From an uncultured Lactobacillus sp. (GTDB taxonomy: Bacteria; Bacillota; Bacilli; Lactobacillales; Lactobacillaceae), in the NCBI GenBank assembly GCA_937916845.1, contig CALFSK010000069.1, positions 62,001 through 126,000 of the forward strand: a stretch of DNA of 64,000 nucleotides, in the 5' to 3' direction. Under the pieces are notes generated by a model, which made no database searches, was not told where the DNA came from, and was given only the letters and a program-made list of their open reading frames with translations. Below are positions 1 through 64,000 of the stretch, piece after piece. A program made the translations under genes and the position numbers. How positions within the stretch are numbered: the stretch's first letter is position 1; the number at the start of each line of letters is the position of its first letter.

Positions 1-706
1 CCCCCAGATCCGGCGCAATCAGTTGCTGATAGGCTAACTTGAGTGCTTGGTATTCAGCGTTACGAGCGTCTAATTCTTCTTGTAGCGCCGTTACGGTATC
101 GTTCGTCGTCTCGTCGATAAACCGGTCGTAGAGGTTCGCCTCGGGGTCGTACACGTCGTAACCTTTACGGGCCCGCTTGCGCAGCTCTTTAAAAAGTTGG
201 TCGTCAGAATAGAGTGCCAACCCCTTTTTGACGCGCTTGGCCTTATCGACTTCCCGGAATAATGAGGCGATGAAGTGTCCGGTTAGCGGCGCTTCGGGAA
301 CTTGTAAGTCTTGATGCTGGGCTTTTTTAGCCACGGTTAGGAATCCGGGTGCTCGTAATGGTTGTGGCGCTAGGGCGACGGCCTCTGGGTCAAAAGCACG
401 GTAGATTAGGACGCCGATATGGCTTGGAATCTCATCTTTGACTTCCTCGTAAAGGGCTTGTGGGAGCACGAAGTAGTTATAGTGCCCAATAAAGGATAAC
501 TTGGCCTTCGAATGGAAGTCATTTTTAGTCACCTTTAACTCGTAGCACCGCCACTCAATCTGACCGTCTGGAAGTTGCTGATAGCTGAGCGTATCAACAA
601 TGCCCTTCTTATCGGGCATACTAACTTCTTCAACCACGTAAGCGCCCTGTTCCAAACAGTACTGATAGAGGGTACTTTCAAGTTGGCGTGTTAACTTAGT
701 CTTCAT
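1..706 (-). CDS. Partial nuclease-like protein (C-terminus beyond window)
   Basis: The reading frame is open from an ATG at 706 to the window edge, about 235 codons, and no stop is seen. The N-terminal region contains DTLSYQ, then WRCYELKVTKNDF, with the acidic/E-x-K spacing of PD-(D/E)XK nuclease folds, followed by a hydrophobic stretch ending NYFVLP. The visible C-terminal part is charged and probably coiled coil (ALQEELDARNAEYQ). Its first 11 bases overlap the end of the helicase gene upstream, so the two are co-transcribed. Inferred role: a DNA-binding or nuclease partner of the helicase. The family name is not recognised with certainty. Confidence 0.75.
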   Translation of the reverse strand, partial: MKTKLTRQLESTLYQYCLEQGAYVVEEVSMPDKKGIVDTLSYQQLPDGQIEWRCYELKVTKNDFHSKAKLSFIGHYNYFVLPQALYEEVKDEIPSHIGVLIYRAFDPEAVALAPQPLRAPGFLTVAKKAQHQDLQVPEAPLTGHFIASLFREVDKAKRVKKGLALYSDDQLFKELRKRARKGYDVYDPEANLYDRFIDETTNDTVTALQEELDARNAEYQALKLAYQQLIAPDLG

Positions 707-3077
707 TAGTAGTTTCCTCCTTAGTCTGGTGCCAAAAGTTGGCAATGGTGGCGCTGAGTTGCGGTAACGATTGAATTGTTTGGTAGTATTGCCAGTGCGA
801 TGGGAATAAATCGACGTACCGTTGACTCGCAAACCGCTGATCCAATAATAAAATAATCCCGGTATCTTGACTGCTACGAATTAGTCGACCGGCTGCCTGC
901 AAGACGTTATTCATGCCGGGAAGCTGGTAAGCGTAGGCAAATCCCTGACCGTTTTGATGGTCGTAGTAGTCTCGAATCAAGTTGGTTTCGGGATTTAAGC
1001 CGGGTAACCCGACACTGACAACGGCGACCCCAATCAACCGGTCCCCACGCAAATCGATTCCCTCTGAGAAGAGGCCACCGAGCACGCAAAAGCCGACGAG
1101 GGTGGTCGGATTATCCGCTTGGAATTGATCCAAAAAGGCTTGTCGGGCCGCCGCGTTCATGACGGATTCTTGGCTGGTCGTAGCAATGTCAGGATAAGTT
1201 TGTTCAAAGGCCGACTTGATCTGACTGAGATAGCCGTACGATGGAAAGAACACGAGATAATTGCCAGTTTTCCCAGTAACCAGTGCGTGTAAACTTTGAA
1301 TAATACGATCGACGTTACGCTCGCGTTCCCGGTAAGTCGTTTGGACGTACTGCGTTACTAAAATCGCCTGGTGCTTCGGCGGAAACGGGGAAGGTAATTG
1401 ATAAGCGAGACTGTTTGCTTCGCCACCTAAGACCCGTTGGTAGTACGCCATCGGGGACAGGGTCGCGGAGAACAGGACTGCGCCGGCACCGAGTTTCAGC
1501 GACCCGTCTAAGAAGTCACTAGGATCAAGGCAGAGTTCTTTAACCGTTAGATGGTGGCCATCTAAAACGAACCGGGTCTGATAGCTTCCATCGTACAAGT
1601 CCCCGATTTTAACGAAGGTTAAGCACGCAAAAAAGTAGTCACGGACGGCGTCTAAGAGTGGGGATGGTTTTTGTTGCGTCATCCAGTCAGTGACAAATTC
1701 GTTAAACGTCCGTAGGGTTCGCAAAAGGGGCTCCGGTGGGTCCGGCGTTACTTGTTCAGTGACACCGTCATCTAACAGGGACTGACTGAGTCGTGTAAAG
1801 CTGCGGCGCACTTTTTTGAGCGCTTGTTGTAAGTCGTCGCTTGGTTGCGTTTTGTCGGGCCGGGCCAGCTTTAATATGGAACCAATCGCTTGGTCGCTAA
1901 CGGCCGCTGAATACATATCCCGGGCCCGACTGACGAGGTTATGGGCTTCGTCAACGAGGAAAAAGTTGTCGTCGTCACCCTCGCTGAAGAACCGTTGTAA
2001 GTAAACGAGCGGGTCGAATAAGTAGTTATAGTCACAGATGACCACGTCACAAAAGAGTGAGGCGTCCAGTGAAAATTCAAAGGGGTCCACGGTATGTTTA
2101 CGAGCGTAGCGTTCAATCACTGGTCGTGTGAGCTGATTTTCGTGAGTGAGTAAGTCTTTAAGCGCTGGTTTTAAGCGGTCGTAGTAGCCAATCATAAACG
2201 GATTTTCTTCCGGGAGTAAATCCTGCTCTTCCGGAAAACGGATCTGGTCTTTGGCCGTCAAGGTGATACTCTTAATGACCAATCCGTCGTGACTCATGAG
2301 GTCGATAGCTTCCTCTGCCACGTGCCGGGTGCTTTGCTTCGCGGTGAGGTAGAAGAGGCGTTCAATTAAATCTTCACCGAGCGCTTTGACGGCCGGAAAG
2401 AGTGTCGAAATCGTTTTACCAGTTCCCGTCGGTGCTTCGACGAAGAGGCGTTTGTTAAGCCGAACGGTCTTGTAAACGGCCGCGGCGAGCTCGCGTTGTC
2501 CGGGTCGAAACGCGGGAAAAGGAAACGGGAGGTCGTTAATTGAGGCGTTGCGCTGCTTGCGAAGGTCCGCCCGTAACGTGAGCCAGTATTCGTATTCGGT
2601 AATGAGGTCTTTAAAGAACTGATCGAGTTCGGCGCGCCGCAGGACCTTTTGTTCTTTAGTCACTTTTTCGGTGCTGACTTGAAAATAGGTCAATTGTAAG
2701 GTGACCTTATCAAGCTCGGGATGTTCTTGTAATAATAGGTAGCCATAAACTTTGACCTGGCCCCAGTACAGGGTGCGGGTATTGTCGCTTAGGTCATCAT
2801 ACGCCTGATCGGACGTTTTGATTTCTTCAATCAGGGCGCCGTCGTCGTTTAACTGGATACCGTCTGCGCGGCCAGAAATGACGTAGTCGCTCCCGTTCAT
2901 CGTCACGGTCTTTTTAAGGTAGACTTCGCTGTCATAGTCTTCACCACGACTGCTTTGGAGCCGCCGATGAATTTTAGCCCCGTTTAAGGCGGTATTCTGA
3001 CTATTTTTAACTTCGTTTAGGTCGCCTTGACGAAGAACGAATTCAACGAGTTGACGAATACCAATTTTAGGTGCCAT
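696..3077 (-). CDS. XPD/DinG-type helicase with N-terminal RecB-like nuclease domain
   Basis: This 793-residue protein combines two modules. Residues about 60-120 carry a RecB/Cas4-like nuclease signature: D72, E85-I-K87 and Q106-x3-Y. Residues about 190-790 form a superfamily 2 helicase with Walker A APTGTGKT (215-222), DEAH box VDEAHN (375-380), a VLFSATLSP motif and a C-terminal QAAGRLIRS motif. It should unwind DNA 5' to 3' using ATP, probably in repair. The four cysteines that hold the Fe-S cluster in XPD and DinG relatives are absent: no cysteine lies between Walker A and residue 343, and the KDQIR and TVDPFEF segments have Arg and Asp where cysteine is usual. The nuclease-like gene downstream overlaps it by 11 bases. 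Confidence 0.88.
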   Translation of the reverse strand: MAPKIGIRQLVEFVLRQGDLNEVKNSQNTALNGAKIHRRLQSSRGEDYDSEVYLKKTVTMNGSDYVISGRADGIQLNDDGALIEEIKTSDQAYDDLSDNTRTLYWGQVKVYGYLLLQEHPELDKVTLQLTYFQVSTEKVTKEQKVLRRAELDQFFKDLITEYEYWLTLRADLRKQRNASINDLPFPFPAFRPGQRELAAAVYKTVRLNKRLFVEAPTGTGKTISTLFPAVKALGEDLIERLFYLTAKQSTRHVAEEAIDLMSHDGLVIKSITLTAKDQIRFPEEQDLLPEENPFMIGYYDRLKPALKDLLTHENQLTRPVIERYARKHTVDPFEFSLDASLFCDVVICDYNYLFDPLVYLQRFFSEGDDDNFFLVDEAHNLVSRARDMYSAAVSDQAIGSILKLARPDKTQPSDDLQQALKKVRRSFTRLSQSLLDDGVTEQVTPDPPEPLLRTLRTFNEFVTDWMTQQKPSPLLDAVRDYFFACLTFVKIGDLYDGSYQTRFVLDGHHLTVKELCLDPSDFLDGSLKLGAGAVLFSATLSPMAYYQRVLGGEANSLAYQLPSPFPPKHQAILVTQYVQTTYRERERNVDRIIQSLHALVTGKTGNYLVFFPSYGYLSQIKSAFEQTYPDIATTSQESVMNAAARQAFLDQFQADNPTTLVGFCVLGGLFSEGIDLRGDRLIGVAVVSVGLPGLNPETNLIRDYYDHQNGQGFAYAYQLPGMNNVLQAAGRLIRSSQDTGIILLLDQRFASQRYVDLFPSHWQYYQTIQSLPQLSATIANFWHQTKEETTNED

Positions 3078-3180
3078 CGGACGGTTCCTTTCTGAATGGA
3101 TTGACTTTCATTATAAAACATCTGTTCGGGTTTGTCTGCGTTAAGTCGGATTGCGGTATAAATAACCGGTCAGACCGCAT

Positions 3181-3216
3181 AAAAACGGGGGTCCCAGCTG
3201 TTTGGGACCCCCGTTA
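3181..3216 (-). terminator. Intrinsic terminator of the small membrane protein gene
   Basis: Perfect 13-bp inverted repeat (AACGGGGGTCCCA and its complement) around a six-base loop. On the minus strand it is followed by five T residues. It lies 17 bases past the stop of the gene at 3233. Confidence 0.85.
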
Positions 3217-3232
3217 ACTGCAACTTAGTTCA

Positions 3233-3604
3233 TTATTTTTGGTACCAATTACTGTGGCGCTGACGAATCGTTTTACGGAGACTAAAGCCGTAGCTAACGA
3301 TTAGTGCGGTCAGTAAGGTCGCAACCGCGGCACCTAACCAGGAGTGGGGACTACTAAAATAGCCCGCATAACCCGCGCCAACACTAACGAAAATGATGAC
3401 AGGAATCAATATATTGATAGGTGCTGGGTGTAAGAAGATAAGCCCGACAATCCACAAGCCAGCCGCTGTAACCACGGCGTCGACACTGACGGTTGTCCCG
3501 AAATTAGTGATTAATGCCCATAATGCGACGATTGCCCCAACGACTAACAATAAAGCGGCGAAACTGTTACTGAGGGTCCAAGAAAAATGCTTCTTCGTCA
3601 TCAT
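3233..3604 (-). CDS. Small four-helix membrane protein, unknown function
   Basis: About 123 residues with four predicted membrane helices and a basic C-terminus (RKTIRQRHSNW). Three ATG codons lie close together at 3610, 3604 and 3601. The GAGG Shine-Dalgarno sequence is only 2 bases from the first and 8 from the second, so I start at 3604. It is monocistronic, with its own terminator downstream and ackA divergent upstream. I do not recognise a named family. The layout resembles small uncharacterised lactobacillar membrane proteins, and no catalytic motif is visible. Confidence 0.7.
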   Translation of the reverse strand: MMTKKHFSWTLSNSFAALLLVVGAIVALWALITNFGTTVSVDAVVTAAGLWIVGLIFLHPAPINILIPVIIFVSVGAGYAGYFSSPHSWLGAAVATLLTALIVSYGFSLRKTIRQRHSNWYQK

Positions 3605-3790
3605 GATCATCGCCTCGCTTTCTTTGCTTTTATTATACCGTAAAATGGGATAATGAAAAAAATGATAAGTCGGGAATATTGTTTACAATGATATGAAAAT
3701 ATAAGCTTTTTGAATAAAACCTTGAAAGCGCATCCATTATTGGCTAAACTGGCAGTAGGCACACTTGATGATGGATGGAGGAAATATAGC

Positions 3791-4999
3791 ATGGCAAAAA
3801 TATTAGCAATTAACGCTGGTAGTTCAACTTTAAAATGGAAGTTATTTAGCGTTCCAGAAGAAACGGTGATCGCCTCAGGGATGGTTGACCGTTTAGGATT
3901 ACCTGATTCAGTTTTCGTGATTAAAAAAGCGGACGGGACGAAGTACAAAGAAACCCGTCCAACGATCGATGCAAAAGAAGCGGCTGCGATGGTTCTAACT
4001 CGCTTGAAGAGTGATGGCATTTTAACTCACTTATCCGAGATTACAGGAATTGGTCACCGGGTCGTTGCGGGTGGCGAACACTTTAGAGATTCAGTGATCA
4101 TTACCCCCGAAACGTTAAAGGAAATCAAAGATTTGTCTGAGTATGCGCCGTTACATAATCCAACGCAAGCTTATTACATTGAAGTCTTCCAAAGCTTATT
4201 ACCAAAGGTGGTTCAAGTGGCTGTCTTTGATACGTCGTTGTTTGCAACGATGCCAAAAGTAAACTACTTATATAGTATTCCTTACGAATACTACGAAAAA
4301 TTCGGAGCACGGAAGTACGGTGCGCACGGGACTAGTCACCGTTACGTTGCAAACCGGACGGCTGAAATTTTAGGCAAGCCGTTAGACTCACTTAAATTGA
4401 TCACGTTACATTTAGGGTCAGGTGCTTCAATCACCGCTTTTGATCATGGTAAGGCCATTGATACGTCCATGGGCTTTACGCCGTTAGCGGGGATTACGAT
4501 GAGTACCCGTTCTGGGGACATTGATGCGTCTTTGATTCCATTCTTGATGCGGCACCTTGGGATTTCTGACGTCCAAGACTTCATTGATATTCTAAACCAC
4601 AAGTCCGGGTTACTCGGTATTTCTGGGTTATCACCTGACATGCGTGACTTGGATAAGACGAAGGACAGTCGCGAACGTTCCGAACTTGCTTTGGAAATCT
4701 TCGCAAGCCGGGTTGTGAAGTACATCGGGAGTTACATTGCTGAAATGAACGGCATCGACGCTTTGATCTTTACGGCCGGTGTTGGTGAAAACTCCGTTGC
4801 AATGCGTGCGCGGATCTTGAAACAATTGAGCTACTTCGGTGTGACGGTCGATGACGAAAAGAACGACGTCCACGGTAAAGAACAAGTCATTAGTAAGGAT
4901 GGCGAACCAGTTAAAGTGATGGTCGTTCCAACCAATGAAGAGTTAATGATCGTGCGTGACGTTGAACGTTTGACCGAAAAAAGTCCAGTAACGGATTAA
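3791..4999 (+). CDS. ackA: Acetate kinase
   Basis: 402 residues, the normal length. AckA interconverts acetyl phosphate plus ADP with acetate plus ATP in the cytoplasm and is the ATP-yielding end of the phosphoketolase or pyruvate route. Family motifs are present: AINAGSSTLKWKLF at the N-terminus (phosphate loop), GHRVVAGGE (substrate-binding Arg), GAHGTSHRYV and MSTRSGDID. The frame is open further upstream to 3710, but GGAGGAA sits 7-8 bases before the ATG at 3791 and the family N-terminus begins there. Monocistronic, with a terminator just after the stop. Confidence 0.97.
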   Translation: MAKILAINAGSSTLKWKLFSVPEETVIASGMVDRLGLPDSVFVIKKADGTKYKETRPTIDAKEAAAMVLTRLKSDGILTHLSEITGIGHRVVAGGEHFRDSVIITPETLKEIKDLSEYAPLHNPTQAYYIEVFQSLLPKVVQVAVFDTSLFATMPKVNYLYSIPYEYYEKFGARKYGAHGTSHRYVANRTAEILGKPLDSLKLITLHLGSGASITAFDHGKAIDTSMGFTPLAGITMSTRSGDIDASLIPFLMRHLGISDVQDFIDILNHKSGLLGISGLSPDMRDLDKTKDSRERSELALEIFASRVVKYIGSYIAEMNGIDALIFTAGVGENSVAMRARILKQLSYFGVTVDDEKNDVHGKEQVISKDGEPVKVMVVPTNEELMIVRDVERLTEKSPVTD

Positions 5000-5010
5000 A
5001 TCAAAAAAAT

Positions 5011-5049
5011 AAAGGATCGTGGTTGTTATGACCGCGGTCCTTTTGTTTT
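5011..5049 (+). terminator. Intrinsic terminator after ackA
   Basis: Imperfect inverted repeat starting AAAGGATCGTGGT and ending ACCGCGGTCCTTTT, followed by GTTTTG. It begins 11 bases after the ackA stop codon. Confidence 0.8.
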
Positions 5050-5054
5050 GAGCT

Positions 5055-5284
5055 GAAATCTAAAGTTTGAAAGTTAAATTTAGGGATTGATTACTGTTGT
5101 GTCAGTGTTTAGGCTAATATAAATTAACTACTTGTGAGTTAGTCCGGTTGCCACTGATTATCCAAATCACAATAGTAAGTCTGTTTTTAGCACACGAGGC
5201 TACCCGACGGAGCGGATAATTTAGGAATAACTATCACTACTGTTATGTTGTTAATAGCGATTTTAGACTTTTCAACCTTTAGCT
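5055..5284 (+). repeat. Collapsed copy of the large structured element
   Basis: This 230-bp stretch between ackA and the GNAT gene aligns with the flanks of the full element at 52926-53455. Shared blocks include CTACTTGT, ATTATCC-AATCA-AATAGTAA, TCTGTTTTTAGC, GGCTACCCGACGGAGC and GGAATAACTATCACTACTG. It lacks domain 1 completely and the 5' half of domain 2, keeping only AGCACAC-GAGGCTACCCGAC from the domain 2 stem. The ends still pair: CTAAAG-TTTGAAA near 5070 with TTTtCAA-CCTTTAG near 5280. It is read in the same orientation as the other copies and appears to be a deletion derivative. Confidence 0.75.
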
Positions 5285-5320
5285 GAAATTGTTAAAGTAG
5301 CCGCCTAGCCTTAAATGTGT

Positions 5321-5779
5321 TTAAGAAGCTGATGAATTAGCCGTTGATAATGCACTTTTAAGCATTTTAATGTGTTCAGTGTGGTGGAAGATGAATGGCG
5401 TTCCACTTGTTGCGAAGCCGAAGCGTTTGTAAAAGTCTTGTACTTGGATCTGCGCTTCAATTTGAATGTTGAGTCCGGTGAAACGAGTTTTAGCGATATT
5501 TAAAATGTGGGTCATTAATTCGGTTCCAACGTGTTGCCCGCGTAATTGCCGGTCAACGACGACGCGACCGAATGATAAGTGCTGGTCTTCTTTAAACACT
5601 CTTGCATATGCAACTATTTTATGATTGATGGTTTTAAAAATATGCACCGCATTGAGGTCGATTTGATCGACTTCTTGATAGACGCGTTTCTGTTCAACAA
5701 CGAACGTTTTGACGCGTAATTCGTAAATAGCGTATAATTCAAGTGGTGTTAACTCTGAAAAGCTTTTAATGTTCCACAA
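5321..5779 (-). CDS. ElaA-type GNAT acetyltransferase
   Basis: About 152 residues. The N-terminal segment FSELTPLELYAIYELRVKTFVVEQ is typical of the ElaA branch of the GNAT fold, and the acetyl-CoA loop follows as RQLRGQHVGTELM. Substrate unknown. The best start is a TTG at 5779 with GGGAGG eight bases upstream. An in-frame ATG at 5836 lies inside the operator palindrome and has no ribosome site. It is divergent from the MarR gene and both promoters share the palindrome at 5824-5837. A second copy of the 12-base palindrome core lies inside this gene at 5602-5613. Confidence 0.85.
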   Translation of the reverse strand: MWNIKSFSELTPLELYAIYELRVKTFVVEQKRVYQEVDQIDLNAVHIFKTINHKIVAYARVFKEDQHLSFGRVVVDRQLRGQHVGTELMTHILNIAKTRFTGLNIQIEAQIQVQDFYKRFGFATSGTPFIFHHTEHIKMLKSALSTANSSAS

Positions 5780-5823
5780 AATGACAACCTCCCTTAATAC
5801 GTCGTTTAGTTTATCACTACATA

Positions 5824-5837
5824 ATTGCATATGCAAT
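5824..5837. promoter_or_regulatory. Putative MarR operator palindrome
   Basis: Perfect 14-bp palindrome ATTGCATATGCAAT in the space between the divergent GNAT and MarR genes, 20 bases before the MarR start. Position and symmetry fit autorepression by the MarR-type regulator. Confidence 0.65.
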
Positions 5838-5856
5838 AATAAAAAGGAGATTTAAA

Positions 5857-6282
5857 ATGATACCAACGTTAAGATTAATGGGTACCTTATCACGGCTCGT
5901 GATGAATGAAGGCAACCAGCGTTTTGCCAAATATGACCTCAATAACAACCAGTTTATTTACTTGATTCGAATTTGCGAACAACCAGGGCTCTTTTTCAGC
6001 CAGTTAGCGGATCAAATGAAGATGGACCGGACGACCAATTATCGTGCCGTTCAAAACCTGATTAAGAAAGGGTATGTGATCAAGCGTAATCATACGGAGA
6101 ATAAAAAGGTTCGTTGCCTATATCCAACGGCCGCTGGTCAGGCCCTATACCCGGAGCTCCACGCGTATGAACAGTGGTGTGCTGAACTAGTTGGTGAAAA
6201 GTTGACAGCTGGCCAGCGTCAGGTCTTGTTCGAAAGCTTAAACCTAGTAACGACCAATATTGAACATCATTTGGAAAACTGA
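5857..6282 (+). CDS. MarR-family transcriptional regulator
   Basis: 141 residues with a winged helix: LFFSQLADQMKMDRTTNYRAVQNLIKKGYV is the helix-turn-helix region (about 50-80), followed by the basic wing KRNHTENKKVR. The C-terminal helix supports dimerisation. The start has AAAAAGGAG about eight bases upstream. Its divergent neighbour is an ElaA-type acetyltransferase, and the shared palindrome suggests that it controls itself and that neighbour. The ligand is unknown. Confidence 0.9.
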   Translation: MIPTLRLMGTLSRLVMNEGNQRFAKYDLNNNQFIYLIRICEQPGLFFSQLADQMKMDRTTNYRAVQNLIKKGYVIKRNHTENKKVRCLYPTAAGQALYPELHAYEQWCAELVGEKLTAGQRQVLFESLNLVTTNIEHHLEN

Positions 6283-6362
6283 CCTTTTAATGATAATCAT
6301 AAAAAATTAAACGGCTTTTTAGCTGAATTTTGCGGGCTTTCAGTGTACGATGTACTTAACCA

Positions 6363-6368
6363 TATAAT
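6363..6368 (+). promoter_or_regulatory. Possible -10 box of the NADH dehydrogenase promoter
   Basis: TATAAT lies 93 bases before the ndh start. No convincing -35 hexamer is seen at 17 bases. A short TGTACGATGTACTT dyad lies just upstream and might bind a regulator. Confidence 0.4.
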
Positions 6369-6460
6369 GGCATTTGAGCTGTCAAAAATGACCGGAGCCA
6401 CAATCAATTTAGCGCGCTGTGGGGGTCGTTTGGCTGAATGATGAAAGGGGTAAACAAGAC

Positions 6461-7663
6461 ATGTCAACAACTTTAGTGCTTGGCGGGGGCTATGCTGGAA
6501 TGAGGGCCGTCAAGTTTTTAACGAAAGGGCTACCTAGTGGGGATCAATTGATTTTAGTTGATCAAATACCGACACATACGGAGAAAACTAATCTCCATGA
6601 AGTTGCGGCCGGAACGATTGATCCAGAACGGATTACGTATAACATTCCGTCCGTAATTGCAAAACGGGTCACGTTTGTGCAAGCGACGGTTAATAATGTC
6701 GACGTCGCAAACAAAGCCATCAGTTTCGAAGACCATGATGACATCAGCTATGATTACTTAGTGCTTGCATTGGGCTTCCAGTCCGAAACTTTTGGGGTAC
6801 CGGGTGCGAATGAAAATGCGTTGGCAATGGATGATCTTCAAACGGCGCAAGCGGTTTATCAACACATTGAAGACCGGGTCAAGGCCTATCAAACGAGCAA
6901 GGATCACAATGATTTGAAGATTGCGGTCTGTGGTGCGGGCTTTACCGGGATTGAATTGTTAGGTGAACTGACACAGTCGTTGCCTAAGTTACAGAAGAAG
7001 TATCAGGTCCCCGCAATCAAATTAGTTTGTTTGGAACGAATGCCATCAATTTTGCCGATGTTCAACCAAGACTTGCGAGACTATGCGCTGGCCTTCATGG
7101 AAAAGAACAACGTTGAAATGCGGTTAGGTTCCGCTATTACGGCGATTAAACCCGGTGCCGTTGCTTATACGGATACGGACAAAGTTGAACATGAATTTGC
7201 CGCTAATACGATTATTTGGACGGTGGGGGTCAGTGGGTCGCACGTTATTGCGGATTCTGGCTTCCAGCAGCGTCGTAACCGGGTTACGGTCCAACCAGAC
7301 TTGTCACTAGAAGATCGGCCAGAAGTCTTTATCGTGGGTGACGTGGCGGCGGTAATGCCACCCGATGGCGAACGGCCATACCCAACGACAGCCCAAATTG
7401 CGCTGGCTTGTGGTGAACAAGCAGCCAAGAACATTGTGGCTTTGCGAAATGGCAAAGCCACGACACCGTTTAATTATCAATCCAGCGGAACGGTCGCATC
7501 GCTCAGTGACCGCGACGGGATTGGTGAAATCTTCAGTAGCAACCGCCCCGTTAAAGGGTATCCGGCTTCAGCACTGAAAAAGGTGATCACCGACCGTTCG
7601 CTACTTGAGAGTGCCCACTTGGGGACGGTCTTCAGTAAGGGACGTTTCGACTTATATCATTAA
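6461..7663 (+). CDS. ndh: Type II NADH dehydrogenase (NAD(P)/FAD oxidoreductase)
   Basis: 400 residues. It transfers electrons from NADH to quinone, or indirectly to oxygen, at the membrane surface without pumping protons. The N-terminal FAD site is LVLGGGYAGM. The second dinucleotide site is IAVCGAGFTGIELLGEL (about 155-172). The C-terminal FAD motif FIVGDVAAV is also present. The frame is open further upstream, but AAGGGG lies 10 bases before the ATG at 6461 and the FAD motif follows it directly. In lactic acid bacteria such enzymes regenerate NAD under aeration. Monocistronic, with a strong bidirectional terminator downstream. Confidence 0.9.
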   Translation: MSTTLVLGGGYAGMRAVKFLTKGLPSGDQLILVDQIPTHTEKTNLHEVAAGTIDPERITYNIPSVIAKRVTFVQATVNNVDVANKAISFEDHDDISYDYLVLALGFQSETFGVPGANENALAMDDLQTAQAVYQHIEDRVKAYQTSKDHNDLKIAVCGAGFTGIELLGELTQSLPKLQKKYQVPAIKLVCLERMPSILPMFNQDLRDYALAFMEKNNVEMRLGSAITAIKPGAVAYTDTDKVEHEFAANTIIWTVGVSGSHVIADSGFQQRRNRVTVQPDLSLEDRPEVFIVGDVAAVMPPDGERPYPTTAQIALACGEQAAKNIVALRNGKATTPFNYQSSGTVASLSDRDGIGEIFSSNRPVKGYPASALKKVITDRSLLESAHLGTVFSKGRFDLYH

Positions 7664-7670
7664 ATGTAGA

Positions 7671-7726
7671 AAAAACCAACGCAGCCACCAATCGGTTAAC
7701 GATTTAGAGTGCCTGCGTTGGTTTTT
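7671..7726. terminator. Bidirectional terminator between ndh and the ABC operon
   Basis: AAAACCAACGCAG pairs with CTGCGTTGGTTTT. It is followed by T-runs on both strands and closes the two convergent units. Confidence 0.85.
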
Positions 7727-7742
7727 ATTCTATATTGGTGCA

Positions 7743-8264
7743 TTAGAAGTCAAGTAGGTAGGAATACTTCATGTATTGTTTGCCATGGGGGACTAAAAAA
7801 CTAAAACGGGGGGTGGCGTTTCTAGAGGCATAATTGTCGCGGGGGGTCCGAAACGACATGACGATTACCCGCCGGCCTTTCTGGGACATGTCGTTCATGG
7901 ACAGTGCTTTTCCTGTAGTTGTGGTTGGTCCCTTGGTCATACTATAGTAGCCATAAGGAATGTTAAACCACATATTGTCATCAAAGTTTGGATTATTGGT
8001 TTTAAAGCCATAGTTGCTAGGACCGACCTGATCGATGCTCATCGTTACGTTCATGAGAGCTTCGTCATTCGTTAGCTTTGTTTGGGTTCTTAAAATCTTG
8101 AAATGAACATCTGGGTCCTTAACGGTTTGGTTGCGTTTAACAACGACCTCTTTAACGTTTTGGGGGAGGTATCCGCGGTTAACCACCCGGTAGCGCCAGC
8201 CTGCCAAAATACTCAACAGGAAGATTAGGCTGAGCGTTAGTCCCCATTTGGCTTTAGATTTCAT
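7743..8264 (-). CDS. Membrane-anchored extracellular protein, last gene of ABC operon
   Basis: 173 residues. A basic start is followed by one membrane helix (LTLSLIFLLSILAGW, about 9-23), and the remaining ~150 residues are polar and probably extracellular. There is no lipobox. The first 11 bases overlap the ATPase gene, showing tight coupling to the transporter. I do not recognise the family. Its position suggests an accessory or substrate-contacting subunit, possibly for peptide export or immunity. Confidence 0.75.
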   Translation of the reverse strand: MKSKAKWGLTLSLIFLLSILAGWRYRVVNRGYLPQNVKEVVVKRNQTVKDPDVHFKILRTQTKLTNDEALMNVTMSIDQVGPSNYGFKTNNPNFDDNMWFNIPYGYYSMTKGPTTTTGKALSMNDMSQKGRRVIVMSFRTPRDNYASRNATPRFSFLVPHGKQYMKYSYLLDF

Positions 8265-8889
8265 GAGCTTGACCTGCCTTCACTTGGAAACGGCGACTAG
8301 CAACTTGTTTCACGAAGTCGTGATCGTGTGAAGCAATGATAAAGGTACAGCCCCGTTGTTGCAATTGATGTAAGTAGATAATTAATTTGGCGATACTTTC
8401 GGCATCTAAGGCGTTGGTCGGTTCGTCCAAAATAATGAGGGGACTTTGACCAAGGACCGCCTGCGCGATGCCTAATTTTTGACGCATTCCAAGTGAAAAT
8501 TTACGGACTTTCTTGTTATCGTTTATGGGTAGCTCAAATTGTGCTAATAAATCGTCAATTTGTTGATCAGTGACTTCAGGCAACAACCGTGCTAATAATT
8601 CCAAGTTCTTTTTGGCAGTAAAGTTGTCGATGACACTCGGATTTTCGATAAGAATACCGGCACGAATTGGAAACTTTCCGCCGACAGTTAGTTTCTGATC
8701 ATTAACTAAAACATCACCAGTGGTACGAATCAGACCAAGAATGGCTTTTAAAATCAATGTTTTACCAGAGCCGTTAATGCCTTCTAAAGTGACAATGTCA
8801 CCCGCATTAACGGTTAGCGATACGTTAGTCAGTAGGACCTGATTTTTAACGGATTTGCTTACATTTACCAATTTAATTAAACTCATCAT
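8254..8889 (-). CDS. ABC transporter ATP-binding protein
   Basis: 211 residues, a single nucleotide-binding domain. Walker A is GINGSGKT (about 38-45), the signature is FSLGMRQKLGIAQAV, Walker B is PLIILDEPTNALD and the switch His lies in IIASHDHDF. Two adjacent ATG codons (8889, 8886) follow GGGGG. It is the second-last gene of a five-gene minus-strand operon with three predicted membrane subunits. The short ATPase resembles bacteriocin self-protection (LanF/BcrA-like) exporters, which is an inference. Confidence 0.93.
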   Translation of the reverse strand: MMSLIKLVNVSKSVKNQVLLTNVSLTVNAGDIVTLEGINGSGKTLILKAILGLIRTTGDVLVNDQKLTVGGKFPIRAGILIENPSVIDNFTAKKNLELLARLLPEVTDQQIDDLLAQFELPINDNKKVRKFSLGMRQKLGIAQAVLGQSPLIILDEPTNALDAESIAKLIIYLHQLQQRGCTFIIASHDHDFVKQVASRRFQVKAGQAHEI

Positions 8890-8901
8890 TATTCCCCCGT
8901 A

Positions 8902-9630
8902 TTAATGATTTTCAAGGTAGCGATAACTGATTAGATAACCCCCGATTAATAGAACTAAACAGCCCAGTAACCACAAAACACTGGCTGGTTGAAAGGCTGG
9001 TAATCTGGAATAGATTGATAGACCAAGTGGGTTTTGTGGGTTAGGCCAATAGATGGTCAAGACTAATAAAATGACGGGGATGATCAGCCCGATGGCCGGA
9101 CTGATCAGATTACAGATTTGTTGCACCATAAGGAGTAGTAGCAAATCTAAGAATAGGATCATGGCCCAAAGTGCCCACGCGGTAGCCCCTTTGATGGAGC
9201 CCACGCTGAATGCGACTTTTGGCCACCAACTTTGTGCTAACCACAGACTAACGATGGTCAGTCCATCGATAGCGAGTGCAGTTAAGCTCAGTAGTTGAAG
9301 GTTGAGTCTGCCAAAACTTAACTTTGAAAATTGAAAGCCCCGCAGTTGAACCGCGTGTGCTTGCCATAATTGCTGAAAACTGTTATTGACAATGATCAGT
9401 GGAAAGGAAAAATAGCCTAACCAGAAGACTGGAAAAACAATCTCGCCGTGGGCAATCTCAAAGGCAGTTGGTGCCGCGAAAAATTGGGCGATCACGTGCG
9501 GATAGGCGCTATCGGAAACTTGATGGCCAACAGTCAATATTAGGATAATTAGGACGAACATAATGAGCCTAAAGCGTACTTTAATCAGTTGCCAGTAGTG
9601 ATATCCTTGGACTTGTCTTAATGCCCGCAT
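8902..9630 (-). CDS. ABC transporter membrane subunit (ABC-2 like)
   Basis: 242 residues with six predicted membrane helices. The first helix, FRLIMFVLIILILTVGHQV, is followed by a large loop and then paired helices to the C-terminus. GGAGGG lies nine bases before the ATG, overlapping the end of the preceding gene. It is one of three consecutive permease-like subunits. Sequence similarity is only recognisable by topology and context. Confidence 0.8.
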   Translation of the reverse strand: MRALRQVQGYHYWQLIKVRFRLIMFVLIILILTVGHQVSDSAYPHVIAQFFAAPTAFEIAHGEIVFPVFWLGYFSFPLIIVNNSFQQLWQAHAVQLRGFQFSKLSFGRLNLQLLSLTALAIDGLTIVSLWLAQSWWPKVAFSVGSIKGATAWALWAMILFLDLLLLLMVQQICNLISPAIGLIIPVILLVLTIYWPNPQNPLGLSIYSRLPAFQPASVLWLLGCLVLLIGGYLISYRYLENH

Positions 9631-9631
9631 C

Positions 9632-10318
9632 TTAAAATTCCCTCCGCTGCACTAGGTAGTAGGTCACTAATCCAATCAATAGAATCAGGCCGGCTAAGTT
9701 CATTAATTGGAGCAACCGTGTGAAGGGATCGGTCATTTGATCAAACGCGTATAGTAAAACATTTTTGGTACGATTTTCTTGCTCGAATAATAAAATATTG
9801 ACGAATAAAACGAACAGTACCGATATTAGTTTGCGATGGATTAAAAAGTAGAGTAGCAGGGTGATTGCACTAAGAATTACTTGAACGAATAAGATAAAAA
9901 CTGCTGCTAATCCGAGGTCAATTAAAATAGTTGGCCGAGTGGAAATTAATGGTGCCTTTCCAAACAGGATGCAACTAGTTGTTAAACTCCAGATTAACCA
10001 AATATTAATGATGACCAGCAAATTTTGAATTACAGTTTGCCAATATAAGGTGGAACGGTGTTGACTAAAAAAGCTGTCATTTAAATGATATTCAGTCATC
10101 ATTGAAGTCGCAATTATTGAGAGTGGCAGGTAGCGTTCGTACATCAAATAAGGGTCTACCGTATTCTGGTACAGAAAGGGCAAGCTATCACTGCCCCATA
10201 AAATTGCGGGAAAGGCGCTAATCCCACATAAAAAAGCGAAGGTACTGATGACTAAGAGCAATTTCCAGCGGGCACGCAGGCGATAAAACTCTTGGGCACC
10301 GATGTTATGCAACAACAC
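9632..10318 (-). CDS. ABC transporter membrane subunit (ABC-2 like)
   Basis: 228 residues with about six predicted helices and a cytoplasmic N-terminus (NIGAQEFYRLRARWK) typical of ABC-2 permeases. The start is a GTG at 10318 that overlaps the end of the preceding gene by 14 bases, with AGGGGGG about 11 bases upstream. Tight overlap with both neighbours places it in the five-gene operon. Confidence 0.78.
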   Translation of the reverse strand: MLLHNIGAQEFYRLRARWKLLLVISTFAFLCGISAFPAILWGSDSLPFLYQNTVDPYLMYERYLPLSIIATSMMTEYHLNDSFFSQHRSTLYWQTVIQNLLVIINIWLIWSLTTSCILFGKAPLISTRPTILIDLGLAAVFILFVQVILSAITLLLYFLIHRKLISVLFVLFVNILLFEQENRTKNVLLYAFDQMTDPFTRLLQLMNLAGLILLIGLVTYYLVQRREF

Positions 10319-11099
10319 GATAGCGTCGCCCCCCTAGTACTAACAGGCTGGTGACGATGAGCATTGCAAGGGTGACGCTGCCAGCGGACAAGGCGCTAGT
10401 ATCCAACTGGTTAGTCTCGGTTAAGAAATAGTAGGGTGCAAAGCCAATCCCGCTACTACTAATCCCTTGTAGTTGCAATAAGCCGAGTTGCAATAAAAAT
10501 CCCGTGGTCATTGCAACAAATCGGTTAGGTAAGAGTAACGACCATCCCAGTGTGAACCAGGCAAACAGGGTTCCCCAGAAACCAGCAAATAGAATGGCTA
10601 ATATGGCATGAATTAAGGGATGTTGATAATATAAACTGACTAATAAAGTATTACGATTAATAACCATAATGTTGCTATTGAGTAAGTGATCGGGATGAAT
10701 ATTAGGTAAAATCATGAAATAGGTGAATAGGTTGATGATGAGTGGTAAGGCTACAATCAGAAAGCCCATAATGCCGGCCCACAAAAAATAGCTAAGAAAG
10801 ACTTTTCGTTCACCAAGTTTGACTTGTAGTTGATTGAAGAAGCCGCTATCTAGGTCTTTACGAATCAAACTAGCTGTCGGTAGCGCTGCTAATAAAGGAA
10901 TGATCAAGTAGAAAGCGGTAGCTGCAAAGTGAAAGCTATCGATTCCCATCCACTTGGTATAGGGTGAGTCAAAAAAGGTGTTCTGGGCGAGTAAGCGGTG
11001 ATTTAATGATTGAATGATTTGAATCAGTGGTAGTACAAGTGCGATTCCCCCGAAAATCCATAATTGAAGCTTGTTGAATCGATGCCAAAGTAATTGCAT
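10305..11099 (-). CDS. ABC transporter membrane subunit, first gene of operon
   Basis: 264 residues. It starts MQLLWHRFNKLQLW, followed by six predicted helices. The frame is open further upstream to 11180, but GGAGGGGG lies just before the ATG at 11099 and the preceding codons show no signal or conserved segment. A SLIRKDLDSGFFNQL region before the second helix is typical of ABC-2 permeases. Upstream lie a cre-like site and two inverted repeats that may control the operon. Confidence 0.78.
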   Translation of the reverse strand: MQLLWHRFNKLQLWIFGGIALVLPLIQIIQSLNHRLLAQNTFFDSPYTKWMGIDSFHFAATAFYLIIPLLAALPTASLIRKDLDSGFFNQLQVKLGERKVFLSYFLWAGIMGFLIVALPLIINLFTYFMILPNIHPDHLLNSNIMVINRNTLLVSLYYQHPLIHAILAILFAGFWGTLFAWFTLGWSLLLPNRFVAMTTGFLLQLGLLQLQGISSSGIGFAPYYFLTETNQLDTSALSAGSVTLAMLIVTSLLVLGGRRYRVVA

Positions 11100-11179
11100 G
11101 TTTCCCCCTCCAAAGGTCAATATGTAGAGCAACACCTGATCCATGTGTTTCAACGACGTTATTCCATAAACGCGTCTCA

Positions 11180-11210
11180 CAAATGTAGGTAATTAAAGCG
11201 TTTACATTTG
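11180..11210 (-). promoter_or_regulatory. Inverted repeat with embedded cre-like site before the ABC operon
   Basis: CAAATGTA and TACATTTG form perfect 8-bp arms 15 bases apart. Inside, positions 11193-11206 (TTAAAGCGTTTACA) match the CcpA consensus TGNAANCGNWNNCA with one mismatch. It lies about 90 bases before the first operon gene. Confidence 0.4.
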
Positions 11211-11265
11211 AATTTAAAATCTAATAAACGATTTTATTTTTTTATAATTTAATTATCGATTAAAA

Positions 11266-11277
11266 TAGATATATCTA
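11266..11277. promoter_or_regulatory. Palindrome in AT-rich upstream region
   Basis: Perfect 12-bp palindrome TAGATATATCTA in a very AT-rich stretch upstream of the ABC operon. Its half-site resembles the putative PadR operator at 38089-38107. Confidence 0.3.
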
Positions 11278-11299
11278 AATAAAGGGTTATTTGTCATAG

Positions 11300-11339
11300 A
11301 AAAAAGGAACGACTAAGCAAATTTAATCGTTCCTTTTTT
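11300..11339. terminator. Bidirectional terminator between CPBP gene and ABC operon
   Basis: AAAAAAGGAACGA pairs with TCGTTCCTTTTTT across a 14-base loop, with T-runs on both strands. On the minus strand it closes the CPBP protease gene that ends at 11387. Confidence 0.85.
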
Positions 11340-11386
11340 GATCATAGATAATTTTGACATAACATAATATGGCTTATACCATGTTT

Positions 11387-12178
11387 CTATGACTGGGTAT
11401 CTCTTTTTACCCGTTCCGTTGGGATTTTAACGTTTCGGACTTGGCGTGCGGCCACTAAAATTGCGAGCAGTAGTAATGCGCCGTAAAAGACTGAAACGAC
11501 AATTGAAACGTTCCGGCTAAAGTCTAGGTTGGCGTTACTATTCGGGTGTTGCGTCAACTGAACGACCACTGACAGGTCGGTAGCGGCGTGCATTAGGATC
11601 GGTAGTCCCAAGTTGCGCGTCCTGATATAAACGCCCGCAAATAAGGTGCCGAGCGCCATGGCAAATAGAATCTGAGGTAATACATACGTTAATGATAAGT
11701 GGGTGCTGTTCATTAAGTGCAAGCCCCCGAAAAGAAAGCTAGAAATTAAGACGACGGCGAGATTCTTACCCGGTAATGAGCGGGCTAGTAACGGAATCAT
11801 GACGCCGCGAAAGACGTATTCTTCGGTTAAGCCGACTAAAATGATATAGCCTAAGTACATTAAAACTAAAGGTGTGAAGGGGACGGTGAATAACCTGGTC
11901 AGGTTGGCTGAAACGAGTAAACCGACCACTAGTAATGCCGGTACGGCCTGTTCTAGTTGTCCCCAACCGTTATGATGATTCCAAAATAATACCGGGACGT
12001 GTGCTAAGTAATGATTGAAAATCCAAACGCCGAATAGGACGATGGCATCCTGAACGATTCCGGAATACTGCTTCGGAATCAAGCCGAAGCTGAATAAGAC
12101 GGCCGTGGCAAAAAAGAGGGCGATGACCCATATGAAGCATAGTAGGGCTAATCCCCAGCCCCGTTTAAAGTTTTTCAT
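11387..12178 (-). CDS. CPBP-family intramembrane protease homologue (copy 1)
   Basis: 263 residues with about eight predicted helices. The CPBP/Abi motifs are complete: EEYVFRG (first glutamates and Arg), FGGLHL (His) and HAATDLS (second His). Members are intramembrane metalloproteases, and in lactobacilli they are often linked to bacteriocin immunity. It is a close paralogue of the next gene and starts with the same KRGWGLALLC segment, diverging at the C-terminus. GGAGGGG precedes the start by six bases. The adjacent exporter operon supports an immunity or membrane-stress role, but no bacteriocin gene is visible. Confidence 0.88.
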   Translation of the reverse strand: MKNFKRGWGLALLCFIWVIALFFATAVLFSFGLIPKQYSGIVQDAIVLFGVWIFNHYLAHVPVLFWNHHNGWGQLEQAVPALLVVGLLVSANLTRLFTVPFTPLVLMYLGYIILVGLTEEYVFRGVMIPLLARSLPGKNLAVVLISSFLFGGLHLMNSTHLSLTYVLPQILFAMALGTLFAGVYIRTRNLGLPILMHAATDLSVVVQLTQHPNSNANLDFSRNVSIVVSVFYGALLLLAILVAARQVRNVKIPTERVKRDTQS

Positions 12179-12407
12179 AGTTTCCCCTCCTAGTTAAGTC
12201 AAGCTTGTCACTATTTTAGCATGGAACTGAAGGTTGAAAACTAAGGATGGTGTTTTGACATTGGTATAACAACGTTGATTCTCCCAGAAATAGTTCAGAT
12301 GATTGCTTCTAACCACCCATGGGTTCACCTGCCGTAGCGATGCGTCCCCAAAAATTGTAAACGTGTGGGGTTTCTTCCATACCAACCAATCTAAGCTAGA
12401 AAGTCAC

Positions 12408-13187
12408 TTAGTTCGTTGCGGATTGTTCCGTTAGAATTTCGGCGGGCCAGACCTGTCGATCAGCCACAAAGAGTGTGATTATTAGGATGATACCGCACAG
12501 TGAGATAGCCACGATTGAGATGTAGAAACTGAAATACAGATTGGCGTTGCTAGGGTGTTGTATCAGTTGAACCACGAGGGATAGATCCGTCGCGGCGTGC
12601 ATTAGAATCGGTAAACCTAAATTGCGGGTTCGAATATAAACCCCTGCAAATAGGACCCCCAACGCCGTGGCAAAGAGAATTTGTGGTAGCACGTAAGACA
12701 GTGACAAGTACGTGCTGTTGATCAGGTGCAAGCCGCCAAAGAGAAAACTGGAAATGACGACAACGGCAAAATTCTTATTTGGTAATGATCGTGCTAGTAA
12801 CGGAATCATGACGCCGCGGAAGACGTATTCTTCCGTTAGGCCAATTAAGAAGACGTAGTCTAAATACATTAATACTAGTGGTGTAAAGGGCAAACTGAGA
12901 ACTTTTGGTAGATTGGCAACGACCAAGTGACCGACAAGGAGTAAAGCCGGCACGGCCTGTTCCAACTGACCCCAACCGTAATGCCGGTTCCAAAAGGAGA
13001 CCGGGACGTGGGCGATGTAGTGGTTAAAGAGCCAAACACCGAGTAAGACAACGACTTCTTGAACGATGCCGGCATAATGCTTAGGTATCCAGCCCAAAGC
13101 GAACAAAAGGGCTGAGGCAAAGAAAAGGACGATGACCCAGATGTAGCATAGTAGGGCTAATCCCCAGCCCCGTTTAAAATTTGTCAT
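12408..13187 (-). CDS. CPBP-family intramembrane protease homologue (copy 2)
   Basis: 259 residues. It is a tandem paralogue of the gene at 11387 with the same motif set: EEYVFRGVMIPLLARSLP, FGGLHLI and HAATDLSLV. The two differ mainly in the last 40 residues and in the linker after the second helix. Each has its own ribosome site (here AGGAG before ATG), and 229 bases separate them, so they may be transcribed separately. This arrangement is a recent duplication. The function inferred is the same as for copy 1. Confidence 0.88.
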   Translation of the reverse strand: MTNFKRGWGLALLCYIWVIVLFFASALLFALGWIPKHYAGIVQEVVVLLGVWLFNHYIAHVPVSFWNRHYGWGQLEQAVPALLLVGHLVVANLPKVLSLPFTPLVLMYLDYVFLIGLTEEYVFRGVMIPLLARSLPNKNFAVVVISSFLFGGLHLINSTYLSLSYVLPQILFATALGVLFAGVYIRTRNLGLPILMHAATDLSLVVQLIQHPSNANLYFSFYISIVAISLCGIILIITLFVADRQVWPAEILTEQSATN

Positions 13188-13272
13188 AATAAGTACTCCT
13201 CGTTAAGCTAGTCTAGTCCATTATTTTAGTGTGAAACTTTAAAATAACAGTCATATACTTCTAGTTACGCAA

Positions 13273-13302
13273 AAAGTCCCGGAATTATTTTCCGGGACTT
13301 TA
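13273..13302 (-). terminator. Terminator of the pot operon
   Basis: AAAGTCCCGGAA pairs with TTCCGGGACTTT around a short loop. On the minus strand it ends in a T-run, 16 bases past the potD stop. Confidence 0.88.
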
Positions 13303-13317
13303 AAGAAGCAAATTAAT

Positions 13318-14388
13318 TTAATGGTGCATCTTAAATTCAAGGTACCGGTCATTGTATAAGCCAACTTTGGCTGGCGAGAGGTCCTTGTAAATTTGTAAGT
13401 GCCGAATCGTTTGATTGTCAGGATAAAACTGGCGATCGTTACGAATGGCTTTCGGTAACAGCGCCTTAGCTTTCTTGTTTGGTGTGGCGTAACCGATGTA
13501 CTTGGCGTTTTGGGCCGCGTTTTTCGGTTCGCTCATGAAATTCAAGAAAGCGTAAATCGCTTTGAAATGTTTCGCCGTTTTTGGAATGACGAGGTTGTCG
13601 AACCAGAGATTACTGCCTTCAGACGGGACAACGTAGTGTAGGTGGGAGTTGCCTTCCAACATTTCACTAGCTTCACCGGACCAATCGACAGCGACGGCGG
13701 CTTCGTTTTGAATCATGTACATCTTGATTTCGTCAGCGACGACCGCTTTCACGTTGGGAGATAAGCGGTTGAGTTTGTTACGTGCAGCTAATAAGGTGGC
13801 GGGATCGGTCGTGTTCATCGACTGGTTCATGGACGCGAGCGCAAAGCCCATGACGTCTCTGGCACTATCAATTAGCATCACCTTATTTTTATACTGCTTT
13901 TCCCAGAGGTCGTTCCAGTGCTTGATGCTGCCGGGCTTAACGTACTTATCGTTGTAGATAATCCCTAAAGTTCCCCAGAAGTAGGGTACGGAATAGCGAT
14001 TGTCCCGGTCAAAATCAAGGTTCATGAAGCGTGGATCGTAGTTGTGCATGCCAGTCAGCTTACTTTTATCTAACGGTAACAGTAAGTTGGCTTTTTTCAT
14101 CTTTTCAATCATGTAATCGCTGGGCACGGTCAGGTCATAACTAGTCCCACCCTGTTTGATTTTTGTAAACATGGCTTCGTTACTGTCGAACGTTTCAACG
14201 TTGACGTGGTACCCAGTCTGCTTTTGAAACTTGGTCAGCAGGTTCGGGTCAATGTAATCGCCCCACGTGTACAGGTTCAAGACCTTTTTTCCGGTACTGC
14301 CAGAAGTGGTCTGGAGTTGATGGGCACCGAATGCGAGTAACCCACAGACGGCAAATAGGGCGAGCACGACGCTTAGTAATTTTTTCAT
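13318..14388 (-). CDS. potD: Spermidine/putrescine ABC transporter substrate-binding protein
   Basis: 356 residues. An N-terminal hydrophobic segment (LLSVVLALFAVCGLLAF) acts as a membrane anchor or signal; the single Cys is not in a good lipobox. The mature part begins with LNLYTWGDYIDPNLL, characteristic of PotD-type polyamine receptors, and contains VPYFWGTLGIIYND. It delivers polyamines to PotBC. It overlaps potC by four bases (ATGA) and is the last gene of the regulator-potABCD operon. Confidence 0.93.
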   Translation of the reverse strand: MKKLLSVVLALFAVCGLLAFGAHQLQTTSGSTGKKVLNLYTWGDYIDPNLLTKFQKQTGYHVNVETFDSNEAMFTKIKQGGTSYDLTVPSDYMIEKMKKANLLLPLDKSKLTGMHNYDPRFMNLDFDRDNRYSVPYFWGTLGIIYNDKYVKPGSIKHWNDLWEKQYKNKVMLIDSARDVMGFALASMNQSMNTTDPATLLAARNKLNRLSPNVKAVVADEIKMYMIQNEAAVAVDWSGEASEMLEGNSHLHYVVPSEGSNLWFDNLVIPKTAKHFKAIYAFLNFMSEPKNAAQNAKYIGYATPNKKAKALLPKAIRNDRQFYPDNQTIRHLQIYKDLSPAKVGLYNDRYLEFKMHH

Positions 14389-15200
14389 TTCCGCCGCCCC
14401 CTCGTTGCTGTACGCCGATGTTTACGACTGTATTGATTAATGAAGTAGTAGCCCACCACGAGAATCAGGGCCATTAAGAACATGAGGCCGGATAGCGCGT
14501 TGATCTCCAAGTTGATGCCTTGACGAGCTCGCGAGTAGATTTCAACGGATAGGGTGGTAAACCCGTTCCCCGTAACGAAGAAGGTGACCGCGAAGTCGTC
14601 TAATGAGTAGGTCAGTGCCATGAAGAAGCCGGAAAAGATGCCGGGCATGATGTATGGCACGATGACCTGACTCAAAAGTTGCCAGTTGTTGGCGCCAAGG
14701 TCGGCCGCCGCGTCGAGTAAACTACTGCTCATTTCTTGAATCTTAGGCAACACCATCAAAACGACGATGGGAATCGAAAACGCAATGTGGCTCAAGAGAA
14801 CTGAGCCAAAGCCTAACGGAATCTTTAACGCCGTGAAGAAAATCAGGAAGCTTGCCCCGATGATAACGTCTGGGGAAACCATCAGGATGTTATTCAGCGA
14901 CAAGAGGGTGTTTTTCGTAATGGGTTTAGTCGTGTTGTTGATGCCAAGCGCTCCCAACGTCCCAATCACCGTGGCTAAGATGGATGATAGCAGGGCGACG
15001 AGCAAGGTGTCGAGAAAAATGGCGATCAGCCGACTATCCGCGAACAAGTCTTGGTAGTGTGACCAAGTGAAGCCGTGAAAGTTATTCATCGTGTCGCCCT
15101 TACTGAAGGAGTACACGATTAGGAAAATAATTGGGGCGTACAACACGATGAAGACGAGCCATAAATACAGGTTACGCCACTTAAAGTTACGTAAGCTCAT
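14385..15200 (-). CDS. potC: Spermidine/putrescine ABC transporter permease
   Basis: 271 residues with six predicted helices and the binding-protein-dependent permease loop DAAADLGANNWQLLSQVIVP (EAA motif). It forms the membrane channel with PotB. The start codon overlaps the potB stop (ATGA), which indicates translational coupling. The C-terminus is strongly basic (SRKHRRTATRGRRK). Confidence 0.94.
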   Translation of the reverse strand: MSLRNFKWRNLYLWLVFIVLYAPIIFLIVYSFSKGDTMNNFHGFTWSHYQDLFADSRLIAIFLDTLLVALLSSILATVIGTLGALGINNTTKPITKNTLLSLNNILMVSPDVIIGASFLIFFTALKIPLGFGSVLLSHIAFSIPIVVLMVLPKIQEMSSSLLDAAADLGANNWQLLSQVIVPYIMPGIFSGFFMALTYSLDDFAVTFFVTGNGFTTLSVEIYSRARQGINLEINALSGLMFLMALILVVGYYFINQYSRKHRRTATRGRRK

Positions 15201-16030
15201 TTGGTCATCCCCTTTCGCGTGCGCCGTTTGCCACCGCTAGTCAGCATCATAATGATGACCATGGCGATGATCAAGACGACCCCGATCGTGGAACCCATGC
15301 CCCAGTTCATCGTTGTCAAGAAGTGTTCTTCAATCGCAGTCCCTAAGGTAATCACCTTGTTACCATCAATCAGGCGGGTCAACATGAAGAGGGAGAGTGA
15401 CGGGATGAAAACGGCTTGGATGCCGGCTTTGACCCCGGGCAAGGTGAGTGGAAAAATCACCCGACTGAAGGTTTGCCAGTTGGTTGCGCCTAAGTCACGA
15501 CTAGCGTTGACGTAGGACGGATTCAGTTCGCTGATCGAGTTGTAGATGGGTAAGACCATGAACGGAATCTGAATGTAGGCCGCGACAAAAATAAAACTAA
15601 AGTTCGTAAAGAGTAATTGTTGCGGGCCGATGCCAATGAAGCTGAGAAATTGATTGGCAATCCCGGCCTGACTGAAGATGCCAATGAAGGCGTAGGCTTT
15701 AAGTAATAAGTTAATCCAAGTCGGCATGATAATGAGGAGTAGCCACAGTTGGGGATACTTCGTTTCATTAAGGACGTACGCCGTTGGATAACTAATGAGT
15801 AACGTCGCCAGGGTAATCAAAAAGGCGTACCAGACGGAATTAAGCGTCATCATCAGGTAAGTGTTTGATGAAAAGTAGGTCTGGTAGTTCGCTAAGGTAA
15901 ATTGGCCGTCAATGTTAAAAAATGATTGATAAATCAGTAATAGGACGGGCGCAATGACGAATAGTAAAATCCACAGCATGTACGGGATGAAGTAAGCCGT
16001 GTTGCGGCTCAAGCGTTGTTTTCGTTGCAT
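15197..16030 (-). CDS. potB: Spermidine/putrescine ABC transporter permease
   Basis: 277 residues with six predicted helices and the EAA loop NASRDLGATNWQTFSRVIFP. It pairs with PotC in the inner channel. It lies 12 bases after potA and overlaps potC by four bases. The N-terminus is basic (MQRKQRLSRN) as expected for a cytoplasmic start. Confidence 0.94.
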   Translation of the reverse strand: MQRKQRLSRNTAYFIPYMLWILLFVIAPVLLLIYQSFFNIDGQFTLANYQTYFSSNTYLMMTLNSVWYAFLITLATLLISYPTAYVLNETKYPQLWLLLIIMPTWINLLLKAYAFIGIFSQAGIANQFLSFIGIGPQQLLFTNFSFIFVAAYIQIPFMVLPIYNSISELNPSYVNASRDLGATNWQTFSRVIFPLTLPGVKAGIQAVFIPSLSLFMLTRLIDGNKVITLGTAIEEHFLTTMNWGMGSTIGVVLIIAMVIIMMLTSGGKRRTRKGMTK

Positions 16031-16042
16031 AAGCTTCGCCCC

Positions 16043-17140
16043 CTAATCGTCTTCGTATTGTTCGAGTCGGGCATCAAAAGCAGCTTCGCTTTCGTTTAAC
16101 CGCATGACGTGGATGTCTTGCGGGTCGAAAGTCAGGCCAATGGGTTCACCTTCATCGGCTGGATTCGTCGAATGAACGAGCCACTCGTTGTGATCACTGT
16201 CGTAGGCGACGATTTCAAAGTAATTGCCCCGGAACAGTTGCGAATCCACGGTTACCACGAGTTTACCTTGATCGGCGGCGACGATATCCAAGTCTTCGGG
16301 TCGAAGGACCACTTCGACGGCTTCGTTAGGTCGCATCCCACCGTCGGCACACTCGAAGGCCTTGCCAACGAATTCGACTTCAAAGTCTTTTAACATTTTG
16401 CCGGGGATGATGTTACTTTCCCCGATAAAGTTAGCGACAAAGTGGTTGATGGGTTCGTCGTAAATGTCGACCGGACTGCCACCCTGTAAAATGGCGCCGT
16501 CGTTCATGACGAAAATCTCATCACTCATCGCGAGGGCTTCTTCTTGGTCATGGGTGACAAAGAGGAAGGTAATCCCTAACCGTTGTTGTAAATCGCGCAA
16601 TTCGTACTGCATGTCTTTACGTAATTTAGCGTCCAACGCTGAGAGGGGTTCGTCGAGGAGTAAAACTTTTGGCCGCATGACGAGCGCGCGGGCAATGGCG
16701 ACCCGTTGTTGTTGGCCACCAGAGATTTCACTGATTTCACGGTCGCCAAAGTCAGCTAATTGAACCATGGCTAAGGCGTCTTGAACCCGTTGGTCAATTT
16801 CGTCTTTGGAAACTTTATGCAATTTAAGGCCAAACGCCACGTTTTCGGCGACGTTCATGTGTGGGAAAAGGGCGTAATCTTGGAACACGGTGTTCACTTG
16901 CCGCTGGTTGGCAGGCAGGCCGTTGATAACCTGTCCGTCGAATTCAACTTCACCGGAAGTGACCGCGGTGAAACCCGCAATCGTCCGTAAAATGGTCGTT
17001 TTCCCACAACCGGATGGGCCGAGTAAGGTATAAAATTTACCGGCCTCGAGTTCTAAGTTGATGTCTTTAAGAATTTGATGATCTCCATAACTTTTACAAA
17101 CGTGATTTAACCGCACGATCGGCTGTGTATTAACCGCCAA
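16043..17140 (-). CDS. potA: Spermidine/putrescine ABC transporter ATPase
   Basis: 365 residues. An ATPase domain (Walker A GPSGCGKT, signature [15 protein letters not shown], Walker [12 protein letters not shown], switch His in FVTHDQEEA) is followed by a C-terminal TOBE-type regulatory domain from about residue 280 ([12 protein letters not shown]). It energises PotBCD import. It sits 20 bases after the regulator gene and 12 before potB. Confidence 0.96.
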
Positions 17141-17160
17141 TGGAAGGACCTCCTAATAAA

Positions 17161-17703
17161 TTATAAGTAGGACGCGGTCGTAACTAAGGTAAATGTGCAG
17201 GGCAACGGTCCCGCGTTACGAATTTGATGCGTCTTGGTTGCGTGAAAGTAAAGCGTATCACCCGCAGTTGCCACGTGTTCCTGACTACCGAGGCGTAAGT
17301 GTAAGGTGCCGGTTTGGACCATGATAAAGGTCTCCGCCGGCGAAGGCTCAAAGGATTTGAAGCAACCGTTGGGCGCTAAGGTGACCGTGACGGGTTCGAG
17401 TTCGTTCTCATTCGAAGCCGGGACGAGCCACTTTAACTGGTAACCGAGTGCTTCATCGTCGTAAATTCGGTGTTCGCTTGGGTGGTAGACGATTTTATGA
17501 TTGGGCGGTTCGGGCGCAAAAAAAGCGGCCGGAGTCATCCCAAGTACTTCAATGATGGCAAAAAAAGTTTCCATCGAGGGTGAGGATTGGTTATGTTCTA
17601 GTTGCGATATGTAACCCTTACTTAAATCAGTCCGTTCCCCCAGTTCTTCTTGTGTCAGTTGTTTTTGCATCCGTAAATTACGGATACGCTGACCGATGTC
17701 CAT
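17161..17703 (-). CDS. XRE-cupin transcriptional regulator of the pot operon
   Basis: About 180 residues. The N-terminal HTH (IRNLRMQKQLTQEELGERTD then SKGYISQLE) is followed by a small-molecule-binding cupin (about 105-180, ending AGDTLYFHATKTHQI). This architecture is the PuuR type, which senses polyamines or amino acids. AGGTG lies before the ATG at 17703; an in-frame GTG at 17712 is part of that ribosome site. It is the first gene of the pot operon, so it probably regulates polyamine uptake and itself through the dyad at 17727-17742. Confidence 0.88.
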   Translation of the reverse strand: MDIGQRIRNLRMQKQLTQEELGERTDLSKGYISQLEHNQSSPSMETFFAIIEVLGMTPAAFFAPEPPNHKIVYHPSEHRIYDDEALGYQLKWLVPASNENELEPVTVTLAPNGCFKSFEPSPAETFIMVQTGTLHLRLGSQEHVATAGDTLYFHATKTHQIRNAGPLPCTFTLVTTASYL

Positions 17704-17726
17704 GACATTCACCTCGAATCATAGTT

Positions 17727-17742
17727 TTGTTTAAGTAAACAA
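17727..17742 (-). promoter_or_regulatory. Putative operator of the pot operon regulator
   Basis: TTGTTTA and TAAACAA form perfect 7-bp arms separated by two bases, 24 bases before the regulator start codon. Confidence 0.5.
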
Positions 17743-17863
17743 TAAGTTTAGTACAGTCTTTAATTATAGCGAAAAAGCTTGGTGAGACAAGTTAAAAATG
17801 CGTGTGACTAATATGTTATTCTAATCGAACATATAAGTTGATTTGATAGTGCTTGCCGATTGC

Positions 17864-17894
17864 AAAAAAGAGTCTGGGTAATCATCCCAGACTC
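17864..17894 (-). terminator. Terminator of the ASCH protein gene
   Basis: GAGTCTGGG pairs with CCCAGACTC around a seven-base loop. On the minus strand it is followed by six T residues. Confidence 0.87.
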
Positions 17895-17909
17895 GTCATG
17901 GTTATTAGG

Positions 17910-18377
17910 TTAGTCGGCGCGATAAACAACTTCGAAGACTTCACTGACCATTGGGGTGTCGGAAGATAAGTTGTGTCCGTGCGCTTCAAGGGTCGGGGTA
18001 AATTCATCCGTTTTACGTTTGCGCCAGTCGCCGATGGTGCGGTCGCCCTCATCTTCGTGCCAGGCGTGTTCCGCGGAGATCCGGTAGAACGGGATCAGTT
18101 CGGAAACGACCGTTTTGATCACGGCAACTGGTTTCATATCGCCGTTGAATAAAACGTTGTAGTCACCAGGCTGGGGGATGGCAACTTGTTCATTGGTATA
18201 GGTGTCCAATGGGGTGGTCGTTGCGGTTTTAGTCCCAGCTAAGATGGCATCCGTTGCGGCTTGAACCTCGGCTGGCTTGTTCTGATCGCCGAACCAGCGG
18301 GTTTGATAAGAGGCCCCGTTGGTATCGGTCGTTTCAGTATATGCTTTCCATAATTCTTCTGCTGATTTTGCTGGCAT
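17910..18377 (-). CDS. ASCH-domain protein
   Basis: About 155 residues of the ASCH/PUA-like fold. GTKTATTTPLDTY and the region PGDYNVLFNGDMKPVAVI are characteristic, and the conserved HAWHEDEGDRTIGDWR segment lies near the C-terminus. Such proteins bind RNA or modified nucleosides and some are amidohydrolases of modified bases. AGGTG lies before the ATG at 18377; the upstream GTG at 18386 is part of that site. Monocistronic. Confidence 0.85.
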   Translation of the reverse strand: MPAKSAEELWKAYTETTDTNGASYQTRWFGDQNKPAEVQAATDAILAGTKTATTTPLDTYTNEQVAIPQPGDYNVLFNGDMKPVAVIKTVVSELIPFYRISAEHAWHEDEGDRTIGDWRKRKTDEFTPTLEAHGHNLSSDTPMVSEVFEVVYRAD

Positions 18378-18539
18378 AAGCTTCACCTAATTTCAATAAG
18401 AATAGTGAACTCATGGTCATGTAACCGAATTCACAACCTAAGTATAGCATGCCATTTCTCAAAACGACACGGCAGTGACTGCTTTTCATTTAGAAAACGG
18501 GCGTTAATCATTACGGCGACTTAACGATTGAAATTTTGA

Positions 18540-18545
18540 TATAAT
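18540..18545 (+). promoter_or_regulatory. -10 box for the GNAT pair
   Basis: TATAAT 26 bases before the first GNAT start. The matching -35 is weak. Confidence 0.5.
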
Positions 18546-18570
18546 AAAACTATGAATTGGGGGTAACGAT

Positions 18571-19059
18571 ATGCAAATTACACCAGTCAAAGTGACTGAT
18601 TTACCACAAATCATGACCATTGAACGGGCGGGCTTTTCCGACGCTGAAGCGGGGAGTCAAGCGGCTTATCAGGAGCGGATTCAAAAGCTGGGATCGACCT
18701 TTTTAGTTGCGCGCGATGGTGATGTGGTTCTGGGCTTCATCGTGGGACCGGCGACAACGGAACGCTACATTGAAGATGAGATGTTTGCGACGACCCCGAC
18801 AAACTTAGCGCACGGTGGCCACCAACTAGTCTTTACACTGGCCGTCGCACCAACTGCTCGTCATCAGCATGTCGGTAGTCAATTATTAGCAGCGCTAGAA
18901 GCTGACGCCCGTGCAAAGGGTCGGACGAGTTTGTCATTAACGTGTCTAAAACGGCTCGTGCCATTTTACGAGCAGAACGGATTTACGAATCAGGGTGTCG
19001 CGGCGTCCAGCCACGCTGACGAAACTTGGTACAATTTAGAGAAAGTCTGGGACAAATAA
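18571..19059 (+). CDS. GNAT-family N-acetyltransferase
   Basis: 162 residues. The acetyl-CoA binding segment is LAVAPTARHQHVGSQLLAAL (about 91-110), and FYEQNGF is the typical C-terminal motif. It resembles the AANAT/RimI-like branch acting on small amines or protein N-termini; substrate unknown. GGGGGTAACG precedes the start. Its stop overlaps the start of the next GNAT gene by one base, so the pair is translated together. Confidence 0.9.
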   Translation: MQITPVKVTDLPQIMTIERAGFSDAEAGSQAAYQERIQKLGSTFLVARDGDVVLGFIVGPATTERYIEDEMFATTPTNLAHGGHQLVFTLAVAPTARHQHVGSQLLAALEADARAKGRTSLSLTCLKRLVPFYEQNGFTNQGVAASSHADETWYNLEKVWDK

Positions 19060-19586
19060 TGAAATTATCAACGCTACAAGCAGAATTGCCTAACTTTAAG
19101 ATCCGGTTATTAACATTGGAAGACCAAGAAGAATTACTTGCTTTAGAACAGAGTAATCCGGAATACCGCCGTTACTTTTCACCAGAACCATTGACTACGG
19201 AAGAAGTTCAGCACGATTTAACGGCAACGCCACACACGGTTGCACCGGAACAAAAGCAGGTGTTTGGCTTTTATTTAGCCAACCGGTTAGTGGCCGTCTT
19301 GGACGTGTTGAACCAGTATCCGCAAGAACAATTTTTATTCATTGGACTACTAATGGTTAATCAAGCTTACCAACGAAAGACGGTCGGCAAAGTCATCATG
19401 ACCGGTTTAATGCAAGCGGCCATGAAGAGTGGGGTCGCCTGCCTACAACTGACCCGGGTCACAACTGATACCGGAGTGGAAACCTTCTGGAAAAAGCTTG
19501 GCTTTGAGAACGGCGACCAACTCTTTTTGCCACTTAAACACGGCGGTCGGTTACCGGTAACGACGATGTCCCGCCTATTAAAATAA
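19059..19586 (+). CDS. GNAT-family N-acetyltransferase
   Basis: 175 residues. The N-terminus is KIRLLTLEDQEELLALEQSN-like, and the CoA-binding region is LLMVNQAYQRKTVGKVIMTGL, followed by FWKKLGFE. The start at 19059 shares its A with the previous gene's stop (TAATG). Two different acetyltransferases in one tight operon may act on related substrates, which is an inference. Confidence 0.85.
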   Translation: MKLSTLQAELPNFKIRLLTLEDQEELLALEQSNPEYRRYFSPEPLTTEEVQHDLTATPHTVAPEQKQVFGFYLANRLVAVLDVLNQYPQEQFLFIGLLMVNQAYQRKTVGKVIMTGLMQAAMKSGVACLQLTRVTTDTGVETFWKKLGFENGDQLFLPLKHGGRLPVTTMSRLLK

Positions 19587-19688
19587 AAGGGGCAATTCTC
19601 ATCGAAATTTAGCGTGTCCGGCCACCTAAACTGATGCGATTCGTGTTAAACTCATGATGATCATATTATAGAAATGAGGGTAAATACG

Positions 19689-19874
19689 ATGCTTAAACGA
19701 TGGGGAAAGGCCGATACTGGCATGCTGATTGCAGCGGTTATTTTACTGGCAGTGCTCTTCTACTTTTTCGAGCTAACTGCCAGCTTAACAACTAGTGTGA
19801 TTGCCTTTCCGATTAGTTTAGTTGTCCTGATGGGAATCATGGAATACGCCGCTTACGAATTGCGGAAAAAATAG
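19689..19874 (+). CDS. Small two-helix membrane protein
   Basis: 61 residues. KRWGKAD is followed by two hydrophobic helices (MLIAAVILLAVLFYFFEL and TSVIAFPISLVVLMGIMEYA) and ends RKK. GAGGG lies eight bases before the ATG at 19689. Family not recognised. A copy of the 120-nt sense-oriented repeat starts four bases after the stop. Confidence 0.65.
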   Translation: MLKRWGKADTGMLIAAVILLAVLFYFFELTASLTTSVIAFPISLVVLMGIMEYAAYELRKK

Positions 19875-19877
19875 GCA

Positions 19878-19998
19878 GAGTGGGACAAAGGGCGAATAGC
19901 TTGTGAGCATTAACGTGGAATCGGAGTTTATTCCGGGGTTTGGAATAAGCCCCGGTTCCGGGTTAAGCGGAGCAAACTGCCCTCTTGGCGCACGTTTC
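19878..19998 (+). repeat. 120-nt structured 3' repeat, copy 1
   Basis: Begins GAGTGGGACAAAGGGCG and ends GCGCACGTTTC. An 18-bp inner stem (GGAATCGGAGTTTATTCC with GGAATAAGCCCCGGTTCC) and an outer stem (AAAGGGC/AGCTTG with CAAACTGCCC) match the folds of copies at 40137 and 47240. AGCATTAACGTG and GGGTTAAGCGGA are nearly invariant. It lies directly after the small membrane protein gene. Confidence 0.8.
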
Positions 19999-20004
19999 AG
20001 CTAG

Positions 20005-20053
20005 AAAAATAGCGGTTCAGAAACCAGTTAAAGATTTCTGAACCGCTATTTTT
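20005..20053 (+). terminator. Terminator after 3' repeat copy 1
   Basis: AATAGCGGTTCAGAAA pairs with TTTCTGAACCGCTATT, followed by T residues. Confidence 0.85.
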
Positions 20054-20069
20054 GTATGTCTGTACTTGC

Positions 20070-20247
20070 TTCCGGCGGCTCGTAATGAATGCCGCTATGG
20101 GACCGGTGAAAGCCTGAGGAGCGGTCTTTCACCTCGCTTTAATGCTTTGCCCAACCCGCAAATCATTAAAGACGTCCGTGGTGTAAACGGGAAGGTTCAT
20201 CCCGTCAACACCACCTTCACGGCGGCATTCATTACGAGCCACCTGCA
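20070..20247 (+). ncRNA. Structured element, isolated domain 1 copy
   Basis: About 178 nt. The outer stem GGCTCGTAATGAATGCCG pairs with CGGCATTCATTACGAGCC. Inside are three hairpins: TGAAAG/CTTTCA around CCTGAGGAGCGGT, CTTTAATG-TTTGC with GCAAA-CATTAAAG, and GGTGT-GGGA with TCCC-ACACC. The same architecture occurs at 53004-53181 with different stem sequences but the same joints (TTCCGGC, GGGACCGG, GGAGCGGTCT, CCGTCCGTGG, CCACCTTCACG). Such covariation indicates a selected fold. No known family assigned. Confidence 0.75.
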
Positions 20248-20305
20248 GCCTGATTGAGCGTACTAAGGTGGGAAGTTTTTTCGAAAAGCGTAATTATATT
20301 AAATG

Positions 20306-20473
20306 TTAGGAATGTGGCCACGTGCCATCATCAAATGTCCAGATGATATCTGTTTTAGTTTTAATGTCTGTTTGGTACCACATTTCACCGTCATCAGGAA
20401 TCACGTCTTTATCGTAACCGCCGTTAGGATTTTCAATGGTGCTAAATATTGCCCGCCGTTCTTTATAAAACTC
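20306..20473 (-). pseudogene. C-terminal remnant of a protein gene
   Basis: A 55-codon open stretch on the minus strand ends with a stop at 20306 and encodes segments such as NPNGGYDKDVIPDDGEMWYQ and DIIWTFDDGTWPHS, which look like real protein. There is no start codon or ribosome site, and an in-frame stop lies just upstream at 20474-20476. It reads as the tail of a lost gene between the structured element and the GntR operon. Parent family unknown. Confidence 0.55.
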
Positions 20474-20503
20474 TTAAGGTTAGTTGCATTTAACCGTACT
20501 ACG

Positions 20504-20531
20504 CTGTACTATTTACTGATAACTAGTACAG
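20504..20531 (+). promoter_or_regulatory. GntR (YtrA-type) operator
   Basis: CTGTACTA and TAGTACAG form perfect 8-bp arms 12 bases apart, ending 29 bases before the GntR start codon. Position fits autorepression of the operon. Confidence 0.65.
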
Positions 20532-20560
20532 TACCATACAGTGAAAGAGGTAGCGGCCCT

Positions 20561-20920
20561 ATGCAGATTGATCATGTCAGCGGCCAACCGTACTACGCCC
20601 AGCTCGTTGAGGGTGTTAAGCAAGATATTGAACACGGTATTTTACAAGTGGACGACCAGCTGCCGTCCGTTCGTGAAATGGCCCGCCAACATTTGCTTAA
20701 TCCTAATACGGTCAGCAAAGCGTACAAACAGTTGGAAGCCCAACAAGTTATTCGCACGGTGCCGGGCAAAGGAACTTACGTTAACGCCTTTAACCCGACC
20801 TCAGTGCGCACCGAGTTACAAAAGAGGTTACAACAGATCGTCAGTCAGGCCCAAGAAGCGGGGATTAGCTTCAATGAAATGCGGGGCTGGCTCGACCAGA
20901 TGGAAGGAACGACGTTATGA
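20561..20920 (+). CDS. GntR-family regulator (YtrA type)
   Basis: 119 residues. A winged helix (DDQLPSVREMARQHLLNPNT, then KAYKQLEAQQVIRTVPGKGTYV) is followed by a short dimerisation helix rather than a ligand domain, which is the YtrA layout. It is the first gene of an operon with an ABC ATPase (overlap ATGA) and permease, the usual context for YtrA repressors that respond to cell-wall-active stress. The start at 20561 has AGAGG ten bases upstream. Codons further upstream lie in the operator and pseudogene region. Confidence 0.92.
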   Translation: MQIDHVSGQPYYAQLVEGVKQDIEHGILQVDDQLPSVREMARQHLLNPNTVSKAYKQLEAQQVIRTVPGKGTYVNAFNPTSVRTELQKRLQQIVSQAQEAGISFNEMRGWLDQMEGTTL

Positions 20921-21810
20921 GTTTAGTCATTAATAAGTTAAGCAAGGAAATTGACCAGCATCCAACCCTTGATAGCATCAGCTTCACGGTGCAACCGGGT
21001 CAAATCATCGGTGTCATTGGTCGAAACGGTGTTGGGAAAACGACGCTATTTCGGACGATCAACGGTCAATATTTAGCCGATAACGGCAACGTAACGGTTG
21101 ATGGTCAAGTCTTGGCAGAACACCCAGAGTTAAAAACGGCGCTATGTTTTATTGACCCGTTAGCAAACTTTTTCCGGGGCGCCACGATTAAACAGATTCA
21201 GAGTTACTACCAGGCGGCGTATCCCCACTTTGATGCGAAGAAGTTCGAATCGTTACTGAAACGTTACCATTTAATGGGCAACCAAAAGTTACGGCACTTT
21301 TCGAAGGGGACCTTTGGCCTATTTACCATTATCTTAAGTGTGGCAACGAATGCGCCGTACCTTTTCTTGGACGAACCACTCGACGGGTTAGACGTTTTGA
21401 TTCGGAAAAACATCCTCAGTATTTTGATTGAAGAAGTCGCTGGGGGGAAGCGGTCGATTTTAATTGCGTCACATAACTTAGTCGAATTAGAAGGTGTGAT
21501 CGACCGGGCGTTAATGCTTAAAGATGGACAAGTCGTCAACGATTACCAGCTCGAAGATATGCGGAGCCAAGCCCGCAAGATTCAGTTAGTTTATCGGGAT
21601 AAAAAAGTACCGGAATTACTGCGGCAAGCGGGTCGGGTCGTTCACGTTTCGGGACGGGTCATCGTCGTAGTCTTTGAAAATTACACGGAAAAATTGCGGG
21701 AACAATTGGCTGCGACTCAGCCGGTCTTTCAAGAGGAATTACCGCTTTCGTTAACGGACCTATTTATGGCCAATTTAACGGATGAAGCGGACTACGAGTT
21801 ATTATCATAG
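20917..21810 (+). CDS. ABC transporter ATP-binding protein
   Basis: 297 residues. Walker A is GRNGVGKT, Walker B is YLFLDEPLDGLD, and the switch His is in IASHNLVE. The signature region is altered to RHFSKGTFGLFTI instead of LSGGQ, which is common in YtrB-like ATPases. A C-terminal extension of about 80 residues follows. The start overlaps gntR by four bases. It works with the permease 13 bases downstream. Confidence 0.92.
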   Translation: MSLVINKLSKEIDQHPTLDSISFTVQPGQIIGVIGRNGVGKTTLFRTINGQYLADNGNVTVDGQVLAEHPELKTALCFIDPLANFFRGATIKQIQSYYQAAYPHFDAKKFESLLKRYHLMGNQKLRHFSKGTFGLFTIILSVATNAPYLFLDEPLDGLDVLIRKNILSILIEEVAGGKRSILIASHNLVELEGVIDRALMLKDGQVVNDYQLEDMRSQARKIQLVYRDKKVPELLRQAGRVVHVSGRVIVVVFENYTEKLREQLAATQPVFQEELPLSLTDLFMANLTDEADYELLS

Positions 21811-21823
21811 GGGTGAATGAGGA

Positions 21824-22825
21824 ATGTCAAATCAAAAATTAAGACGGTTACTGTGGCGGCATTACCGTATTTGGTTGTTAACGGCAGTTATTGTGCTGAT
21901 TGCGGCTGGACTAAAAGAAGGCATGAGCGTTGTCAATCAACCTAATATTTACGTACATCCGGGAGCCTTTACCTTGGAAGAAGGCGGCGTGTTAAGAATG
22001 TTCGTCGCCGTTATCGTCTATTTTGTGCTTGGACTAACCATGTATTTGCACGATAACTGGACGAACTTTAACTACTATCTGTTTGCTTTGCCCGTTGTTC
22101 GGCGACGAATCTACCGGCAAAAGATTGGGTTGATGGTTACAGCGGTGACAGTTGGCTATATCCTGATGCAAGGCGTTTACTTTATCGCGATTCAAGCTGT
22201 TTTAGCCAAACGGCACGCCTACTTTGTGTGGGGGAATTCTTGGCGGGTTGAACTGTCACGACTAATTCTACTACTGGTTCTAATGATGATTGGGACAACG
22301 TTTGGCTTGTGGGTCGGTCACATTTTTGCAAGCGTCTTTGCTGGAATCGTCTTCTCCCTCAGTATGATTTTTGCATATAACGGTCTGATTAATTTGTTAT
22401 CCGGTATCTCGGGGATGCAATATCGTCAGCTGGATATTTTAAATCAGCTGGATTCAGGCAGTTGGCTTGAATTGGGGGCTGCAATCGTTGCGGGTGTCGT
22501 GTTTGGTGGTTTCTTATACTGGCTAAATGGCTGGGGCTTTGATCACCTATCATTAGAAGATAGTCGTGAGTTTTTCCGCTTTCCGGAGTTACGTTCCGCC
22601 GTTTTATGGTTTTCTATTATTTATTTAATTATTGCGACTAGTTGTTCGGAATTTGGTCTGGAAATTCTGGGGTTAATCACGGATAATTACCGTGAGAATA
22701 TGCCACTGGGAACGGGTATTATTATGGGATTAGTGATCGGCTATTTGACCTGGAGTTTAGGTCGGTGGTTCTTGTATCGTCCCGATAAGTTTCGGGATGT
22801 ATGGACGTTTAAAAAACTAAGTTAA
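21824..22825 (+). CDS. ABC transporter permease
   Basis: 333 residues with about eight predicted helices. The N-terminus is basic (RRLLWRHYRIW), and an FNYYLFALPVVRRRIYRQK loop lies between helices 2 and 3, as in ABC-2 permeases coupled to YtrB-like ATPases. A good GGGGTGAATGAGGA ribosome site precedes it. Probable role: export or membrane-stress response. Confidence 0.85.
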   Translation: MSNQKLRRLLWRHYRIWLLTAVIVLIAAGLKEGMSVVNQPNIYVHPGAFTLEEGGVLRMFVAVIVYFVLGLTMYLHDNWTNFNYYLFALPVVRRRIYRQKIGLMVTAVTVGYILMQGVYFIAIQAVLAKRHAYFVWGNSWRVELSRLILLLVLMMIGTTFGLWVGHIFASVFAGIVFSLSMIFAYNGLINLLSGISGMQYRQLDILNQLDSGSWLELGAAIVAGVVFGGFLYWLNGWGFDHLSLEDSREFFRFPELRSAVLWFSIIYLIIATSCSEFGLEILGLITDNYRENMPLGTGIIMGLVIGYLTWSLGRWFLYRPDKFRDVWTFKKLS

Positions 22826-22875
22826 GGTTACAGAGGCTTAGCCGCCTTCTGTGCACTCAAATTAGGAGGGACATC

Positions 22876-23091
22876 ATGCGAATGCATCGTTCGGTTTGTG
22901 GGATGATATGGCTCAGCGCCATTCTATGTTTTATTTTAAAGATAGCGATTGGGGTGCGGGTAGACGCCGATGGATTGTTGGTGGAACCATTCTTTCTACT
23001 ACCACTGGGGTACGGGTTACTTGCGTTAGCCATCGTGACGACCATTGTTTTAGCCGTGCAACGCTGGCGCCAACGTGCCCATCATAATTAG
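22876..23091 (+). CDS. DUF3955-like small membrane protein
   Basis: 71 residues, two helices. The central VDADGLLVEPFFLLPLGYGL segment matches the DUF3955 pattern (aspartate-glycine, then EPFFL-P-G). AGGAGGG precedes the ATG by six bases. It lies 50 bases after the ABC permease and is probably part of that operon. Function unknown. Confidence 0.8.
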   Translation: MRMHRSVCGMIWLSAILCFILKIAIGVRVDADGLLVEPFFLLPLGYGLLALAIVTTIVLAVQRWRQRAHHN

Positions 23092-23178
23092 AGGCTGAAA
23101 GATTAAATTGGTCACTTCGGCGGGTGGAACTGGTGTGCTATCAGCGCCAACCGGATTAGGTAATAATCGAATAACACT

Positions 23179-23226
23179 AAAAACCGCCTGAGTTGTCAGC
23201 TGTACTGACACACTCAGGCGGTTTTG
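23179..23226. terminator. Bidirectional terminator
   Basis: AAAACCGCCTGAGT pairs with ACTCAGGCGGTTTT, with an inner TGTCAG/CTGACA stem. T-runs lie on both strands. It closes the ABC operon and the convergent dehydrogenase gene. Confidence 0.87.
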
Positions 23227-23257
23227 TTAGCGGCAAATTCTAGTTATCTATGAAGGA

Positions 23258-24628
23258 TTAACGAATCTTATCAAGGCGTTTTGCAACGGTCTTGATGTTT
23301 AACAAGTCCCAGTCTTCCAAGTTATGTGAAATGGAGTTATGACCCCAAGTCCCGCAACCTAGCGTTAGGGAAGGTGCAACGTTATCGTACTTGAAACCAA
23401 TGGCCCCCTGTGAAGAAGGAACGTTGATCAAAGCCCGGCAAGCCGTCATTTCAAGCGCAAATTGGTTCATGACCTTTTCATCAGTCGTGTGAAGCGTTGC
23501 CGTGTGACCTAAGCCACCCAAGGAAAGGCTCCGCTTCATTAAGTTGAAGCCGTTTTGCGTATCTTTAGCGTGAACGACCGCCAGAACGGGCGATAACTTT
23601 TCACGTGAAAAGACTTGGTCGCCACCGATATCTGGAATTTCAACGGCTAAGACCTTAGTGTCAACGGGAACATCGAAACCGGCCCACTGTGCAATCTGCC
23701 AAGGGGTCTGGCCCGCAACTTTCGGGTTAACGGCCTGTTTTTCTAAGTTCATGACGGTACTTTCAAGTGTTTTGAAGTTATCGGGACCAACGAAGTAAAC
23801 CCCGTTGTGACTGAGTTCGGATTTAACTTGATCGTAAATGCTGTCATCAACGATTAAGTTAGATTCAGACGCACAGATCATCCCGTTATCAAATGACTTG
23901 GAAATAATAACGTCACTAACGGCTTGCTTAACGTTCGCTGTTTTTTCGATGAAACATGGGACGTTACCGGGGCCAACGCCTAAGGCTGGTTTCCCGGTTG
24001 AGTAGGCCGTCTTAACCATGCCGGCACCACCGGTAGCGATAATCGTTGCCACACCTTTATGGTTCATTAGGGTGTTGGTGGCTTCTAAGCTAGGTTCTTT
24101 GATCCATTGAATCCAATCTTTAGGCGCACCCGCAGCTTCAGCGGCGTCACGGATGATGCGTCCAGTTTCAACACAAGACTTTTGTGCAAAGGGGTGGAAT
24201 CCAAAGATGATTGGGTTACGCGTCTTCAACGCAAGCATGGCGTTAAAGATAACGGTCGATGTTGGGTTCGTCACTGGTGTAACGCCGGCAATAATCCCAA
24301 CGGGTTCAGCGACTTTGGTAATGCCACTGACGGGATCGTCGTTGATGATGCCAACGGTTTTATCATCTTTAATATAGTTATAGATATTTTTAGCGGCAAA
24401 ATCATTTTTAGCGACTTTATCACGGTAGTTCCCACGACCAGTTTCTTCCACAGCCATGGCAGCTAACATTCCCCGTGCTGCGTGGGCGGCGTGCGCCATG
24501 GCAGTAACGGCTTTATCAATCTGATCCTGGTCCATGACTTCCAAGCGGTTGGCAGCCAAAGAGGCGTTTAACACAAGCCGATCAATTGATTGTTTAACTT
24601 CAGTTTTTTCATCAATTTCTTTCAACAT
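23258..24628 (-). CDS. Acetaldehyde dehydrogenase (CoA-acylating)
   Basis: 456 residues, a stand-alone aldehyde dehydrogenase domain like the N-terminal half of AdhE (EutE/MhpF type). It interconverts acetaldehyde, NAD and CoA with acetyl-CoA and NADH. The catalytic Cys is in SFDNGMICASESN, and the nucleotide-binding region is ATGGAGMVKTAY followed by GVGPGN. No alcohol dehydrogenase domain follows, so this is not a full AdhE. AGGAGG precedes the start. The upstream region holds a cre-like site and repeated TTGTGAA sequences that could bind CcpA and Rex. Confidence 0.92.
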   Translation of the reverse strand: MLKEIDEKTEVKQSIDRLVLNASLAANRLEVMDQDQIDKAVTAMAHAAHAARGMLAAMAVEETGRGNYRDKVAKNDFAAKNIYNYIKDDKTVGIINDDPVSGITKVAEPVGIIAGVTPVTNPTSTVIFNAMLALKTRNPIIFGFHPFAQKSCVETGRIIRDAAEAAGAPKDWIQWIKEPSLEATNTLMNHKGVATIIATGGAGMVKTAYSTGKPALGVGPGNVPCFIEKTANVKQAVSDVIISKSFDNGMICASESNLIVDDSIYDQVKSELSHNGVYFVGPDNFKTLESTVMNLEKQAVNPKVAGQTPWQIAQWAGFDVPVDTKVLAVEIPDIGGDQVFSREKLSPVLAVVHAKDTQNGFNLMKRSLSLGGLGHTATLHTTDEKVMNQFALEMTACRALINVPSSQGAIGFKYDNVAPSLTLGCGTWGHNSISHNLEDWDLLNIKTVAKRLDKIR

Positions 24629-24667
24629 CGAGGATTCCTCCTAAGCAATACAGTACTTGTTGTTTAT

Positions 24668-24834
24668 TTCACAATCCCTATTATAAACACTTCTTCACAA
24701 ATGTAAATACCCCGGATTGATTTCATTTATAATTTATACTATTGCGGTAATACCGGTGTATAAGGACTATATAATGAAATACTAGAAAGCGTTTACATTA
24801 TTGATACTACGGCAATTAGTTATTTTTTTCACAA
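24668..24834 (-). promoter_or_regulatory. Three TTGTGAA half-sites, possible Rex region
   Basis: TTGTGAA occurs on the minus strand at 24668-24674, 24694-24700 and 24828-24834, upstream of the acetaldehyde dehydrogenase gene. Rex sites are TTGTGAAN4TTCACAA; here only half-sites are clear. Confidence 0.35.
24784..24797 (-). promoter_or_regulatory. cre-like catabolite site between acetaldehyde dehydrogenase and fba
   Basis: AGAAAGCGTTTACA matches the CcpA consensus with one terminal mismatch; the reverse reads TGTAAACGCTTTCT. It lies 156 bases before the dehydrogenase start and 281 before fba, so the dehydrogenase is the more likely target. Confidence 0.55.
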
Positions 24835-24996
24835 ATGATTTTGAGCTGAACTAAAACTAACAAAAGTTAGGACATAAAGATGGTGGTATGAGCTAAAGTT
24901 TTAATTTAGGCCGGTACTGGAAAGGCTTACATCAAAAAGTGGGCCAACTTACCGGTATTGTGGGAATTGTATTGGGTAATAAATATCGCAAATCGG

Positions 24997-25026
24997 TTAT
25001 CACTGCTAAGTAAAGTGTGCTAAAAT
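24997..25026 (+). promoter_or_regulatory. Promoter of fba
   Basis: Extended -10 TGCTAAAAT (TAAAAT at 25021-25026) with TTATCA 18 bases upstream. It is about 50 bases before the start. The rest of the stretch 24835-24996 shows no gene. Confidence 0.55.
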
Positions 25027-25077
25027 GAATGTGATTCAAAAATCGTATCTCTTAATTAACCTAGGAGGGTTATTTTT

Positions 25078-25941
25078 ATGTCATTTGTAAATGCTGTTGA
25101 TATGACACAAGACGCATACAAGAACCATTACGCTATTGGTGCGTTTAACACTAACAACCTTGAATGGACTCGCTGCATCTTAAAGGGTGCGCAAGACACT
25201 AACACCCCAGTTATTCTTCAAGTTTCCATGGGCGCTGCTAAATACATGGGTGGCTACAAGTTGGTCATGGACTTAGTTGCTGATGAAATGGAAAGCATGA
25301 ACATCACTGTTCCTGTTGTTATGCATTTAGACCATGGTAACTACGAAGCTGCCAAGGAATGTATCGAAGTTGGTTTCTCATCAGTTATGTTTGATGGCCA
25401 TGACTTACCATTTGCCGAAAACTTAGAAAAGACTAAGGAAATCGTCAAATTAGCTCATGCTAAAGGCATCTCTGTTGAAGCCGAAGTTGGTTCAATTGGC
25501 GGTGAAGAAGACGGTATCATCGGTGAAGGTGAATTAGCATCTGTTGAAGAAGCTAAGACTTTAGCTGCTACTGGTATCGACATTTTAGCTGCTGGGATTG
25601 GTAACATCCATGGTAAGTACCCAGAAAACTGGACTGGCTTACATTTCGATCGTTTACAAGAAATCTCAGACGCTGTTAAGATGCCATTAGTTCTTCATGG
25701 TGGTTCTGGTATTCCTAAGGACCAAATCGTTAAGGCTGTTGAAATGGGTATCAGCAAGGTTAACGTTAACACCGAAAACCAAGTTGCTTTCGCTAACGCT
25801 ACCCGTGCCTACATCGAATCTGGCGCAGACCAAATCGGTAAGGGCTACGATCCTCGTAAATTATTAGCACCTGGTAAGAAAGCCATCGTTGATGTTATTA
25901 CATCACGTATCGGCTGGTTCGAAACTCCAGCAGTTAAATAA
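25078..25941 (+). CDS. fba: Fructose-1,6-bisphosphate aldolase, class II
   Basis: 287 residues, normal length. It cleaves fructose-1,6-bisphosphate to glyceraldehyde-3-phosphate and dihydroxyacetone phosphate in glycolysis. Metal-binding motifs: VMHLDHGNYE, GIGNIHGKYPE and LVLHGGSGIP. Codon use is much more biased than in neighbouring genes (repeated GGT, AAC, GAA and few rare codons), as expected for a highly expressed gene. AGGAGGG precedes the ATG. Monocistronic with its own promoter and terminator. Confidence 0.97.
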   Translation: MSFVNAVDMTQDAYKNHYAIGAFNTNNLEWTRCILKGAQDTNTPVILQVSMGAAKYMGGYKLVMDLVADEMESMNITVPVVMHLDHGNYEAAKECIEVGFSSVMFDGHDLPFAENLEKTKEIVKLAHAKGISVEAEVGSIGGEEDGIIGEGELASVEEAKTLAATGIDILAAGIGNIHGKYPENWTGLHFDRLQEISDAVKMPLVLHGGSGIPKDQIVKAVEMGISKVNVNTENQVAFANATRAYIESGADQIGKGYDPRKLLAPGKKAIVDVITSRIGWFETPAVK

Positions 25942-25960
25942 TTGGATTTTTGACTCAAAG

Positions 25961-25988
25961 AAAAAGTCGACTTCGGTCGGCTTTTTTG
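25961..25988 (+). terminator. Terminator of fba
   Basis: AAAAAGTCGAC-TTCG-GTCGGCTTTTTT: a short stem with a stable UUCG tetraloop and a T-run. Confidence 0.88.
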
Positions 25989-26067
25989 TTTACTATTAAA
26001 ACGAAATCGATCGTTCCGGCGGATACAGTTTTACAATTGCGATTGAGTTTTAACTTTAGTCTGTAAT

Positions 26068-26112
26068 AAAAAAATCGGGATTCCGAGCCAGTTGTGGCAG
26101 GATCCCGATTTT
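26068..26112 (-). terminator. Terminator of the GPH symporter gene
   Basis: AAAATCGGGAT pairs with ATCCCGATTTT. On the minus strand a T-run follows. It begins only two bases after the stop codon. Confidence 0.85.
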
Positions 26113-26113
26113 A

Positions 26114-27436
26114 CTATGCTTCCTGATTAACGGCGGCTAATAATTGTCGTTCGTTATAAAAGAGCAACGTGATAAACATGATAACGTATAAAATCAACGG
26201 TAGCCAGGCGTAATTCAACGTGATCATGTGCTGGGTCGCAAGGTTTTGCGCATGATTAGCCGTGTAGCCTGACAAGTGGAATAGGCCGGCCGTAATGAGA
26301 CCACCAAATCCGAGGCCAACGTTGACGCCGAAGTCATCCGTCGAAGCTAAAATTCCTTCGGCTTGAATGCCCATGGTCATACCATAACGAATCGTGTCGG
26401 CAATCATAATCGAAACGAGGCCAATAATTAAGCCGTTGCCAATCGAATTAATAAAGGTCCCGGTAAAAATAACGGCTAACTGATTGAGAATGGTCCCCAG
26501 GGCCAAAATCAATTGGCCAATCGTTGCCACGGCAATCCCAGTGAGCATTGTTTGCTTCTTCCCGATTTTTTTGGAAGTCCGGACGATTAAAACCACGCCG
26601 ATCAACGCGGCAAAGGTGAAGCCGTTGACTAGTGGGACCAAGTTTTCATTGTTTTGCAAATATTTGAAGTAGTAGATAGTCGTTTGATTCTTAATGGCGG
26701 TCGTCAACCAATATAATAAAATGACGATGGAAATGATAAACCACTGTTTATTTTTCTTGAGCATTTTCCAAACGTCATTGAGTGGCTGGTGGGCCTGTTC
26801 CGGCTGACTAAAACGTTCCTTCACTTGGAAAAAGGTATTCCAAATCAGTGCTAGAGAAATTAGACCAAACAGGATGATGGTATAGAGAAATCCGCTCTGT
26901 TGGTTACCTTTGCCGAAGAAGCTGACTAGTGGCAACGTGAAGACCGCTACGATAATTTGAACGGCACTGCCGAAAAATTGACGAATCACGCCAAGTAACG
27001 TTAGCTCATGCTCATTTTTAGACAATGTCGGTAAGATGGATGTAATGGGTAAATTGACCGCGGTATAGAAGAAACCCAAACCGAGGTAGGTGATGTAAGC
27101 CCAGATGAGTTTGCCGTTCCCACCAAAGTTGGGAGTAACGAAAGTCAACACAGCGAAGATCACGTACGGTAGCGCGTACCAGAGAAAGAAGGGGCGGCTT
27201 TTCCCAAAGCGTGAATGGGTGTGGTCAATCATGATCCCAATAATCAGGCTTTCAACGACGTCCGCCAAGCGCGCAACCACGAAAAGAATGGCCGCCGCGC
27301 TAGCGGATAACCCGTAAACGTCCGTGTAAAAGAAAAGTAAATAGGTCGTCATCATTTGAAAGACAAGATTGTCGGCCGCATCACTAAGGCCGTAGCTGAT
27401 CCGCTCCGGCCATTTAGTTTGCCAAGGTTGATTCAA
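26114..27436 (-). CDS. GPH-family sugar:cation symporter
   Basis: 440 residues with 12 predicted helices. The MelB/LacS-like N-terminus RISYGLSDAADNLVFQMMTT and the motif ADVVESLIIGIMIDHTHSRFGKSRPF are diagnostic of the glycoside-pentoside-hexuronide family. There is no C-terminal IIA domain. The start is TTG at 27436 with AGGTG seven to eight bases upstream. No glycosidase lies next to it, so the sugar cannot be inferred from context. Confidence 0.9.
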   Translation of the reverse strand: MNQPWQTKWPERISYGLSDAADNLVFQMMTTYLLFFYTDVYGLSASAAAILFVVARLADVVESLIIGIMIDHTHSRFGKSRPFFLWYALPYVIFAVLTFVTPNFGGNGKLIWAYITYLGLGFFYTAVNLPITSILPTLSKNEHELTLLGVIRQFFGSAVQIIVAVFTLPLVSFFGKGNQQSGFLYTIILFGLISLALIWNTFFQVKERFSQPEQAHQPLNDVWKMLKKNKQWFIISIVILLYWLTTAIKNQTTIYYFKYLQNNENLVPLVNGFTFAALIGVVLIVRTSKKIGKKQTMLTGIAVATIGQLILALGTILNQLAVIFTGTFINSIGNGLIIGLVSIMIADTIRYGMTMGIQAEGILASTDDFGVNVGLGFGGLITAGLFHLSGYTANHAQNLATQHMITLNYAWLPLILYVIMFITLLFYNERQLLAAVNQEA

Positions 27437-27532
27437 AGTATCACCTCATAATTAGTTTCGCATAGTTAAATTGTACACCAATTAAAAAGACGGGCCCACC
27501 TATAAGCCTCTGGATAGCGGTTAGTTGCCATA

Positions 27533-27577
27533 AAAAAACTGATAAACAATAACAAAATGTTATGTTTATCAGTTTTT
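27533..27577 (-). terminator. Terminator of the SPFH gene
   Basis: AAAAACTGATAAAC pairs with GTTTATCAGTTTTT, with an inner ATAACA/TGTTAT stem. It lies just past the stop at 27586. Confidence 0.87.
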
Positions 27578-27585
27578 GATGATAC

Positions 27586-28488
27586 TTATTTAGTGGTCAG
27601 TTTACCAACTTTAGTTAAAGCCGGAATTAGACCTAGACTATCTAACGTCTGGTTAGGTAAGACGACCGTGTTGGAACTACCGTCAGCCAAGGCTTTGACT
27701 GCTTCTGTGTTTTGGAAGATAAAGTAGTTTTCGGATGAAGCGGCTAAGGCTTCGTTTAAGATCCGGGTCCGGTAAGCATCGGCGTCAGCTTCCGTTTGGA
27801 TTGCGGTCGCTTTAGCCGTTGCGCTGTTAACGAGCGCCTCGTTTTGTGCCTTGTTGGTAGCTAAGAGGGCGCGGTTATTGGCTTCGTTTTCCAAGGTGAT
27901 CGACTTGCTTTTCCCTTCGGCGGTCGCAATGGTTGCGTCCCGTTCCCGAGTGGCCTGCAAAAGCTTGTTCATCGAAGCTTGGATGTCAGCGGAAGGGTTA
28001 ACTGAGTCAATGTTGACCCGGTCGACGTTCAACCCGTAACCGGCTGTGACGGAAGAAATTTCTTTAAACAACGCAGCGTTGATTTCTTGGGTCCCGTTCA
28101 AAACTTCGTTAAGTTCTTTGTTCCCAATGATGCCCCGTAAAGCGGCCCGGGTATCTTGAATCATACTCCGAACTGAGTCTTCGTTTTTAAATACGAAGTC
28201 TTCAATGTTGGTCACGTGGTATTTCAGTGAAATTTTAACTGAAATTTCGGCGTTATCCTTTGTGATCACAACTTGTTGGTTCAAATCGACTGGAGTTTGT
28301 GCCGTGTTGACCGTAATAACTCGTGAAATGAATGGTTTGATGAAGTGGAAACCGGAACTCAAGACCCGTTCGAATTTACCAAAGGTTAAGACGACCCCCT
28401 GATTGGGTTGAGTAATGATGCGAATACTTGCAGTTAGGATCGCTACAACTAGTAAGATGATGATTAGCGCAATAATAATGGCTAGCAT
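27586..28488 (-). CDS. SPFH/stomatin-like membrane protein
   Basis: 300 residues. One N-terminal helix (AIIIALIIILLVVAILTAS) is followed by a band 7 domain (RIITQPNQGVVLTFGKFERV to about 170) and an Ala/Glu-rich coiled coil (about 180-260). Such proteins scaffold membrane microdomains and proteases. GGGGGACTAAAAAT precedes the ATG at 28488. It lies four bases after the NfeD-like gene, the classic stomatin/NfeD pairing. Confidence 0.9.
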   Translation of the reverse strand: MLAIIIALIIILLVVAILTASIRIITQPNQGVVLTFGKFERVLSSGFHFIKPFISRVITVNTAQTPVDLNQQVVITKDNAEISVKISLKYHVTNIEDFVFKNEDSVRSMIQDTRAALRGIIGNKELNEVLNGTQEINAALFKEISSVTAGYGLNVDRVNIDSVNPSADIQASMNKLLQATRERDATIATAEGKSKSITLENEANNRALLATNKAQNEALVNSATAKATAIQTEADADAYRTRILNEALAASSENYFIFQNTEAVKALADGSSNTVVLPNQTLDSLGLIPALTKVGKLTTK

Positions 28489-28492
28489 ATTT

Positions 28493-28702
28493 TTAGTCCC
28501 CCTGTTGGTGGGGAACCACAATCTTAACAGTTAACCCGTGTGGTGTTGTCGCGACAACTTCCACTAAGTCCCCCACGTGTAACGAAGCCGTTGCTCGTAA
28601 GTTGTAATAAATCCCGTAAAAAGAAACACCATCGAGTAAATCAGCCAGTGTAATTGTGAACTGCTGGCCGATTAAACGCTCGTCTAGGTAGCCTTCAGAC
28701 AT
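28493..28702 (-). CDS. Short NfeD-like OB-fold protein
   Basis: 69 residues. It lacks membrane helices and shows GQQFTITLADLLDGVSFYG, then LHVGDLVEVVATTPHGLTVK, matching the C-terminal OB fold of NfeD proteins. The start ATG at 28702 has AGGTGGGG six bases upstream; the GTG at 28714 is inside that site. It is the first gene of a two-gene unit with the SPFH protein, so the pair probably forms a complex. Confidence 0.8.
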   Translation of the reverse strand: MSEGYLDERLIGQQFTITLADLLDGVSFYGIYYNLRATASLHVGDLVEVVATTPHGLTVKIVVPHQQGD

Positions 28703-28755
28703 GTGTATCCCCACCTTTATTGTGATGTATTCAGTATAATCGGTTTCTGCTAAAA

Positions 28756-29019
28756 TTCATAGTCACAGACCGGCACGGCACTGTAACTATGAATTGGGAG
28801 GAGTTTGATTGAAAAAACAGCCAATCAGCGGATCTGTTTATAGTATTAATCAATTATTTTATACAAAAAAACCTTCGTACGGGAATACGAAGGTCAAAAG
28901 GAGTAGGTCAACATATGACGGGGAATCATATGTTGATAAACTTGATGAGCGTTTATTCATATAAGCGGGGGGACGTTCACATGCCGCTCATCAAGCTGTT
29001 AAAGCTTTTACGCTTTAAC
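28756..29019 (+). other. Run of five inverted repeats with overlapping short reading frames
   Basis: Five hairpins follow one another: 28756-28795 (ATTCATAGT/ACTATGAAT), 28871-28894 (ACCTTCGTA-CGGGAA-TACGAAGGT), 28910-28936 (CAACATATGA-CGGGGAA-TCATATGTTG), 28941-28995 (CTTGATGAGCG/CGCTCATCAAG) and 28998-29019 (GTTAAAGC/GCTTTAAC). Short frames with ribosome sites overlap them: TTG at 28809 (51 residues), ATG at 28981 (44 residues) and ATG at 29045 (16 residues). None resembles a known protein. It could be a regulatory RNA, a leader or a decayed element. Confidence 0.5.
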
Positions 29020-29115
29020 GGATTTCATTACTTTGGAGGAGTAAATGAAAAGAATGTTAATTATTATAGTAGCAACCTTGGAGGGGGATCCTTAATTGCT
29101 ATGAGTAAACTATAA

Positions 29116-29680
29116 CAACGAAATATGAAGAAAGTGTGTCGTGAATTTTTCAAAAGTAAGAATAATTTTTTAAACTAAACTGATTATCGGAAAATTAATA
29201 AATTAATTTTTAGATTCGTGATAGTCGTCAGTGAAATGTAATTTTAACAACCGATAATCTGAAAAAGGGTTCTCACTGAAATGTATTTATCAGTAGGTAG
29301 AGCTTGCTAGAATAATATAATTCATCAAGCCACACTTATTTTCTAGCTATAAAAAATAGGTGCGGATTGATGCTATCAGTTGATACTCCCAATAATCGCA
29401 TAAAACAAACCAATAAAAGTCGGCTTTCTATTGGTAATTAGTTTAAGGGATTGATTATATTAATAATATTTGATATTATCAATTGTTTTGATTATCTGGA
29501 GATTATACATATTTATTAATTTTTAGCTGAAAATTAAATTATTTTTGATTGCGAATGGGCACGCAAGCTGACTATTGCCAGCCTACCTGAAGCCATTTAT
29601 ACTCTAGTTGTACACAATTAAGGTGCTTGCTATTTTTGTTTCGGAGCAAGACCATTAATAGAAAGAGAAGTGGCATAAAC
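29116..29680. other. AT-rich intergenic region before the WxL cluster
   Basis: About 565 bases without a convincing gene. GATTATCGG (29182-29190) and CCGATAATC (29251-29259) form 9-bp arms. The rest is AT-rich, with stretches such as TTAATAATATTTGATATT, and probably holds the promoter of the surface-protein cluster. I see no clear -35/-10 pair. Confidence 0.45.
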
Positions 29681-30433
29681 ATGAAAAAAGCAATGATTGG
29701 GTCCGCATTATTTAGTGTCGTAGTGCTGCTTGCGCCAATGAATGTTCAAGCGGCGGGAGATGGGACCACTACGGGTAATAGTGGTGAAACGAATGCGCAA
29801 ATTACTTTTGAGGCAGCAAATACCAATATTGCACCAGTTAATCCTGATAACCCAAATGAGCCAGATAAGACGCAACCGTTGCCTAGCAACGTTCTCCCCA
29901 ATAAAGATCCTAAGGGACCATCATTGATTTATGTGACGCCCCAGATGACTTTTCAGAATGATAACGATAAGGGCTTGCTCGATCTATATAAAGATCAAAA
30001 CTATCTTGCAAAGATTGTTAGCCAAGAAAAGCCCGTATCGACGCCGGAATCGGTTTTTGACAAGATGTTTGTAGTGGAAGTTGCGGATGGTCGGGGCGCC
30101 GCTGCTAAATGGCAAGTTAAAGTTGCCGGAGACAAATTAAAGGGCGGAACTACTCCGGATACGATTGAACATGTGACGATGACTTGGCCACAAGCCCTTG
30201 TTAAAAATAGCAGTCAAGGTGATCTCAGTGCGAAAGTTTCCAAGGATTTGACAATCAACCTGGGTGATAATGCGCAAGATATCTTAGTGGCAAGTCAAGG
30301 TGTGGGGGCCGGGGTCACGGCTGCGCAATTCAATCCTAGTGATATTAAATTAAACATTCCTGTTAATTCTGCAAAGCCCGAAGCTTATTCAACGACTTTA
30401 CATTGGACGTTGACGGATGAAGCGCAAAGTTAA
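29681..30433 (+). CDS. WxL-domain surface protein (CscB/CscC type)
   Basis: 250 residues. Signal peptide KKAMIGSALFSVVVLLAPMNVQA, with cleavage after AAA-type residues near 27. A Pro/Asn/Asp-rich linker (PVNPDNPNEPDK) follows, then a WxL domain with KWQVKV and the C-terminal LHWTLTD motif. WxL proteins bind peptidoglycan without covalent attachment. GAGAAGTGG precedes the ATG at 29681. First of three surface genes; the product probably assembles with the DUF916 protein encoded next. Confidence 0.88.
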   Translation: MKKAMIGSALFSVVVLLAPMNVQAAGDGTTTGNSGETNAQITFEAANTNIAPVNPDNPNEPDKTQPLPSNVLPNKDPKGPSLIYVTPQMTFQNDNDKGLLDLYKDQNYLAKIVSQEKPVSTPESVFDKMFVVEVADGRGAAAKWQVKVAGDKLKGGTTPDTIEHVTMTWPQALVKNSSQGDLSAKVSKDLTINLGDNAQDILVASQGVGAGVTAAQFNPSDIKLNIPVNSAKPEAYSTTLHWTLTDEAQS

Positions 30434-30444
30434 ACTAGACTAAG

Positions 30445-30471
30445 AAAGGTGGTCAACTTGTGCCACCTTTT
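30445..30471 (+). terminator. Weak hairpin between WxL and DUF916 genes
   Basis: AAAGGTGG pairs with CCACCTTT, followed by TTA. It may reduce read-through and set expression of the downstream genes. Confidence 0.4.
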
Positions 30472-30502
30472 ATACATAAGGTCGCAGTGCAAGGGGTAAA
30501 AA

Positions 30503-31552
30503 ATGCAAATGATAAAACGATTTTGGGGAATCGTCAGTTTAGGTATTGGCGTTGTAATGGGATTAGTGAGTGGTCAGGTGGGTAGTGCCGCATCCACTAA
30601 TCCGGCAAATAATATTGGGTTTAGTGTCTCCGCTCAGTTACCGAGCAATCAGTTGAAAACGGGACAATCGTACTTTGACCTCAAGATGCAATCGGGACAG
30701 AAACAGACGCTCAAAGCGGTTATTTATAATAGCACTAAGCGAGATATTAAAGTTCGGACGAATATTAATACGGCTTATACGAATCAAAACGGGGCAATTG
30801 AGTACATTACGGCGGCGAAAACGGTTGATCCTTCATTGAAGTTTTCGTTAGCTAAGTTAACGAAAATTGATGGGAACGCTGTTGTTACGGTACCGGCGAA
30901 TGGCACCAAGACGGTCACCGCCAAAGTTAAAATGCCAACGACCGACTTTCAAGGGGTTCTATTGGGTGGTTGGAATTTTGAAAAAGTTGACGAGCAAGTC
31001 ACCGGCAACGTTGACGGCGCCATGAACGTGCGTAACCAGTATGCTTACATGATTGCCATGAAGTATACGTTGGGAAAAGTACCCGCGCCGAAACTAGTGT
31101 TAGCGCAAGTTAAGCCGGGAATCGACCATGGCCATCAGACCATCTTTCCGATATTACGAAATGTCTCAGCGGTCATCGTGCCTAAACTAACTTTGAAGAC
31201 TGAAATTACTGATCGTAAAACTGGTAAAACCGTTAAGCAGGTGACCAAGCATGATGTCAGATTGGCACCGAATTCAGTCTTTAAGTATCCAATTTTAATG
31301 GCGCCGGAGCAATTAGCTGCCGGGCACTATCATTTAAAAATGACTGCTAAAAATCAGCAGGGGCACTGGACGTTCGAAAAAGACTTTGATATTACGGCTA
31401 GTGCAGCTAAAAAATATCGGCGTGCATCAAACGAACACCGTGAAATCCAGCCGATTTGGTTAGTTGCGTTGGGGGTCCTAGGTACGCTGATTTTTGGGGC
31501 GGTCATTGCTTTGATTATTTTAATTATTCGTAGACATCGACAAGCAAAATAA
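30503..31552 (+). CDS. CscA-type WxL-interacting protein (DUF916/DUF3324)
   Basis: 349 residues: signal peptide (GIVSLGIGVVMGLVSG), DUF916 domain (SYFDLKMQSGQKQTLKAVIY, then VPANGTKTVTAKV), DUF3324 domain (from about 150, ending KDFDITA), a single C-terminal membrane helix and basic tail (RRHRQAK). CscA proteins anchor WxL complexes to the cell envelope. AAGGGG precedes the ATG by six bases. It sits between two WxL genes. Confidence 0.92.
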   Translation: MQMIKRFWGIVSLGIGVVMGLVSGQVGSAASTNPANNIGFSVSAQLPSNQLKTGQSYFDLKMQSGQKQTLKAVIYNSTKRDIKVRTNINTAYTNQNGAIEYITAAKTVDPSLKFSLAKLTKIDGNAVVTVPANGTKTVTAKVKMPTTDFQGVLLGGWNFEKVDEQVTGNVDGAMNVRNQYAYMIAMKYTLGKVPAPKLVLAQVKPGIDHGHQTIFPILRNVSAVIVPKLTLKTEITDRKTGKTVKQVTKHDVRLAPNSVFKYPILMAPEQLAAGHYHLKMTAKNQQGHWTFEKDFDITASAAKKYRRASNEHREIQPIWLVALGVLGTLIFGAVIALIILIIRRHRQAK

Positions 31553-31585
31553 TTGGCGTGGACATGGATAGGAGGAGTCGGAGTA

Positions 31586-33124
31586 GTGGCTGAATGGAAA
31601 TGGGTCAAATGGGGGCTTCTCAGCGCGATTCTGTTCGTGTTGCTATGTGGCACTGCTGTTAGCGGTCAAGCAGCTGATGGGAAAGATGTGATGCACAATA
31701 GCCATTTTAAACCGGTTGAAAAATCTGACAGTCCGCTGATTGACGGACCCGATCTTAAACTGCAATCGTATCCATCTCTTGATAGAATCACCGCAAACTA
31801 CGTTGATAATGGTCGTATAACAACAAAGACGACCCGAGTTTGGGTGCACATGCTAGGGTGGGCTATTTTACCATATGGCAGTACCAATAAGATCACTGAT
31901 GCACAAGTAGTCTTGATGACTGGTGATGGTAAAGGACAACCAATTGTTGACATTGCCATAAATAAATTTTTTCCTAAACTTACAGATAATGAAAAAAGTA
32001 AGGACAGCATGCTTTTTCAAAGAAAACCTGACTTTCGTTTACAAGTTGATTTTTCAAAACTAAGTAAACTGTTCCCGTTACGTATTGGGTACCAATTAAA
32101 AACCACCCAGGATCCGAACCACTGGAGCACCTATTATTTAGGAACGTTCACCACTGATGGCGTGCTAAAAACACCAACCATTGACGATGGTTTAGGGCCA
32201 ACCAGTACGGTGATTACAGGAACTGGTTTGCCGGGATGTACTATAACAAGCGATGTTAATAATGAGACGACTACGGTTAAGGATGATGGGACGTACGCAT
32301 TAGATTTAAAAACGCCCCTAGCAGATCATTTATTAGCCAAGCCCGAAATAACAATCGCTGAAAATAATCAATTTGGTGACTTCTCTGAAGCGTCACAAAA
32401 GCAACTGAAAATGTCAAAAGCTGAAAATAATCCGGCCTTCCATATTGAAGATAATTTATCTTATCCTGAGGGAACGACGGATGCTGAGGTCATGGACGAT
32501 CTGCGCAAGCGCCTCGAAATTCAAGTTGATGATGAGCAATTGAAAGTACAGTATGAAAGCCCGCAGAAGAACCTCGCCGCATTTATTAATTCGCAGGCGT
32601 GGGGAACGACGATTGCGATTCCAATTTATGCCAAGAGCCCGGGTTACATTCAGTCCAACGATATTATTGTGAAGATTACTAAAAAGATGGAGAACGTCAT
32701 TTTTACGAATCAAAAATCGAACCTCTATTTTCCTAATCAACCACTGCCATTAAAAAATGTTTCAATTTGGTCGGACGATGTTTGGAAACTGTCGGTTGTT
32801 GATAGTCGGGTCATTGACCAAAAGTCGTGGACGTTAACGGCAACTGCAACAAAGTCGACTAAGAACAGTGACAAGCAGGATCTGAGCCCCTACTTGTGGT
32901 ACGCTGACGGATTAAATCAATCTCAACTACTAAATCGACAGGTAACAATATTAAATTCAAAGATGTCGCATTCGACTAGCGCCGTTGACGGGTCTAAAGT
33001 GTATGAACAAGTCTTTGATAAAGATCATGGCAGTGGAATCATCATAAAAACCGATTCCCGAATGTCACCGGGTGCTTATGAGGCCACGATTACTTGGACC
33101 TTACAAATGGAGGCGCAAGATTAA
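31586..33124 (+). CDS. Large WxL-domain surface protein
   Basis: 512 residues. N-terminal signal segment (WGLLSAILFVLLCGTAVSG), then a region with Ig/bacterial-surface-like segments (TGTGLPGCTITSDVNN, about 210-260), and a C-terminal WxL motif (EATITWTLQMEA). The start is a GTG at 31586 with GGAGGAG upstream. It is probably displayed with the CscA partner and involved in carbohydrate contact or surface assembly. No LPxTG CscD gene follows, so the cluster is incomplete compared with full csc operons. Confidence 0.85.
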   Translation: MAEWKWVKWGLLSAILFVLLCGTAVSGQAADGKDVMHNSHFKPVEKSDSPLIDGPDLKLQSYPSLDRITANYVDNGRITTKTTRVWVHMLGWAILPYGSTNKITDAQVVLMTGDGKGQPIVDIAINKFFPKLTDNEKSKDSMLFQRKPDFRLQVDFSKLSKLFPLRIGYQLKTTQDPNHWSTYYLGTFTTDGVLKTPTIDDGLGPTSTVITGTGLPGCTITSDVNNETTTVKDDGTYALDLKTPLADHLLAKPEITIAENNQFGDFSEASQKQLKMSKAENNPAFHIEDNLSYPEGTTDAEVMDDLRKRLEIQVDDEQLKVQYESPQKNLAAFINSQAWGTTIAIPIYAKSPGYIQSNDIIVKITKKMENVIFTNQKSNLYFPNQPLPLKNVSIWSDDVWKLSVVDSRVIDQKSWTLTATATKSTKNSDKQDLSPYLWYADGLNQSQLLNRQVTILNSKMSHSTSAVDGSKVYEQVFDKDHGSGIIIKTDSRMSPGAYEATITWTLQMEAQD

Positions 33125-33129
33125 TCTTG

Positions 33130-33172
33130 AACGATGATATCAGCTAGTTAGTAGCGAATCATCGTTTTTTGT
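33130..33172 (+). terminator. Terminator of the WxL cluster
   Basis: AACGATGAT pairs with ATCATCGTT around a long loop, followed by T6. Confidence 0.75.
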
Positions 33173-33205
33173 TTTGAAAATAATTAATAGGGACACAACG
33201 ACCCC

Positions 33206-33260
33206 ATTAAAATTGCGTAAGAATTTTTGTTAACGTTTCCATCAACCTAGCAATTTTAAT
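33206..33260 (+). promoter_or_regulatory. 11-bp inverted repeat with cre-like loop before dipeptidase
   Basis: ATTAAAATTGC (33206-33216) and GCAATTTTAAT (33250-33260) are perfect arms. In the loop, 33228-33241 (TGTTAACGTTTCCA) matches the CcpA consensus with one mismatch. It lies 62 bases before the dipeptidase start. Confidence 0.45.
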
Positions 33261-33321
33261 TAGAGCGTGTAAAATTGAAGTGGTAGAACGTATTCATAAT
33301 GATTAATAGAGGAGTGTTTAC

Positions 33322-34734
33322 ATGAACGAACAAGCATGTACCACCATTTTAGTTGGGAAAAAGGCGACCGTGGACGGTTCCACGATCATTGCCCGTAACG
33401 ACGATACTTTTATGCCGATTACGCCACAAAAGTTCATCGTTCATCCAGCAGTTCACGGGCGGCACGAAACGCTGACTTCTGGTAAGAACGGTTTTACCGC
33501 CCCACTACCAGAAGACGGTTATCGTTACCAAGCCGTTCCAAACATCGAAGTTGCCGCAAAGGGTGTCTTTGAAGAAAACGGCTTTAACGAAAAGAACGTT
33601 GGGGTTTCTTCGACCGAAAGTGTTTATGGTAACGAACATACTCTGACGTTCGACCCATTTATTAAAAACGGTTTAGCAGAAGATTCTTTACCAACGATGC
33701 TGACACCATTTATCGATTCCGCCCGTGGTGGGGTTGAATATTTAGGCCAATTAATTGCTAAGTACGGTTCACCTGAAGGTAACGGGGTCCTCTTTAACGA
33801 TAAAAATGATGTTTGGTACATGGAAATTGTTACCGGTCATCACTGGGTCGCACAACGGATTCCTGACGACGCGTACGCGGTTGCCGCAAACCAAGTCGCT
33901 ATCCAATGGGTTGACTTCAATGATCCCGACAACTTTATGTGGTCCGAAGGCATTCAAGAATTCGTTGAAGAAAATCACTTGAATCCAGATAAGGAAGGCT
34001 TTAACTTCCGTCATATTTTCGGAACGGATAATGAAAAAGACCGCCATTACAACACCCCACGGGTTTGGTATGGTCAACATTACTTCAATCCAGAAATCGA
34101 ACAGGATCCTCAATCTAGCGAATTACCATTCATTTGCCACGCTGACAAGAAAATTTCCGTTGCCGATGTGGAATATGTCTTAGGGTCACACTACAACGAA
34201 ACGAAGTACGATCCATTCTTGAACACGCCGGAAGCCAAAAAGTTCCGTCCAATTTCAATGAACCGGACCCAAAACTCACACGTGATGCAGATTCGTAACG
34301 ACGTGCCCGAAGAACAAAGTGCCATTATGTGGATGACCTTTGGGACACCAGCATTTGCACCATTCTTACCATTCCACGCCAACGTTTCTGAAACTGATCC
34401 TAGTTTCGCCAACACGCCATTGAAGTACGATATTAAGAGTGCTTACTGGTTATATCGGACCGTTTCAATGATGACGGAAACCCACTACGCTGATTTTGTT
34501 CAAGATAACATTGATTACTTGAAAGAATGCCGCATCGAATTGGGCCAATTTGTTGCTGAAACCGATAAAAAGGCAGCTAAGTTGTCTGGCGATGAATTAA
34601 CGGCCTTCTTAACGGAACAAGACAAAGTCATGGTTGCGAAGATGCGTGATAAGGCCCAAGATTTCATTGGCGCCTTAGTTACCAAGGGATTAACGCTTTC
34701 GAAGTTAACTTATAACGTTGATATCAACCTTTAA
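33322..34734 (+). CDS. pepD: C69-family dipeptidase
   Basis: 470 residues. Peptidase family C69 is an N-terminal nucleophile hydrolase. Cys6 (MNEQACTTILVGKKAT) is the expected catalytic residue and needs no long propeptide, and DGSTIIARNDD follows. It cleaves dipeptides with broad specificity in the cytoplasm. GAGGAGTG precedes the ATG. Codon use is moderately biased, suggesting good expression. Monocistronic; no obvious terminator before the next small gene. Confidence 0.93.
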   Translation: MNEQACTTILVGKKATVDGSTIIARNDDTFMPITPQKFIVHPAVHGRHETLTSGKNGFTAPLPEDGYRYQAVPNIEVAAKGVFEENGFNEKNVGVSSTESVYGNEHTLTFDPFIKNGLAEDSLPTMLTPFIDSARGGVEYLGQLIAKYGSPEGNGVLFNDKNDVWYMEIVTGHHWVAQRIPDDAYAVAANQVAIQWVDFNDPDNFMWSEGIQEFVEENHLNPDKEGFNFRHIFGTDNEKDRHYNTPRVWYGQHYFNPEIEQDPQSSELPFICHADKKISVADVEYVLGSHYNETKYDPFLNTPEAKKFRPISMNRTQNSHVMQIRNDVPEEQSAIMWMTFGTPAFAPFLPFHANVSETDPSFANTPLKYDIKSAYWLYRTVSMMTETHYADFVQDNIDYLKECRIELGQFVAETDKKAAKLSGDELTAFLTEQDKVMVAKMRDKAQDFIGALVTKGLTLSKLTYNVDINL

Positions 34735-34796
34735 ACTTTCGCGTTTAAGACGTAAGTGTGTATAATTAAGGTACCAATCCTAAGGAGTTGATCGAT

Positions 34797-35048
34797 ATGG
34801 ATGAAAACGTTCTTTTTAATCCAGGCGATGCGATTTCAGAATCTCACGATTTTAATCAAGCGCTCCGGAGTGCCGACATTTATAATGCACAGCACGGTCG
34901 TAAGCGTGGGCTACTAATTGCGCGCCCGCTGGAAGAAGAGCACGGTTATTCGGTGTTTTATGCGGATGATTTGATTGCAGCGGATGGTCCTAAACCTAAG
35001 CCGGATGCACGTAAATACCACGTAGAGAAACGAATTCCCAAAGAATAA
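34797..35048 (+). CDS. Small conserved protein, unknown function
   Basis: 83 residues, acidic and soluble: MDENVLFNPGDAISES, a central HGRKRGLLIARPLEEEHGY and a basic C-terminus (KYHVEKRIPKE). TAAGGAG lies nine bases before the ATG at 34797; the TTG at 34788 is part of that region. No family recognised. A strong terminator follows. Confidence 0.7.
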   Translation: MDENVLFNPGDAISESHDFNQALRSADIYNAQHGRKRGLLIARPLEEEHGYSVFYADDLIAADGPKPKPDARKYHVEKRIPKE

Positions 35049-35067
35049 CGTCATTGTTTAACAAGTA

Positions 35068-35104
35068 ACGGAACGACTCTTAACGGAGTCGTCCCGTTTT
35101 TTTT
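35068..35104 (+). terminator. Terminator after the small protein gene
   Basis: ACGGAACGACTC pairs with GAGTCGTCCCGT around a short loop, followed by eight T residues. Confidence 0.88.
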
Positions 35105-35109
35105 AGCTT

Positions 35110-35145
35110 AACAGTAACCCATTATATTGAAATTGGGTTACTGTT
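35110..35145 (+). promoter_or_regulatory. BirA-type biotin operator
   Basis: AACAGTAACCCA and TGGGTTACTGTT are perfect 12-bp arms with a 12-base spacer. Firmicute BirA sites have the form TTGTTAACC-spacer-GGTTAACAA. The site overlaps the likely promoter (TATATT at 35124-35129) and lies 41 bases before bioY, followed by birA. Confidence 0.7.
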
Positions 35146-35186
35146 GGACTACACTGTTAGTAATTTATAAAAGGGGTGTGCGGGGT

Positions 35187-35750
35187 ATGACGAATCAACA
35201 GCAAATTAAGCACTTAACACAGACCGCGATGGTCACGGCACTAATTATTGTTCTAGGTTTCTTTCCGGGGATTCCAGTGGGCTTTATTCCAGTACCGATT
35301 ATTTTACAAAATATGGGGATCTTTTTAGCAGCCGAATTATTAGGACGCAAATACGGCACGGTTGCCGTGGGGCTTTTTCTAGGTTTAGCCACGCTAGGGT
35401 TACCGATTCTATCGGGTGGTCGCGGTGGTGCCGCAGTCTTTGTCGGTCCAACGGGGGGCTACTTAGTCGCATGGTTACTGGCACCAGTCTTAATCGACAC
35501 CTTATTGCAACGGACGCACGCCGCGGAAACACAAAACTGGTGGCGAGAGCTACTGATCGTTTGGATTGCCGGAATTGGGTTCATCGACATCGTTGGGGCT
35601 GTCTGGTTGGCCGTTCAGTCGAACATGGCTTTGCCCGCCGCATTACTCTCCAACTTAGCGTTTGTTCCGGGAGACTTGATCAAGGGGACGCTGGCCGTCG
35701 TGATTGCCCGCCGCGTCCGGAGTGTCGTTGACTTTGGCATTCCGGTTTAG
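35187..35750 (+). CDS. bioY: Biotin transporter substrate-binding component
   Basis: 187 residues, six predicted helices. The BioY pattern is clear: MVTALIIVLGFFPGIPVGFI, IPVPIILQNMGIFLAAELLG, then GGRGGAAVFVGPTGGYL. It binds biotin with high affinity and works with a shared ECF module or alone. The frame is open further upstream but the BioY domain begins after the ATG at 35187, which follows GGGGTGTGCGGGGT. It is in operon with birA nine bases downstream. Control by BirA is inferred from the upstream operator. Confidence 0.94.
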   Translation: MTNQQQIKHLTQTAMVTALIIVLGFFPGIPVGFIPVPIILQNMGIFLAAELLGRKYGTVAVGLFLGLATLGLPILSGGRGGAAVFVGPTGGYLVAWLLAPVLIDTLLQRTHAAETQNWWRELLIVWIAGIGFIDIVGAVWLAVQSNMALPAALLSNLAFVPGDLIKGTLAVVIARRVRSVVDFGIPV

Positions 35751-35759
35751 GAGGGAAAA

Positions 35760-36740
35760 ATGATGGTCGTATCAACAAAGGAAAGAATCTTAACGACGTT
35801 AATGGCCCACCCCGACGAGTGGTTGTCTGGGGATCAGCTGGCACAACAAGTCGGCATCAGTCGCGAAAGTGTCTGGAAAGCCATTAACGGGTTACGTAAA
35901 CGGGGCCACCAAATTGCGAGTCGCAAAAACCGGGGGTATCAGTACGCGGGGAGCCAACAATTAGACGAGTTGGCGATTCAAGTCGCGGCTGGCACTGGGT
36001 TTGACGGCGTGATTCAGGTGACTGACCAAACGACCTCAACGCAGGACTTGGCAAAGCAATTTTTAAGCCAGCACGCGCAACCGCAGTTGGCTGCTTTTTT
36101 TGCCAATCAGCAGACGGCCGGCTACGGTCGGTTGGGGCGATCATTTTATTCACCTAGTCAAACGGGATTATATTTTAGTTTGATTTTACCTAATCCTAGC
36201 AACGACTTGTCGCAGGTTGGTTTGCTGACCACCGGGGTCGTTGTCAGTGTTGTGAAGGTGTTACAGCGGTTTTTCCCAACCCGAGATTTTGGGATGAAAT
36301 GGGTCAACGACATCTTCTTAAACGATCACAAAGTTGGCGGGATCATTACCGAGGCGAGTATGGAATTAGAATCAACTTCGGCGTCGGCTTTTATTGTCGG
36401 TGTTGGCTTAAACCTAACGACCGCAACGTTTCCGCGGGAACTAACGGCCATTGCTCAGGGGATTGACCCTCAAGCAAATGTGGACCGCAACCGGCTAGCG
36501 GCAGCCTTACTCAGCGAACTAGTTGCGGCTTATCAGCAATACCCGACGACCGCGTTTTTACCTTTTTACCGCGATAAGTCGGTGGTACTTGGCCGTGCAG
36601 TGACATTGCAAGTCGGACAACGGACGGTTAACGGAACGGCGTCCGCCATTGATGATCAGGGTGGGTTAGTCTTACAGTTACCGAATGGTCAGCACCAAAG
36701 TTTTACGAGCGGTGAAGTGACGCGAATACGCCAAGCTTAA
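35760..36740 (+). CDS. birA: Biotin ligase and biotin repressor
   Basis: 326 residues, the bifunctional form. The N-terminal winged helix (GDQLAQQVGISRESVWKAIN, about 21-40) binds DNA. The ligase core has QTAGYGRLGRSFYSPSQTG (biotinyl-AMP loop; the usual GRGR is GRLGR here) and MKWVNDIFLND, followed by a C-terminal SH3-like domain. It biotinylates acetyl-CoA carboxylase and similar proteins and represses biotin uptake. AGGAGGG precedes the ATG. It may autoregulate through the operator at 35110. Confidence 0.95.
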   Translation: MMVVSTKERILTTLMAHPDEWLSGDQLAQQVGISRESVWKAINGLRKRGHQIASRKNRGYQYAGSQQLDELAIQVAAGTGFDGVIQVTDQTTSTQDLAKQFLSQHAQPQLAAFFANQQTAGYGRLGRSFYSPSQTGLYFSLILPNPSNDLSQVGLLTTGVVVSVVKVLQRFFPTRDFGMKWVNDIFLNDHKVGGIITEASMELESTSASAFIVGVGLNLTTATFPRELTAIAQGIDPQANVDRNRLAAALLSELVAAYQQYPTTAFLPFYRDKSVVLGRAVTLQVGQRTVNGTASAIDDQGGLVLQLPNGQHQSFTSGEVTRIRQA

Positions 36741-36752
36741 ATCGCGCTCAGA

Positions 36753-36796
36753 TAAAAAGACCCGTCAGAAATTCAAACTTTTCTGATGGGTCTTTT
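36753..36796 (+). terminator. Terminator of bioY-birA
   Basis: AAAAAGACCCGTCAGAAA pairs with TTTCTGATGGGTCTTTT. Confidence 0.87.
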
Positions 36797-36815
36797 AGTA
36801 TTAGTAGCTTAATTT

Positions 36816-37982
36816 TTAAAGGTTACCGGTACTTTTCAGCCGCTTTTCTAAGAGGTAAGCGTCCATGTAACCAAAGGATAATTCGACAACTTGGTCAAGT
36901 TCAATTAACGTGCCAACGTGGTTGATTTGGTTTTCTTCATCCACGCTGTAGAAAATAAAGTGGCCGTTTGTGATGGCACCAGGATAACCGGTCATCGCTG
37001 GCAACATTGGATTTTCAGTTGTTAAGTGGACCAGGTTATTGAAAGTGCCCGATTGACGTAAAATCGCTTCGAATAAATCGGTCGTTGCATCGAATAGGCG
37101 TTCATTGTTCAAAACGGGTTGAACGTCCAGTTCGTATTGCCGGTTTAATTCAATGAATCCGCGCATGGTTTGCAAGTAGTCGGATTGAATCGTGACGGAC
37201 TCAATTAACGACTGCCGGCAAAGGGTGTAGCCGCCGAACTGGCCGGTCATGTCGACTAGGTTTAATAAGACGCTATCGCTGTTGAGGGCGTTAACAAAGC
37301 CGACGAAGAACATGTCAGAACCGTCCGCTGAACGAATGGTGATTAGCTGATGTTTTTCTTGGGCCTGTTTTAAAGTTTCGGCGATTGCAGCTTTGCCGGA
37401 AATCTTAATGGTATCTTCATGCTGGTACTTCGTTTTAACGAAGGTGCTCTCTAATAGTAGTTCGTTACCGCGAAATTCGATAATTTGAACCGCGTCAAGG
37501 TCTAACGACTGCGTGTCGTTGTGGCGGAAGTTGAATTTATCGAACGTTTTAAAATCAAAATTAGCTGAATTAATATTGGTCACTTGGCCTTCAATGTACT
37601 TATCGTTATTGGCCAAGACGAGTAGGACGACTTGCTGGCTAGCCACCGCTTTACTCATGATTTGTGATAGAGCAGCGTGACGGTCGTCTAAGTGGAGTGG
37701 CTCTTGTGGGACTGCATTCAGACGCTCTGCCGTGGCATTTTCGAGTCGAAACGCCATGTTATCTAAGTCTTCACTCATCATTTCGACTTCATCGATAACG
37801 TCGTAGCGCATAAAAACGGCGCCATCCTGTACCCCGGCGTCATCGTAAGTGTTCATGACCACGCCATCGGGTGCCAGACTATCGATATAACCGGTATAAA
37901 CCACTTCGCTATTAGCCTGATAAAGATTGATGAGGTGGGCTTGTTTTGCTGCTACTTGCAGGTCTTCCATAATTGTACTCAT
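36816..37982 (-). CDS. Protein with three repeated small beta-type domains
   Basis: 388 residues, acidic and soluble. Three stretches share a layout of a G-x-V/I start, a short loop and a V-ΦΦ-E strand: VYTGYIDSLAPDGVVMNTYD (about 40), IEGQVTNINSANFDFKTFD (about 145) and FFVGFVNALNSDSVLLNLVD (about 230). They look like Sm/SH3-like barrels, which is an inference. The ATG at 37982 has AAGGGGG upstream; an earlier in-frame start at 38018 lacks one. No family recognised. It is divergent from padR. Confidence 0.7.
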   Translation of the reverse strand: MSTIMEDLQVAAKQAHLINLYQANSEVVYTGYIDSLAPDGVVMNTYDDAGVQDGAVFMRYDVIDEVEMMSEDLDNMAFRLENATAERLNAVPQEPLHLDDRHAALSQIMSKAVASQQVVLLVLANNDKYIEGQVTNINSANFDFKTFDKFNFRHNDTQSLDLDAVQIIEFRGNELLLESTFVKTKYQHEDTIKISGKAAIAETLKQAQEKHQLITIRSADGSDMFFVGFVNALNSDSVLLNLVDMTGQFGGYTLCRQSLIESVTIQSDYLQTMRGFIELNRQYELDVQPVLNNERLFDATTDLFEAILRQSGTFNNLVHLTTENPMLPAMTGYPGAITNGHFIFYSVDEENQINHVGTLIELDQVVELSFGYMDAYLLEKRLKSTGNL

Positions 37983-38088
37983 CGTGTCTAACCCCCTTAA
38001 GTTAGTATGCTTTATCATAGCACTTTTTGGCTAATTGCCGGTACTTTTAGTCACCTAGGGCCTGGTTTGGTAAGTGACTAAGCTTGCA

Positions 38089-38107
38089 ATATATCTAAAA
38101 GATATAT
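38089..38107 (+). promoter_or_regulatory. Putative PadR operator
   Basis: ATATATCT and AGATATAT are perfect 8-bp arms around AAA, 37 bases before the padR start. Confidence 0.5.
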
Positions 38108-38143
38108 ATACTAAAGCACGCGAAAGATAGGTGACAATGGACG

Positions 38144-38683
38144 ATGTATGAACTTTTTATTCTTGGACAGCTGATGGATCATCCAATGACCGGGTATCAA
38201 CTGCGCAAAGCGTTGACTAGTGTGGTTGGTCAGGAGTTAACGATCAGTTTCGGAGCGCTCTACCCCTTGATGGATAAGTTAGCTGCGGCGGAATTACTGA
38301 CGATGGACTTCAAGCGCACGCCGAGTAAACGACCGCAAAAACTAGCGACGATTACGGCTCATGGTCAAAAACGGTTTCGCACGTTGGTCCTAGCACCCGT
38401 AGCGCTCAACAAGCAAACCCAATTGACTTTTCAGATGAAGGTCAATTTTTTACATTTGCTCACGATGGCAGAACGCGGCATGGTACTAACGGATTTTCAA
38501 CAATTTATCAGTGGTCAGCTAACTCGATTGGCGAGCCAAGCAATGCATATTCATCATAATCCCAATATGTTAGCGGCTGATATTCAGGACGCGTTATTGG
38601 TGAACGACTTGCAACGCGTACGGGCGCAGGCCCAATATGACTGGGTGACCCGACGATTAGATCATATGGAACGGGAGAAATAG
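38144..38683 (+). CDS. PadR-family transcriptional regulator
   Basis: 179 residues. The PadR winged helix is clear: LFILGQLMDHPMTGYQLRKAL, then SFGALYPLMDKLAAAELLTM (about 38-57). The C-terminal half is helical and mediates dimerisation (Vir-like). The start follows a weak ribosome site (GACAATGGACG). It lies five bases before the MFS exporter, so it probably represses that drug-type exporter and itself. Confidence 0.92.
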   Translation: MYELFILGQLMDHPMTGYQLRKALTSVVGQELTISFGALYPLMDKLAAAELLTMDFKRTPSKRPQKLATITAHGQKRFRTLVLAPVALNKQTQLTFQMKVNFLHLLTMAERGMVLTDFQQFISGQLTRLASQAMHIHHNPNMLAADIQDALLVNDLQRVRAQAQYDWVTRRLDHMEREK

Positions 38684-38688
38684 AAAAT

Positions 38689-40122
38689 ATGAAAAATACA
38701 GCTTTTGCGACGGACCCGCAAATCCAAAAGCACCGCTGGTGGATTTTAGTGGCGGTCTGCCTATTTACCTTTATGTCGACGCTGGATGGTAGCATCGTTA
38801 ATATTGCGTTACCAGTGATGAGTAAGGACTTGGGCATACCGATGAACCAAGCGGAATGGGTCGTTTCGATTTATTTGATCGTGATTTGCGCACTACTGCT
38901 ATTATTTGGAAAACTAGGCGACACCTTAGGTAAAATTCGAATCTTCAAAATCGGCTCCGTTCTATTTACGGTGGGGTCGTTGCTGGCGGGATTTAACTCT
39001 GGGCTGACCTTGCTGCTGGTCTCACGGGCCGTTCAGGCGGTGGGCGCAGCCATGACGATGAGTACGAATAACGGCATCATCACCGAAGTGTTCCCGTTTA
39101 AAGAACGCGGGCGTGCACTTGGGATGATTGGGTCCTTCGTTGCCCTCGGAAGTATTGCTGGTCCTGGGATTGGTGGCTTAATTCTAGCTCACTTAAGTTG
39201 GGGCTATATTTTCTGGATCAACATTCCAGTTGGGATTATTGCCATTATTTTAGGCGCTATTATCTTACCAAAAGACGTGACCACGACGGCCCAGCCGCTG
39301 GATAAGCTCGGTTCCGGGTTATTCGCCGTCTTGATGGTGACACTGTTTGCGGGGATCTTCATTGGACAAGAGATTGGGTTTGCGAAACCCATTATTCTAT
39401 TATTATTTGCGGTATCCGCCATTATCTTGGCCGCCTTTATCCGGGTGGAATTACACCATGATAATCCAGTGTTGGCGTTGAAGCTGTTCAAAAATGCGCA
39501 GTTTAGTATCAGTATTCTCTGTGCTTTACTGATTTTTATCGCTAACTTTTTCTTCAACGTTATTGCGCCGTTTTATTTGGAAAACGCGCGGGGCTTAGCG
39601 GCTAATTATGCGGGCTATGCGTTAATGACGTTCCCGATTGTCCAAGTCATTGTGGCGCCGATTGCCGGGGCGGTTTCGGATAAAATTGGCCCAGAATTGT
39701 TAACGTTTATTGGATTGATTTTGATTTCAATCAGTCAAATTGGTTACATGATGGCCAACTTAGCGACGCCGTTATGGATCTTCATGGGCTTTATCGGCCT
39801 CGTTGGTTTCGGTAACGGCATCTTCATGGCACCGAATAACTCGATCGTGATGAGTTCGGTACCGGTCAAAGACCTTGGCGTTGCTGGCGGAATTAACGCG
39901 TTAGCGCGTGAACTGGGAATGATTATCGGAATTTCAGCTGCGACGACCGTGCTGTTCTCAGCGATGAGTCGATCAGCGGGGTACAAAGTCACGTCGTACT
40001 TACCAGCTCATCCAGAAATCTTCATCTCCGGGATGCGCGTGGCCTTCATGGTGTCACTGGTGATCTGCTTGATTGCAACGGTGATTACCGGGATGCGGCT
40101 GTTCAAACGGCAACGTGCTTAA
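38689..40122 (+). CDS. DHA2-type MFS multidrug exporter
   Basis: 477 residues with 14 predicted helices. The DHA2 motifs are present: FMSTLDGSIVNIALPVM at the N-terminus, LLLFGKLGDTLGKIRIF (motif A) and GPGIGGLILAHLSWGYIFWINIP (motif C). It exports hydrophobic drugs with proton counterflow. It is co-transcribed with padR. A copy of the 120-nt sense-oriented 3' repeat and a terminator follow directly. Confidence 0.94.
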   Translation: MKNTAFATDPQIQKHRWWILVAVCLFTFMSTLDGSIVNIALPVMSKDLGIPMNQAEWVVSIYLIVICALLLLFGKLGDTLGKIRIFKIGSVLFTVGSLLAGFNSGLTLLLVSRAVQAVGAAMTMSTNNGIITEVFPFKERGRALGMIGSFVALGSIAGPGIGGLILAHLSWGYIFWINIPVGIIAIILGAIILPKDVTTTAQPLDKLGSGLFAVLMVTLFAGIFIGQEIGFAKPIILLLFAVSAIILAAFIRVELHHDNPVLALKLFKNAQFSISILCALLIFIANFFFNVIAPFYLENARGLAANYAGYALMTFPIVQVIVAPIAGAVSDKIGPELLTFIGLILISISQIGYMMANLATPLWIFMGFIGLVGFGNGIFMAPNNSIVMSSVPVKDLGVAGGINALARELGMIIGISAATTVLFSAMSRSAGYKVTSYLPAHPEIFISGMRVAFMVSLVICLIATVITGMRLFKRQRA

Positions 40123-40136
40123 AATTAATGCCTAAA

Positions 40137-40256
40137 GAGTGGGCCAAAAGGCGGATAGCTTGCGAGCATTAACGTGAAATCAGTGATTATTCCGGGGTTT
40201 GGAATAGTCGCTGATTTCGGGTTAAGCGGAACAAGCTGCCTTTTGGCGCACGTTTC
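40137..40256 (+). repeat. 120-nt structured 3' repeat, copy 2
   Basis: Begins GAGTGGGCCAAAAGGCGG and ends GCGCACGTTTC. The inner stem is GAAATCAGTGATTATTCC with GGAATAGTCGCTGATTTC. The outer stem is GCCAAAAGGC-AGCTTGC with ACAAGCT-GCCTTTTGGC. It lies 14 bases after the MFS stop in the sense orientation. Bases differ from copy 1 in paired positions while pairing is kept. Confidence 0.8.
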
Positions 40257-40270
40257 GACAATAGCAATAG

Positions 40271-40306
40271 GAAAAGCCAACCAGAAATTTTTCTGATTGG
40301 CTTTTT
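40271..40306. terminator. Terminator after 3' repeat copy 2
   Basis: AAAAGCCAACCAGAAA pairs with TTTCTGATTGGCTTTT. It probably serves the convergent small membrane protein gene as well. Confidence 0.85.
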
Positions 40307-40338
40307 GAGTTTTATCCTTAACTCTTTTTGATTGAATG

Positions 40339-40605
40339 CTAACCCTTTAAGTAACCGTAACTCCCTAAAATAACGAGGATGTAGCCGGCGACAATAATCA
40401 GTGACAACAACATGCCACTGCCTTGCTTAAAGCCGCGCGACTGACAAAAGTTTAAACAACTACTCGTTACAACGGTGAGTGTTACCCCAATGAGAATGAC
40501 GCTAAGTAATTGACCCCAACGACCAAATAGAGCACAACCAATCCCAACAATCGTCAAAAGAATAATCACCAACCAGCGTTGGCGCGTCGCTAATTGTCGT
40601 CGCAT
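40339..40605 (-). CDS. Small three-helix membrane protein
   Basis: 88 residues. Basic N-terminus (RRQLATRQR) and three helices (WLVIILLTIVGIGCALF, LLSVILIGVTLTVVTSSC, LLSLIIVAGYILVILGSYGY). GGTGGG is seven bases before the ATG at 40605; the ATG at 40620 has none. Family not recognised. Confidence 0.7.
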   Translation of the reverse strand: MRRQLATRQRWLVIILLTIVGIGCALFGRWGQLLSVILIGVTLTVVTSSCLNFCQSRGFKQGSGMLLSLIIVAGYILVILGSYGYLKG

Positions 40606-40722
40606 GTTTGATCCCACCATCTAAATAGTTAATGTGTTGAATGTTCTGTTTAGTAAAATTTTAACATTGCCAGTAGACTTTTTCCAGTCGTTTCAGGGAA
40701 TTCGCGGGTTAATCTGGGATTC

Positions 40723-41685
40723 CTATGCGCGTTTTTCTTGTTGTTGATCAGCTTGATGGGCCAAAACGTCATCGAAAGCGTGGAACTTTTCAATAATGGT
40801 GTTGGCAGAGGCTTGAAATTTAGTCTCTTCATCATCGGTCAACGCTAACGTCGTGACACTTTCAACCCCGTCCTTACCAATGATGGCCGGTTGTCCAATG
40901 TAAGTCTCGAAACGGTCGCTGTAAGCAGATACCGGGCAGGCGAGGCGGGCGTTGGCGAAGACGGCTTCGCTTAGTTTAACCGCGCAGGTCGCGATGGCAA
41001 AACTCGTGTAGCCTTTCCCGGCATGAACTGCCCAGCCACCATGACGTGCTTGAGATTCTAGCGCGTCTAAATCGAGGTCGTGGGTCTTAGCTAGTTCAGT
41101 GATTGGAATCCCGTTGACTTGGACGGTGGACCAGGCGCTGAATTGGGATTCCCCGTGTTCGCCGTAAACGTAGCCGGTCACGTTTTTAGGATCACAGTCG
41201 AAGACTTCGGATACGACCTTTTGCATACGAGCCGTATCAAGAAAGGTCCCCGTGCCGAAGACTTGTTGCCGGGAGAGCCCGGTTGCACGTTGGAAGTAGT
41301 GGGTAATGGCGTCACATGGGTTCATCGTATCAATGACGACACCGTTAAAGCCCGTTGCTTTAACTTTTGGCGCAATGTCTTGAACGATTTTACGGGTATA
41401 TTCGAATTCCGCCCACCGGTTGCCGGAAGCGTGATCTAGCGCGTGGATGTTGCCACTAGTGATGAAAAGGATATCTGTATCCGTTAGTTCTGAGTAGTCG
41501 TTAATTTTGATAATGGTTCGGCTATCCAAACGCGCCTGAGCATCTTGTAAGTCCAGTTGTTCAGCCCGGGCCTTTCCAACGTTCGTATCAATCAAAATCA
41601 ATTCATCAGCGATTCCTTTACAGACAAGGGTATAAGCAATGGTGGCGCCAACGTGGCCCACACCGATAATGGCATATTTTCGCAT
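40723..41685 (-). CDS. L-2-hydroxyisocaproate-type dehydrogenase
   Basis: 320 residues of the lactate/malate dehydrogenase family. NAD site IIGVGHVGATIAYTL, catalytic Asp/His in VFGTGTFLDTARMQ and YGEHGESQFSAWSTV. The substrate loop GNIHALDHASGNRW and the sequence NPCDAITHYFQ resemble L-hydroxyisocaproate dehydrogenases rather than lactate dehydrogenases. It reduces branched 2-oxo acids from amino acid catabolism to hydroxy acids, regenerating NAD. Substrate preference is an inference. Confidence 0.85.
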   Translation of the reverse strand: MRKYAIIGVGHVGATIAYTLVCKGIADELILIDTNVGKARAEQLDLQDAQARLDSRTIIKINDYSELTDTDILFITSGNIHALDHASGNRWAEFEYTRKIVQDIAPKVKATGFNGVVIDTMNPCDAITHYFQRATGLSRQQVFGTGTFLDTARMQKVVSEVFDCDPKNVTGYVYGEHGESQFSAWSTVQVNGIPITELAKTHDLDLDALESQARHGGWAVHAGKGYTSFAIATCAVKLSEAVFANARLACPVSAYSDRFETYIGQPAIIGKDGVESVTTLALTDDEETKFQASANTIIEKFHAFDDVLAHQADQQQEKRA

Positions 41686-42002
41686 AAAAAAGCCTCCAAT
41701 TTTATTATTAAGACTATATCTAATAATCTAATCATTCTTTAATAATGGTGACAAGTTTACAGCGGTGACGGGGCATCGTCAATCAATGAAAAGGGTTACC
41801 TTTTAAAAACGTTATTTTCTTAATGGTGAAAGGGGCCACGTCCGTTGACGACGTCTAGGTGCTTAAGATAACAAGTAAAATAGCGATTGTTACAAAAGAT
41901 GACATTGATTTGTGGAAAGTCACTAAATTAACGCTGAAAATCGTGAAGGTTGAAAAAAATGAGCCTAAATATTAAAAAAATTTAGGTTTATTTGATTAGT
42001 AA

Positions 42003-42019
42003 TGTTATAATTTATGACA
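42003..42019 (+). promoter_or_regulatory. GlnR box upstream of amtB
   Basis: TGTTATAATTTATGACA is an exact match to TGTNAN7TNACA, 28 bases before the amtB start codon. GlnR represses nitrogen genes under nitrogen excess. The rest of 41686-42002 holds the divergent hydroxyacid dehydrogenase promoter region and no gene. Confidence 0.75.
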
Positions 42020-42047
42020 TCAAGTGGTATAGATTGGAGTTGTTATT

Positions 42048-43364
42048 ATGAATGCAGCAAACTCAACGTTTTTGATTCTTTCCAGCATATTGGTTTTCTT
42101 TATGACGCCCGGTTTAGCCTTTTTCTACGGTGGGTTAGTTTCTAAACGTAACGTTGTCAACACGTTATTATCAGTGTTTATGATTTGCGGGTTAGCGATT
42201 ATTTTATGGTTGGCAGTTGGCTACTCGTTGTCGTTTTCGGGAAACGTTTTTGGCGTTGTTGGTGATTTAAAAGCGGTGTGGTTACACGGTGTTGATCTGA
42301 CTGGGTTGACGCCAACGAAAATTACTAATGGGTTGTACCTCATTTTCCAAATGATGTTTGCGATTATTACACCCGCTTTGTTCGTGGGTGCCGTAGTTGG
42401 CCGCATTCGCTTTAAATTTCTATTATCATTTATTATTTGTTGGTCGGTATTGATCTATTACCCAATGGTTCATATGGTTTGGGATAACGGATTTCTGGCC
42501 AACTTAGGGGTCATCGATTTTGCTGGTGGGACGGTGGTCCACATCAACGCTGGGGTGACCGCGCTAGTTTTGTCGATTTTCCTTGGCCCGCGGCGTAAGT
42601 TTGGTCAGGACACTGAAGCCCATTACAACGTGTTGTGGGTGTTACTAGGCACCGCAATTTTGTGGATTGGTTGGTACGGCTTTAACGCTGGGTCCGCGTT
42701 GGCTATGAATGACATTGCCGTTCAGGCTTTTTTGACGACGACGGTGGCGACCGCGACGTCGATGATGACGTGGATGGTTATTGAAATGATTACCCGGGGC
42801 AAACCGACGCTTGTGGGCGTCTGCACTGGAACGTTGTGCGGTCTAGTTGGGATTACGCCGGCTTGCGGGTACGTCACGATTTCGGGGGCGTTCTGGATTG
42901 GACTCCTAGCGACCTTTGCGAGTTACGGGTTCATCAGCCTGATTAAACCGCGGTTAGGAATTGACGACGCGCTCGATGCGTTTGGTTGCCACGGGGTTTC
43001 TGGGATTGTCGGAAGTATTTTGACCGGACTATTTGCCAGTAAGCAGGTCAACAGTTCGATTGCCCAAAGTGGGCTGTTCTATGGGGGTGGCTTTAAATTG
43101 TTTGGCTTACAATTACTAGCCACGGCCTTTACGATTGTGTTTACCGCAGCGATTTGTACGATCATTATTGTCGGCTTACGACGAGTCGTTAAGATGCGCG
43201 TTGACGAACAGGAAGAAGCACTTGGACTTGATCAAGGCGAACACGGCGAAGTCGCCGACTACACGGTTCCAATGAGCAAGGAATTGAGTAGTATGCAAGC
43301 GCACAGTGAGGAGTTCAAGGGGCAGTTGTCACAGTTGTTGAATCATCAGGAACGGTTCCGATGA
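42048..43364 (+). CDS. amtB: Ammonium transporter
   Basis: 438 residues with 11 predicted helices. The family motifs are clear: MTPGLAFFYGGLVSKRNVVN, DFAGGTVVHINAGVTALVL and DALDAFGCHGVSGIVGSI, which includes the pore histidines. It conducts ammonium or ammonia. The cytoplasmic tail of about 55 residues is longer than usual and acidic. No glnK gene is adjacent. A GlnR box before it indicates nitrogen control. A degraded remnant of the 3' repeat lies just after the stop. Confidence 0.95.
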   Translation: MNAANSTFLILSSILVFFMTPGLAFFYGGLVSKRNVVNTLLSVFMICGLAIILWLAVGYSLSFSGNVFGVVGDLKAVWLHGVDLTGLTPTKITNGLYLIFQMMFAIITPALFVGAVVGRIRFKFLLSFIICWSVLIYYPMVHMVWDNGFLANLGVIDFAGGTVVHINAGVTALVLSIFLGPRRKFGQDTEAHYNVLWVLLGTAILWIGWYGFNAGSALAMNDIAVQAFLTTTVATATSMMTWMVIEMITRGKPTLVGVCTGTLCGLVGITPACGYVTISGAFWIGLLATFASYGFISLIKPRLGIDDALDAFGCHGVSGIVGSILTGLFASKQVNSSIAQSGLFYGGGFKLFGLQLLATAFTIVFTAAICTIIIVGLRRVVKMRVDEQEEALGLDQGEHGEVADYTVPMSKELSSMQAHSEEFKGQLSQLLNHQERFR

Positions 43365-43370
43365 AATGAA

Positions 43371-43412
43371 GAGTGGATTAAGCGGAATAAACTGACTGTT
43401 ACCACATGTTTC
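43371..43412 (+). repeat. Collapsed remnant of the 120-nt 3' repeat
   Basis: GAGTGGATTAAGCGGAATAA then ACTG and CATGTTTC match the start, the GGGTTAAGCGGARCAARCTG block and the GCACGTTTC end of full copies, with the inner stem region deleted. It lies six bases after the amtB stop. Confidence 0.55.
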
Positions 43413-43430
43413 TACTATAAAACTATAACT

Positions 43431-43481
43431 AAAGCCCCATTCAAGTTCGTCGTTAAAACGGACAACTTGAATGGGGCTTTT
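43431..43481. terminator. Bidirectional terminator between amtB and rpiA
   Basis: AAAGCCCCATTCAAGTT pairs with AACTTGAATGGGGCTTT, a long perfect stem closing the convergent genes. Confidence 0.88.
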
Positions 43482-43505
43482 ACTATGGTACAAATGATCA
43501 GCGAT

Positions 43506-44177
43506 TTAAAATAACTGGTTAACCGTTTGATTTTCCGCGTCACCTAACAGGGCGTTAGAAACTAACCGGTCGAAGTAGGACGTTTCAACAACACCAGCGA
43601 GTGCGGACAACTCCGCGTTGAGTTCGTGTAAATTGTCGTAGCTTGGAAAATGACAATCAATGAGTAAGTTACCGCTATCGGTAAGGGTGAATCCGTCACG
43701 GTTAGTTGCCGTCCGAATCGTGGCTTGGCCACCTAACTCGCTGATGGTCCGCATGGCTAATGATAAGCCGGCGGGCAGCACTTCTAAGACGAGTGGTGTC
43801 TTCGTATCAAACTGATCGACAAGGCGTTCTTGCATGGTTAGCAACCAGTATTCGTCTGCTAAGCTGGCAATGATTTTTTCATTAGCGTGGATGCCCCCGC
43901 CACTTTTCAGCGCGTTGCCGTGGTGGTCCAGTTGATCGCAACCGTCAAAAGCGATGTCGATGCGGTCACAGTACTGCGTATCGATGACGGTATAGCCTAG
44001 AATGGTCGCAAGTTGCCGGGTCGTGGGTGAGGGGGTGACCACGGTAATGTCGTTGACGTGATTAGCCGCTTCTTTCACGAGTTCGCCAACGGTAGTGCCG
44101 CCACCGAAACCGACGACCATCTGCGGTTTGATGAGTGTCAGCGCCCGTTGCACAATGGCTTGTTTAATGTTTTCCAT
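43506..44177 (-). CDS. rpiA: Ribose-5-phosphate isomerase A (divergent paralogue)
   Basis: 223 residues. It interconverts ribose-5-phosphate and ribulose-5-phosphate. The phosphate loop is VGFGGGTTVGELV. The catalytic region is changed: FDGCDQL instead of DGADE, and LKSGGGIHANEK instead of KGGGGALLREK. The key D78, D81, K91 and E100 are still present, so activity is plausible. This divergence suggests a second RpiA with a specialised role. GGAGGAAAC precedes the start. Confidence 0.82.
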   Translation of the reverse strand: MENIKQAIVQRALTLIKPQMVVGFGGGTTVGELVKEAANHVNDITVVTPSPTTRQLATILGYTVIDTQYCDRIDIAFDGCDQLDHHGNALKSGGGIHANEKIIASLADEYWLLTMQERLVDQFDTKTPLVLEVLPAGLSLAMRTISELGGQATIRTATNRDGFTLTDSGNLLIDCHFPSYDNLHELNAELSALAGVVETSYFDRLVSNALLGDAENQTVNQLF

Positions 44178-44386
44178 GCTGTTTCCTCCAATGTTAGATA
44201 CTAGTTATGATTAGTTTTATGATAGCACGCCGGTTGACGGATAACGTAATTAACTAACAGCTAAAATGGAAGTTAATGCGTTTCAACTCTGAAAATGGTA
44301 CTTTCGAATACGAGTTTCAGGCAGTGAGTCGGTAGAATTAAACCGTTGATGGCAACCTTCGTTGTGGCGGAAGAAGGTTACAAGCA

Positions 44387-44950
44387 ATGAGCAGAGAGAG
44401 AAGCTTTAAGTTAAGTTTAACTGTATTAGCCGTGTTGGTTGGGATAGGATTTACACCGATGACGAATGCCGGCGCGTCAGCAACACCGTTTGCCCGTAAT
44501 CGTTGGCCGCGGGCCCGGGTCACTTATGTGATTCAGGGTGCGCATTATGATCGTTCAGTTTATGGGGCGGCCATTCGCGCTTGGAACCGAACGGGACAGT
44601 TTAAGTTTGTCGCGGGGACAAGGGCGCATCATCAATTGACGCTCACCACGAGTAATGCAACAACCGGAGAATATTATCAGTTAGCGGGGATCACGTTTAT
44701 GACTGGCTATAATAACGGTTATTACACGCAGGGGCTCGTCAAGTTGTTGACGCGTAATTTCTGGACCTATCGTTACAGTTATTGGGATGAAGTCCACGTT
44801 GCGGAACATGAATTGGGGCATTGTATGGGGCTTCAGCATAGTACGGATAGGCGCAGTGTTATGCTGGCCGACAATCGCTATAATGGGATTAGTCGGGCGG
44901 ATATTGCGGCGGTTCGATTACGTTATCGGTTACCAGTTGGCGAACTTTGA
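44387..44950 (+). CDS. Secreted matrixin-like zinc metalloprotease
   Basis: 187 residues. Signal peptide with LTVLAVLVGIGFTPM and NAGASA (cleavage about 30-35). The zinc site is HVAEHELGHCMGLQHS, the HExGHxxGxxH pattern of metzincins, with a later Met in SVMLADNRY as the likely Met-turn. It is short, with no prodomain or C-terminal binding domain. AGAAGG precedes the ATG. Probably extracellular; substrate unknown. Confidence 0.88.
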   Translation: MSRERSFKLSLTVLAVLVGIGFTPMTNAGASATPFARNRWPRARVTYVIQGAHYDRSVYGAAIRAWNRTGQFKFVAGTRAHHQLTLTTSNATTGEYYQLAGITFMTGYNNGYYTQGLVKLLTRNFWTYRYSYWDEVHVAEHELGHCMGLQHSTDRRSVMLADNRYNGISRADIAAVRLRYRLPVGEL

Positions 44951-44970
44951 ATTTTAAGTTGGTCATCACA

Positions 44971-45066
44971 CGGGGTTGCCATCGATATCAGTGGGTATGA
45001 CCGACCCCACTTTGGTTTTTAAACCAAGGTCGTACCCTGGGGCTGTGACAAATTGCCATGGCCCTT
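44971..45066 (+). terminator. Branched terminator after the metalloprotease gene
   Basis: The outer pairing of GG-TT-GCCAT with ATGGC-CC encloses GGGTATGACC/GGTCGTACCC and an inner TTTGGTTT/AAACCAAG hairpin, followed by five T residues (45064 onward). It may instead be a leader, because the oxidase gene begins 175 bases later. A second long stem lies at 45155-45225 (ATTCTAAAC/GTTTAGAAT). Confidence 0.5.
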
Positions 45067-45241
45067 TTTATGTGCCGAGATTGTACGATTGACGCGGATT
45101 CTGAGGACTAACGGGTCAAATCTTGGCCGGGTTAAGATTGACACTCGTTTAAAGTAATTCTAAACTGAGGGTAGCGTGTAAAGCGCTATCAGTACTCTGT
45201 TCACAAGTATTTGAGGTTTAGAATTTTAAGGGGATGTCAAC

Positions 45242-46747
45242 ATGGCAAAAAAAGTCTATACTGATTATTTTTTTGATGAACCAGCTTACAATACACACGA
45301 CGGTGGCTATATTCCGCTAGTCACGCCTAAAACGGCCCCACAACCGTTGGCAATTCCGCCGCTGTTGAAGCCGGATAAGCAAACGGCAACGGACGATTAT
45401 TACACCGTCAAAGCCCAAGCCAGTGAAACGCAATTTTTACCTGGCAAGAAGACGAAGACCTGGGGTTACAATGCGGGCTTCTTAGGCCAAACGATCGTTT
45501 TTCGTAATGGCAAAAAGACACATATCGATTTAAAAAATGCGTTACCTGAATTAACGACTTTCCACTGGCACGGCTTGAACGTGCCTGGGCCAATTACCGA
45601 TGGTGGTTGTCACGCACCGGTTTATCCGGGCGAAACGAATCACATTGATTTTAAGGTCCATCAACCAGCCGCAACCATTTGGCTTCATGCCCATCCATGT
45701 CCATCAACTGCGACCCAAGTTTGGAAAGGGTTAGCTGCGATGGTCATCATTAAAGATGACGTCGAAGACCAATTACCATTGCCACGTAATTACGGGGTCG
45801 ATGATATTCCGTTGGTTTTACAAGACCGTGAATTCCACGAAGATAATCAATTCGATTATAAAGCGGACTACGATCCAGACGGTGTGCAAGGTCATACGGC
45901 CCTAGTTAACGGGACCGTTAACCCGTACTTTGATGTCACCACACAACGGGTTCGGTTACGGATCTTGGATGGTTCTAACCGGCGTGAATGGCGCTTACAC
46001 TTTGACGACGATTTGGCCTTTGCTCAAGTTGGGTCCGACGGTGGCATTATGCCAGAACCCGTCTACATGACAAAAGTTATGCTGACTTGTGCGGAACGTG
46101 ACGAATTAGTCGTTGACTTTGGCAAGTACCAACCTGGCGATGAAGTCACATTAATGACTGATGATACGCCACTATGCCACTTCCGGATCAAAGCCTTCGA
46201 ACCAGATGACACCAAGTTACCTGATCATTTAGTTGATATTAAGGACGAAGCGCCAACCCCTGGTTTACCCGTTCGTAAGATCACGATGGATGGGATGGAC
46301 GAACAAGTTGCCATGGACGGTAAGAAGTTCGACATGCAACGGATCGATGCCCGTCAAAAAGTTGGCGACGTTGCCATTTGGGAAATTCGGAATACGAATA
46401 GTACCAAAAACGGGATGGTTCATCCGTTCCACGTTCACGGGACGCAATTCCAAGTATTGGCCAGAAATGACGGTCCAGTCTATCCTAACGAACATGGTCT
46501 GAAAGACACGGTTGGCGTCAACCCTGGCGAAATCGTACGAATCAAAGTTAAGTTTGAATTGACTGGGGTCTACATGTACCACTGCCACATCATTGAACAT
46601 GAAGATGGCGGGATGATGGCTCAAATCGAATCTTATGATCCGGATCATCCAAAGACGTATCATTTAATGGATATGGAAACCTTACGGAACGCCTTTGCTA
46701 AAGAAAAGGGTGTTAAACCGGAAGATGTTTGGATGCCCGGCTGCTAA
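45242..46747 (+). CDS. Multicopper oxidase (laccase/CotA-like)
   Basis: 501 residues with three cupredoxin domains. Copper ligands: TTFHWHGLN (about 99-107), IWLHAHPCPSTATQVWKG, HPFHVHGTQF (about 395) and YMYHCHIIEHEDGGMM, the combined type 1/2/3 site with the axial Met. There is no signal peptide, so it is cytoplasmic. Such enzymes oxidise phenols and metals, and laccases of this group from lactobacilli act on biogenic amines. AGGGGATGTC precedes the start. Probably monocistronic. Confidence 0.94.
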   Translation: MAKKVYTDYFFDEPAYNTHDGGYIPLVTPKTAPQPLAIPPLLKPDKQTATDDYYTVKAQASETQFLPGKKTKTWGYNAGFLGQTIVFRNGKKTHIDLKNALPELTTFHWHGLNVPGPITDGGCHAPVYPGETNHIDFKVHQPAATIWLHAHPCPSTATQVWKGLAAMVIIKDDVEDQLPLPRNYGVDDIPLVLQDREFHEDNQFDYKADYDPDGVQGHTALVNGTVNPYFDVTTQRVRLRILDGSNRREWRLHFDDDLAFAQVGSDGGIMPEPVYMTKVMLTCAERDELVVDFGKYQPGDEVTLMTDDTPLCHFRIKAFEPDDTKLPDHLVDIKDEAPTPGLPVRKITMDGMDEQVAMDGKKFDMQRIDARQKVGDVAIWEIRNTNSTKNGMVHPFHVHGTQFQVLARNDGPVYPNEHGLKDTVGVNPGEIVRIKVKFELTGVYMYHCHIIEHEDGGMMAQIESYDPDHPKTYHLMDMETLRNAFAKEKGVKPEDVWMPGC

Positions 46748-46809
46748 AAATTGAACGTGTGATTGATTCTCAAGTTTACTAATTAACCGGTATACTAGTG
46801 ATGAGGATC

Positions 46810-46848
46810 AGACGGCTGGTTAACGTCTGAGTTGACCGGCCGTTTTTT
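46810..46848 (+). terminator. Terminator or attenuator before DUF1304 gene
   Basis: ACGGCTGGT pairs with ACCGGCCGT, followed by six T residues. An alternative stem CAGACG/CGTCTG uses part of the same sequence. A TATACT -10-like box lies at 46791-46796, so the hairpin may lie in the leader of the next gene rather than only ending the oxidase transcript. Confidence 0.6.
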
Positions 46849-46866
46849 AGTAGGGGAGGGATTTAG

Positions 46867-47235
46867 ATGCAAATTATTGCAACGATTATGGCTGTGTTGG
46901 TCGCCTTAGAACATTTCTTTATTTTATGGTTAGAGATGTTTAATGCGAACAGCGATATGGCCGCAAAGGCATTCGGGGTACCGCGGGATTTATTAAAGAT
47001 GCCAGAAGTTCAAACCTTGTTTAAAAATCAAGGCTTATACAACGGCTTCTTAGCAGTGGGAATCTTATTCAGTTTATTCGTCATGCCAGCAGCGGCAAGC
47101 GCCGGGGCCACGCTATTTTTCTTAGCCTGCGTACTCGTTGCCGCGGTTTACGGCAGTGCGACGGCTAGCAAGTCGATCATCGTGGTGCAAGGCTTACCCG
47201 CGTTGATTGCGTTTATTTTAGTCTACTTGGCATAA
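46867..47235 (+). CDS. DUF1304 membrane protein
   Basis: 122 residues with four predicted helices. MAVLVALEHFFILWLEMF at the start, GLYNGFLAVGIL in the middle and SKSIIVVQGLPALIAF at the end are typical of DUF1304. GGGGAGGG precedes the ATG. It is directly followed by a copy of the sense-oriented 3' repeat. Function unknown. Confidence 0.88.
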   Translation: MQIIATIMAVLVALEHFFILWLEMFNANSDMAAKAFGVPRDLLKMPEVQTLFKNQGLYNGFLAVGILFSLFVMPAAASAGATLFFLACVLVAAVYGSATASKSIIVVQGLPALIAFILVYLA

Positions 47236-47239
47236 AAAA

Positions 47240-47359
47240 GAGTGCGAAAAAAGGCGAATAGGTTGTGAGCATTAACGTGAAATCAGCGATTATTCCTGGG
47301 TTTGGAATAATTGCTGATTTTGGGTTAAGCGGAGCAAACTGCCTTTTTTTGCACGTTTC
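47240..47359 (+). repeat. 120-nt structured 3' repeat, copy 3
   Basis: Begins GAGTGCGAAAAAAGGCG and ends GCACGTTTC. The inner stem is GAAATCAGCGATTATTCC with GGAATAATTGCTGATTTT. The outer stem is GCGAAAAAAGGC with GCCTTTTTTTGC. It starts five bases after the DUF1304 stop in the sense orientation. Confidence 0.8.
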
Positions 47360-47372
47360 GACCATAATAATA

Positions 47373-47412
47373 GAAAAATCCGTTCAGAAAATTATTTTGA
47401 ACGGCGTTTTTC
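47373..47412. terminator. Terminator after 3' repeat copy 3
   Basis: AAAAATCCGTTCAGAAAA pairs imperfectly with TTTTGAACGGCGTTTTT. It is shared with the convergent PEBP gene. Confidence 0.75.
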
Positions 47413-47435
47413 CATGAAATGATTTAGATTTTACA

Positions 47436-47945
47436 TTAGGCGCGTCCGATAACCTGCGTCTTTGCGGTAGCCAGGACGTGGCCAGTAATGGCATCGTGAC
47501 ATTCATTGAGCCAATAACCGGATTGCAAAGGCAATTCAGTATCTAATGCGAATAATTTGAATGAATAGCGATGATCTTTGTCGGGCGGGTACGGGCCAAC
47601 GTAGTGTTGGGTCACCTTTGGATCGGTTTCGCCAACGTAACCCCCGGCAGTTGAATTATTACCTTGAATCATTGGAATGGCGCCCGTTTGGCTGGCGTTT
47701 TCCGGAATCTGAGTGGTCGTCGCTGGGATGTTTGCGGCAAGCCAGTGAATCCAAGTAAAACCACCGACCGGAATGGCGTCGTGGTCGACGAATGAAAAGG
47801 CGAGTGAATGAGTTCCCGCTGGTACCCCACTGATGTTAATTGGAAACGAAATGATGGGGTGGCCTTTATACGTTTGTGCGGGCACAGCTTGTTTGGAATA
47901 CAGCGCGGCTAGCGCGCCGTCAATAGTCGGAATCGAAACTTGCAT
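47436..47945 (-). CDS. PEBP/YbhB-family protein
   Basis: 169 residues. The phosphatidylethanolamine-binding (Raf kinase inhibitor-like) fold is shown by LAFSFVDHDAIPVGGFTWIHW and YVGPYPPDKDHRYSFKLFAL. Bacterial members bind small ligands or phospholipid and have no confirmed enzymatic role. GGAGG precedes the ATG by seven bases. Cytoplasmic, monocistronic. Confidence 0.9.
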   Translation of the reverse strand: MQVSIPTIDGALAALYSKQAVPAQTYKGHPIISFPINISGVPAGTHSLAFSFVDHDAIPVGGFTWIHWLAANIPATTTQIPENASQTGAIPMIQGNNSTAGGYVGETDPKVTQHYVGPYPPDKDHRYSFKLFALDTELPLQSGYWLNECHDAITGHVLATAKTQVIGRA

Positions 47946-47973
47946 GTGGCAACCTCCTTAATTGTTATCTTAA

Positions 47974-49170
47974 TTATAACGCTAATAGGTGCTGCCGTAA
48001 CACGGGGTCAACCGCATAGAGGTATAGACCGTAACGCCCGCGTTTCATTAAAACGTTAATTGAGTTAAAGATGATTTGTTGCTGCAACGGTTCAAGATTA
48101 CCGAGGTCTGACCGCTTTTTGAAAGCCTCCTGGTCTTCGTAACGTTCCGGACGAACGATGACGCGGTCGTGTGCCTCATCGTAACCGACAGAAGGGCCTA
48201 AAATAACGCCGGCGTAATTGAGGTCAAATCCTTGAATCGTGTAGATTGACCCCACTTCATCGAGGGTCTCTGGCCGTAACGCCCAGGGCTCATCCGTCAA
48301 ATTGACTTTATCCCAAGGCAGCTTGAGCTGTCCCGCCGTCACGTACCACGTGCCGTGATTAACGACGTACGGAAAGTCGGCGGTGGCAATCATTCTAGAC
48401 AGCCCAACTTGCTGATCTTGTTGCCGAATTTGATCGTACATGGGCTGACCGTCAGCGAAGATCTGTAAATCAAAGTTGGCATCGGTCGGTTTAGGGAGCA
48501 GGTTTCCATGGGTGAAGCCGTCGATCCAATTGATGACTTGGTCGTTACCGGTGACGCGAAACTGTTGGTCAAGGTTAAACGTTTCGTGTGGATAGTGGGC
48601 CAAAAATGGGGCTAAATCGTTGCTGTGCCAATAACTTTTTAGCTTGAGCACTTGCCTAGTATCAAAGACGAGTACGACGACGCGACTGTGGTTAATGAGT
48701 TCGCTGAGTTGATTCTGGCCGTTGAACCGGTTATAGCGATCTGGTTGGGTCAACAGTAAGTGGGCTTCGTCGATAAAGACGACGTCAGCGGTTTGGTTAG
48801 TCTTGGCTAGCCGGTTGATTAGTGGTGTCGGCTTTTGAAAGTCCTTTTTGCGGAGATCAGGGTCGTCCCTGGCGAGTTGTTTATAAATTTTGAGCATTTC
48901 ATTGTGATTGACGACGAGGTAATTGTCAGTTCCTTGTAAGGGAGTTGCATCCTTACGACGACTTTGGGCCTGTAGCCGGCTAAATGCAGCGGCTAACACG
49001 GCGCTTTTCCCCGTTCCGGCGTCCCCATGAATGACGAAGAGCCCGGTTTGTTCCTGGTTCAAATGGGTCGTAATGAAGTTAAATAGTTGAGTTTCTAATC
49101 GTTGTTGTGCCGGCGATAATGCGGCTTGATCCGTCAGCTTAAAGGTGGCGGCACTCATATTTGGTTGCAT
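47974..49170 (-). CDS. DUF2075 P-loop ATPase (Schlafen-like group)
   Basis: 398 residues. Walker A FVIHGDAGTGKSAVL (about 43-57), Walker B VVFIDEAHLLL (about 130) and an FNLDQQFRVTGND sensor-like segment match superfamily 1-type DUF2075 proteins. It is probably a helicase-like or nucleic-acid-dependent ATPase. GGAGGG lies seven bases before the ATG. It lies 28 bases upstream of the PEBP gene in the same direction and may be co-transcribed with it. Confidence 0.88.
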   Translation of the reverse strand: MQPNMSAATFKLTDQAALSPAQQRLETQLFNFITTHLNQEQTGLFVIHGDAGTGKSAVLAAAFSRLQAQSRRKDATPLQGTDNYLVVNHNEMLKIYKQLARDDPDLRKKDFQKPTPLINRLAKTNQTADVVFIDEAHLLLTQPDRYNRFNGQNQLSELINHSRVVVLVFDTRQVLKLKSYWHSNDLAPFLAHYPHETFNLDQQFRVTGNDQVINWIDGFTHGNLLPKPTDANFDLQIFADGQPMYDQIRQQDQQVGLSRMIATADFPYVVNHGTWYVTAGQLKLPWDKVNLTDEPWALRPETLDEVGSIYTIQGFDLNYAGVILGPSVGYDEAHDRVIVRPERYEDQEAFKKRSDLGNLEPLQQQIIFNSINVLMKRGRYGLYLYAVDPVLRQHLLAL

Positions 49171-49282
49171 GCACTTTCCCTCCGAGCGCCATTATAACGC
49201 AACTTTTAGGCTAATTGAAATGATACTGATTACAGTTGGTGGTAAAATAAGGGTACCAGTAAAAGGCGGGAGGGATTTTTAA

Positions 49283-49753
49283 ATGAAACTCGATTTTTCG
49301 GTTGCCGTTCATAGCATTCTTTACTTGGACGCACACCGGCCTAATAAGGTATCTAGCCGTGAATTAGCACAATCGTTGCACTTAAACCCAGTGATGATTC
49401 GTAATATTTTATCTGTGTTGCATAAGCAAGGCTATTTGATTGGGACGGTCGGCAAGAATGGCGGGTACCAACTTGAAAAAGAGCTTACCGCCATGAATTT
49501 AGGTGATCTTTATGATCTCACCATTCCGCCGACTCTCAGTTACGCGCGGTTCATCACGGGACCGTCAAAGACTGACGAACAGGTCGGACAGTCCCCGATT
49601 GCGACCAATATTAGTGAAACGTTGACGGATCTTTTCACCGTCGCTGACCGACAGTACCGGGAGTACTATCACCAGTTTACGATGGAAGACCTTAAAGAAG
49701 ATTTGCATCACCATGGCTACTTTTTAGCCAAAGAAGCACATTTAGAATCTTAA
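49283..49753 (+). CDS. Rrf2-family transcriptional regulator
   Basis: 156 residues. Winged helix with SSRELAQSLHLNPVMIRNIL and LHKQGYLIGTVGKNGGYQL (about 24-67). It has none of the three cysteines that bind Fe-S in IscR/NsrR, so it must sense something else, as in YwnA-like Rrf2 proteins. GGGAGGG precedes the ATG. Divergent from the DUF2075 gene, its possible target. Confidence 0.9.
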   Translation: MKLDFSVAVHSILYLDAHRPNKVSSRELAQSLHLNPVMIRNILSVLHKQGYLIGTVGKNGGYQLEKELTAMNLGDLYDLTIPPTLSYARFITGPSKTDEQVGQSPIATNISETLTDLFTVADRQYREYYHQFTMEDLKEDLHHHGYFLAKEAHLES

Positions 49754-49755
49754 TT

Positions 49756-49830
49756 AAAACGGCGGACTAGTTTGGATATTAAGGTGGTTGAACTTAACAA
49801 CCTTAATTAGAAACGGGTTCGCCGTTTTAT
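49756..49830 (+). terminator. Two-stem terminator after the Rrf2 gene
   Basis: Outer AAAACGGCG pairs with CGCCGTTTT; inner TTAAGGTGGTT pairs with AACAACCTTAA. A TATATT follows. Confidence 0.7.
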
Positions 49831-49903
49831 ATTGCCATGTGACGGTGACGATGCTATCTTAGACCCAATGTTTAATTGGTAACCGTTGAAAGGGGTCTTG
49901 GCA

Positions 49904-50224
49904 ATGAAGCCACGTTTAGTTATTGTTCATGAAGAGGGCCGTTATCGCGAACTTTCTGACAACCGTTACTGGATCGAATCACCTGAATTTTGGGGTGTTG
50001 ATGGTCGCGGTGACACGGTCAGTGAAGCCATTGGAAATTTTTTGACCAACCTCGTTCAATATTGTCATGATTATTATCAACGGGATCTGTGGCGACTTGA
50101 TGACCGGTTGTTACAGTTGGACCACGTTGACGCGGTGTTAGCGTACGCGAATGCGGGCAAGTCCCCAGCGCCACTTTTTTTATTTAAAGTATTGCCGACT
50201 AGTGGGGCTCTGGCTTCAGCCTAA
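49904..50224 (+). CDS. HicB-like orphan protein
   Basis: 106 residues. The N-terminal half RYRELSDNRYWIESPEFWGV then GRGDTVSEAIGNFLTNLVQY fits the HicB partial RNase H fold; the C-terminal half does not show a clear ribbon-helix-helix. There is no hicA toxin gene next to it. AAGGGG lies eight bases before the ATG at 49904. It may be an antitoxin relic or a stand-alone HicB-fold protein. Confidence 0.6.
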   Translation: MKPRLVIVHEEGRYRELSDNRYWIESPEFWGVDGRGDTVSEAIGNFLTNLVQYCHDYYQRDLWRLDDRLLQLDHVDAVLAYANAGKSPAPLFLFKVLPTSGALASA

Positions 50225-50326
50225 GACTTAAAATAAACGAATTCTTAAAAAAGCGTTCATACTTCTAACACAATCCTGCGGTACACTAGCGTTATAATCG
50301 ATGCGTAACCACAGGAGGTCTGTTTA

Positions 50327-50872
50327 ATGGATTTGGATAAGATCTATCAATTAATGGATAAATTTGAACAAAGTAGTTTAACGAGCTTTGAATATCATGA
50401 TCAAAATTTTGGCATTCAAATGGGTAAAAAGGGCCATGGCAAGCCGGTCGCCACGACGCAGCCAACCCCGTTACCAACGCAACCAGTTGAAAGCCAAGCG
50501 CCGGTCGCACCAACACCGGTAGGAACGCCCGCCGCCGCAATGGCTGAACCAGCTGCGACAACGGTTGCTCCCGAAACAACTAGTGCCCCCGTTGCCGAGG
50601 TGGATCCAATCGACCCTAAGGAATGCGTCACGGCACCAGTTGTGGGAATCTTCTACCAAGCCCATTCGTCCGAAGAAGCGCCGTACGTGCAATTAGGTGA
50701 TCACGTTACCGTGGGTCAACAAGTTGGGCTGATTCAAGCGATGCAGATGATGCGGCCAGTCGTTGCTAAGCAGGCGGGCCAAGTGAAAGCCTTCCTAGCT
50801 AAAAATGGTGATGAAGTCAACTTCGGTCAACCACTGATTCAGTTGATTCCAGATACACCGGACGATATTTAA
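50327..50872 (+). CDS. Biotin carboxyl carrier protein homologue lacking biotin lysine
   Basis: 181 residues with the AccB layout: an N-terminal segment (KIYQLMDKFEQSSLTSFEY), a Pro/Ala/Thr linker (about 42-95) and a C-terminal biotinyl-type domain (CVTAPVVGIFYQAHSSEEAP to the end). The biotin site is normally EAMKM; here it is QAMQMM, with Gln140 where the biotinylated lysine belongs. The codon is CAG, one base from AAG. It therefore cannot be biotinylated at this site. AGGAGG precedes the start. No accA, accC or accD lies next to it. Confidence 0.9.
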   Translation: MDLDKIYQLMDKFEQSSLTSFEYHDQNFGIQMGKKGHGKPVATTQPTPLPTQPVESQAPVAPTPVGTPAAAMAEPAATTVAPETTSAPVAEVDPIDPKECVTAPVVGIFYQAHSSEEAPYVQLGDHVTVGQQVGLIQAMQMMRPVVAKQAGQVKAFLAKNGDEVNFGQPLIQLIPDTPDDI

Positions 50873-50897
50873 TCTAAGGAACGCAGCTTAAACAAAC

Positions 50898-50933
50898 AAA
50901 AAAACCAATCGAAATTTTCGATTGGTTTTTTTG
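50898..50933. terminator. Terminator after the BCCP-like gene
   Basis: AAAAACCAATCGAAA pairs with TTTCGATTGGTTTTT. It is symmetric with T-runs on both strands, so it also serves the convergent hydrolase gene. Confidence 0.88.
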
Positions 50934-50953
50934 TTTAAGCGTCAATATTTTAA

Positions 50954-51865
50954 TTAACCGATCGCGGCAACGGTCGTCAGGAACCAGTCGTTGAAGGCTG
51001 CGGCGTCGATGTCGACACAGACTGTCGCGTTGGTTTGCCCGTCGTGATAAGCCCCACGGATATCACCAACGGTCTCACCATTGGCTGGTCCGTCCGTTTG
51101 CACGTCGATCCACATTTTTTCGGTGGTGAAGGCTTCGGGATGGAGCAAGTAGAAGAGGGTGTTCACGTCGTGCATTGGAATCCCGGTTTGACCGCCATCG
51201 TGGTAATGATTAAAGAGGGCGTGTAACATTTCACCGGTACGACCGACCGTGGTCAACTTGTCCATCGTTTCTGGGGTCAGTAAGGCTTTCATGGTGACGT
51301 CTAAGCCAACCATCGTGATGGGAACGCCGGATTGATACATGATTTCAGCAGCGTGCGGGTCCGTAAAGACGTTGAATTCCGCGGCACTAGTCATGTTTCC
51401 TTTGCCAAGGGCTCCACCCATGGCGACGATTTCTTTAATATGTGGTAAGACTTCGGGATAAGTTTTGAATAGTAGGGCGATGTTCGTGTACGCCCCGGTT
51501 GGCACTAAGGTAATGGGCTTGTCGGCGGCTAAAATATAGTCCCGCAGTGCTTCGACCGCCGTTTGTGGCAACGGGTCAGCCAAATCGGTAGGAAAGTCGT
51601 AGCCCGGCATACCTGAAACGCCATGGATGCGGACGGCATCTTCGAATGGTTTCAGCAATGGCTGAGGTGCACCACCCGCTACCGGAACGTTACTGTTGAA
51701 AAAGCGGGTCAATTTTAAGGCGTTGAGGGTCGTTTTATCAACCGTCACGTTTCCTGCGACCGTCGTCAATAATTGTAAGTCCAAATCGGGGTGATTTAAT
51801 GCGATGGTAATTGCTGCAGCGTCGTCAATTCCTGGATCAGTGTCCATAATAATCTTAGTTGCCAT
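50954..51865 (-). CDS. Inosine-uridine-preferring nucleoside hydrolase
   Basis: 303 residues. The calcium-binding cluster DTDPGIDDAAAI at the N-terminus and MHDVNTLFYLLHPEAF near the C-terminus define the family. It splits ribonucleosides to ribose and free base in salvage. The ATG at 51865 has GGAGGG about seven bases upstream; a TTG at 51880 is part of that site. Monocistronic. Confidence 0.92.
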   Translation of the reverse strand: MATKIIMDTDPGIDDAAAITIALNHPDLDLQLLTTVAGNVTVDKTTLNALKLTRFFNSNVPVAGGAPQPLLKPFEDAVRIHGVSGMPGYDFPTDLADPLPQTAVEALRDYILAADKPITLVPTGAYTNIALLFKTYPEVLPHIKEIVAMGGALGKGNMTSAAEFNVFTDPHAAEIMYQSGVPITMVGLDVTMKALLTPETMDKLTTVGRTGEMLHALFNHYHDGGQTGIPMHDVNTLFYLLHPEAFTTEKMWIDVQTDGPANGETVGDIRGAYHDGQTNATVCVDIDAAAFNDWFLTTVAAIG

Positions 51866-51998
51866 ATTCTTTCCCTCCAATTAATTACGTTTTGTGATAG
51901 CTCTATTTTAGCATAACCGGAACCATGAATTCGATTGCATTTGCGTAGTGATTGACGTAGCATGACAGTAAGATTATGAAACGATGGAGGAACCAATC

Positions 51999-52913
51999 AT
52001 GAATCAACCACGCGTGATTTTAATCACGGGAGCGTCCTCGGGAATCGGTAAAGCCACGGCCTTGAAATTACAGGCCCAGGGAAATATCGTTTACGGGGCA
52101 GCGCGCCGAATCGAAAAAATGACCGACCTAGCCGCGGCCGGCGTACACGTGCTAAAAATTGATGTTACTGATGAAGCGACCTTAGTAGCTGCGGTAAAAA
52201 CGATTCAAGTGGAACAGGGACGCCTGGACGTGTTAATCAATAATGCGGGTTACGGCTCGTACGGCGCGCTTGAAGACGTACCGTTGTCTGAAGGCGAATA
52301 CCAGTTTAAGGTCAACGTCTTTGGTGTCATGCGGTTGACGCAACTTGTTTTGCCAATGATGCGGGCGCAACATCGTGGTCGGATTATCAACACATCATCG
52401 ATTGGTGGCAAAATCTATCAACCGCTAAGCGCCTGGTATATGGGGACTAAGCACGCCATCGAAGGAATGAGTGACTCCTTGCGGATGGAAGTCGCCCCGT
52501 TTGGGATTGATGTTATTTTAATTGAACCCGGTGGCATCAAGACCGAGTGGGCTGGGATTGCGGAAAAGAAACTCTTAGAAGTTTCTGGAGACACGGCATA
52601 CGGTCAACAAGCGGTTAAAGTTGGGGCAATGTTGTCGTTATTTGACCAGTTCGCATCCAATCCCGGCGTCATTGCTAAATTAATGGCGCGCGCCGTTAAC
52701 GACGTGAAGCCTAAGACGCGTTACCACGCGGGGATGGCTTCTGGCTTATCGCTAACCGCACGGAAATGGTTGACTGACCGTCAGTTCGACCGGGCCATGA
52801 ACCAGTCGGTTAATGGCGCGGCAAAACTAGCCAAAATTATTGGTCGTTCGGATCGGCGGGTCGGTAGCCGGCATTATCGTCACCATACTAAGGGAACCCC
52901 TGAACAAGAGTAG
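51999..52913 (+). CDS. Short-chain dehydrogenase/reductase
   Basis: 304 residues, classical SDR. The cofactor motif is TGASSGIG, followed by NNAGYGSYG and the catalytic S-x10-YMGTK (Y and K of YxxxK). The C-terminus is extended and basic (RSDRRVGSRHYRHH). Substrate unknown. GGAGGAACC precedes the ATG at 51999. There is no terminator before the structured element 13 bases after its stop, so that element may be part of its 3' end. Confidence 0.92.
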   Translation: MNQPRVILITGASSGIGKATALKLQAQGNIVYGAARRIEKMTDLAAAGVHVLKIDVTDEATLVAAVKTIQVEQGRLDVLINNAGYGSYGALEDVPLSEGEYQFKVNVFGVMRLTQLVLPMMRAQHRGRIINTSSIGGKIYQPLSAWYMGTKHAIEGMSDSLRMEVAPFGIDVILIEPGGIKTEWAGIAEKKLLEVSGDTAYGQQAVKVGAMLSLFDQFASNPGVIAKLMARAVNDVKPKTRYHAGMASGLSLTARKWLTDRQFDRAMNQSVNGAAKLAKIIGRSDRRVGSRHYRHHTKGTPEQE

Positions 52914-52925
52914 TCGTGACTGGGT

Positions 52926-53455
52926 CAATTGAAAGTTAAATTTAATGATTAAGTACTGGTGTATCAGTATCTAAACCAATAAAAATTAGCTACTTGTAAA
53001 CTATTCCGGCTGTCACTGATGACATACGGTCGTGGGACCGGCGCTAGCCTGGGGAGCGGTCTAGCCCCTCGCCTGGAACAGTTGTAAAGGTCGCAATTGT
53101 CCCGAACCGTCCGTGGCCTAAGACCGGAAATTCACCGGTCAAAAGCCACCTTCACGACCGATATCATCAGTGACAACCTCCGATTATCCCAATCAAAATA
53201 GTAAATCTGTTTTTAGCGCAGTCGGGTAGCCTTGGTGTGCTGTGTGGCAAGATTGGCAGATTTTTCTTATCTGCCAATCTTGCAGGGCGATTCAAAGACG
53301 TGGGTTATCGGCTTTGAATTGAGGGAGCAGACCGTACTTTGGCTGGGACCGTCCCTCATAGCACACCGGGGCTACCCGACGGAGCAGATAATTTAGGAAT
53401 AACTATCACTACTGTTACAGTGTTAATCGCAGTTTTAGACTTTTCAGCCTTTAGT
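52926..53455 (+). ncRNA. Large two-domain structured element, full copy
   Basis: About 530 nt without a gene. Domain 1 (53004-53181) has outer arms GGCTGTCACTGATGACAT with ATCATCAGTGACAACC, then GCTAG/CTAGC, GGAACAGTTG/CAATTGTCCC and GTGGC-ACCGG/CCGGT-GCCAC. Domain 2 (53220-53381) has arms GTCGGGTAGCC-GGTGTGCT with AGCACACC-GGCTACCCGAC, enclosing GCAAGATTGGCAGAT/ATCTGCCAATCTTGC, ATTCAAAG/CTTTGAAT and TGAGGGA/TCCCTCA. The ends also pair. Related to 5055-5284 and 20070-20247. It could be an ornate noncoding RNA; no known family is assigned. Confidence 0.78.
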
Positions 53456-53485
53456 TAGTTAATATTACTTAAATCGTACAACGAT

Positions 53486-53516
53486 CGCGTCGGGAATTTT
53501 TCCTGACGCTTTTTTA
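53486..53516 (+). terminator. Terminator downstream of the structured element
   Basis: GCGTCGGGAA pairs with TTCCTGACGC, followed by six T residues on the plus strand. It is the first plus-strand terminator after the SDR gene and structured element. Confidence 0.8.
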
Positions 53517-53530
53517 GTTTATGAATGGCC

Positions 53531-53980
53531 TCATAATGTAGCCAAAGTTTTCTGAAGCGCCGTCGTTGCTAAGGCTGTGTTCTTAGAGTGGTGGGCCGAA
53601 TGTTCTGTAAGCGTCAAGTCTGGAAAACGGTCAGTTAAAGCAATCAAAGTCTCCCACAATTGTTGGTTTGCAATCGTGTGATCATCGATTTTCCAACCAT
53701 TTTGCCGCCATACCACGTAAGTTTGCTGACTAAACGCGGTTAAAACGTCTCCGGCTGGTAGACTCACAATAATGGGGAGGTCGTGTCGTTTTAAGGCTTT
53801 GAGACTGCTAGTAAGTGCGGTTAGTAGAATGGCGTTACTGGTGAGCGTGTACTGGCCCGCTGTGAGTACTTTTTGTTGGTCACGATAAGTTAAGACGGCG
53901 GCCCAAGCTGCGGCTGGGACGCCTTTCGTTGGTGACTTGGTGACGACTTCGGTCACGAGGTAGATTTGAATCGTTGACAT
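53531..53980 (-). CDS. RNase HI-fold protein without catalytic residues
   Basis: 149 residues. The fold pattern of RNase HI is recognisable: WAAVLTYRDQQ, TLTSNAILLTALTSSLKAL (47-65), then WRQNGWKIDDHTIANQQLWE (91-110), which corresponds to the handle and following helix. The four acidic catalytic residues are missing: the DGS region reads YLVTEV, the MEL glutamate is replaced in AILL, TDS is replaced by SLPAGD, and the final aspartate region is HHSKNTALATTAL. It may bind RNA-DNA or be decaying. The start follows AAAGGTGATTC. Confidence 0.75.
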   Translation of the reverse strand: MSTIQIYLVTEVVTKSPTKGVPAAAWAAVLTYRDQQKVLTAGQYTLTSNAILLTALTSSLKALKRHDLPIIVSLPAGDVLTAFSQQTYVVWRQNGWKIDDHTIANQQLWETLIALTDRFPDLTLTEHSAHHSKNTALATTALQKTLATL

Positions 53981-54047
53981 AGAATCACCTTTCCAAGAAA
54001 TTTAGTAGACACTTTTAAATTACGGGATGTGGGTGGTAAATCATTTT

Positions 54048-54076
54048 TTGACAGATGAAAAATAAAGGTTTATCAT
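54048..54076 (+). promoter_or_regulatory. Promoter of the choline-type transporter operon
   Basis: TTGACA at 54048 and TATCAT at 54071 with a 17-base spacer, 109 bases before the choS start. This is a near-consensus promoter. Confidence 0.75.
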
Positions 54077-54113
54077 CAAAGATGAAACTTTTATAGTTAC
54101 AGGAGAAGTGAGA

Positions 54114-54155
54114 ATGCAAATTACTGGGCTTTTTAAGTTGGTATGCTACGATTAA
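54114..54155 (+). CDS. Possible 13-residue leader peptide
   Basis: ATG at 54114 encodes MQITGLFKLVCYD then stop, with AGGAGAAG nine bases upstream, inside the transcript leader of the choline-type operon. It could couple translation to expression or be incidental. Confidence 0.3.
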   Translation: MQITGLFKLVCYD

Positions 54156-54184
54156 GAAAATCAAGGGAAATATTGGGGGCAACC

Positions 54185-55711
54185 ATGCACACTTTAATTC
54201 AAACGTTTATGGAACGCCGTGGTGACCTATTAACTGCGTTGTGGCAGCATTTAGGGATATCAATTGCGGCACTAGTTATCGCAATGGTGATCGCGATTCC
54301 GTTAGCTATTTGGGCCTGTCGGCGACCAAAATGGGCGGAAGGGCTACTACAATTGACAAGTGTTTTACAAACGATTCCGTCGTTGGCACTTTTAGGTTTG
54401 CTCATTCCACTCGTTGGGATTGGGACGGTGCCAGCGGTAATTGCGCTAGTGATCTACGCGCTGTTACCAATTTTTCAAAATACGTATTTAGGAATTTCAG
54501 AAATCGACGCCTCCATTGAAGAGGCGGCCGATGCTTTTGGGATGTCGCGGATGCGAAAACTATTTAAAGTTGAACTGCCCATTGCGATGCCCCAAATCAT
54601 TTCTGGTATCCGGACGGCGCTCGTGCTGATTATTGGGACGGCTACGTTAGCCGCGTTAATTGGTGCTGGTGGCCTGGGGACCTTTATCATGCTCGGAATT
54701 GATCGTAACGACACGTCGTTATTGTTAATTGGGGCCGTTTCGTCCGCGCTTTTGGCCATTTTATTGAGTGCCTTAGTACGTTGGTTCCAGACGGCTAGTC
54801 CCCGGCGTGCACTCACGGTTTTTGGTGTGATTTTAGTATTGCTCGGCGGTGGTGGGGCGTACAGTGCCTATGCCAACCGGGTTGAAACGATCACGATTGC
54901 GGGTAAGCTCGGTTCCGAACCTGAAATCTTAATTAATATGTATAAAGAACTAATTGAAGCCAAGAACCCGCGCGTTAAAGTAACGCTAAAACCTAACTTC
55001 GGGAAGACGACGTTCCTATTCAGTGCGTTGCAGCACGACCAAATTCAGATTTACCCTGAATTTACCGGGTCAGTGCTTGAAACCTTAGTAAAAGGGACGA
55101 ATCCTAAGGGCATGACGGCGGCTCAAACTTATAAATTGGCAAAGCAACGCCTGAGCAAACAAGATCAGATGACGCTGCTTGAACCGATGAAATATAACAA
55201 TACGTACGCGTTAGCGGTCACTAAGAAGTTCAAACAGAAGCATAAATTGACTAACATTAGTGATTTGAACCAGGTTGAATCAATTTTGAAACCAGGGATG
55301 ACGCTGGAATTTATCGACCGTAACGATGGTTTGAAGGGGCTCAAAAAGACGTATAACCTTGATGTGACCGCGAAGTCCATGGAACCAGCATTACGTTATG
55401 AAGCCATCAACAAGGGCCGGATTAACTTAGTTGATGCTTATTCAACCGATAGTGAGCTGCGGCAGTATAATTTGGCGATTTTAAAGGATAACCAGCACTT
55501 CTTCCCGACGTATCAAGGTGCGCCGTTGATGAAGACTAGCTTTGCCAACAAGCACCCACAAGTTGTCAAAGCGCTGAATAAGTTATCCGGTCAGATTTCT
55601 GAAACTGATATGCAGGAAATGAACTACGAAGTTAACGTTAAAAACGAGTCGGCGTCTACGGTAGCGCATCACTACTTAGTCAAACACGGCTTATTAAAGG
55701 GGGCAAACTAG
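54185..55711 (+). CDS. choS: Choline/glycine betaine ABC permease fused to binding protein
   Basis: 508 residues. Residues 1-205 form the permease with the EAA loop IEEAADAFGMSRMRKLFKVELP; a membrane helix leads into a fused substrate-binding domain (from about 235: ITIAGKLGSEPEILINMYKE, with AQTYKLAKQ). This fused OpuC-like form is typical of lactobacilli. It imports quaternary ammonium osmoprotectants. The ATG at 54185 follows GGGGGCAACC. Its stop abuts the ATPase start. Confidence 0.93.
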   Translation: MHTLIQTFMERRGDLLTALWQHLGISIAALVIAMVIAIPLAIWACRRPKWAEGLLQLTSVLQTIPSLALLGLLIPLVGIGTVPAVIALVIYALLPIFQNTYLGISEIDASIEEAADAFGMSRMRKLFKVELPIAMPQIISGIRTALVLIIGTATLAALIGAGGLGTFIMLGIDRNDTSLLLIGAVSSALLAILLSALVRWFQTASPRRALTVFGVILVLLGGGGAYSAYANRVETITIAGKLGSEPEILINMYKELIEAKNPRVKVTLKPNFGKTTFLFSALQHDQIQIYPEFTGSVLETLVKGTNPKGMTAAQTYKLAKQRLSKQDQMTLLEPMKYNNTYALAVTKKFKQKHKLTNISDLNQVESILKPGMTLEFIDRNDGLKGLKKTYNLDVTAKSMEPALRYEAINKGRINLVDAYSTDSELRQYNLAILKDNQHFFPTYQGAPLMKTSFANKHPQVVKALNKLSGQISETDMQEMNYEVNVKNESASTVAHHYLVKHGLLKGAN

Positions 55712-56683
55712 ATGACCACGGCAATTGAATTTCAACATGTGCAAAAGGATTTTCATGGTCAGACGGTGATTCCCGACTTGAACTTATCGGTCTCACAAGG
55801 CGAACTCTTCGTGTTAGTCGGCACTTCTGGTAGTGGTAAGACGACGTCGTTAAAGATGATTAATCGCTTGGAACCACTGACTAAGGGGACCATTTTAGTG
55901 GATGGCGTGGATACGACCACGGTGCCAGTCCGCGATTTACGGTGGCAAATGGGTTACGTGCTCCAACAAATCGCGCTTTTTCCAAACATGACGGTGGCCC
56001 AAAACATTGCGGTGATTCCTGAAATGAAGGGTACCCCTAAAAAAGAAATTAACCAGACAATCGATGACTTACTGACTGAAGTTGGCCTTGAGCCACAGGA
56101 ATACCGGGATCGACTGCCAAATGAGTTATCGGGTGGTGAACAACAACGGATTGGAATCTTGCGGGCAATTGCCGCAAACCCGAAGACGGTGCTCATGGAC
56201 GAACCGTTCAGTGCACTGGACCCGTTGTCGCGCCAACAGCTCCAGGAGCTAGTTTTACGACTCCATGCTCGGTACCATAATACGATTGTTTTTGTCACTC
56301 ATGATATGAATGAAGCGTTAAAGCTCGGTGACCGGATTGGCATTATGCGGCACGGTCAGCTGTTACAAGTCGATACGCCAAGTGAACTGGCACAACATCC
56401 AGTCAATGACTTCGTACGGGAGTTCTTTGGCGCTAGTCGGGCTAAAAATGTCTACGATGTTTACGTTGGTCGCGTCGGTCTGGTCCAAGGTTATTTAGCA
56501 AGTCAGCCGGACGTTCCCGCCGAACGAGTCCAACGTTTAGACGGACAGGCCACGTTACGCGCAGCGTTTGAAGCGCTCAGCGACCATGATTACGTAGCGG
56601 TGACGGAGGATGACCAAGTCTTAGGTTACCTCGACCGGCAGACTGTCATGGCCTACCTAAGTGCTTATGAGGAAGTTAATTGA
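55712..56683 (+). CDS. choQ: Choline/glycine betaine ABC ATPase
   Basis: 323 residues. Walker A GTSGSGKTTSLK, signature LSGGEQQRIGILRAI, Walker B VLMDEPFSALD and switch His in FVTHDMNEA. The C-terminal part from about 240 is a partial CBS-like regulatory region with HDYVAVTEDDQVLGYLDRQT. It starts immediately after the choS stop, so translation is coupled. Confidence 0.93.
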   Translation: MTTAIEFQHVQKDFHGQTVIPDLNLSVSQGELFVLVGTSGSGKTTSLKMINRLEPLTKGTILVDGVDTTTVPVRDLRWQMGYVLQQIALFPNMTVAQNIAVIPEMKGTPKKEINQTIDDLLTEVGLEPQEYRDRLPNELSGGEQQRIGILRAIAANPKTVLMDEPFSALDPLSRQQLQELVLRLHARYHNTIVFVTHDMNEALKLGDRIGIMRHGQLLQVDTPSELAQHPVNDFVREFFGASRAKNVYDVYVGRVGLVQGYLASQPDVPAERVQRLDGQATLRAAFEALSDHDYVAVTEDDQVLGYLDRQTVMAYLSAYEEVN

Positions 56684-56698
56684 TAAGGAGGACGTGCA

Positions 56699-58033
56699 AT
56701 GTCTACACAGTATGATGTTGTTGTCATTGGTGGTGGCCCCGCTGGTACGGCGGTTGCCAGTGGTTTAAAGGCCAAGGGTAAAAACGTACTGATTGTCGAA
56801 AGTGATTTATGGGGTGGCACCTGTCCCAACCGCGGGTGTGATCCTAAGAAGATTTTATTGAGCGCCGTCGAAGCAAAGGTGGCCGCTCAAAATTTGCAAC
56901 ACGCCGGGTTGACCGGTGTGCCGGATGTGGACTGGCCAGCCTTAATGGCACATAAGCGTGGCTATACCGATAAAATCAATGACGGTACTTTGGCCGGCTT
57001 AAAGGGTCAGGCCATCGACACGTTGCATGGCGAAGCCTTCTTTCAAGCTGATGGGCAGTTGACGGTGGACGGGACCGTGATTGCGACGAACGACGTCGTA
57101 ATTGCAACCGGTCAGCGTCCTGCCATCTTACCGGTTACAGGTCACGAGTATTTTAAAACGAGTACCGACTTTTTAGACTTAGACACGATGCCTAAGCGGG
57201 TCACCTTTGTCGGCGGGGGCTACGTTGGATTTGAATTGGCAACGATTGCGAACGCTGCGGGTGCCGATGTTCATCTGATTCATCATAATGACCGGCTCCT
57301 CAAGGAATTTGATCAAACTATGGTACAAGCCCTGATGGCAAACTTGACTGACGCGGGTGTTCAATTTGACCTCAATCAGGATTTACAATCAATTACGCAG
57401 GAAGCGGACGGCTTGCATCTAAAGACCGCGACGGGATTTGAACTAGTCACGGACCTAGTCATCTGTTCGGCGGGCCGAGTCCCTAACGATGATCATTTAG
57501 GCTTAGCCCACGTAGGCGTTCAGTTTGGCCGTCACGGGATTGCCGTCAATGACCACCTCCAGACAGCCAATCCCCACATTTATGCGGTTGGGGATGTTAG
57601 TGACACGCCGATACCAAAATTAACGCCCGTTGCTGGGTTTGAAGCGCGTTACGTGGTGGGTCAATTGACTCAACCCGGTGCCCCAATTGATTATCCAGTT
57701 ATCCCGACGCAAGTTTACGCGGCGCCTAAGTTATCTCAAGTAGGGTTAAGTGCGGCGGAAGCAGCGGCACAACCGGACCGTTATGTCGTTAACGACCTCG
57801 ATATGACGAAGTGGTTCACGTATTATCGGTTTAACACTAAGCAGGCCTTAGCTAAAGTGGTCGTGGATCAGACAACCGGGCAAGTTGTCGGGGCTACCGT
57901 GTTAAGTGACCTTGCGGATGAGATGATCAACTATTTGACGTTGCTGATTGAGCAGCGTTTAACGACTGCTGATTTACAACGCTTGGTCTTGGCTTACCCA
58001 ACCCCGGCTAGTGATTTACAGTATTTATATTAA
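56699..58033 (+). CDS. gshR: Glutathione reductase-like flavoprotein
   Basis: 444 residues of the class I disulfide oxidoreductase family. FAD site VVVIGGGPAGTAVA, redox pair CPNRGC (Cys42, Cys47), NADPH site VTFVGGGYVGFELATIA, and the second FAD motif IYAVGDVSDTPI. The C-terminal HPT..E dyad is altered to AYPTPASD (Tyr433 for His, Asp439 for Glu). It probably reduces a disulfide, but the changed base suggests an unusual substrate or mechanism. AGGAGG precedes the start, 15 bases after the ATPase gene. Confidence 0.88.
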   Translation: MSTQYDVVVIGGGPAGTAVASGLKAKGKNVLIVESDLWGGTCPNRGCDPKKILLSAVEAKVAAQNLQHAGLTGVPDVDWPALMAHKRGYTDKINDGTLAGLKGQAIDTLHGEAFFQADGQLTVDGTVIATNDVVIATGQRPAILPVTGHEYFKTSTDFLDLDTMPKRVTFVGGGYVGFELATIANAAGADVHLIHHNDRLLKEFDQTMVQALMANLTDAGVQFDLNQDLQSITQEADGLHLKTATGFELVTDLVICSAGRVPNDDHLGLAHVGVQFGRHGIAVNDHLQTANPHIYAVGDVSDTPIPKLTPVAGFEARYVVGQLTQPGAPIDYPVIPTQVYAAPKLSQVGLSAAEAAAQPDRYVVNDLDMTKWFTYYRFNTKQALAKVVVDQTTGQVVGATVLSDLADEMINYLTLLIEQRLTTADLQRLVLAYPTPASDLQYLY

Positions 58034-58052
58034 CGAATAACCTGATTTGCGA

Positions 58053-58098
58053 TAAAAAATACCTCTTCAGAAGATTAACTTTTGAAGGGGTATTTTTA
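58053..58098. terminator. Terminator between the reductase and MFS genes
   Basis: AAAATACCTCTTCA pairs with TGAAGGGGTATTTT. It closes the two convergent units. Confidence 0.83.
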
Positions 58099-58119
58099 GT
58101 TAAGATTAAAGCCTATCAA

Positions 58120-59193
58120 TCAACGAGCCTTTTTAGGCTGCAATAAAGTTAAGCCAGCCAGTAACGCTAGCGTGACGGTAATCCACAATAACACGTTATC
58201 CGTCAGGGCTTGGGGTCCAATTTTACCTAATTGGTTCCAAACTAACGGGGCGAAAAAGGCGCTAATGATGGTGGCAATCGTTAAGGTGCTACTGAGCAGG
58301 TTGATCTGTGCTGGGTCTAACCCGTTGTTACTCGTAAAGACCAGGTAGGGCCCGGTATACGAGTAAATAAAGTTAAAACCAATGGCGGCGATGATGGCGA
58401 CGGTCGCGTTGGACGTCGCCCACAGCAGTAGGACGGCCAACGCCGCCCCGGCATAGCCTAAGGTCAAAGTGAAACGGTGTAGCCGTTTGTGAAGGGCCCC
58501 AAAACTGAGACCCGCCAGCAGGCCGCCGACATTCATCGCGGCTAGTGTGAGGTTTAGGACTTGTGCATTACCAAAGTGTCGAAGTTCAAAGTAGCTCGGT
58601 AATTTTAGTTGAACACCCCAAATCAGTAAATAAGTGAGGAAGGTCAACGCAACGAGGAACCACTGGCGCCGTGGCAAGGTGGCCGTCTTAGTCACCGTCG
58701 TCACGACCGATGCTTGTGCGGGTTCGGGGACGTAGCGTGCCACGAGCAGGGCGATGATAGCGAGTAGCCCGTACAACCAAAAAACGGCGTGCCAACTGAG
58801 GGTGATAAGTAGACCAGCTAAACTGAGCAACACTGCGTTGCCTAAGGCTGACAACCCCGTCTGGTAGCCGAGTAAACGGGCGCGCAAGTCACCTTGATAG
58901 CTGTGCGCAATTAAACTAATGGCGTGGGGCGAAAACAGGCCGATCCCAACGCCAAGCAAAATTCGGCTAATCATAATCAACGCGAAGCGGCTTGTGAATG
59001 CGGGAATGATTCCCACGACGGAACTAATGAGTAAACCGCTGATAACGGTCTTACGAATGCCCCACCGTTTGACGAGCCACGGGTTAAGCAAGAGGGTGAT
59101 CAGCGCACTCAGGTTCGCAATCGTGACTAGCCATTCGATAACGGTGGACAGGCTCAGAATACTGACCGTCGTTTTTAAATTAGGTTGCGCCAT
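58120..59193 (-). CDS. MFS transporter, possibly lacking first helix
   Basis: 357 residues, about 11 predicted helices, shorter than the usual 390-400. The first visible helix, WLVTIANLSALITLLLNPWLV, leads straight to motif A (KRWGIRK), which normally follows helix 2, so helix 1 may be missing or weak (TTVSILSLST). Motif-like FALIMISRILLGVGIGLFSPHA follows. The ATG starts two bases after the HAD gene stop, so the upstream frame cannot extend much. Substrate unknown. Confidence 0.78.
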   Translation of the reverse strand: MAQPNLKTTVSILSLSTVIEWLVTIANLSALITLLLNPWLVKRWGIRKTVISGLLISSVVGIIPAFTSRFALIMISRILLGVGIGLFSPHAISLIAHSYQGDLRARLLGYQTGLSALGNAVLLSLAGLLITLSWHAVFWLYGLLAIIALLVARYVPEPAQASVVTTVTKTATLPRRQWFLVALTFLTYLLIWGVQLKLPSYFELRHFGNAQVLNLTLAAMNVGGLLAGLSFGALHKRLHRFTLTLGYAGAALAVLLLWATSNATVAIIAAIGFNFIYSYTGPYLVFTSNNGLDPAQINLLSSTLTIATIISAFFAPLVWNQLGKIGPQALTDNVLLWITVTLALLAGLTLLQPKKAR

Positions 59194-59195
59194 CG

Positions 59196-59990
59196 CTAGT
59201 CATCACTTAGGAGTTGGGCGATGGTCGTTAAAACGCCCTGGGCTTGATTGGTGCCCGTCGTCTGGTCAGCCACGGCCGTAACAGCGGGTTGAGCGTTTGC
59301 CATTGCGACCCCCAGGCCAACTTCACGGAGCATTTCCAGGTCGTTACCCCCGTCACCGAAAGCGACCATGTCCGCTAATTCAACCCCGAGGATTTGCCCG
59401 AGTTCTTTTAACCCAGCTGCCTTGTTCATTCCGGGTTGAATGATATCGATGTCGCCGTGACCACTACTAGTTGGCTCACCTAAGCCGACTAGTGCGGTCC
59501 GCAGTTGTGCGACAATGGCGTCGGTCTTTTCTGGGGGACAACTGATGGCGAACTTTAAGATGTCGTCATCGATGGCTTGGTAATTGTCAATCACGGCCAA
59601 GTGGTAGTAATAATGACGCATGTTTTCAACGTGCTGTGGGTCGGTCGTGTTCAGGGTGTAAGCACTCTTGGCGCCACAGACGAGTAATTTGAGTTCAGGA
59701 ATCGCTTGGATCTTTTCTAAAATCATCGTCACCGCTGTCGGTGCAAAAGCGTGTTGGGCGAAAACGTGTTGTTGGTCACGAATGTAGGCGCCGTTTTCAG
59801 CGACGTAGATCAGTTCGGGATAGTCCTTAAAAAAGGACTTGAGTTGGTAATACTGGTTACCGCTGGCAACTACGAAGCGAATGCCGCGCAATTGGAGTTG
59901 TTGGTAAAGTAATGCGAACTTTGCTTCGTCGTAAGTCATGTCGTCTTTTAAGAAGGTGCCGTCCATATCAGTTGCCATTAATTTAATCAT
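59196..59990 (-). CDS. HAD-superfamily (Cof-type) phosphatase
   Basis: 264 residues. Motif I is ATDMDGTFL, motif II the FVVASGNQYY serine, and motif III/IV AFGDGGNDLEML. Cof-type HADs act on sugar phosphates, FMN or pyridoxal phosphate. GGGGACC lies before the ATG at 59990; the frame is open to 60080 but those codons overlap the AraC gene region. It is followed immediately by the MFS gene. Confidence 0.9.
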   Translation of the reverse strand: MIKLMATDMDGTFLKDDMTYDEAKFALLYQQLQLRGIRFVVASGNQYYQLKSFFKDYPELIYVAENGAYIRDQQHVFAQHAFAPTAVTMILEKIQAIPELKLLVCGAKSAYTLNTTDPQHVENMRHYYYHLAVIDNYQAIDDDILKFAISCPPEKTDAIVAQLRTALVGLGEPTSSGHGDIDIIQPGMNKAAGLKELGQILGVELADMVAFGDGGNDLEMLREVGLGVAMANAQPAVTAVADQTTGTNQAQGVLTTIAQLLSDD

Positions 59991-60060
59991 GTTGTTGGTC
60001 CCCTTTGCTTTAGTTGATGGCCGTAGTTTACCATGCGAAAAAAGGGGGTAGCGGACATTT

Positions 60061-60933
60061 TTACAAGCAACTGGTGTCAATTTTGTGATAACGGGCGTAA
60101 GCTTGCCGGTAATCGGTCGGGGTCATGCCCTTCCAGGTTTTGAAATTCCGGTTAAACGTCTTACCGTTGGGAAAGCCACAACTCGTTGCGATGTACTCAA
60201 TTTTGCGGTCGCTTTCGAGGAGTAGCCGGCGGGCGTTCATGAGCCGAATCAGGCGCAAGTAGCGGTTGACTGATAGCTGAACGTTTGCGTTGAACTGCTG
60301 GTTGAGTGTGGTCAAAGAAACGTGAAAGTCATCTGCAAGGGTGTTCCCGCTGATGGGTTCGGAATAGCGCTGATTAATAGTCGTCATCACGTGATCGACT
60401 AATGAAAAGTTTGGGTTAACGTCGTGATCGTCTAACGGCGTCGTAAACGTCGCGCCCAGCGTGGCTAATAGACCGTAAAAATGGCTGAGAATTTCGAGTC
60501 GTAGCAGGTCGGTTGTTGGTTCTTTTAAAAGTCTTCGGATGGCAACGAGATGTTCGCGGATGAGCTTGTACGCTTCGGGATGGTCTTGATTAGAAGTTGC
60601 CCCGGCCAAATTTAGTTGCCAGTTGACACTTTCGGCGATCCGGTTCGTTAAAAAGTCATCGTCAATAATTAGGCCGAACTCGTCCCAGTCGACTTGTTCG
60701 GGGCCGCTCGCGCTGTGAACGACGCGCCGGTTAACGGTCCAGAGGTCGCCCGGGCGGTATTCAGTGGTGTGGCCGTCCGTAACGAATTTTAACGTTGCGC
60801 CGGCGTTTAAGTAATTAAGCTCAATCCCTTGATGCCAGTGTGGTTTCACGGCAATGGGCGTTAGGGGATCGTGTTCGTAAAATTTAAAGGGTAGGCGGGG
60901 AATTGTTTGGACCGCTTCGTGTAAAATTTTCAT
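60061..60933 (-). CDS. AraC-family regulator with cupin sensor
   Basis: 290 residues. An N-terminal cupin (HWHQGIELNYLNAG, then YRPGDLWTVNRRVVHSA) is followed by an AraC double HTH (NTLADDFHVSLTTLNQQF and IEYIATSCGFPNGKTFNRNF). This is the sugar-sensing type. The ATG at 60933 has GTGAGG six bases upstream. The MFS and HAD genes downstream in the same direction may be its regulon, an inference. Confidence 0.93.
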   Translation of the reverse strand: MKILHEAVQTIPRLPFKFYEHDPLTPIAVKPHWHQGIELNYLNAGATLKFVTDGHTTEYRPGDLWTVNRRVVHSASGPEQVDWDEFGLIIDDDFLTNRIAESVNWQLNLAGATSNQDHPEAYKLIREHLVAIRRLLKEPTTDLLRLEILSHFYGLLATLGATFTTPLDDHDVNPNFSLVDHVMTTINQRYSEPISGNTLADDFHVSLTTLNQQFNANVQLSVNRYLRLIRLMNARRLLLESDRKIEYIATSCGFPNGKTFNRNFKTWKGMTPTDYRQAYARYHKIDTSCL

Positions 60934-61093
60934 AAAGTGCCTCACTTTGTTAGTGTCTTAAAAATGTCACCGCCAGCTTTCAAAAATCAACCATTATGGT
61001 GATTAGTCCATGCTATATTAAGGACAATCAGGAAAGCGGCTTCGGTGATATGGTTAATTGTAACCGGATTCGTGAACGAAAGGAAATTTAACT

Positions 61094-61909
61094 ATGACGA
61101 TTAAACTAATTGCAATCGATATCGACGACACGTTACTCAATTCGGCGGGAAAATTACTGCCAAGCACGATTCAAGCAGTCCAAAAAGCAACGGCGCAGGG
61201 CGTTAAAATTGTCCTCTGTACCGGCCGGCCGCTAGCGGGGGTCAAACCATACTTAGCAGAATTGGGCATTACGGGCGACGACCAGTACGTTGTGACGTAT
61301 AACGGCGCTGTAATCGAAAGTGTTACCGGTCGCGTGGTCGCAAAGCACTTAGTGGCTAACGCTGACTACCGCCGGATGACGGCGTTTGCCAAGGAACACC
61401 ACGTGCCATTTAACGTCCTGGATGCGGAAAGCACGATTTACACCGCGGACCGGGATGTCAACTGGGTCACGGTCGTGCAAGCTTGGGAAAATAAGGCGGG
61501 ATTACTGGTGCGTGAACCGGATGAATTACCCGCTGATTTTCAGATTGCAAAGGGATTATTTGTCGGGGAAGGCCCCCAACTCGATGCCGTGGAACCACTA
61601 GTTAGAGAAACGTTTGGTGACAGTCTGTACGTTGTCCGGGCGGCCACGAACTTTTTGGAACTGATGCACGCTCAGGTCAATAAGGGCCAGTCGCTTAAAG
61701 ATTTGGCCAAGGTCTTAGGACTTCAAGCTGACGAAGTGATGGCGATCGGTGATGAACGTAACGATTTGCCAATGTTTGCGTTTGCTGGTACCGCGGTTGC
61801 CATGGGAAATGGTAGCAACGTTGTAAAAGAGGCATCGGATTACGTGACGCTCACAAATGATGAGGGCGGCGTGGCGGACGCCATTCAGAAACTGGTTTTG
61901 GTGAATTAG
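61094..61909 (+). CDS. HAD-superfamily (Cof-type) phosphatase
   Basis: 271 residues. Motifs AIDIDDTLLN, VLCTGRPLAGV, NKGQSLKDLA and MAIGDERNDLPMFA. It is closer to YidA-type sugar phosphatases than the paralogue at 59196. GAAAGGAAA precedes the ATG. It is divergent from the AraC gene and may be under its control. Confidence 0.93.
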   Translation: MTIKLIAIDIDDTLLNSAGKLLPSTIQAVQKATAQGVKIVLCTGRPLAGVKPYLAELGITGDDQYVVTYNGAVIESVTGRVVAKHLVANADYRRMTAFAKEHHVPFNVLDAESTIYTADRDVNWVTVVQAWENKAGLLVREPDELPADFQIAKGLFVGEGPQLDAVEPLVRETFGDSLYVVRAATNFLELMHAQVNKGQSLKDLAKVLGLQADEVMAIGDERNDLPMFAFAGTAVAMGNGSNVVKEASDYVTLTNDEGGVADAIQKLVLVN

Positions 61910-61923
61910 CGAGTAAAAAAAGA

Positions 61924-61952
61924 TTGACAGCTCCTTAAAATGAGTTTATGAT
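61924..61952 (+). promoter_or_regulatory. Promoter of the T-box leader
   Basis: TTGACA at 61924 and TATGAT at 61947 with exactly 17 bases between, about 15 bases after the HAD gene stop. Near-consensus vegetative promoter. Confidence 0.85.
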
Positions 61953-61958
61953 TGCAAT

Positions 61959-62255
61959 CATTAAAAATAAATGAGATTAAACGTGAAGATCAGGAGAGTA
62001 AGTTTGGGCCTAGTTTCAGAGAGTCGTCGGTGTCTGCAAGGCGATACTAGTCCTAACCTGAAAGTAACCTGTGAACTGCTGATGCGACGATTGACGAGTG
62101 TCAGCTGGGGGTCCCCATTATTGGACAAACGTATCGCAACTTAAAGTTGCCGTACGTGATGAGGTATTTTGCGACTCGCAAAATACGAAGATAAGGTGGT
62201 ACCACGCGCAAGCGTCCTTACTGAATCCAATTGGATTCGGTAAGGACGCTTTTTT
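61959..62255 (+). promoter_or_regulatory. T-box riboswitch leader of brnQ
   Basis: The T-box sequence AAGGTGGTACCACGCG is at 62193-62208. The terminator (GCGTCCTTAC/GTAAGGACGC with inner AATCC/GGATT, then T6) follows at 62212-62255. Stem I is visible: ATCAGGAGAGTA opens it, CCTAGT/ACTAGT is its distal part and CTGCTGAT closes it. Uncharged tRNA binding should prevent termination and allow brnQ expression. The specifier codon is not settled; GUA at 62064-62066 is one candidate. Branched-chain amino acid specificity is inferred from the gene. Confidence 0.9.
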
Positions 62256-62372
62256 GATTTCGAAGGGAACTTGAGGCTTATGCGGAATTATCGAAGTAGT
62301 GATGGTGGTTTGAACCGAGTGTAAAAATCGCTGACAGTTGGTGTTGAACATGACAAACGGAGGTTTTTTATA

Positions 62373-63748
62373 ATGCAAACGCAAAAATTATCGCTCAAAC
62401 ACTATATTATTATTGGCTCAATGCTATTCGGCATGTTTTTTGGCGCCGGTAACTTGATTTTTCCCATTCACCTAGGCCAGTTAGCGGGCGGCCACTGGTT
62501 AACGGCTGGCTGGGGATTCCTGCTGACGGGGACGATTTTGCCCTTACTCGGGATCATTGCGATTAGCGTGACCCGGAGTAGCGGTATTTACGATTTAGCT
62601 AAACCGATTGGCAAGCGCTACGCGACCACCTTTATGATCTTAACTTGTGCGACCCTCGGCCCGTTGTTTGCGACGCCCCGGACGGCGACCACGCCGTTTC
62701 AAATCGGGATTGCAAGCCACGTTAGTGCCAGTCAAGCCCCACTATACTTACTGATTTATTCGCTACTTTTCTTTAGCTTTACTTACTGGGCGTCCCGCAA
62801 ACCAACTGGCATTATTGACACAATTGGGAAACTCCTTAACCCAACCTTTTAATCTTACTAGCATTGATTTTTGGACTAGCTTTCACGCACCCGCTTGGGA
62901 CCGCTGGAACGGCCCGGGTCACGACGGCTTATCAGGGTGGCGCCTTCTTGAACGGCTTCTTGCAAGGTTATAACACGATGGACGCACTCGCAGCCTTACT
63001 ATTCGGGATCGCGGTGGTCACGACGATTCGCGGCCTTGGTCAAAAAGAACCTAAGGCAATTGCTCAAACTGCGGCCAAATCCAGTCTACTCAGTATTAGC
63101 CTGGAAGCCTTGATTTATTTAGGCTTAATCTGGCTCGGCGCAACGTCACTGGCACACTTTAAGCTATCGACAGATGGTGGAATCGCCTTTTCACAAATTG
63201 CGAACGCTTTGATGGGCGTTCCCGGGGAAATTATTTTGGCTATCATGGCGACCTTAACTTGCTTAACAACGGCGGTTGGCTTAACGACGTCGTTTTCGGA
63301 AGCCCTGCACGCTAAATTTCCAAAGATCAGTTATCGGACTTGGAACCGACTATCTTGCGGCGCCTCACTCTTGATTGCTAACATCGGCTTGGACCAGATT
63401 ATTGCTTGGTCGACGCCAATGCTCATGTTTTTATACCCGCTGGCAATTACGCTGATTATTTTAGCCATCGCTTCCCCGATTTTTCACAACGACCCCGCCG
63501 TTTACCGGTGGACGACCGCGCTGACCTTAATTCCGGCAATCTTAGATGCGTTGGGGGCGGCCCCCGCCATCATTACGCACTTAGGCTGGGTTCAACAGTT
63601 ACTGGCGTGGGATGACCGCTACTTACCACTGGCAAAACTCGGGCTAGATTGGGCCTTGCCCGCACTGATTGGGTTGATGATTGGACTCAGTTGGCACGTG
63701 ATTCAGCAAGGGTTAGCCGCACGGAATTACAAAATGAACCGGAATTAA
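62373..63748 (+). pseudogene. brnQ: Branched-chain amino acid permease, frameshifted
   Basis: The first 159 codons (62373-62852) read as a BrnQ N-terminus (GMFFGAGNLIFPIHLGQLAG) and stop at 62852. The remaining protein resumes in another frame (ALIFGLAFTHPLGTAG to the end at 63748). One extra T in the run at 62847-62850 would give NPTFLILLALIFGLAF and a single protein of about 458 residues with 12 helices, the normal BrnQ length. Without it the transporter is broken. It could also be a sequencing error or a phase-variable tract. Confidence 0.88.
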
Positions 63749-63791
63749 ATGGTGTATGATAGAAAGTAACTAATTAATGGATGGTGAGTCG

Positions 63792-64000
63792 ATGGCTTTT
63801 TTGGGAATACTTTGTTTGTTGATCGTTGCGACCACGCTAGCGGGACACTTTGCGCACCGGATGGGAATTCCGGCGGTGATTGGGGAGATCTTAGTCGGAA
63901 TCGTGCTGGGTCCCGCAATCCTCAACTGGGTCCACTTAACGACGATGGTTCAAACGTTTTCGGACATCGGGGTTGTCGTGCTGATGTTTATCGGCGGCCT
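63792..64000 (+). CDS. Partial CPA2-type sodium/proton antiporter
   Basis: The N-terminal 69 residues are seen and the gene continues past the window. MAFLGILCLLIVATTLAGHFAHRM-GIPAVIGEILVGIVLGP is typical of NapA/KefB-like CPA2 antiporters. GGTGAG lies just before the ATG at 63792. Confidence 0.88.
   Translation, partial: MAFLGILCLLIVATTLAGHFAHRMGIPAVIGEILVGIVLGPAILNWVHLTTMVQTFSDIGVVVLMFIGG

Follow-up and report, generated by a model that had tools for sequence, protein, structure and literature searches.

The window, the whole 64,000-nucleotide stretch of DNA analysed, contains a structured intergenic element between two convergent ORFs of the ORF list. The upstream ORF, 51984-52913 (+), encodes a protein that we take, from its sequence, to be a short-chain dehydrogenase, and the downstream ORF occupies 53531-53980 (−). 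An earlier note had described the intervening region as gene-free and as a likely two-domain noncoding RNA extending from 52926 to 53455. The region is gene-free: the sole listed ORF inside it (53232-53396, 54 amino acids, TTG start) is taken as a chance frame. Alignment of the longest copies of the element places its start at 52928-52929 and its end at 53451-53465, within a few bases of the limits first proposed. Many other copies are shorter, and the sequence flanking the repeat varies from copy to copy. The element has the following parts.

52922..53454, no strand assigned: whole repeat (MITE copy), with an eroded inverted repeat at the left, domains 1 and 2 set off by three spacers, and an inverted repeat at the right
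52922..52935, plus strand: left terminal inverted repeat, eroded; family consensus CTAAAGGTTGAAAG, other copies AACTAAAGGTTGAAAGTT
53003..53190, minus strand (conserved strand): domain 1, four-way-junction motif, outer arms 53008-53025/53161-53178
53205..53392, plus strand (conserved strand): domain 2, same motif as domain 1, outer arms 53216-53247/53354-53385
53247..53283, plus strand: P4 hairpin of domain 2, perfect 15-bp arm 53247-53261/53269-53283
53289..53321, plus strand: P3 hairpin of domain 2, tip AAGAC...GGCTT
53329..53344, plus strand: P2 tip of domain 2, AGACCGTACTTTGGCT; mostly AGACCGNNCNNNGGCT in the family
53441..53454, minus strand: right terminal inverted repeat, 2 mismatches to CTAAAGGTTGAAAG

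The fold of 52914-53520 has an energy of −238.3 kcal/mol on the plus strand (z −12.2) and −245.3 kcal/mol on the minus strand (z −15.7), and 0 of 20 shuffled sequences folded as well on either strand. The fold and pairing arms that the earlier note claimed, including the two pairs of outer arms and the perfect 15-bp arm of P4, were located at the positions listed above. Domain 1 folds at −98.2 on the minus strand and −85.3 on the plus strand, and domain 2 folds at −102.9 on the plus strand and −91.0 on the minus strand. The plus-strand terminator proposed to lie nearby was found as a single terminator-like site at 53487-53509, outside the repeat; chance alone would give 0.8 such sites over the stretch scanned. 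A promoter search of the spacer gave one match, at chance level. None of 4227 Rfam models reached its gathering threshold over the element; these models, of release 15, presumably include ROOL, GOLLD, raiA, OLE and HEARO, which the earlier note had singled out. Matches to the element at E up to 10, the best of them to mir-15 (5e-4, on a long hairpin), were judged to be chance. The only Rfam match at threshold within the window is a T-box leader (RF00230) at 61977-62222 (+) with 106.8 bits.

The element is one copy of a high-copy repeat. Its DNA matched the source genome (3.0 Mb, 76 contigs) 46 times at 74-100% identity, some of the matches being pieces of one element. A covariance model, R1, was built from 67 domain-2-type sequences and no domain-1-type sequence, and returned at least 134 motif matches in the source genome (150 candidates scored). 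Counted over 100 collected loci, the source genome contains 102 distinct elements with 165 motifs, and 39 of the 102 have a single recognised motif. By arithmetic, 102 elements of ~0.45 kb make up ~1.5% of the 3.0 Mb. The DNA query matched 11 of 100 genomes, the source genome included, all in one genus, and R1 matched 19 of the 21 genomes of the genus, again including the source. The earlier note had named a strong match to a known repeat as a result that would refute it; the stretch is a repeat, and no description of it was found in the literature covered, subscription papers lying outside that coverage. A phage or plasmid origin was rejected, similar DNA being absent from the phage and plasmid collections searched. 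The exact core pattern is absent from viral contigs, which is weak evidence because the pattern was exact. Two further occurrences lie in the window.

5058..5284, no strand assigned: second window copy (L104), an internally deleted derivative of 227 bp with both inverted repeats and the 7-bp target duplication CTGAAAT
20056..20262, minus strand: third window occurrence, a solitary motif, with an R1 match at 20088-20229 minus (60 bits, E 7e-15)

The solitary motif folds at −106.6, against −97.8 for its opposite strand. Beside it there is no second motif and no inverted-repeat pattern within 2 mismatches, and it could be an immobile, host-kept form of the RNA. A lone inverted-repeat-like 14-mer at 12227-12240 (+), with 2 mismatches and without a partner end, may be a remnant or a chance occurrence.

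Full copies of the repeat begin with AACTAAAGGTTGAAAG and end with CTTTCAACCTTTAGTT or close variants. The end 15-mer occurs, at up to 2 mismatches, at 73 places in the source genome versus 16 for the reversed control, and the exact end 14-mer is present in 12 of the 21 genus genomes versus 0 for the control. Target duplications were scored in the source genome on 15 copies with both ends, two nested copies of 17 candidates having been left out. The score was 65 versus a shuffled mean of 10.6 and maximum of 49; the flanks repeat 5-8 bp without mismatch in 8 copies and with mismatches in 4, and 3 have no duplication. A second set from relatives comprised 15 MITE copies, two of them shortened, plus one insertion sequence; the L187 pair, whose ends carry 2 mismatches, was left out. 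These 16 elements scored 112 versus a shuffled mean of 17.6 and maximum of 61, with 13 exact duplications of 7-9 bp, one of 7/8, 5 bp for the insertion sequence and none for L200. The window copy has no recognisable target duplication, and at its left end the inner half of the inverted repeat alone is recognisable, the pattern being absent at up to 2 mismatches. No clean empty site was obtained for the window position. The site of the window element in L. xiangfangensis (L229) holds ~385 bp of other DNA with a 101-amino-acid ORF (244-549), and one of the two sites is replaced. In genomes G018 and G007, several contigs begin or stop at the inverted repeat; an element with these ends, present in many copies, may have broken the assembly there.

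The same ends bound an insertion sequence of 1565 bp (L186) in G007 that encodes one DDE transposase of 451 amino acids. This transposase matches the NCBIfam model NF049925 (IS4) with 481.6 bits, above the cut-off of 250. The ends CTAAAGGTTGAAAG...CTTTCAACCTTTAG are exact both on this insertion sequence and on full-length copies of the repeat in G014 (535-556 bp). NF049925 matches in 5 of the 21 genus genomes and exceeds the cut-off in 4; the transposase frames are long and uninterrupted in G007 and G020 and in pieces in G019, G010 and G017. The same ends, with 0-1 mismatch each, surround the transposase matches of G007, G019, G020 (C1), G010 and G017 and are absent from L211, the second transposase place in G020. 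By eye, the MITE and the insertion sequence have little in common beyond the ends. No transposase matching NF049925 was found in the source genome, and an autonomous element there was rejected, both for this reason and because inspection of the 73 places by eye revealed no two inverted repeats separated by 0.9-3 kb. This result counts against current mobility of the element in the source genome. With IS-like inverted ends, duplications mostly of 7-9 bp, many copies and no transposase inside, the repeat is a MITE.

The placement of the repeat relative to genes was determined for the 99 source-genome elements with both neighbours visible, 3 more being incomplete. The neighbouring genes are convergent for 51 elements, same-strand for 40 and divergent for 8, versus 11, 39 and 12 among all 62 gene pairs of the window. 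Another baseline, gene pairs adjoining the elements (2 of 73 convergent), is biased by design and the window baseline is fairer; both rest on a simple ORF caller. Four source-genome elements overlap an ORF. The elements prefer the 3' regions of genes. Many copies lie, by eye, behind a T-rich terminator-like tail. The solitary motif at 20056-20262, which has a long, nearly perfect outer stem, stands directly behind a terminator-like hairpin, also by eye.

On its minus strand, domain 1 follows the plan that domain 2 shows on the plus strand: P1, P4, a short GGGG/CCCC-like junction helix, P3, P2 and P1. Their P2 tip (AGACCGNNCNNNGGCT) and P3 tip (AAGAC...GGCTT) are alike, and the P2 tip is among the best conserved segments in the alignment of 67 sequences. 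R1 matches domain 2 at 53233-53368 on the plus strand with 141.9 bits, this sequence itself being in the R1 training set. Numerous loci also give a domain-1 match on the other strand, with E from 4e-9 (L034) to 3e-3; in the window this match lies at 53024-53164 on the minus strand and has E 6e-4. Because the fold is nearly palindromic, R1 matches domain 2 in antisense too (E 6e-5 to 1e-3); therefore the match to domain 1 of the window proves little alone, and only stronger domain-1 matches count. The domains are homologous, a conclusion that rests on the stronger matches in relatives together with the common plan and the tips.

The two motifs are arranged head-to-head, with their 5' ends facing, in 61 of the 63 two-motif elements of the source genome; the others are one minus-minus and one plus-plus. 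All 30 pairs in two further sets from 44 sources are head-to-head, 26 of them in other genera, and the remaining matches are unpaired. A further set has four head-to-head loci, and two others in it, L327 and L321, have same-strand neighbours, as do L047 and L037 elsewhere. L321, from an f5 genome, carries three same-strand motif copies within 1 kb at 1157-2155 (+), unlike the head-to-head rule.

Covariation was evaluated on alignment A4, which consists of 107 R1 matches with E up to 1e-5 from 68 loci searched, aligned to R1. A fuller structure of 47 pairs was derived and counted because the automatic structure of alignment A1 missed P2. On A4, 91.1% of 4820 cells are paired, against 35.5-40.6% for slid partners, and covariation is 0.580 versus 0.195 for shuffled and 0.061-0.111 for slid pairs. 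Changes on both sides are seen in 41 of the 47 pairs, with family-wide coverage of P4 (helices 2-5, 14 of 14 pairs) and P3 (helix 7, 12 of 12) and in 6 of 8 pairs of P2 (helix 8), counts that, like the strand counts below, are inflated by kinship, the copies having common ancestry and the events not being independent. A4 is fitted to R1 and leans towards the R1 helices, P2 excepted; P2 pairing is not imposed by the fit because R1 lacks P2. When these 107 sequences were aligned by MAFFT on sequence alone, a similar structure emerged, with 184 G-U and 103 A-C combinations in pairs common to the folds of both strands.

An A-C mismatch in the displayed orientation is a G-U pair on the other strand, and this distinguishes the two strands. 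In the first sets analysed, A-C outnumbers G-U in the displayed orientation over all minus-fold pairs (351:122 for domain 1, 295:82 for domain 2) and in the pairs common to both folds (167:118 and 160:80, respectively). The strand other than the displayed one folds better in 70 of 73 domain-1 copies and 66 of 68 domain-2 copies. In A4, the functional strand folds better in 90 of 107 sequences and worse in 16, a weaker result because the strand was chosen by the model. Wobble pairs and fold energy mark the minus strand as selected for domain 1 and the plus strand for domain 2. The structure reported by the earlier note stands, and its account lacked the high repetition, the relation of the domains as inverted copies and their conservation on opposite strands.

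Within the family, taken from the genus to be Lactobacillaceae, R1 has matches in 20 of 151 genomes, spread over 8 of 40 genera. R2 matches 29 of 395 genomes of the order, in 8 of 80 genera and including families f4 and f5, and 1 of 398 genomes of the phylum, which is the source genome; 8-21 candidates were scored per genome in these large searches. In genera g16 and g25 the motif pair is kept, and copies are alike only as far as the outer end of P1. CTAAAGG ends, at up to 3 mismatches, are absent from 19 loci of g16, g25 and other genera save for three isolated weak matches. Inverted repeats of at least 10 bp around the pair were found in 1 of 13 elements of other genera, ~21 bp off the motif, and this one is probably part of P1. 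The MITE reading is limited to Lactiplantibacillus because the CTAAAGG ends are absent in other genera. Some g25 copies have common flanks across species (L239, L242 and L250; L241 and L252). Since the flanks are alike in different species, these copies are at one and the same place, and they suggest long retention. Five f4 genomes, taken as streptococci, have one match each. Motif copies at ~2000-2150 lie between what we read from the proteins as purD- and purE-like genes (L316-L318) and before a presumed purF-like gene (L319), suggesting fixed sites in f4.

All 8 f4/f5 loci scanned match part of the Rfam model SSRC8_2, with E from 1e-10 to 3.5e-4 and 27.9-48.5 bits against a cut-off of 72. 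With E relaxed to 10, the stretch in the window gave no match to the model; 17 loci of family f1 gave none either. At threshold, the only Rfam match in the relatives is RNase P beside a motif, and another scan (E up to 0.05) returned only T-box.

The best reading of these sequence comparisons is that an RNA motif of Lactobacillales has probably been spread as MITE cargo. We consider it probable that the repeat is a non-autonomous MITE of an IS4-family insertion sequence, holding a conserved motif of ~140-180 nt twice, in diverged copies inverted to each other, and that this motif acts as RNA. The preference for wobble pairs on one of the strands points to such a function as RNA. The bias of G-U over A-C is bound to one strand per motif, and this argues against a REPIN-like element whose inverted structured halves act as single-stranded DNA, in replication, transposition or protein recognition, with RNA unneeded; but G-T wobble also occurs in single-stranded DNA. 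The paired inverted arrangement with a variable spacer fits such an element, as does the loss of homology just outside P1 in g16 and g25, a pattern to be expected if the folded halves themselves formed the ends. Against it stand the ordinary inverted repeats, 7-9-bp duplications and DDE transposase in Lactiplantibacillus, and the transcription of the streptococcal relative, and we regard it as unlikely.

The pairing might instead be a by-product, maintained in an inverted-duplication MITE by hairpin-templated quasi-palindrome correction with no functional selection. In favour of this, the element is made of two halves related by inversion, and hairpin-templated correction can produce apparent compensatory changes. 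Correction of this kind ought to be strand-symmetric and to create no strand bias, and it leaves both the conserved tip AGACCGNNCNNNGGCT and a plan kept across genera and families unexplained; this account is improbable. A single long two-domain RNA of the ROOL/GOLLD class, which the size, stability and intergenic place with a terminator-like site behind had favoured, is very hard to sustain when the domains are conserved on opposite strands, 39 of 102 elements have a single motif, transposon ends are present and an Rfam match is absent. Any one transcript would hold just one of the domains in sense, the conserved strands being opposite. The label of uncharacterised noncoding RNA holds for a structured element with RNA-type covariation and no Rfam match at threshold, but not for one two-domain transcript of ~590 nt, a proposal undone by the opposite conserved strands and by the finding of a MITE with ~100 relatives in the genome.

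Under the preferred reading of an RNA motif carried by a MITE, the transposase would move the element through its ends. The elements would lie mostly behind genes as 3'-UTR cargo, and because they prefer 3' regions the motif would land in 3' UTRs or in transcripts that pass weak terminators. With the head-to-head layout, a host transcript entering from either side would carry one sense and one antisense motif, which would make the orientation of insertion irrelevant. As a guess, the motif in its folded state, which bears two AGAC...GGCU-type tips, might bind a host factor or change the decay or ending of the transcript; conservation of these tips hints at a ligand, either protein or RNA. A more specific version is possible but somewhat doubtful: a four-way-junction regulatory RNA akin to SSRC8 would be the transposon cargo, and its head-to-head pairs would yield one functional RNA by read-through in either orientation. 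If true, ~100 or more copies would put one and the same RNA module into 3' regions throughout the genome, forming a mobile, orientation-proof RNA regulon. The repeat appears to be a large family undescribed within the literature searched, in a genus of food bacteria. Unlike that of an ordinary MITE, its interior is under strong structural selection, and it is present without these ends in other genera. A mobile element would be tied to a transcribed, unexplained streptococcal sRNA, ~100 natural replicates per genome would be available for study of the function of the RNA, and the question of whether bacterial MITEs spread functional RNA modules is opened to direct test.

Among known systems, the f4/f5 motif resembles RF02616 (SSRC8_2, Streptococcus sRNA 8), which it matches at model positions 140-235, mostly 145-210. 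Both have two hairpins with AGACC..GGCU-like tips followed by CCGU, and they differ in that the match covers just a portion of the 281-position model and scores below the cut-off of 72. By name alone, we take SSRC8_2 of Rfam to be the SSRC8 of the literature. SSRC8 is an sRNA of S. pyogenes that was detected by Northern blot and had its ends mapped by RACE (PMC3675131); in the literature covered, it is connected neither with a MITE nor with inverted pairs nor with a high copy number.

REPINs have a layout of inverted paired units and a RAYT (TnpA-REP) partner. The repeat is like them in having inverted pairs of structured units in intergenic places (61 of 63 pairs), a resemblance of layout only. 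REP sequences are palindromes of 20-40 bp (PMC3733652), and the unit here is a four-way junction of ~140-180 nt whose presumed partner is a DDE transposase, not RAYT. The bcr1 repeat of the B. cereus group is interspersed and mobile, with up to 130 copies and a predicted common structure (PMC6542083, PMC2267715). The present repeat is likewise interspersed, mobile, structured and in many copies, as are other repeats of that group; bcr1-type repeats are described in these papers as 100-400 bp long and as using a TTTAT-linked site-specific mechanism, and are not described there with the two-motif inverted layout. Like MITEs of the IS4 family, the repeat shares its ends with an IS4-family element, makes duplications mostly of 7-9 bp and is gene-free. 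Unlike them, its interior is a conserved RNA-like motif pair rather than a shortened insertion sequence, and the motifs occur elsewhere without the ends.
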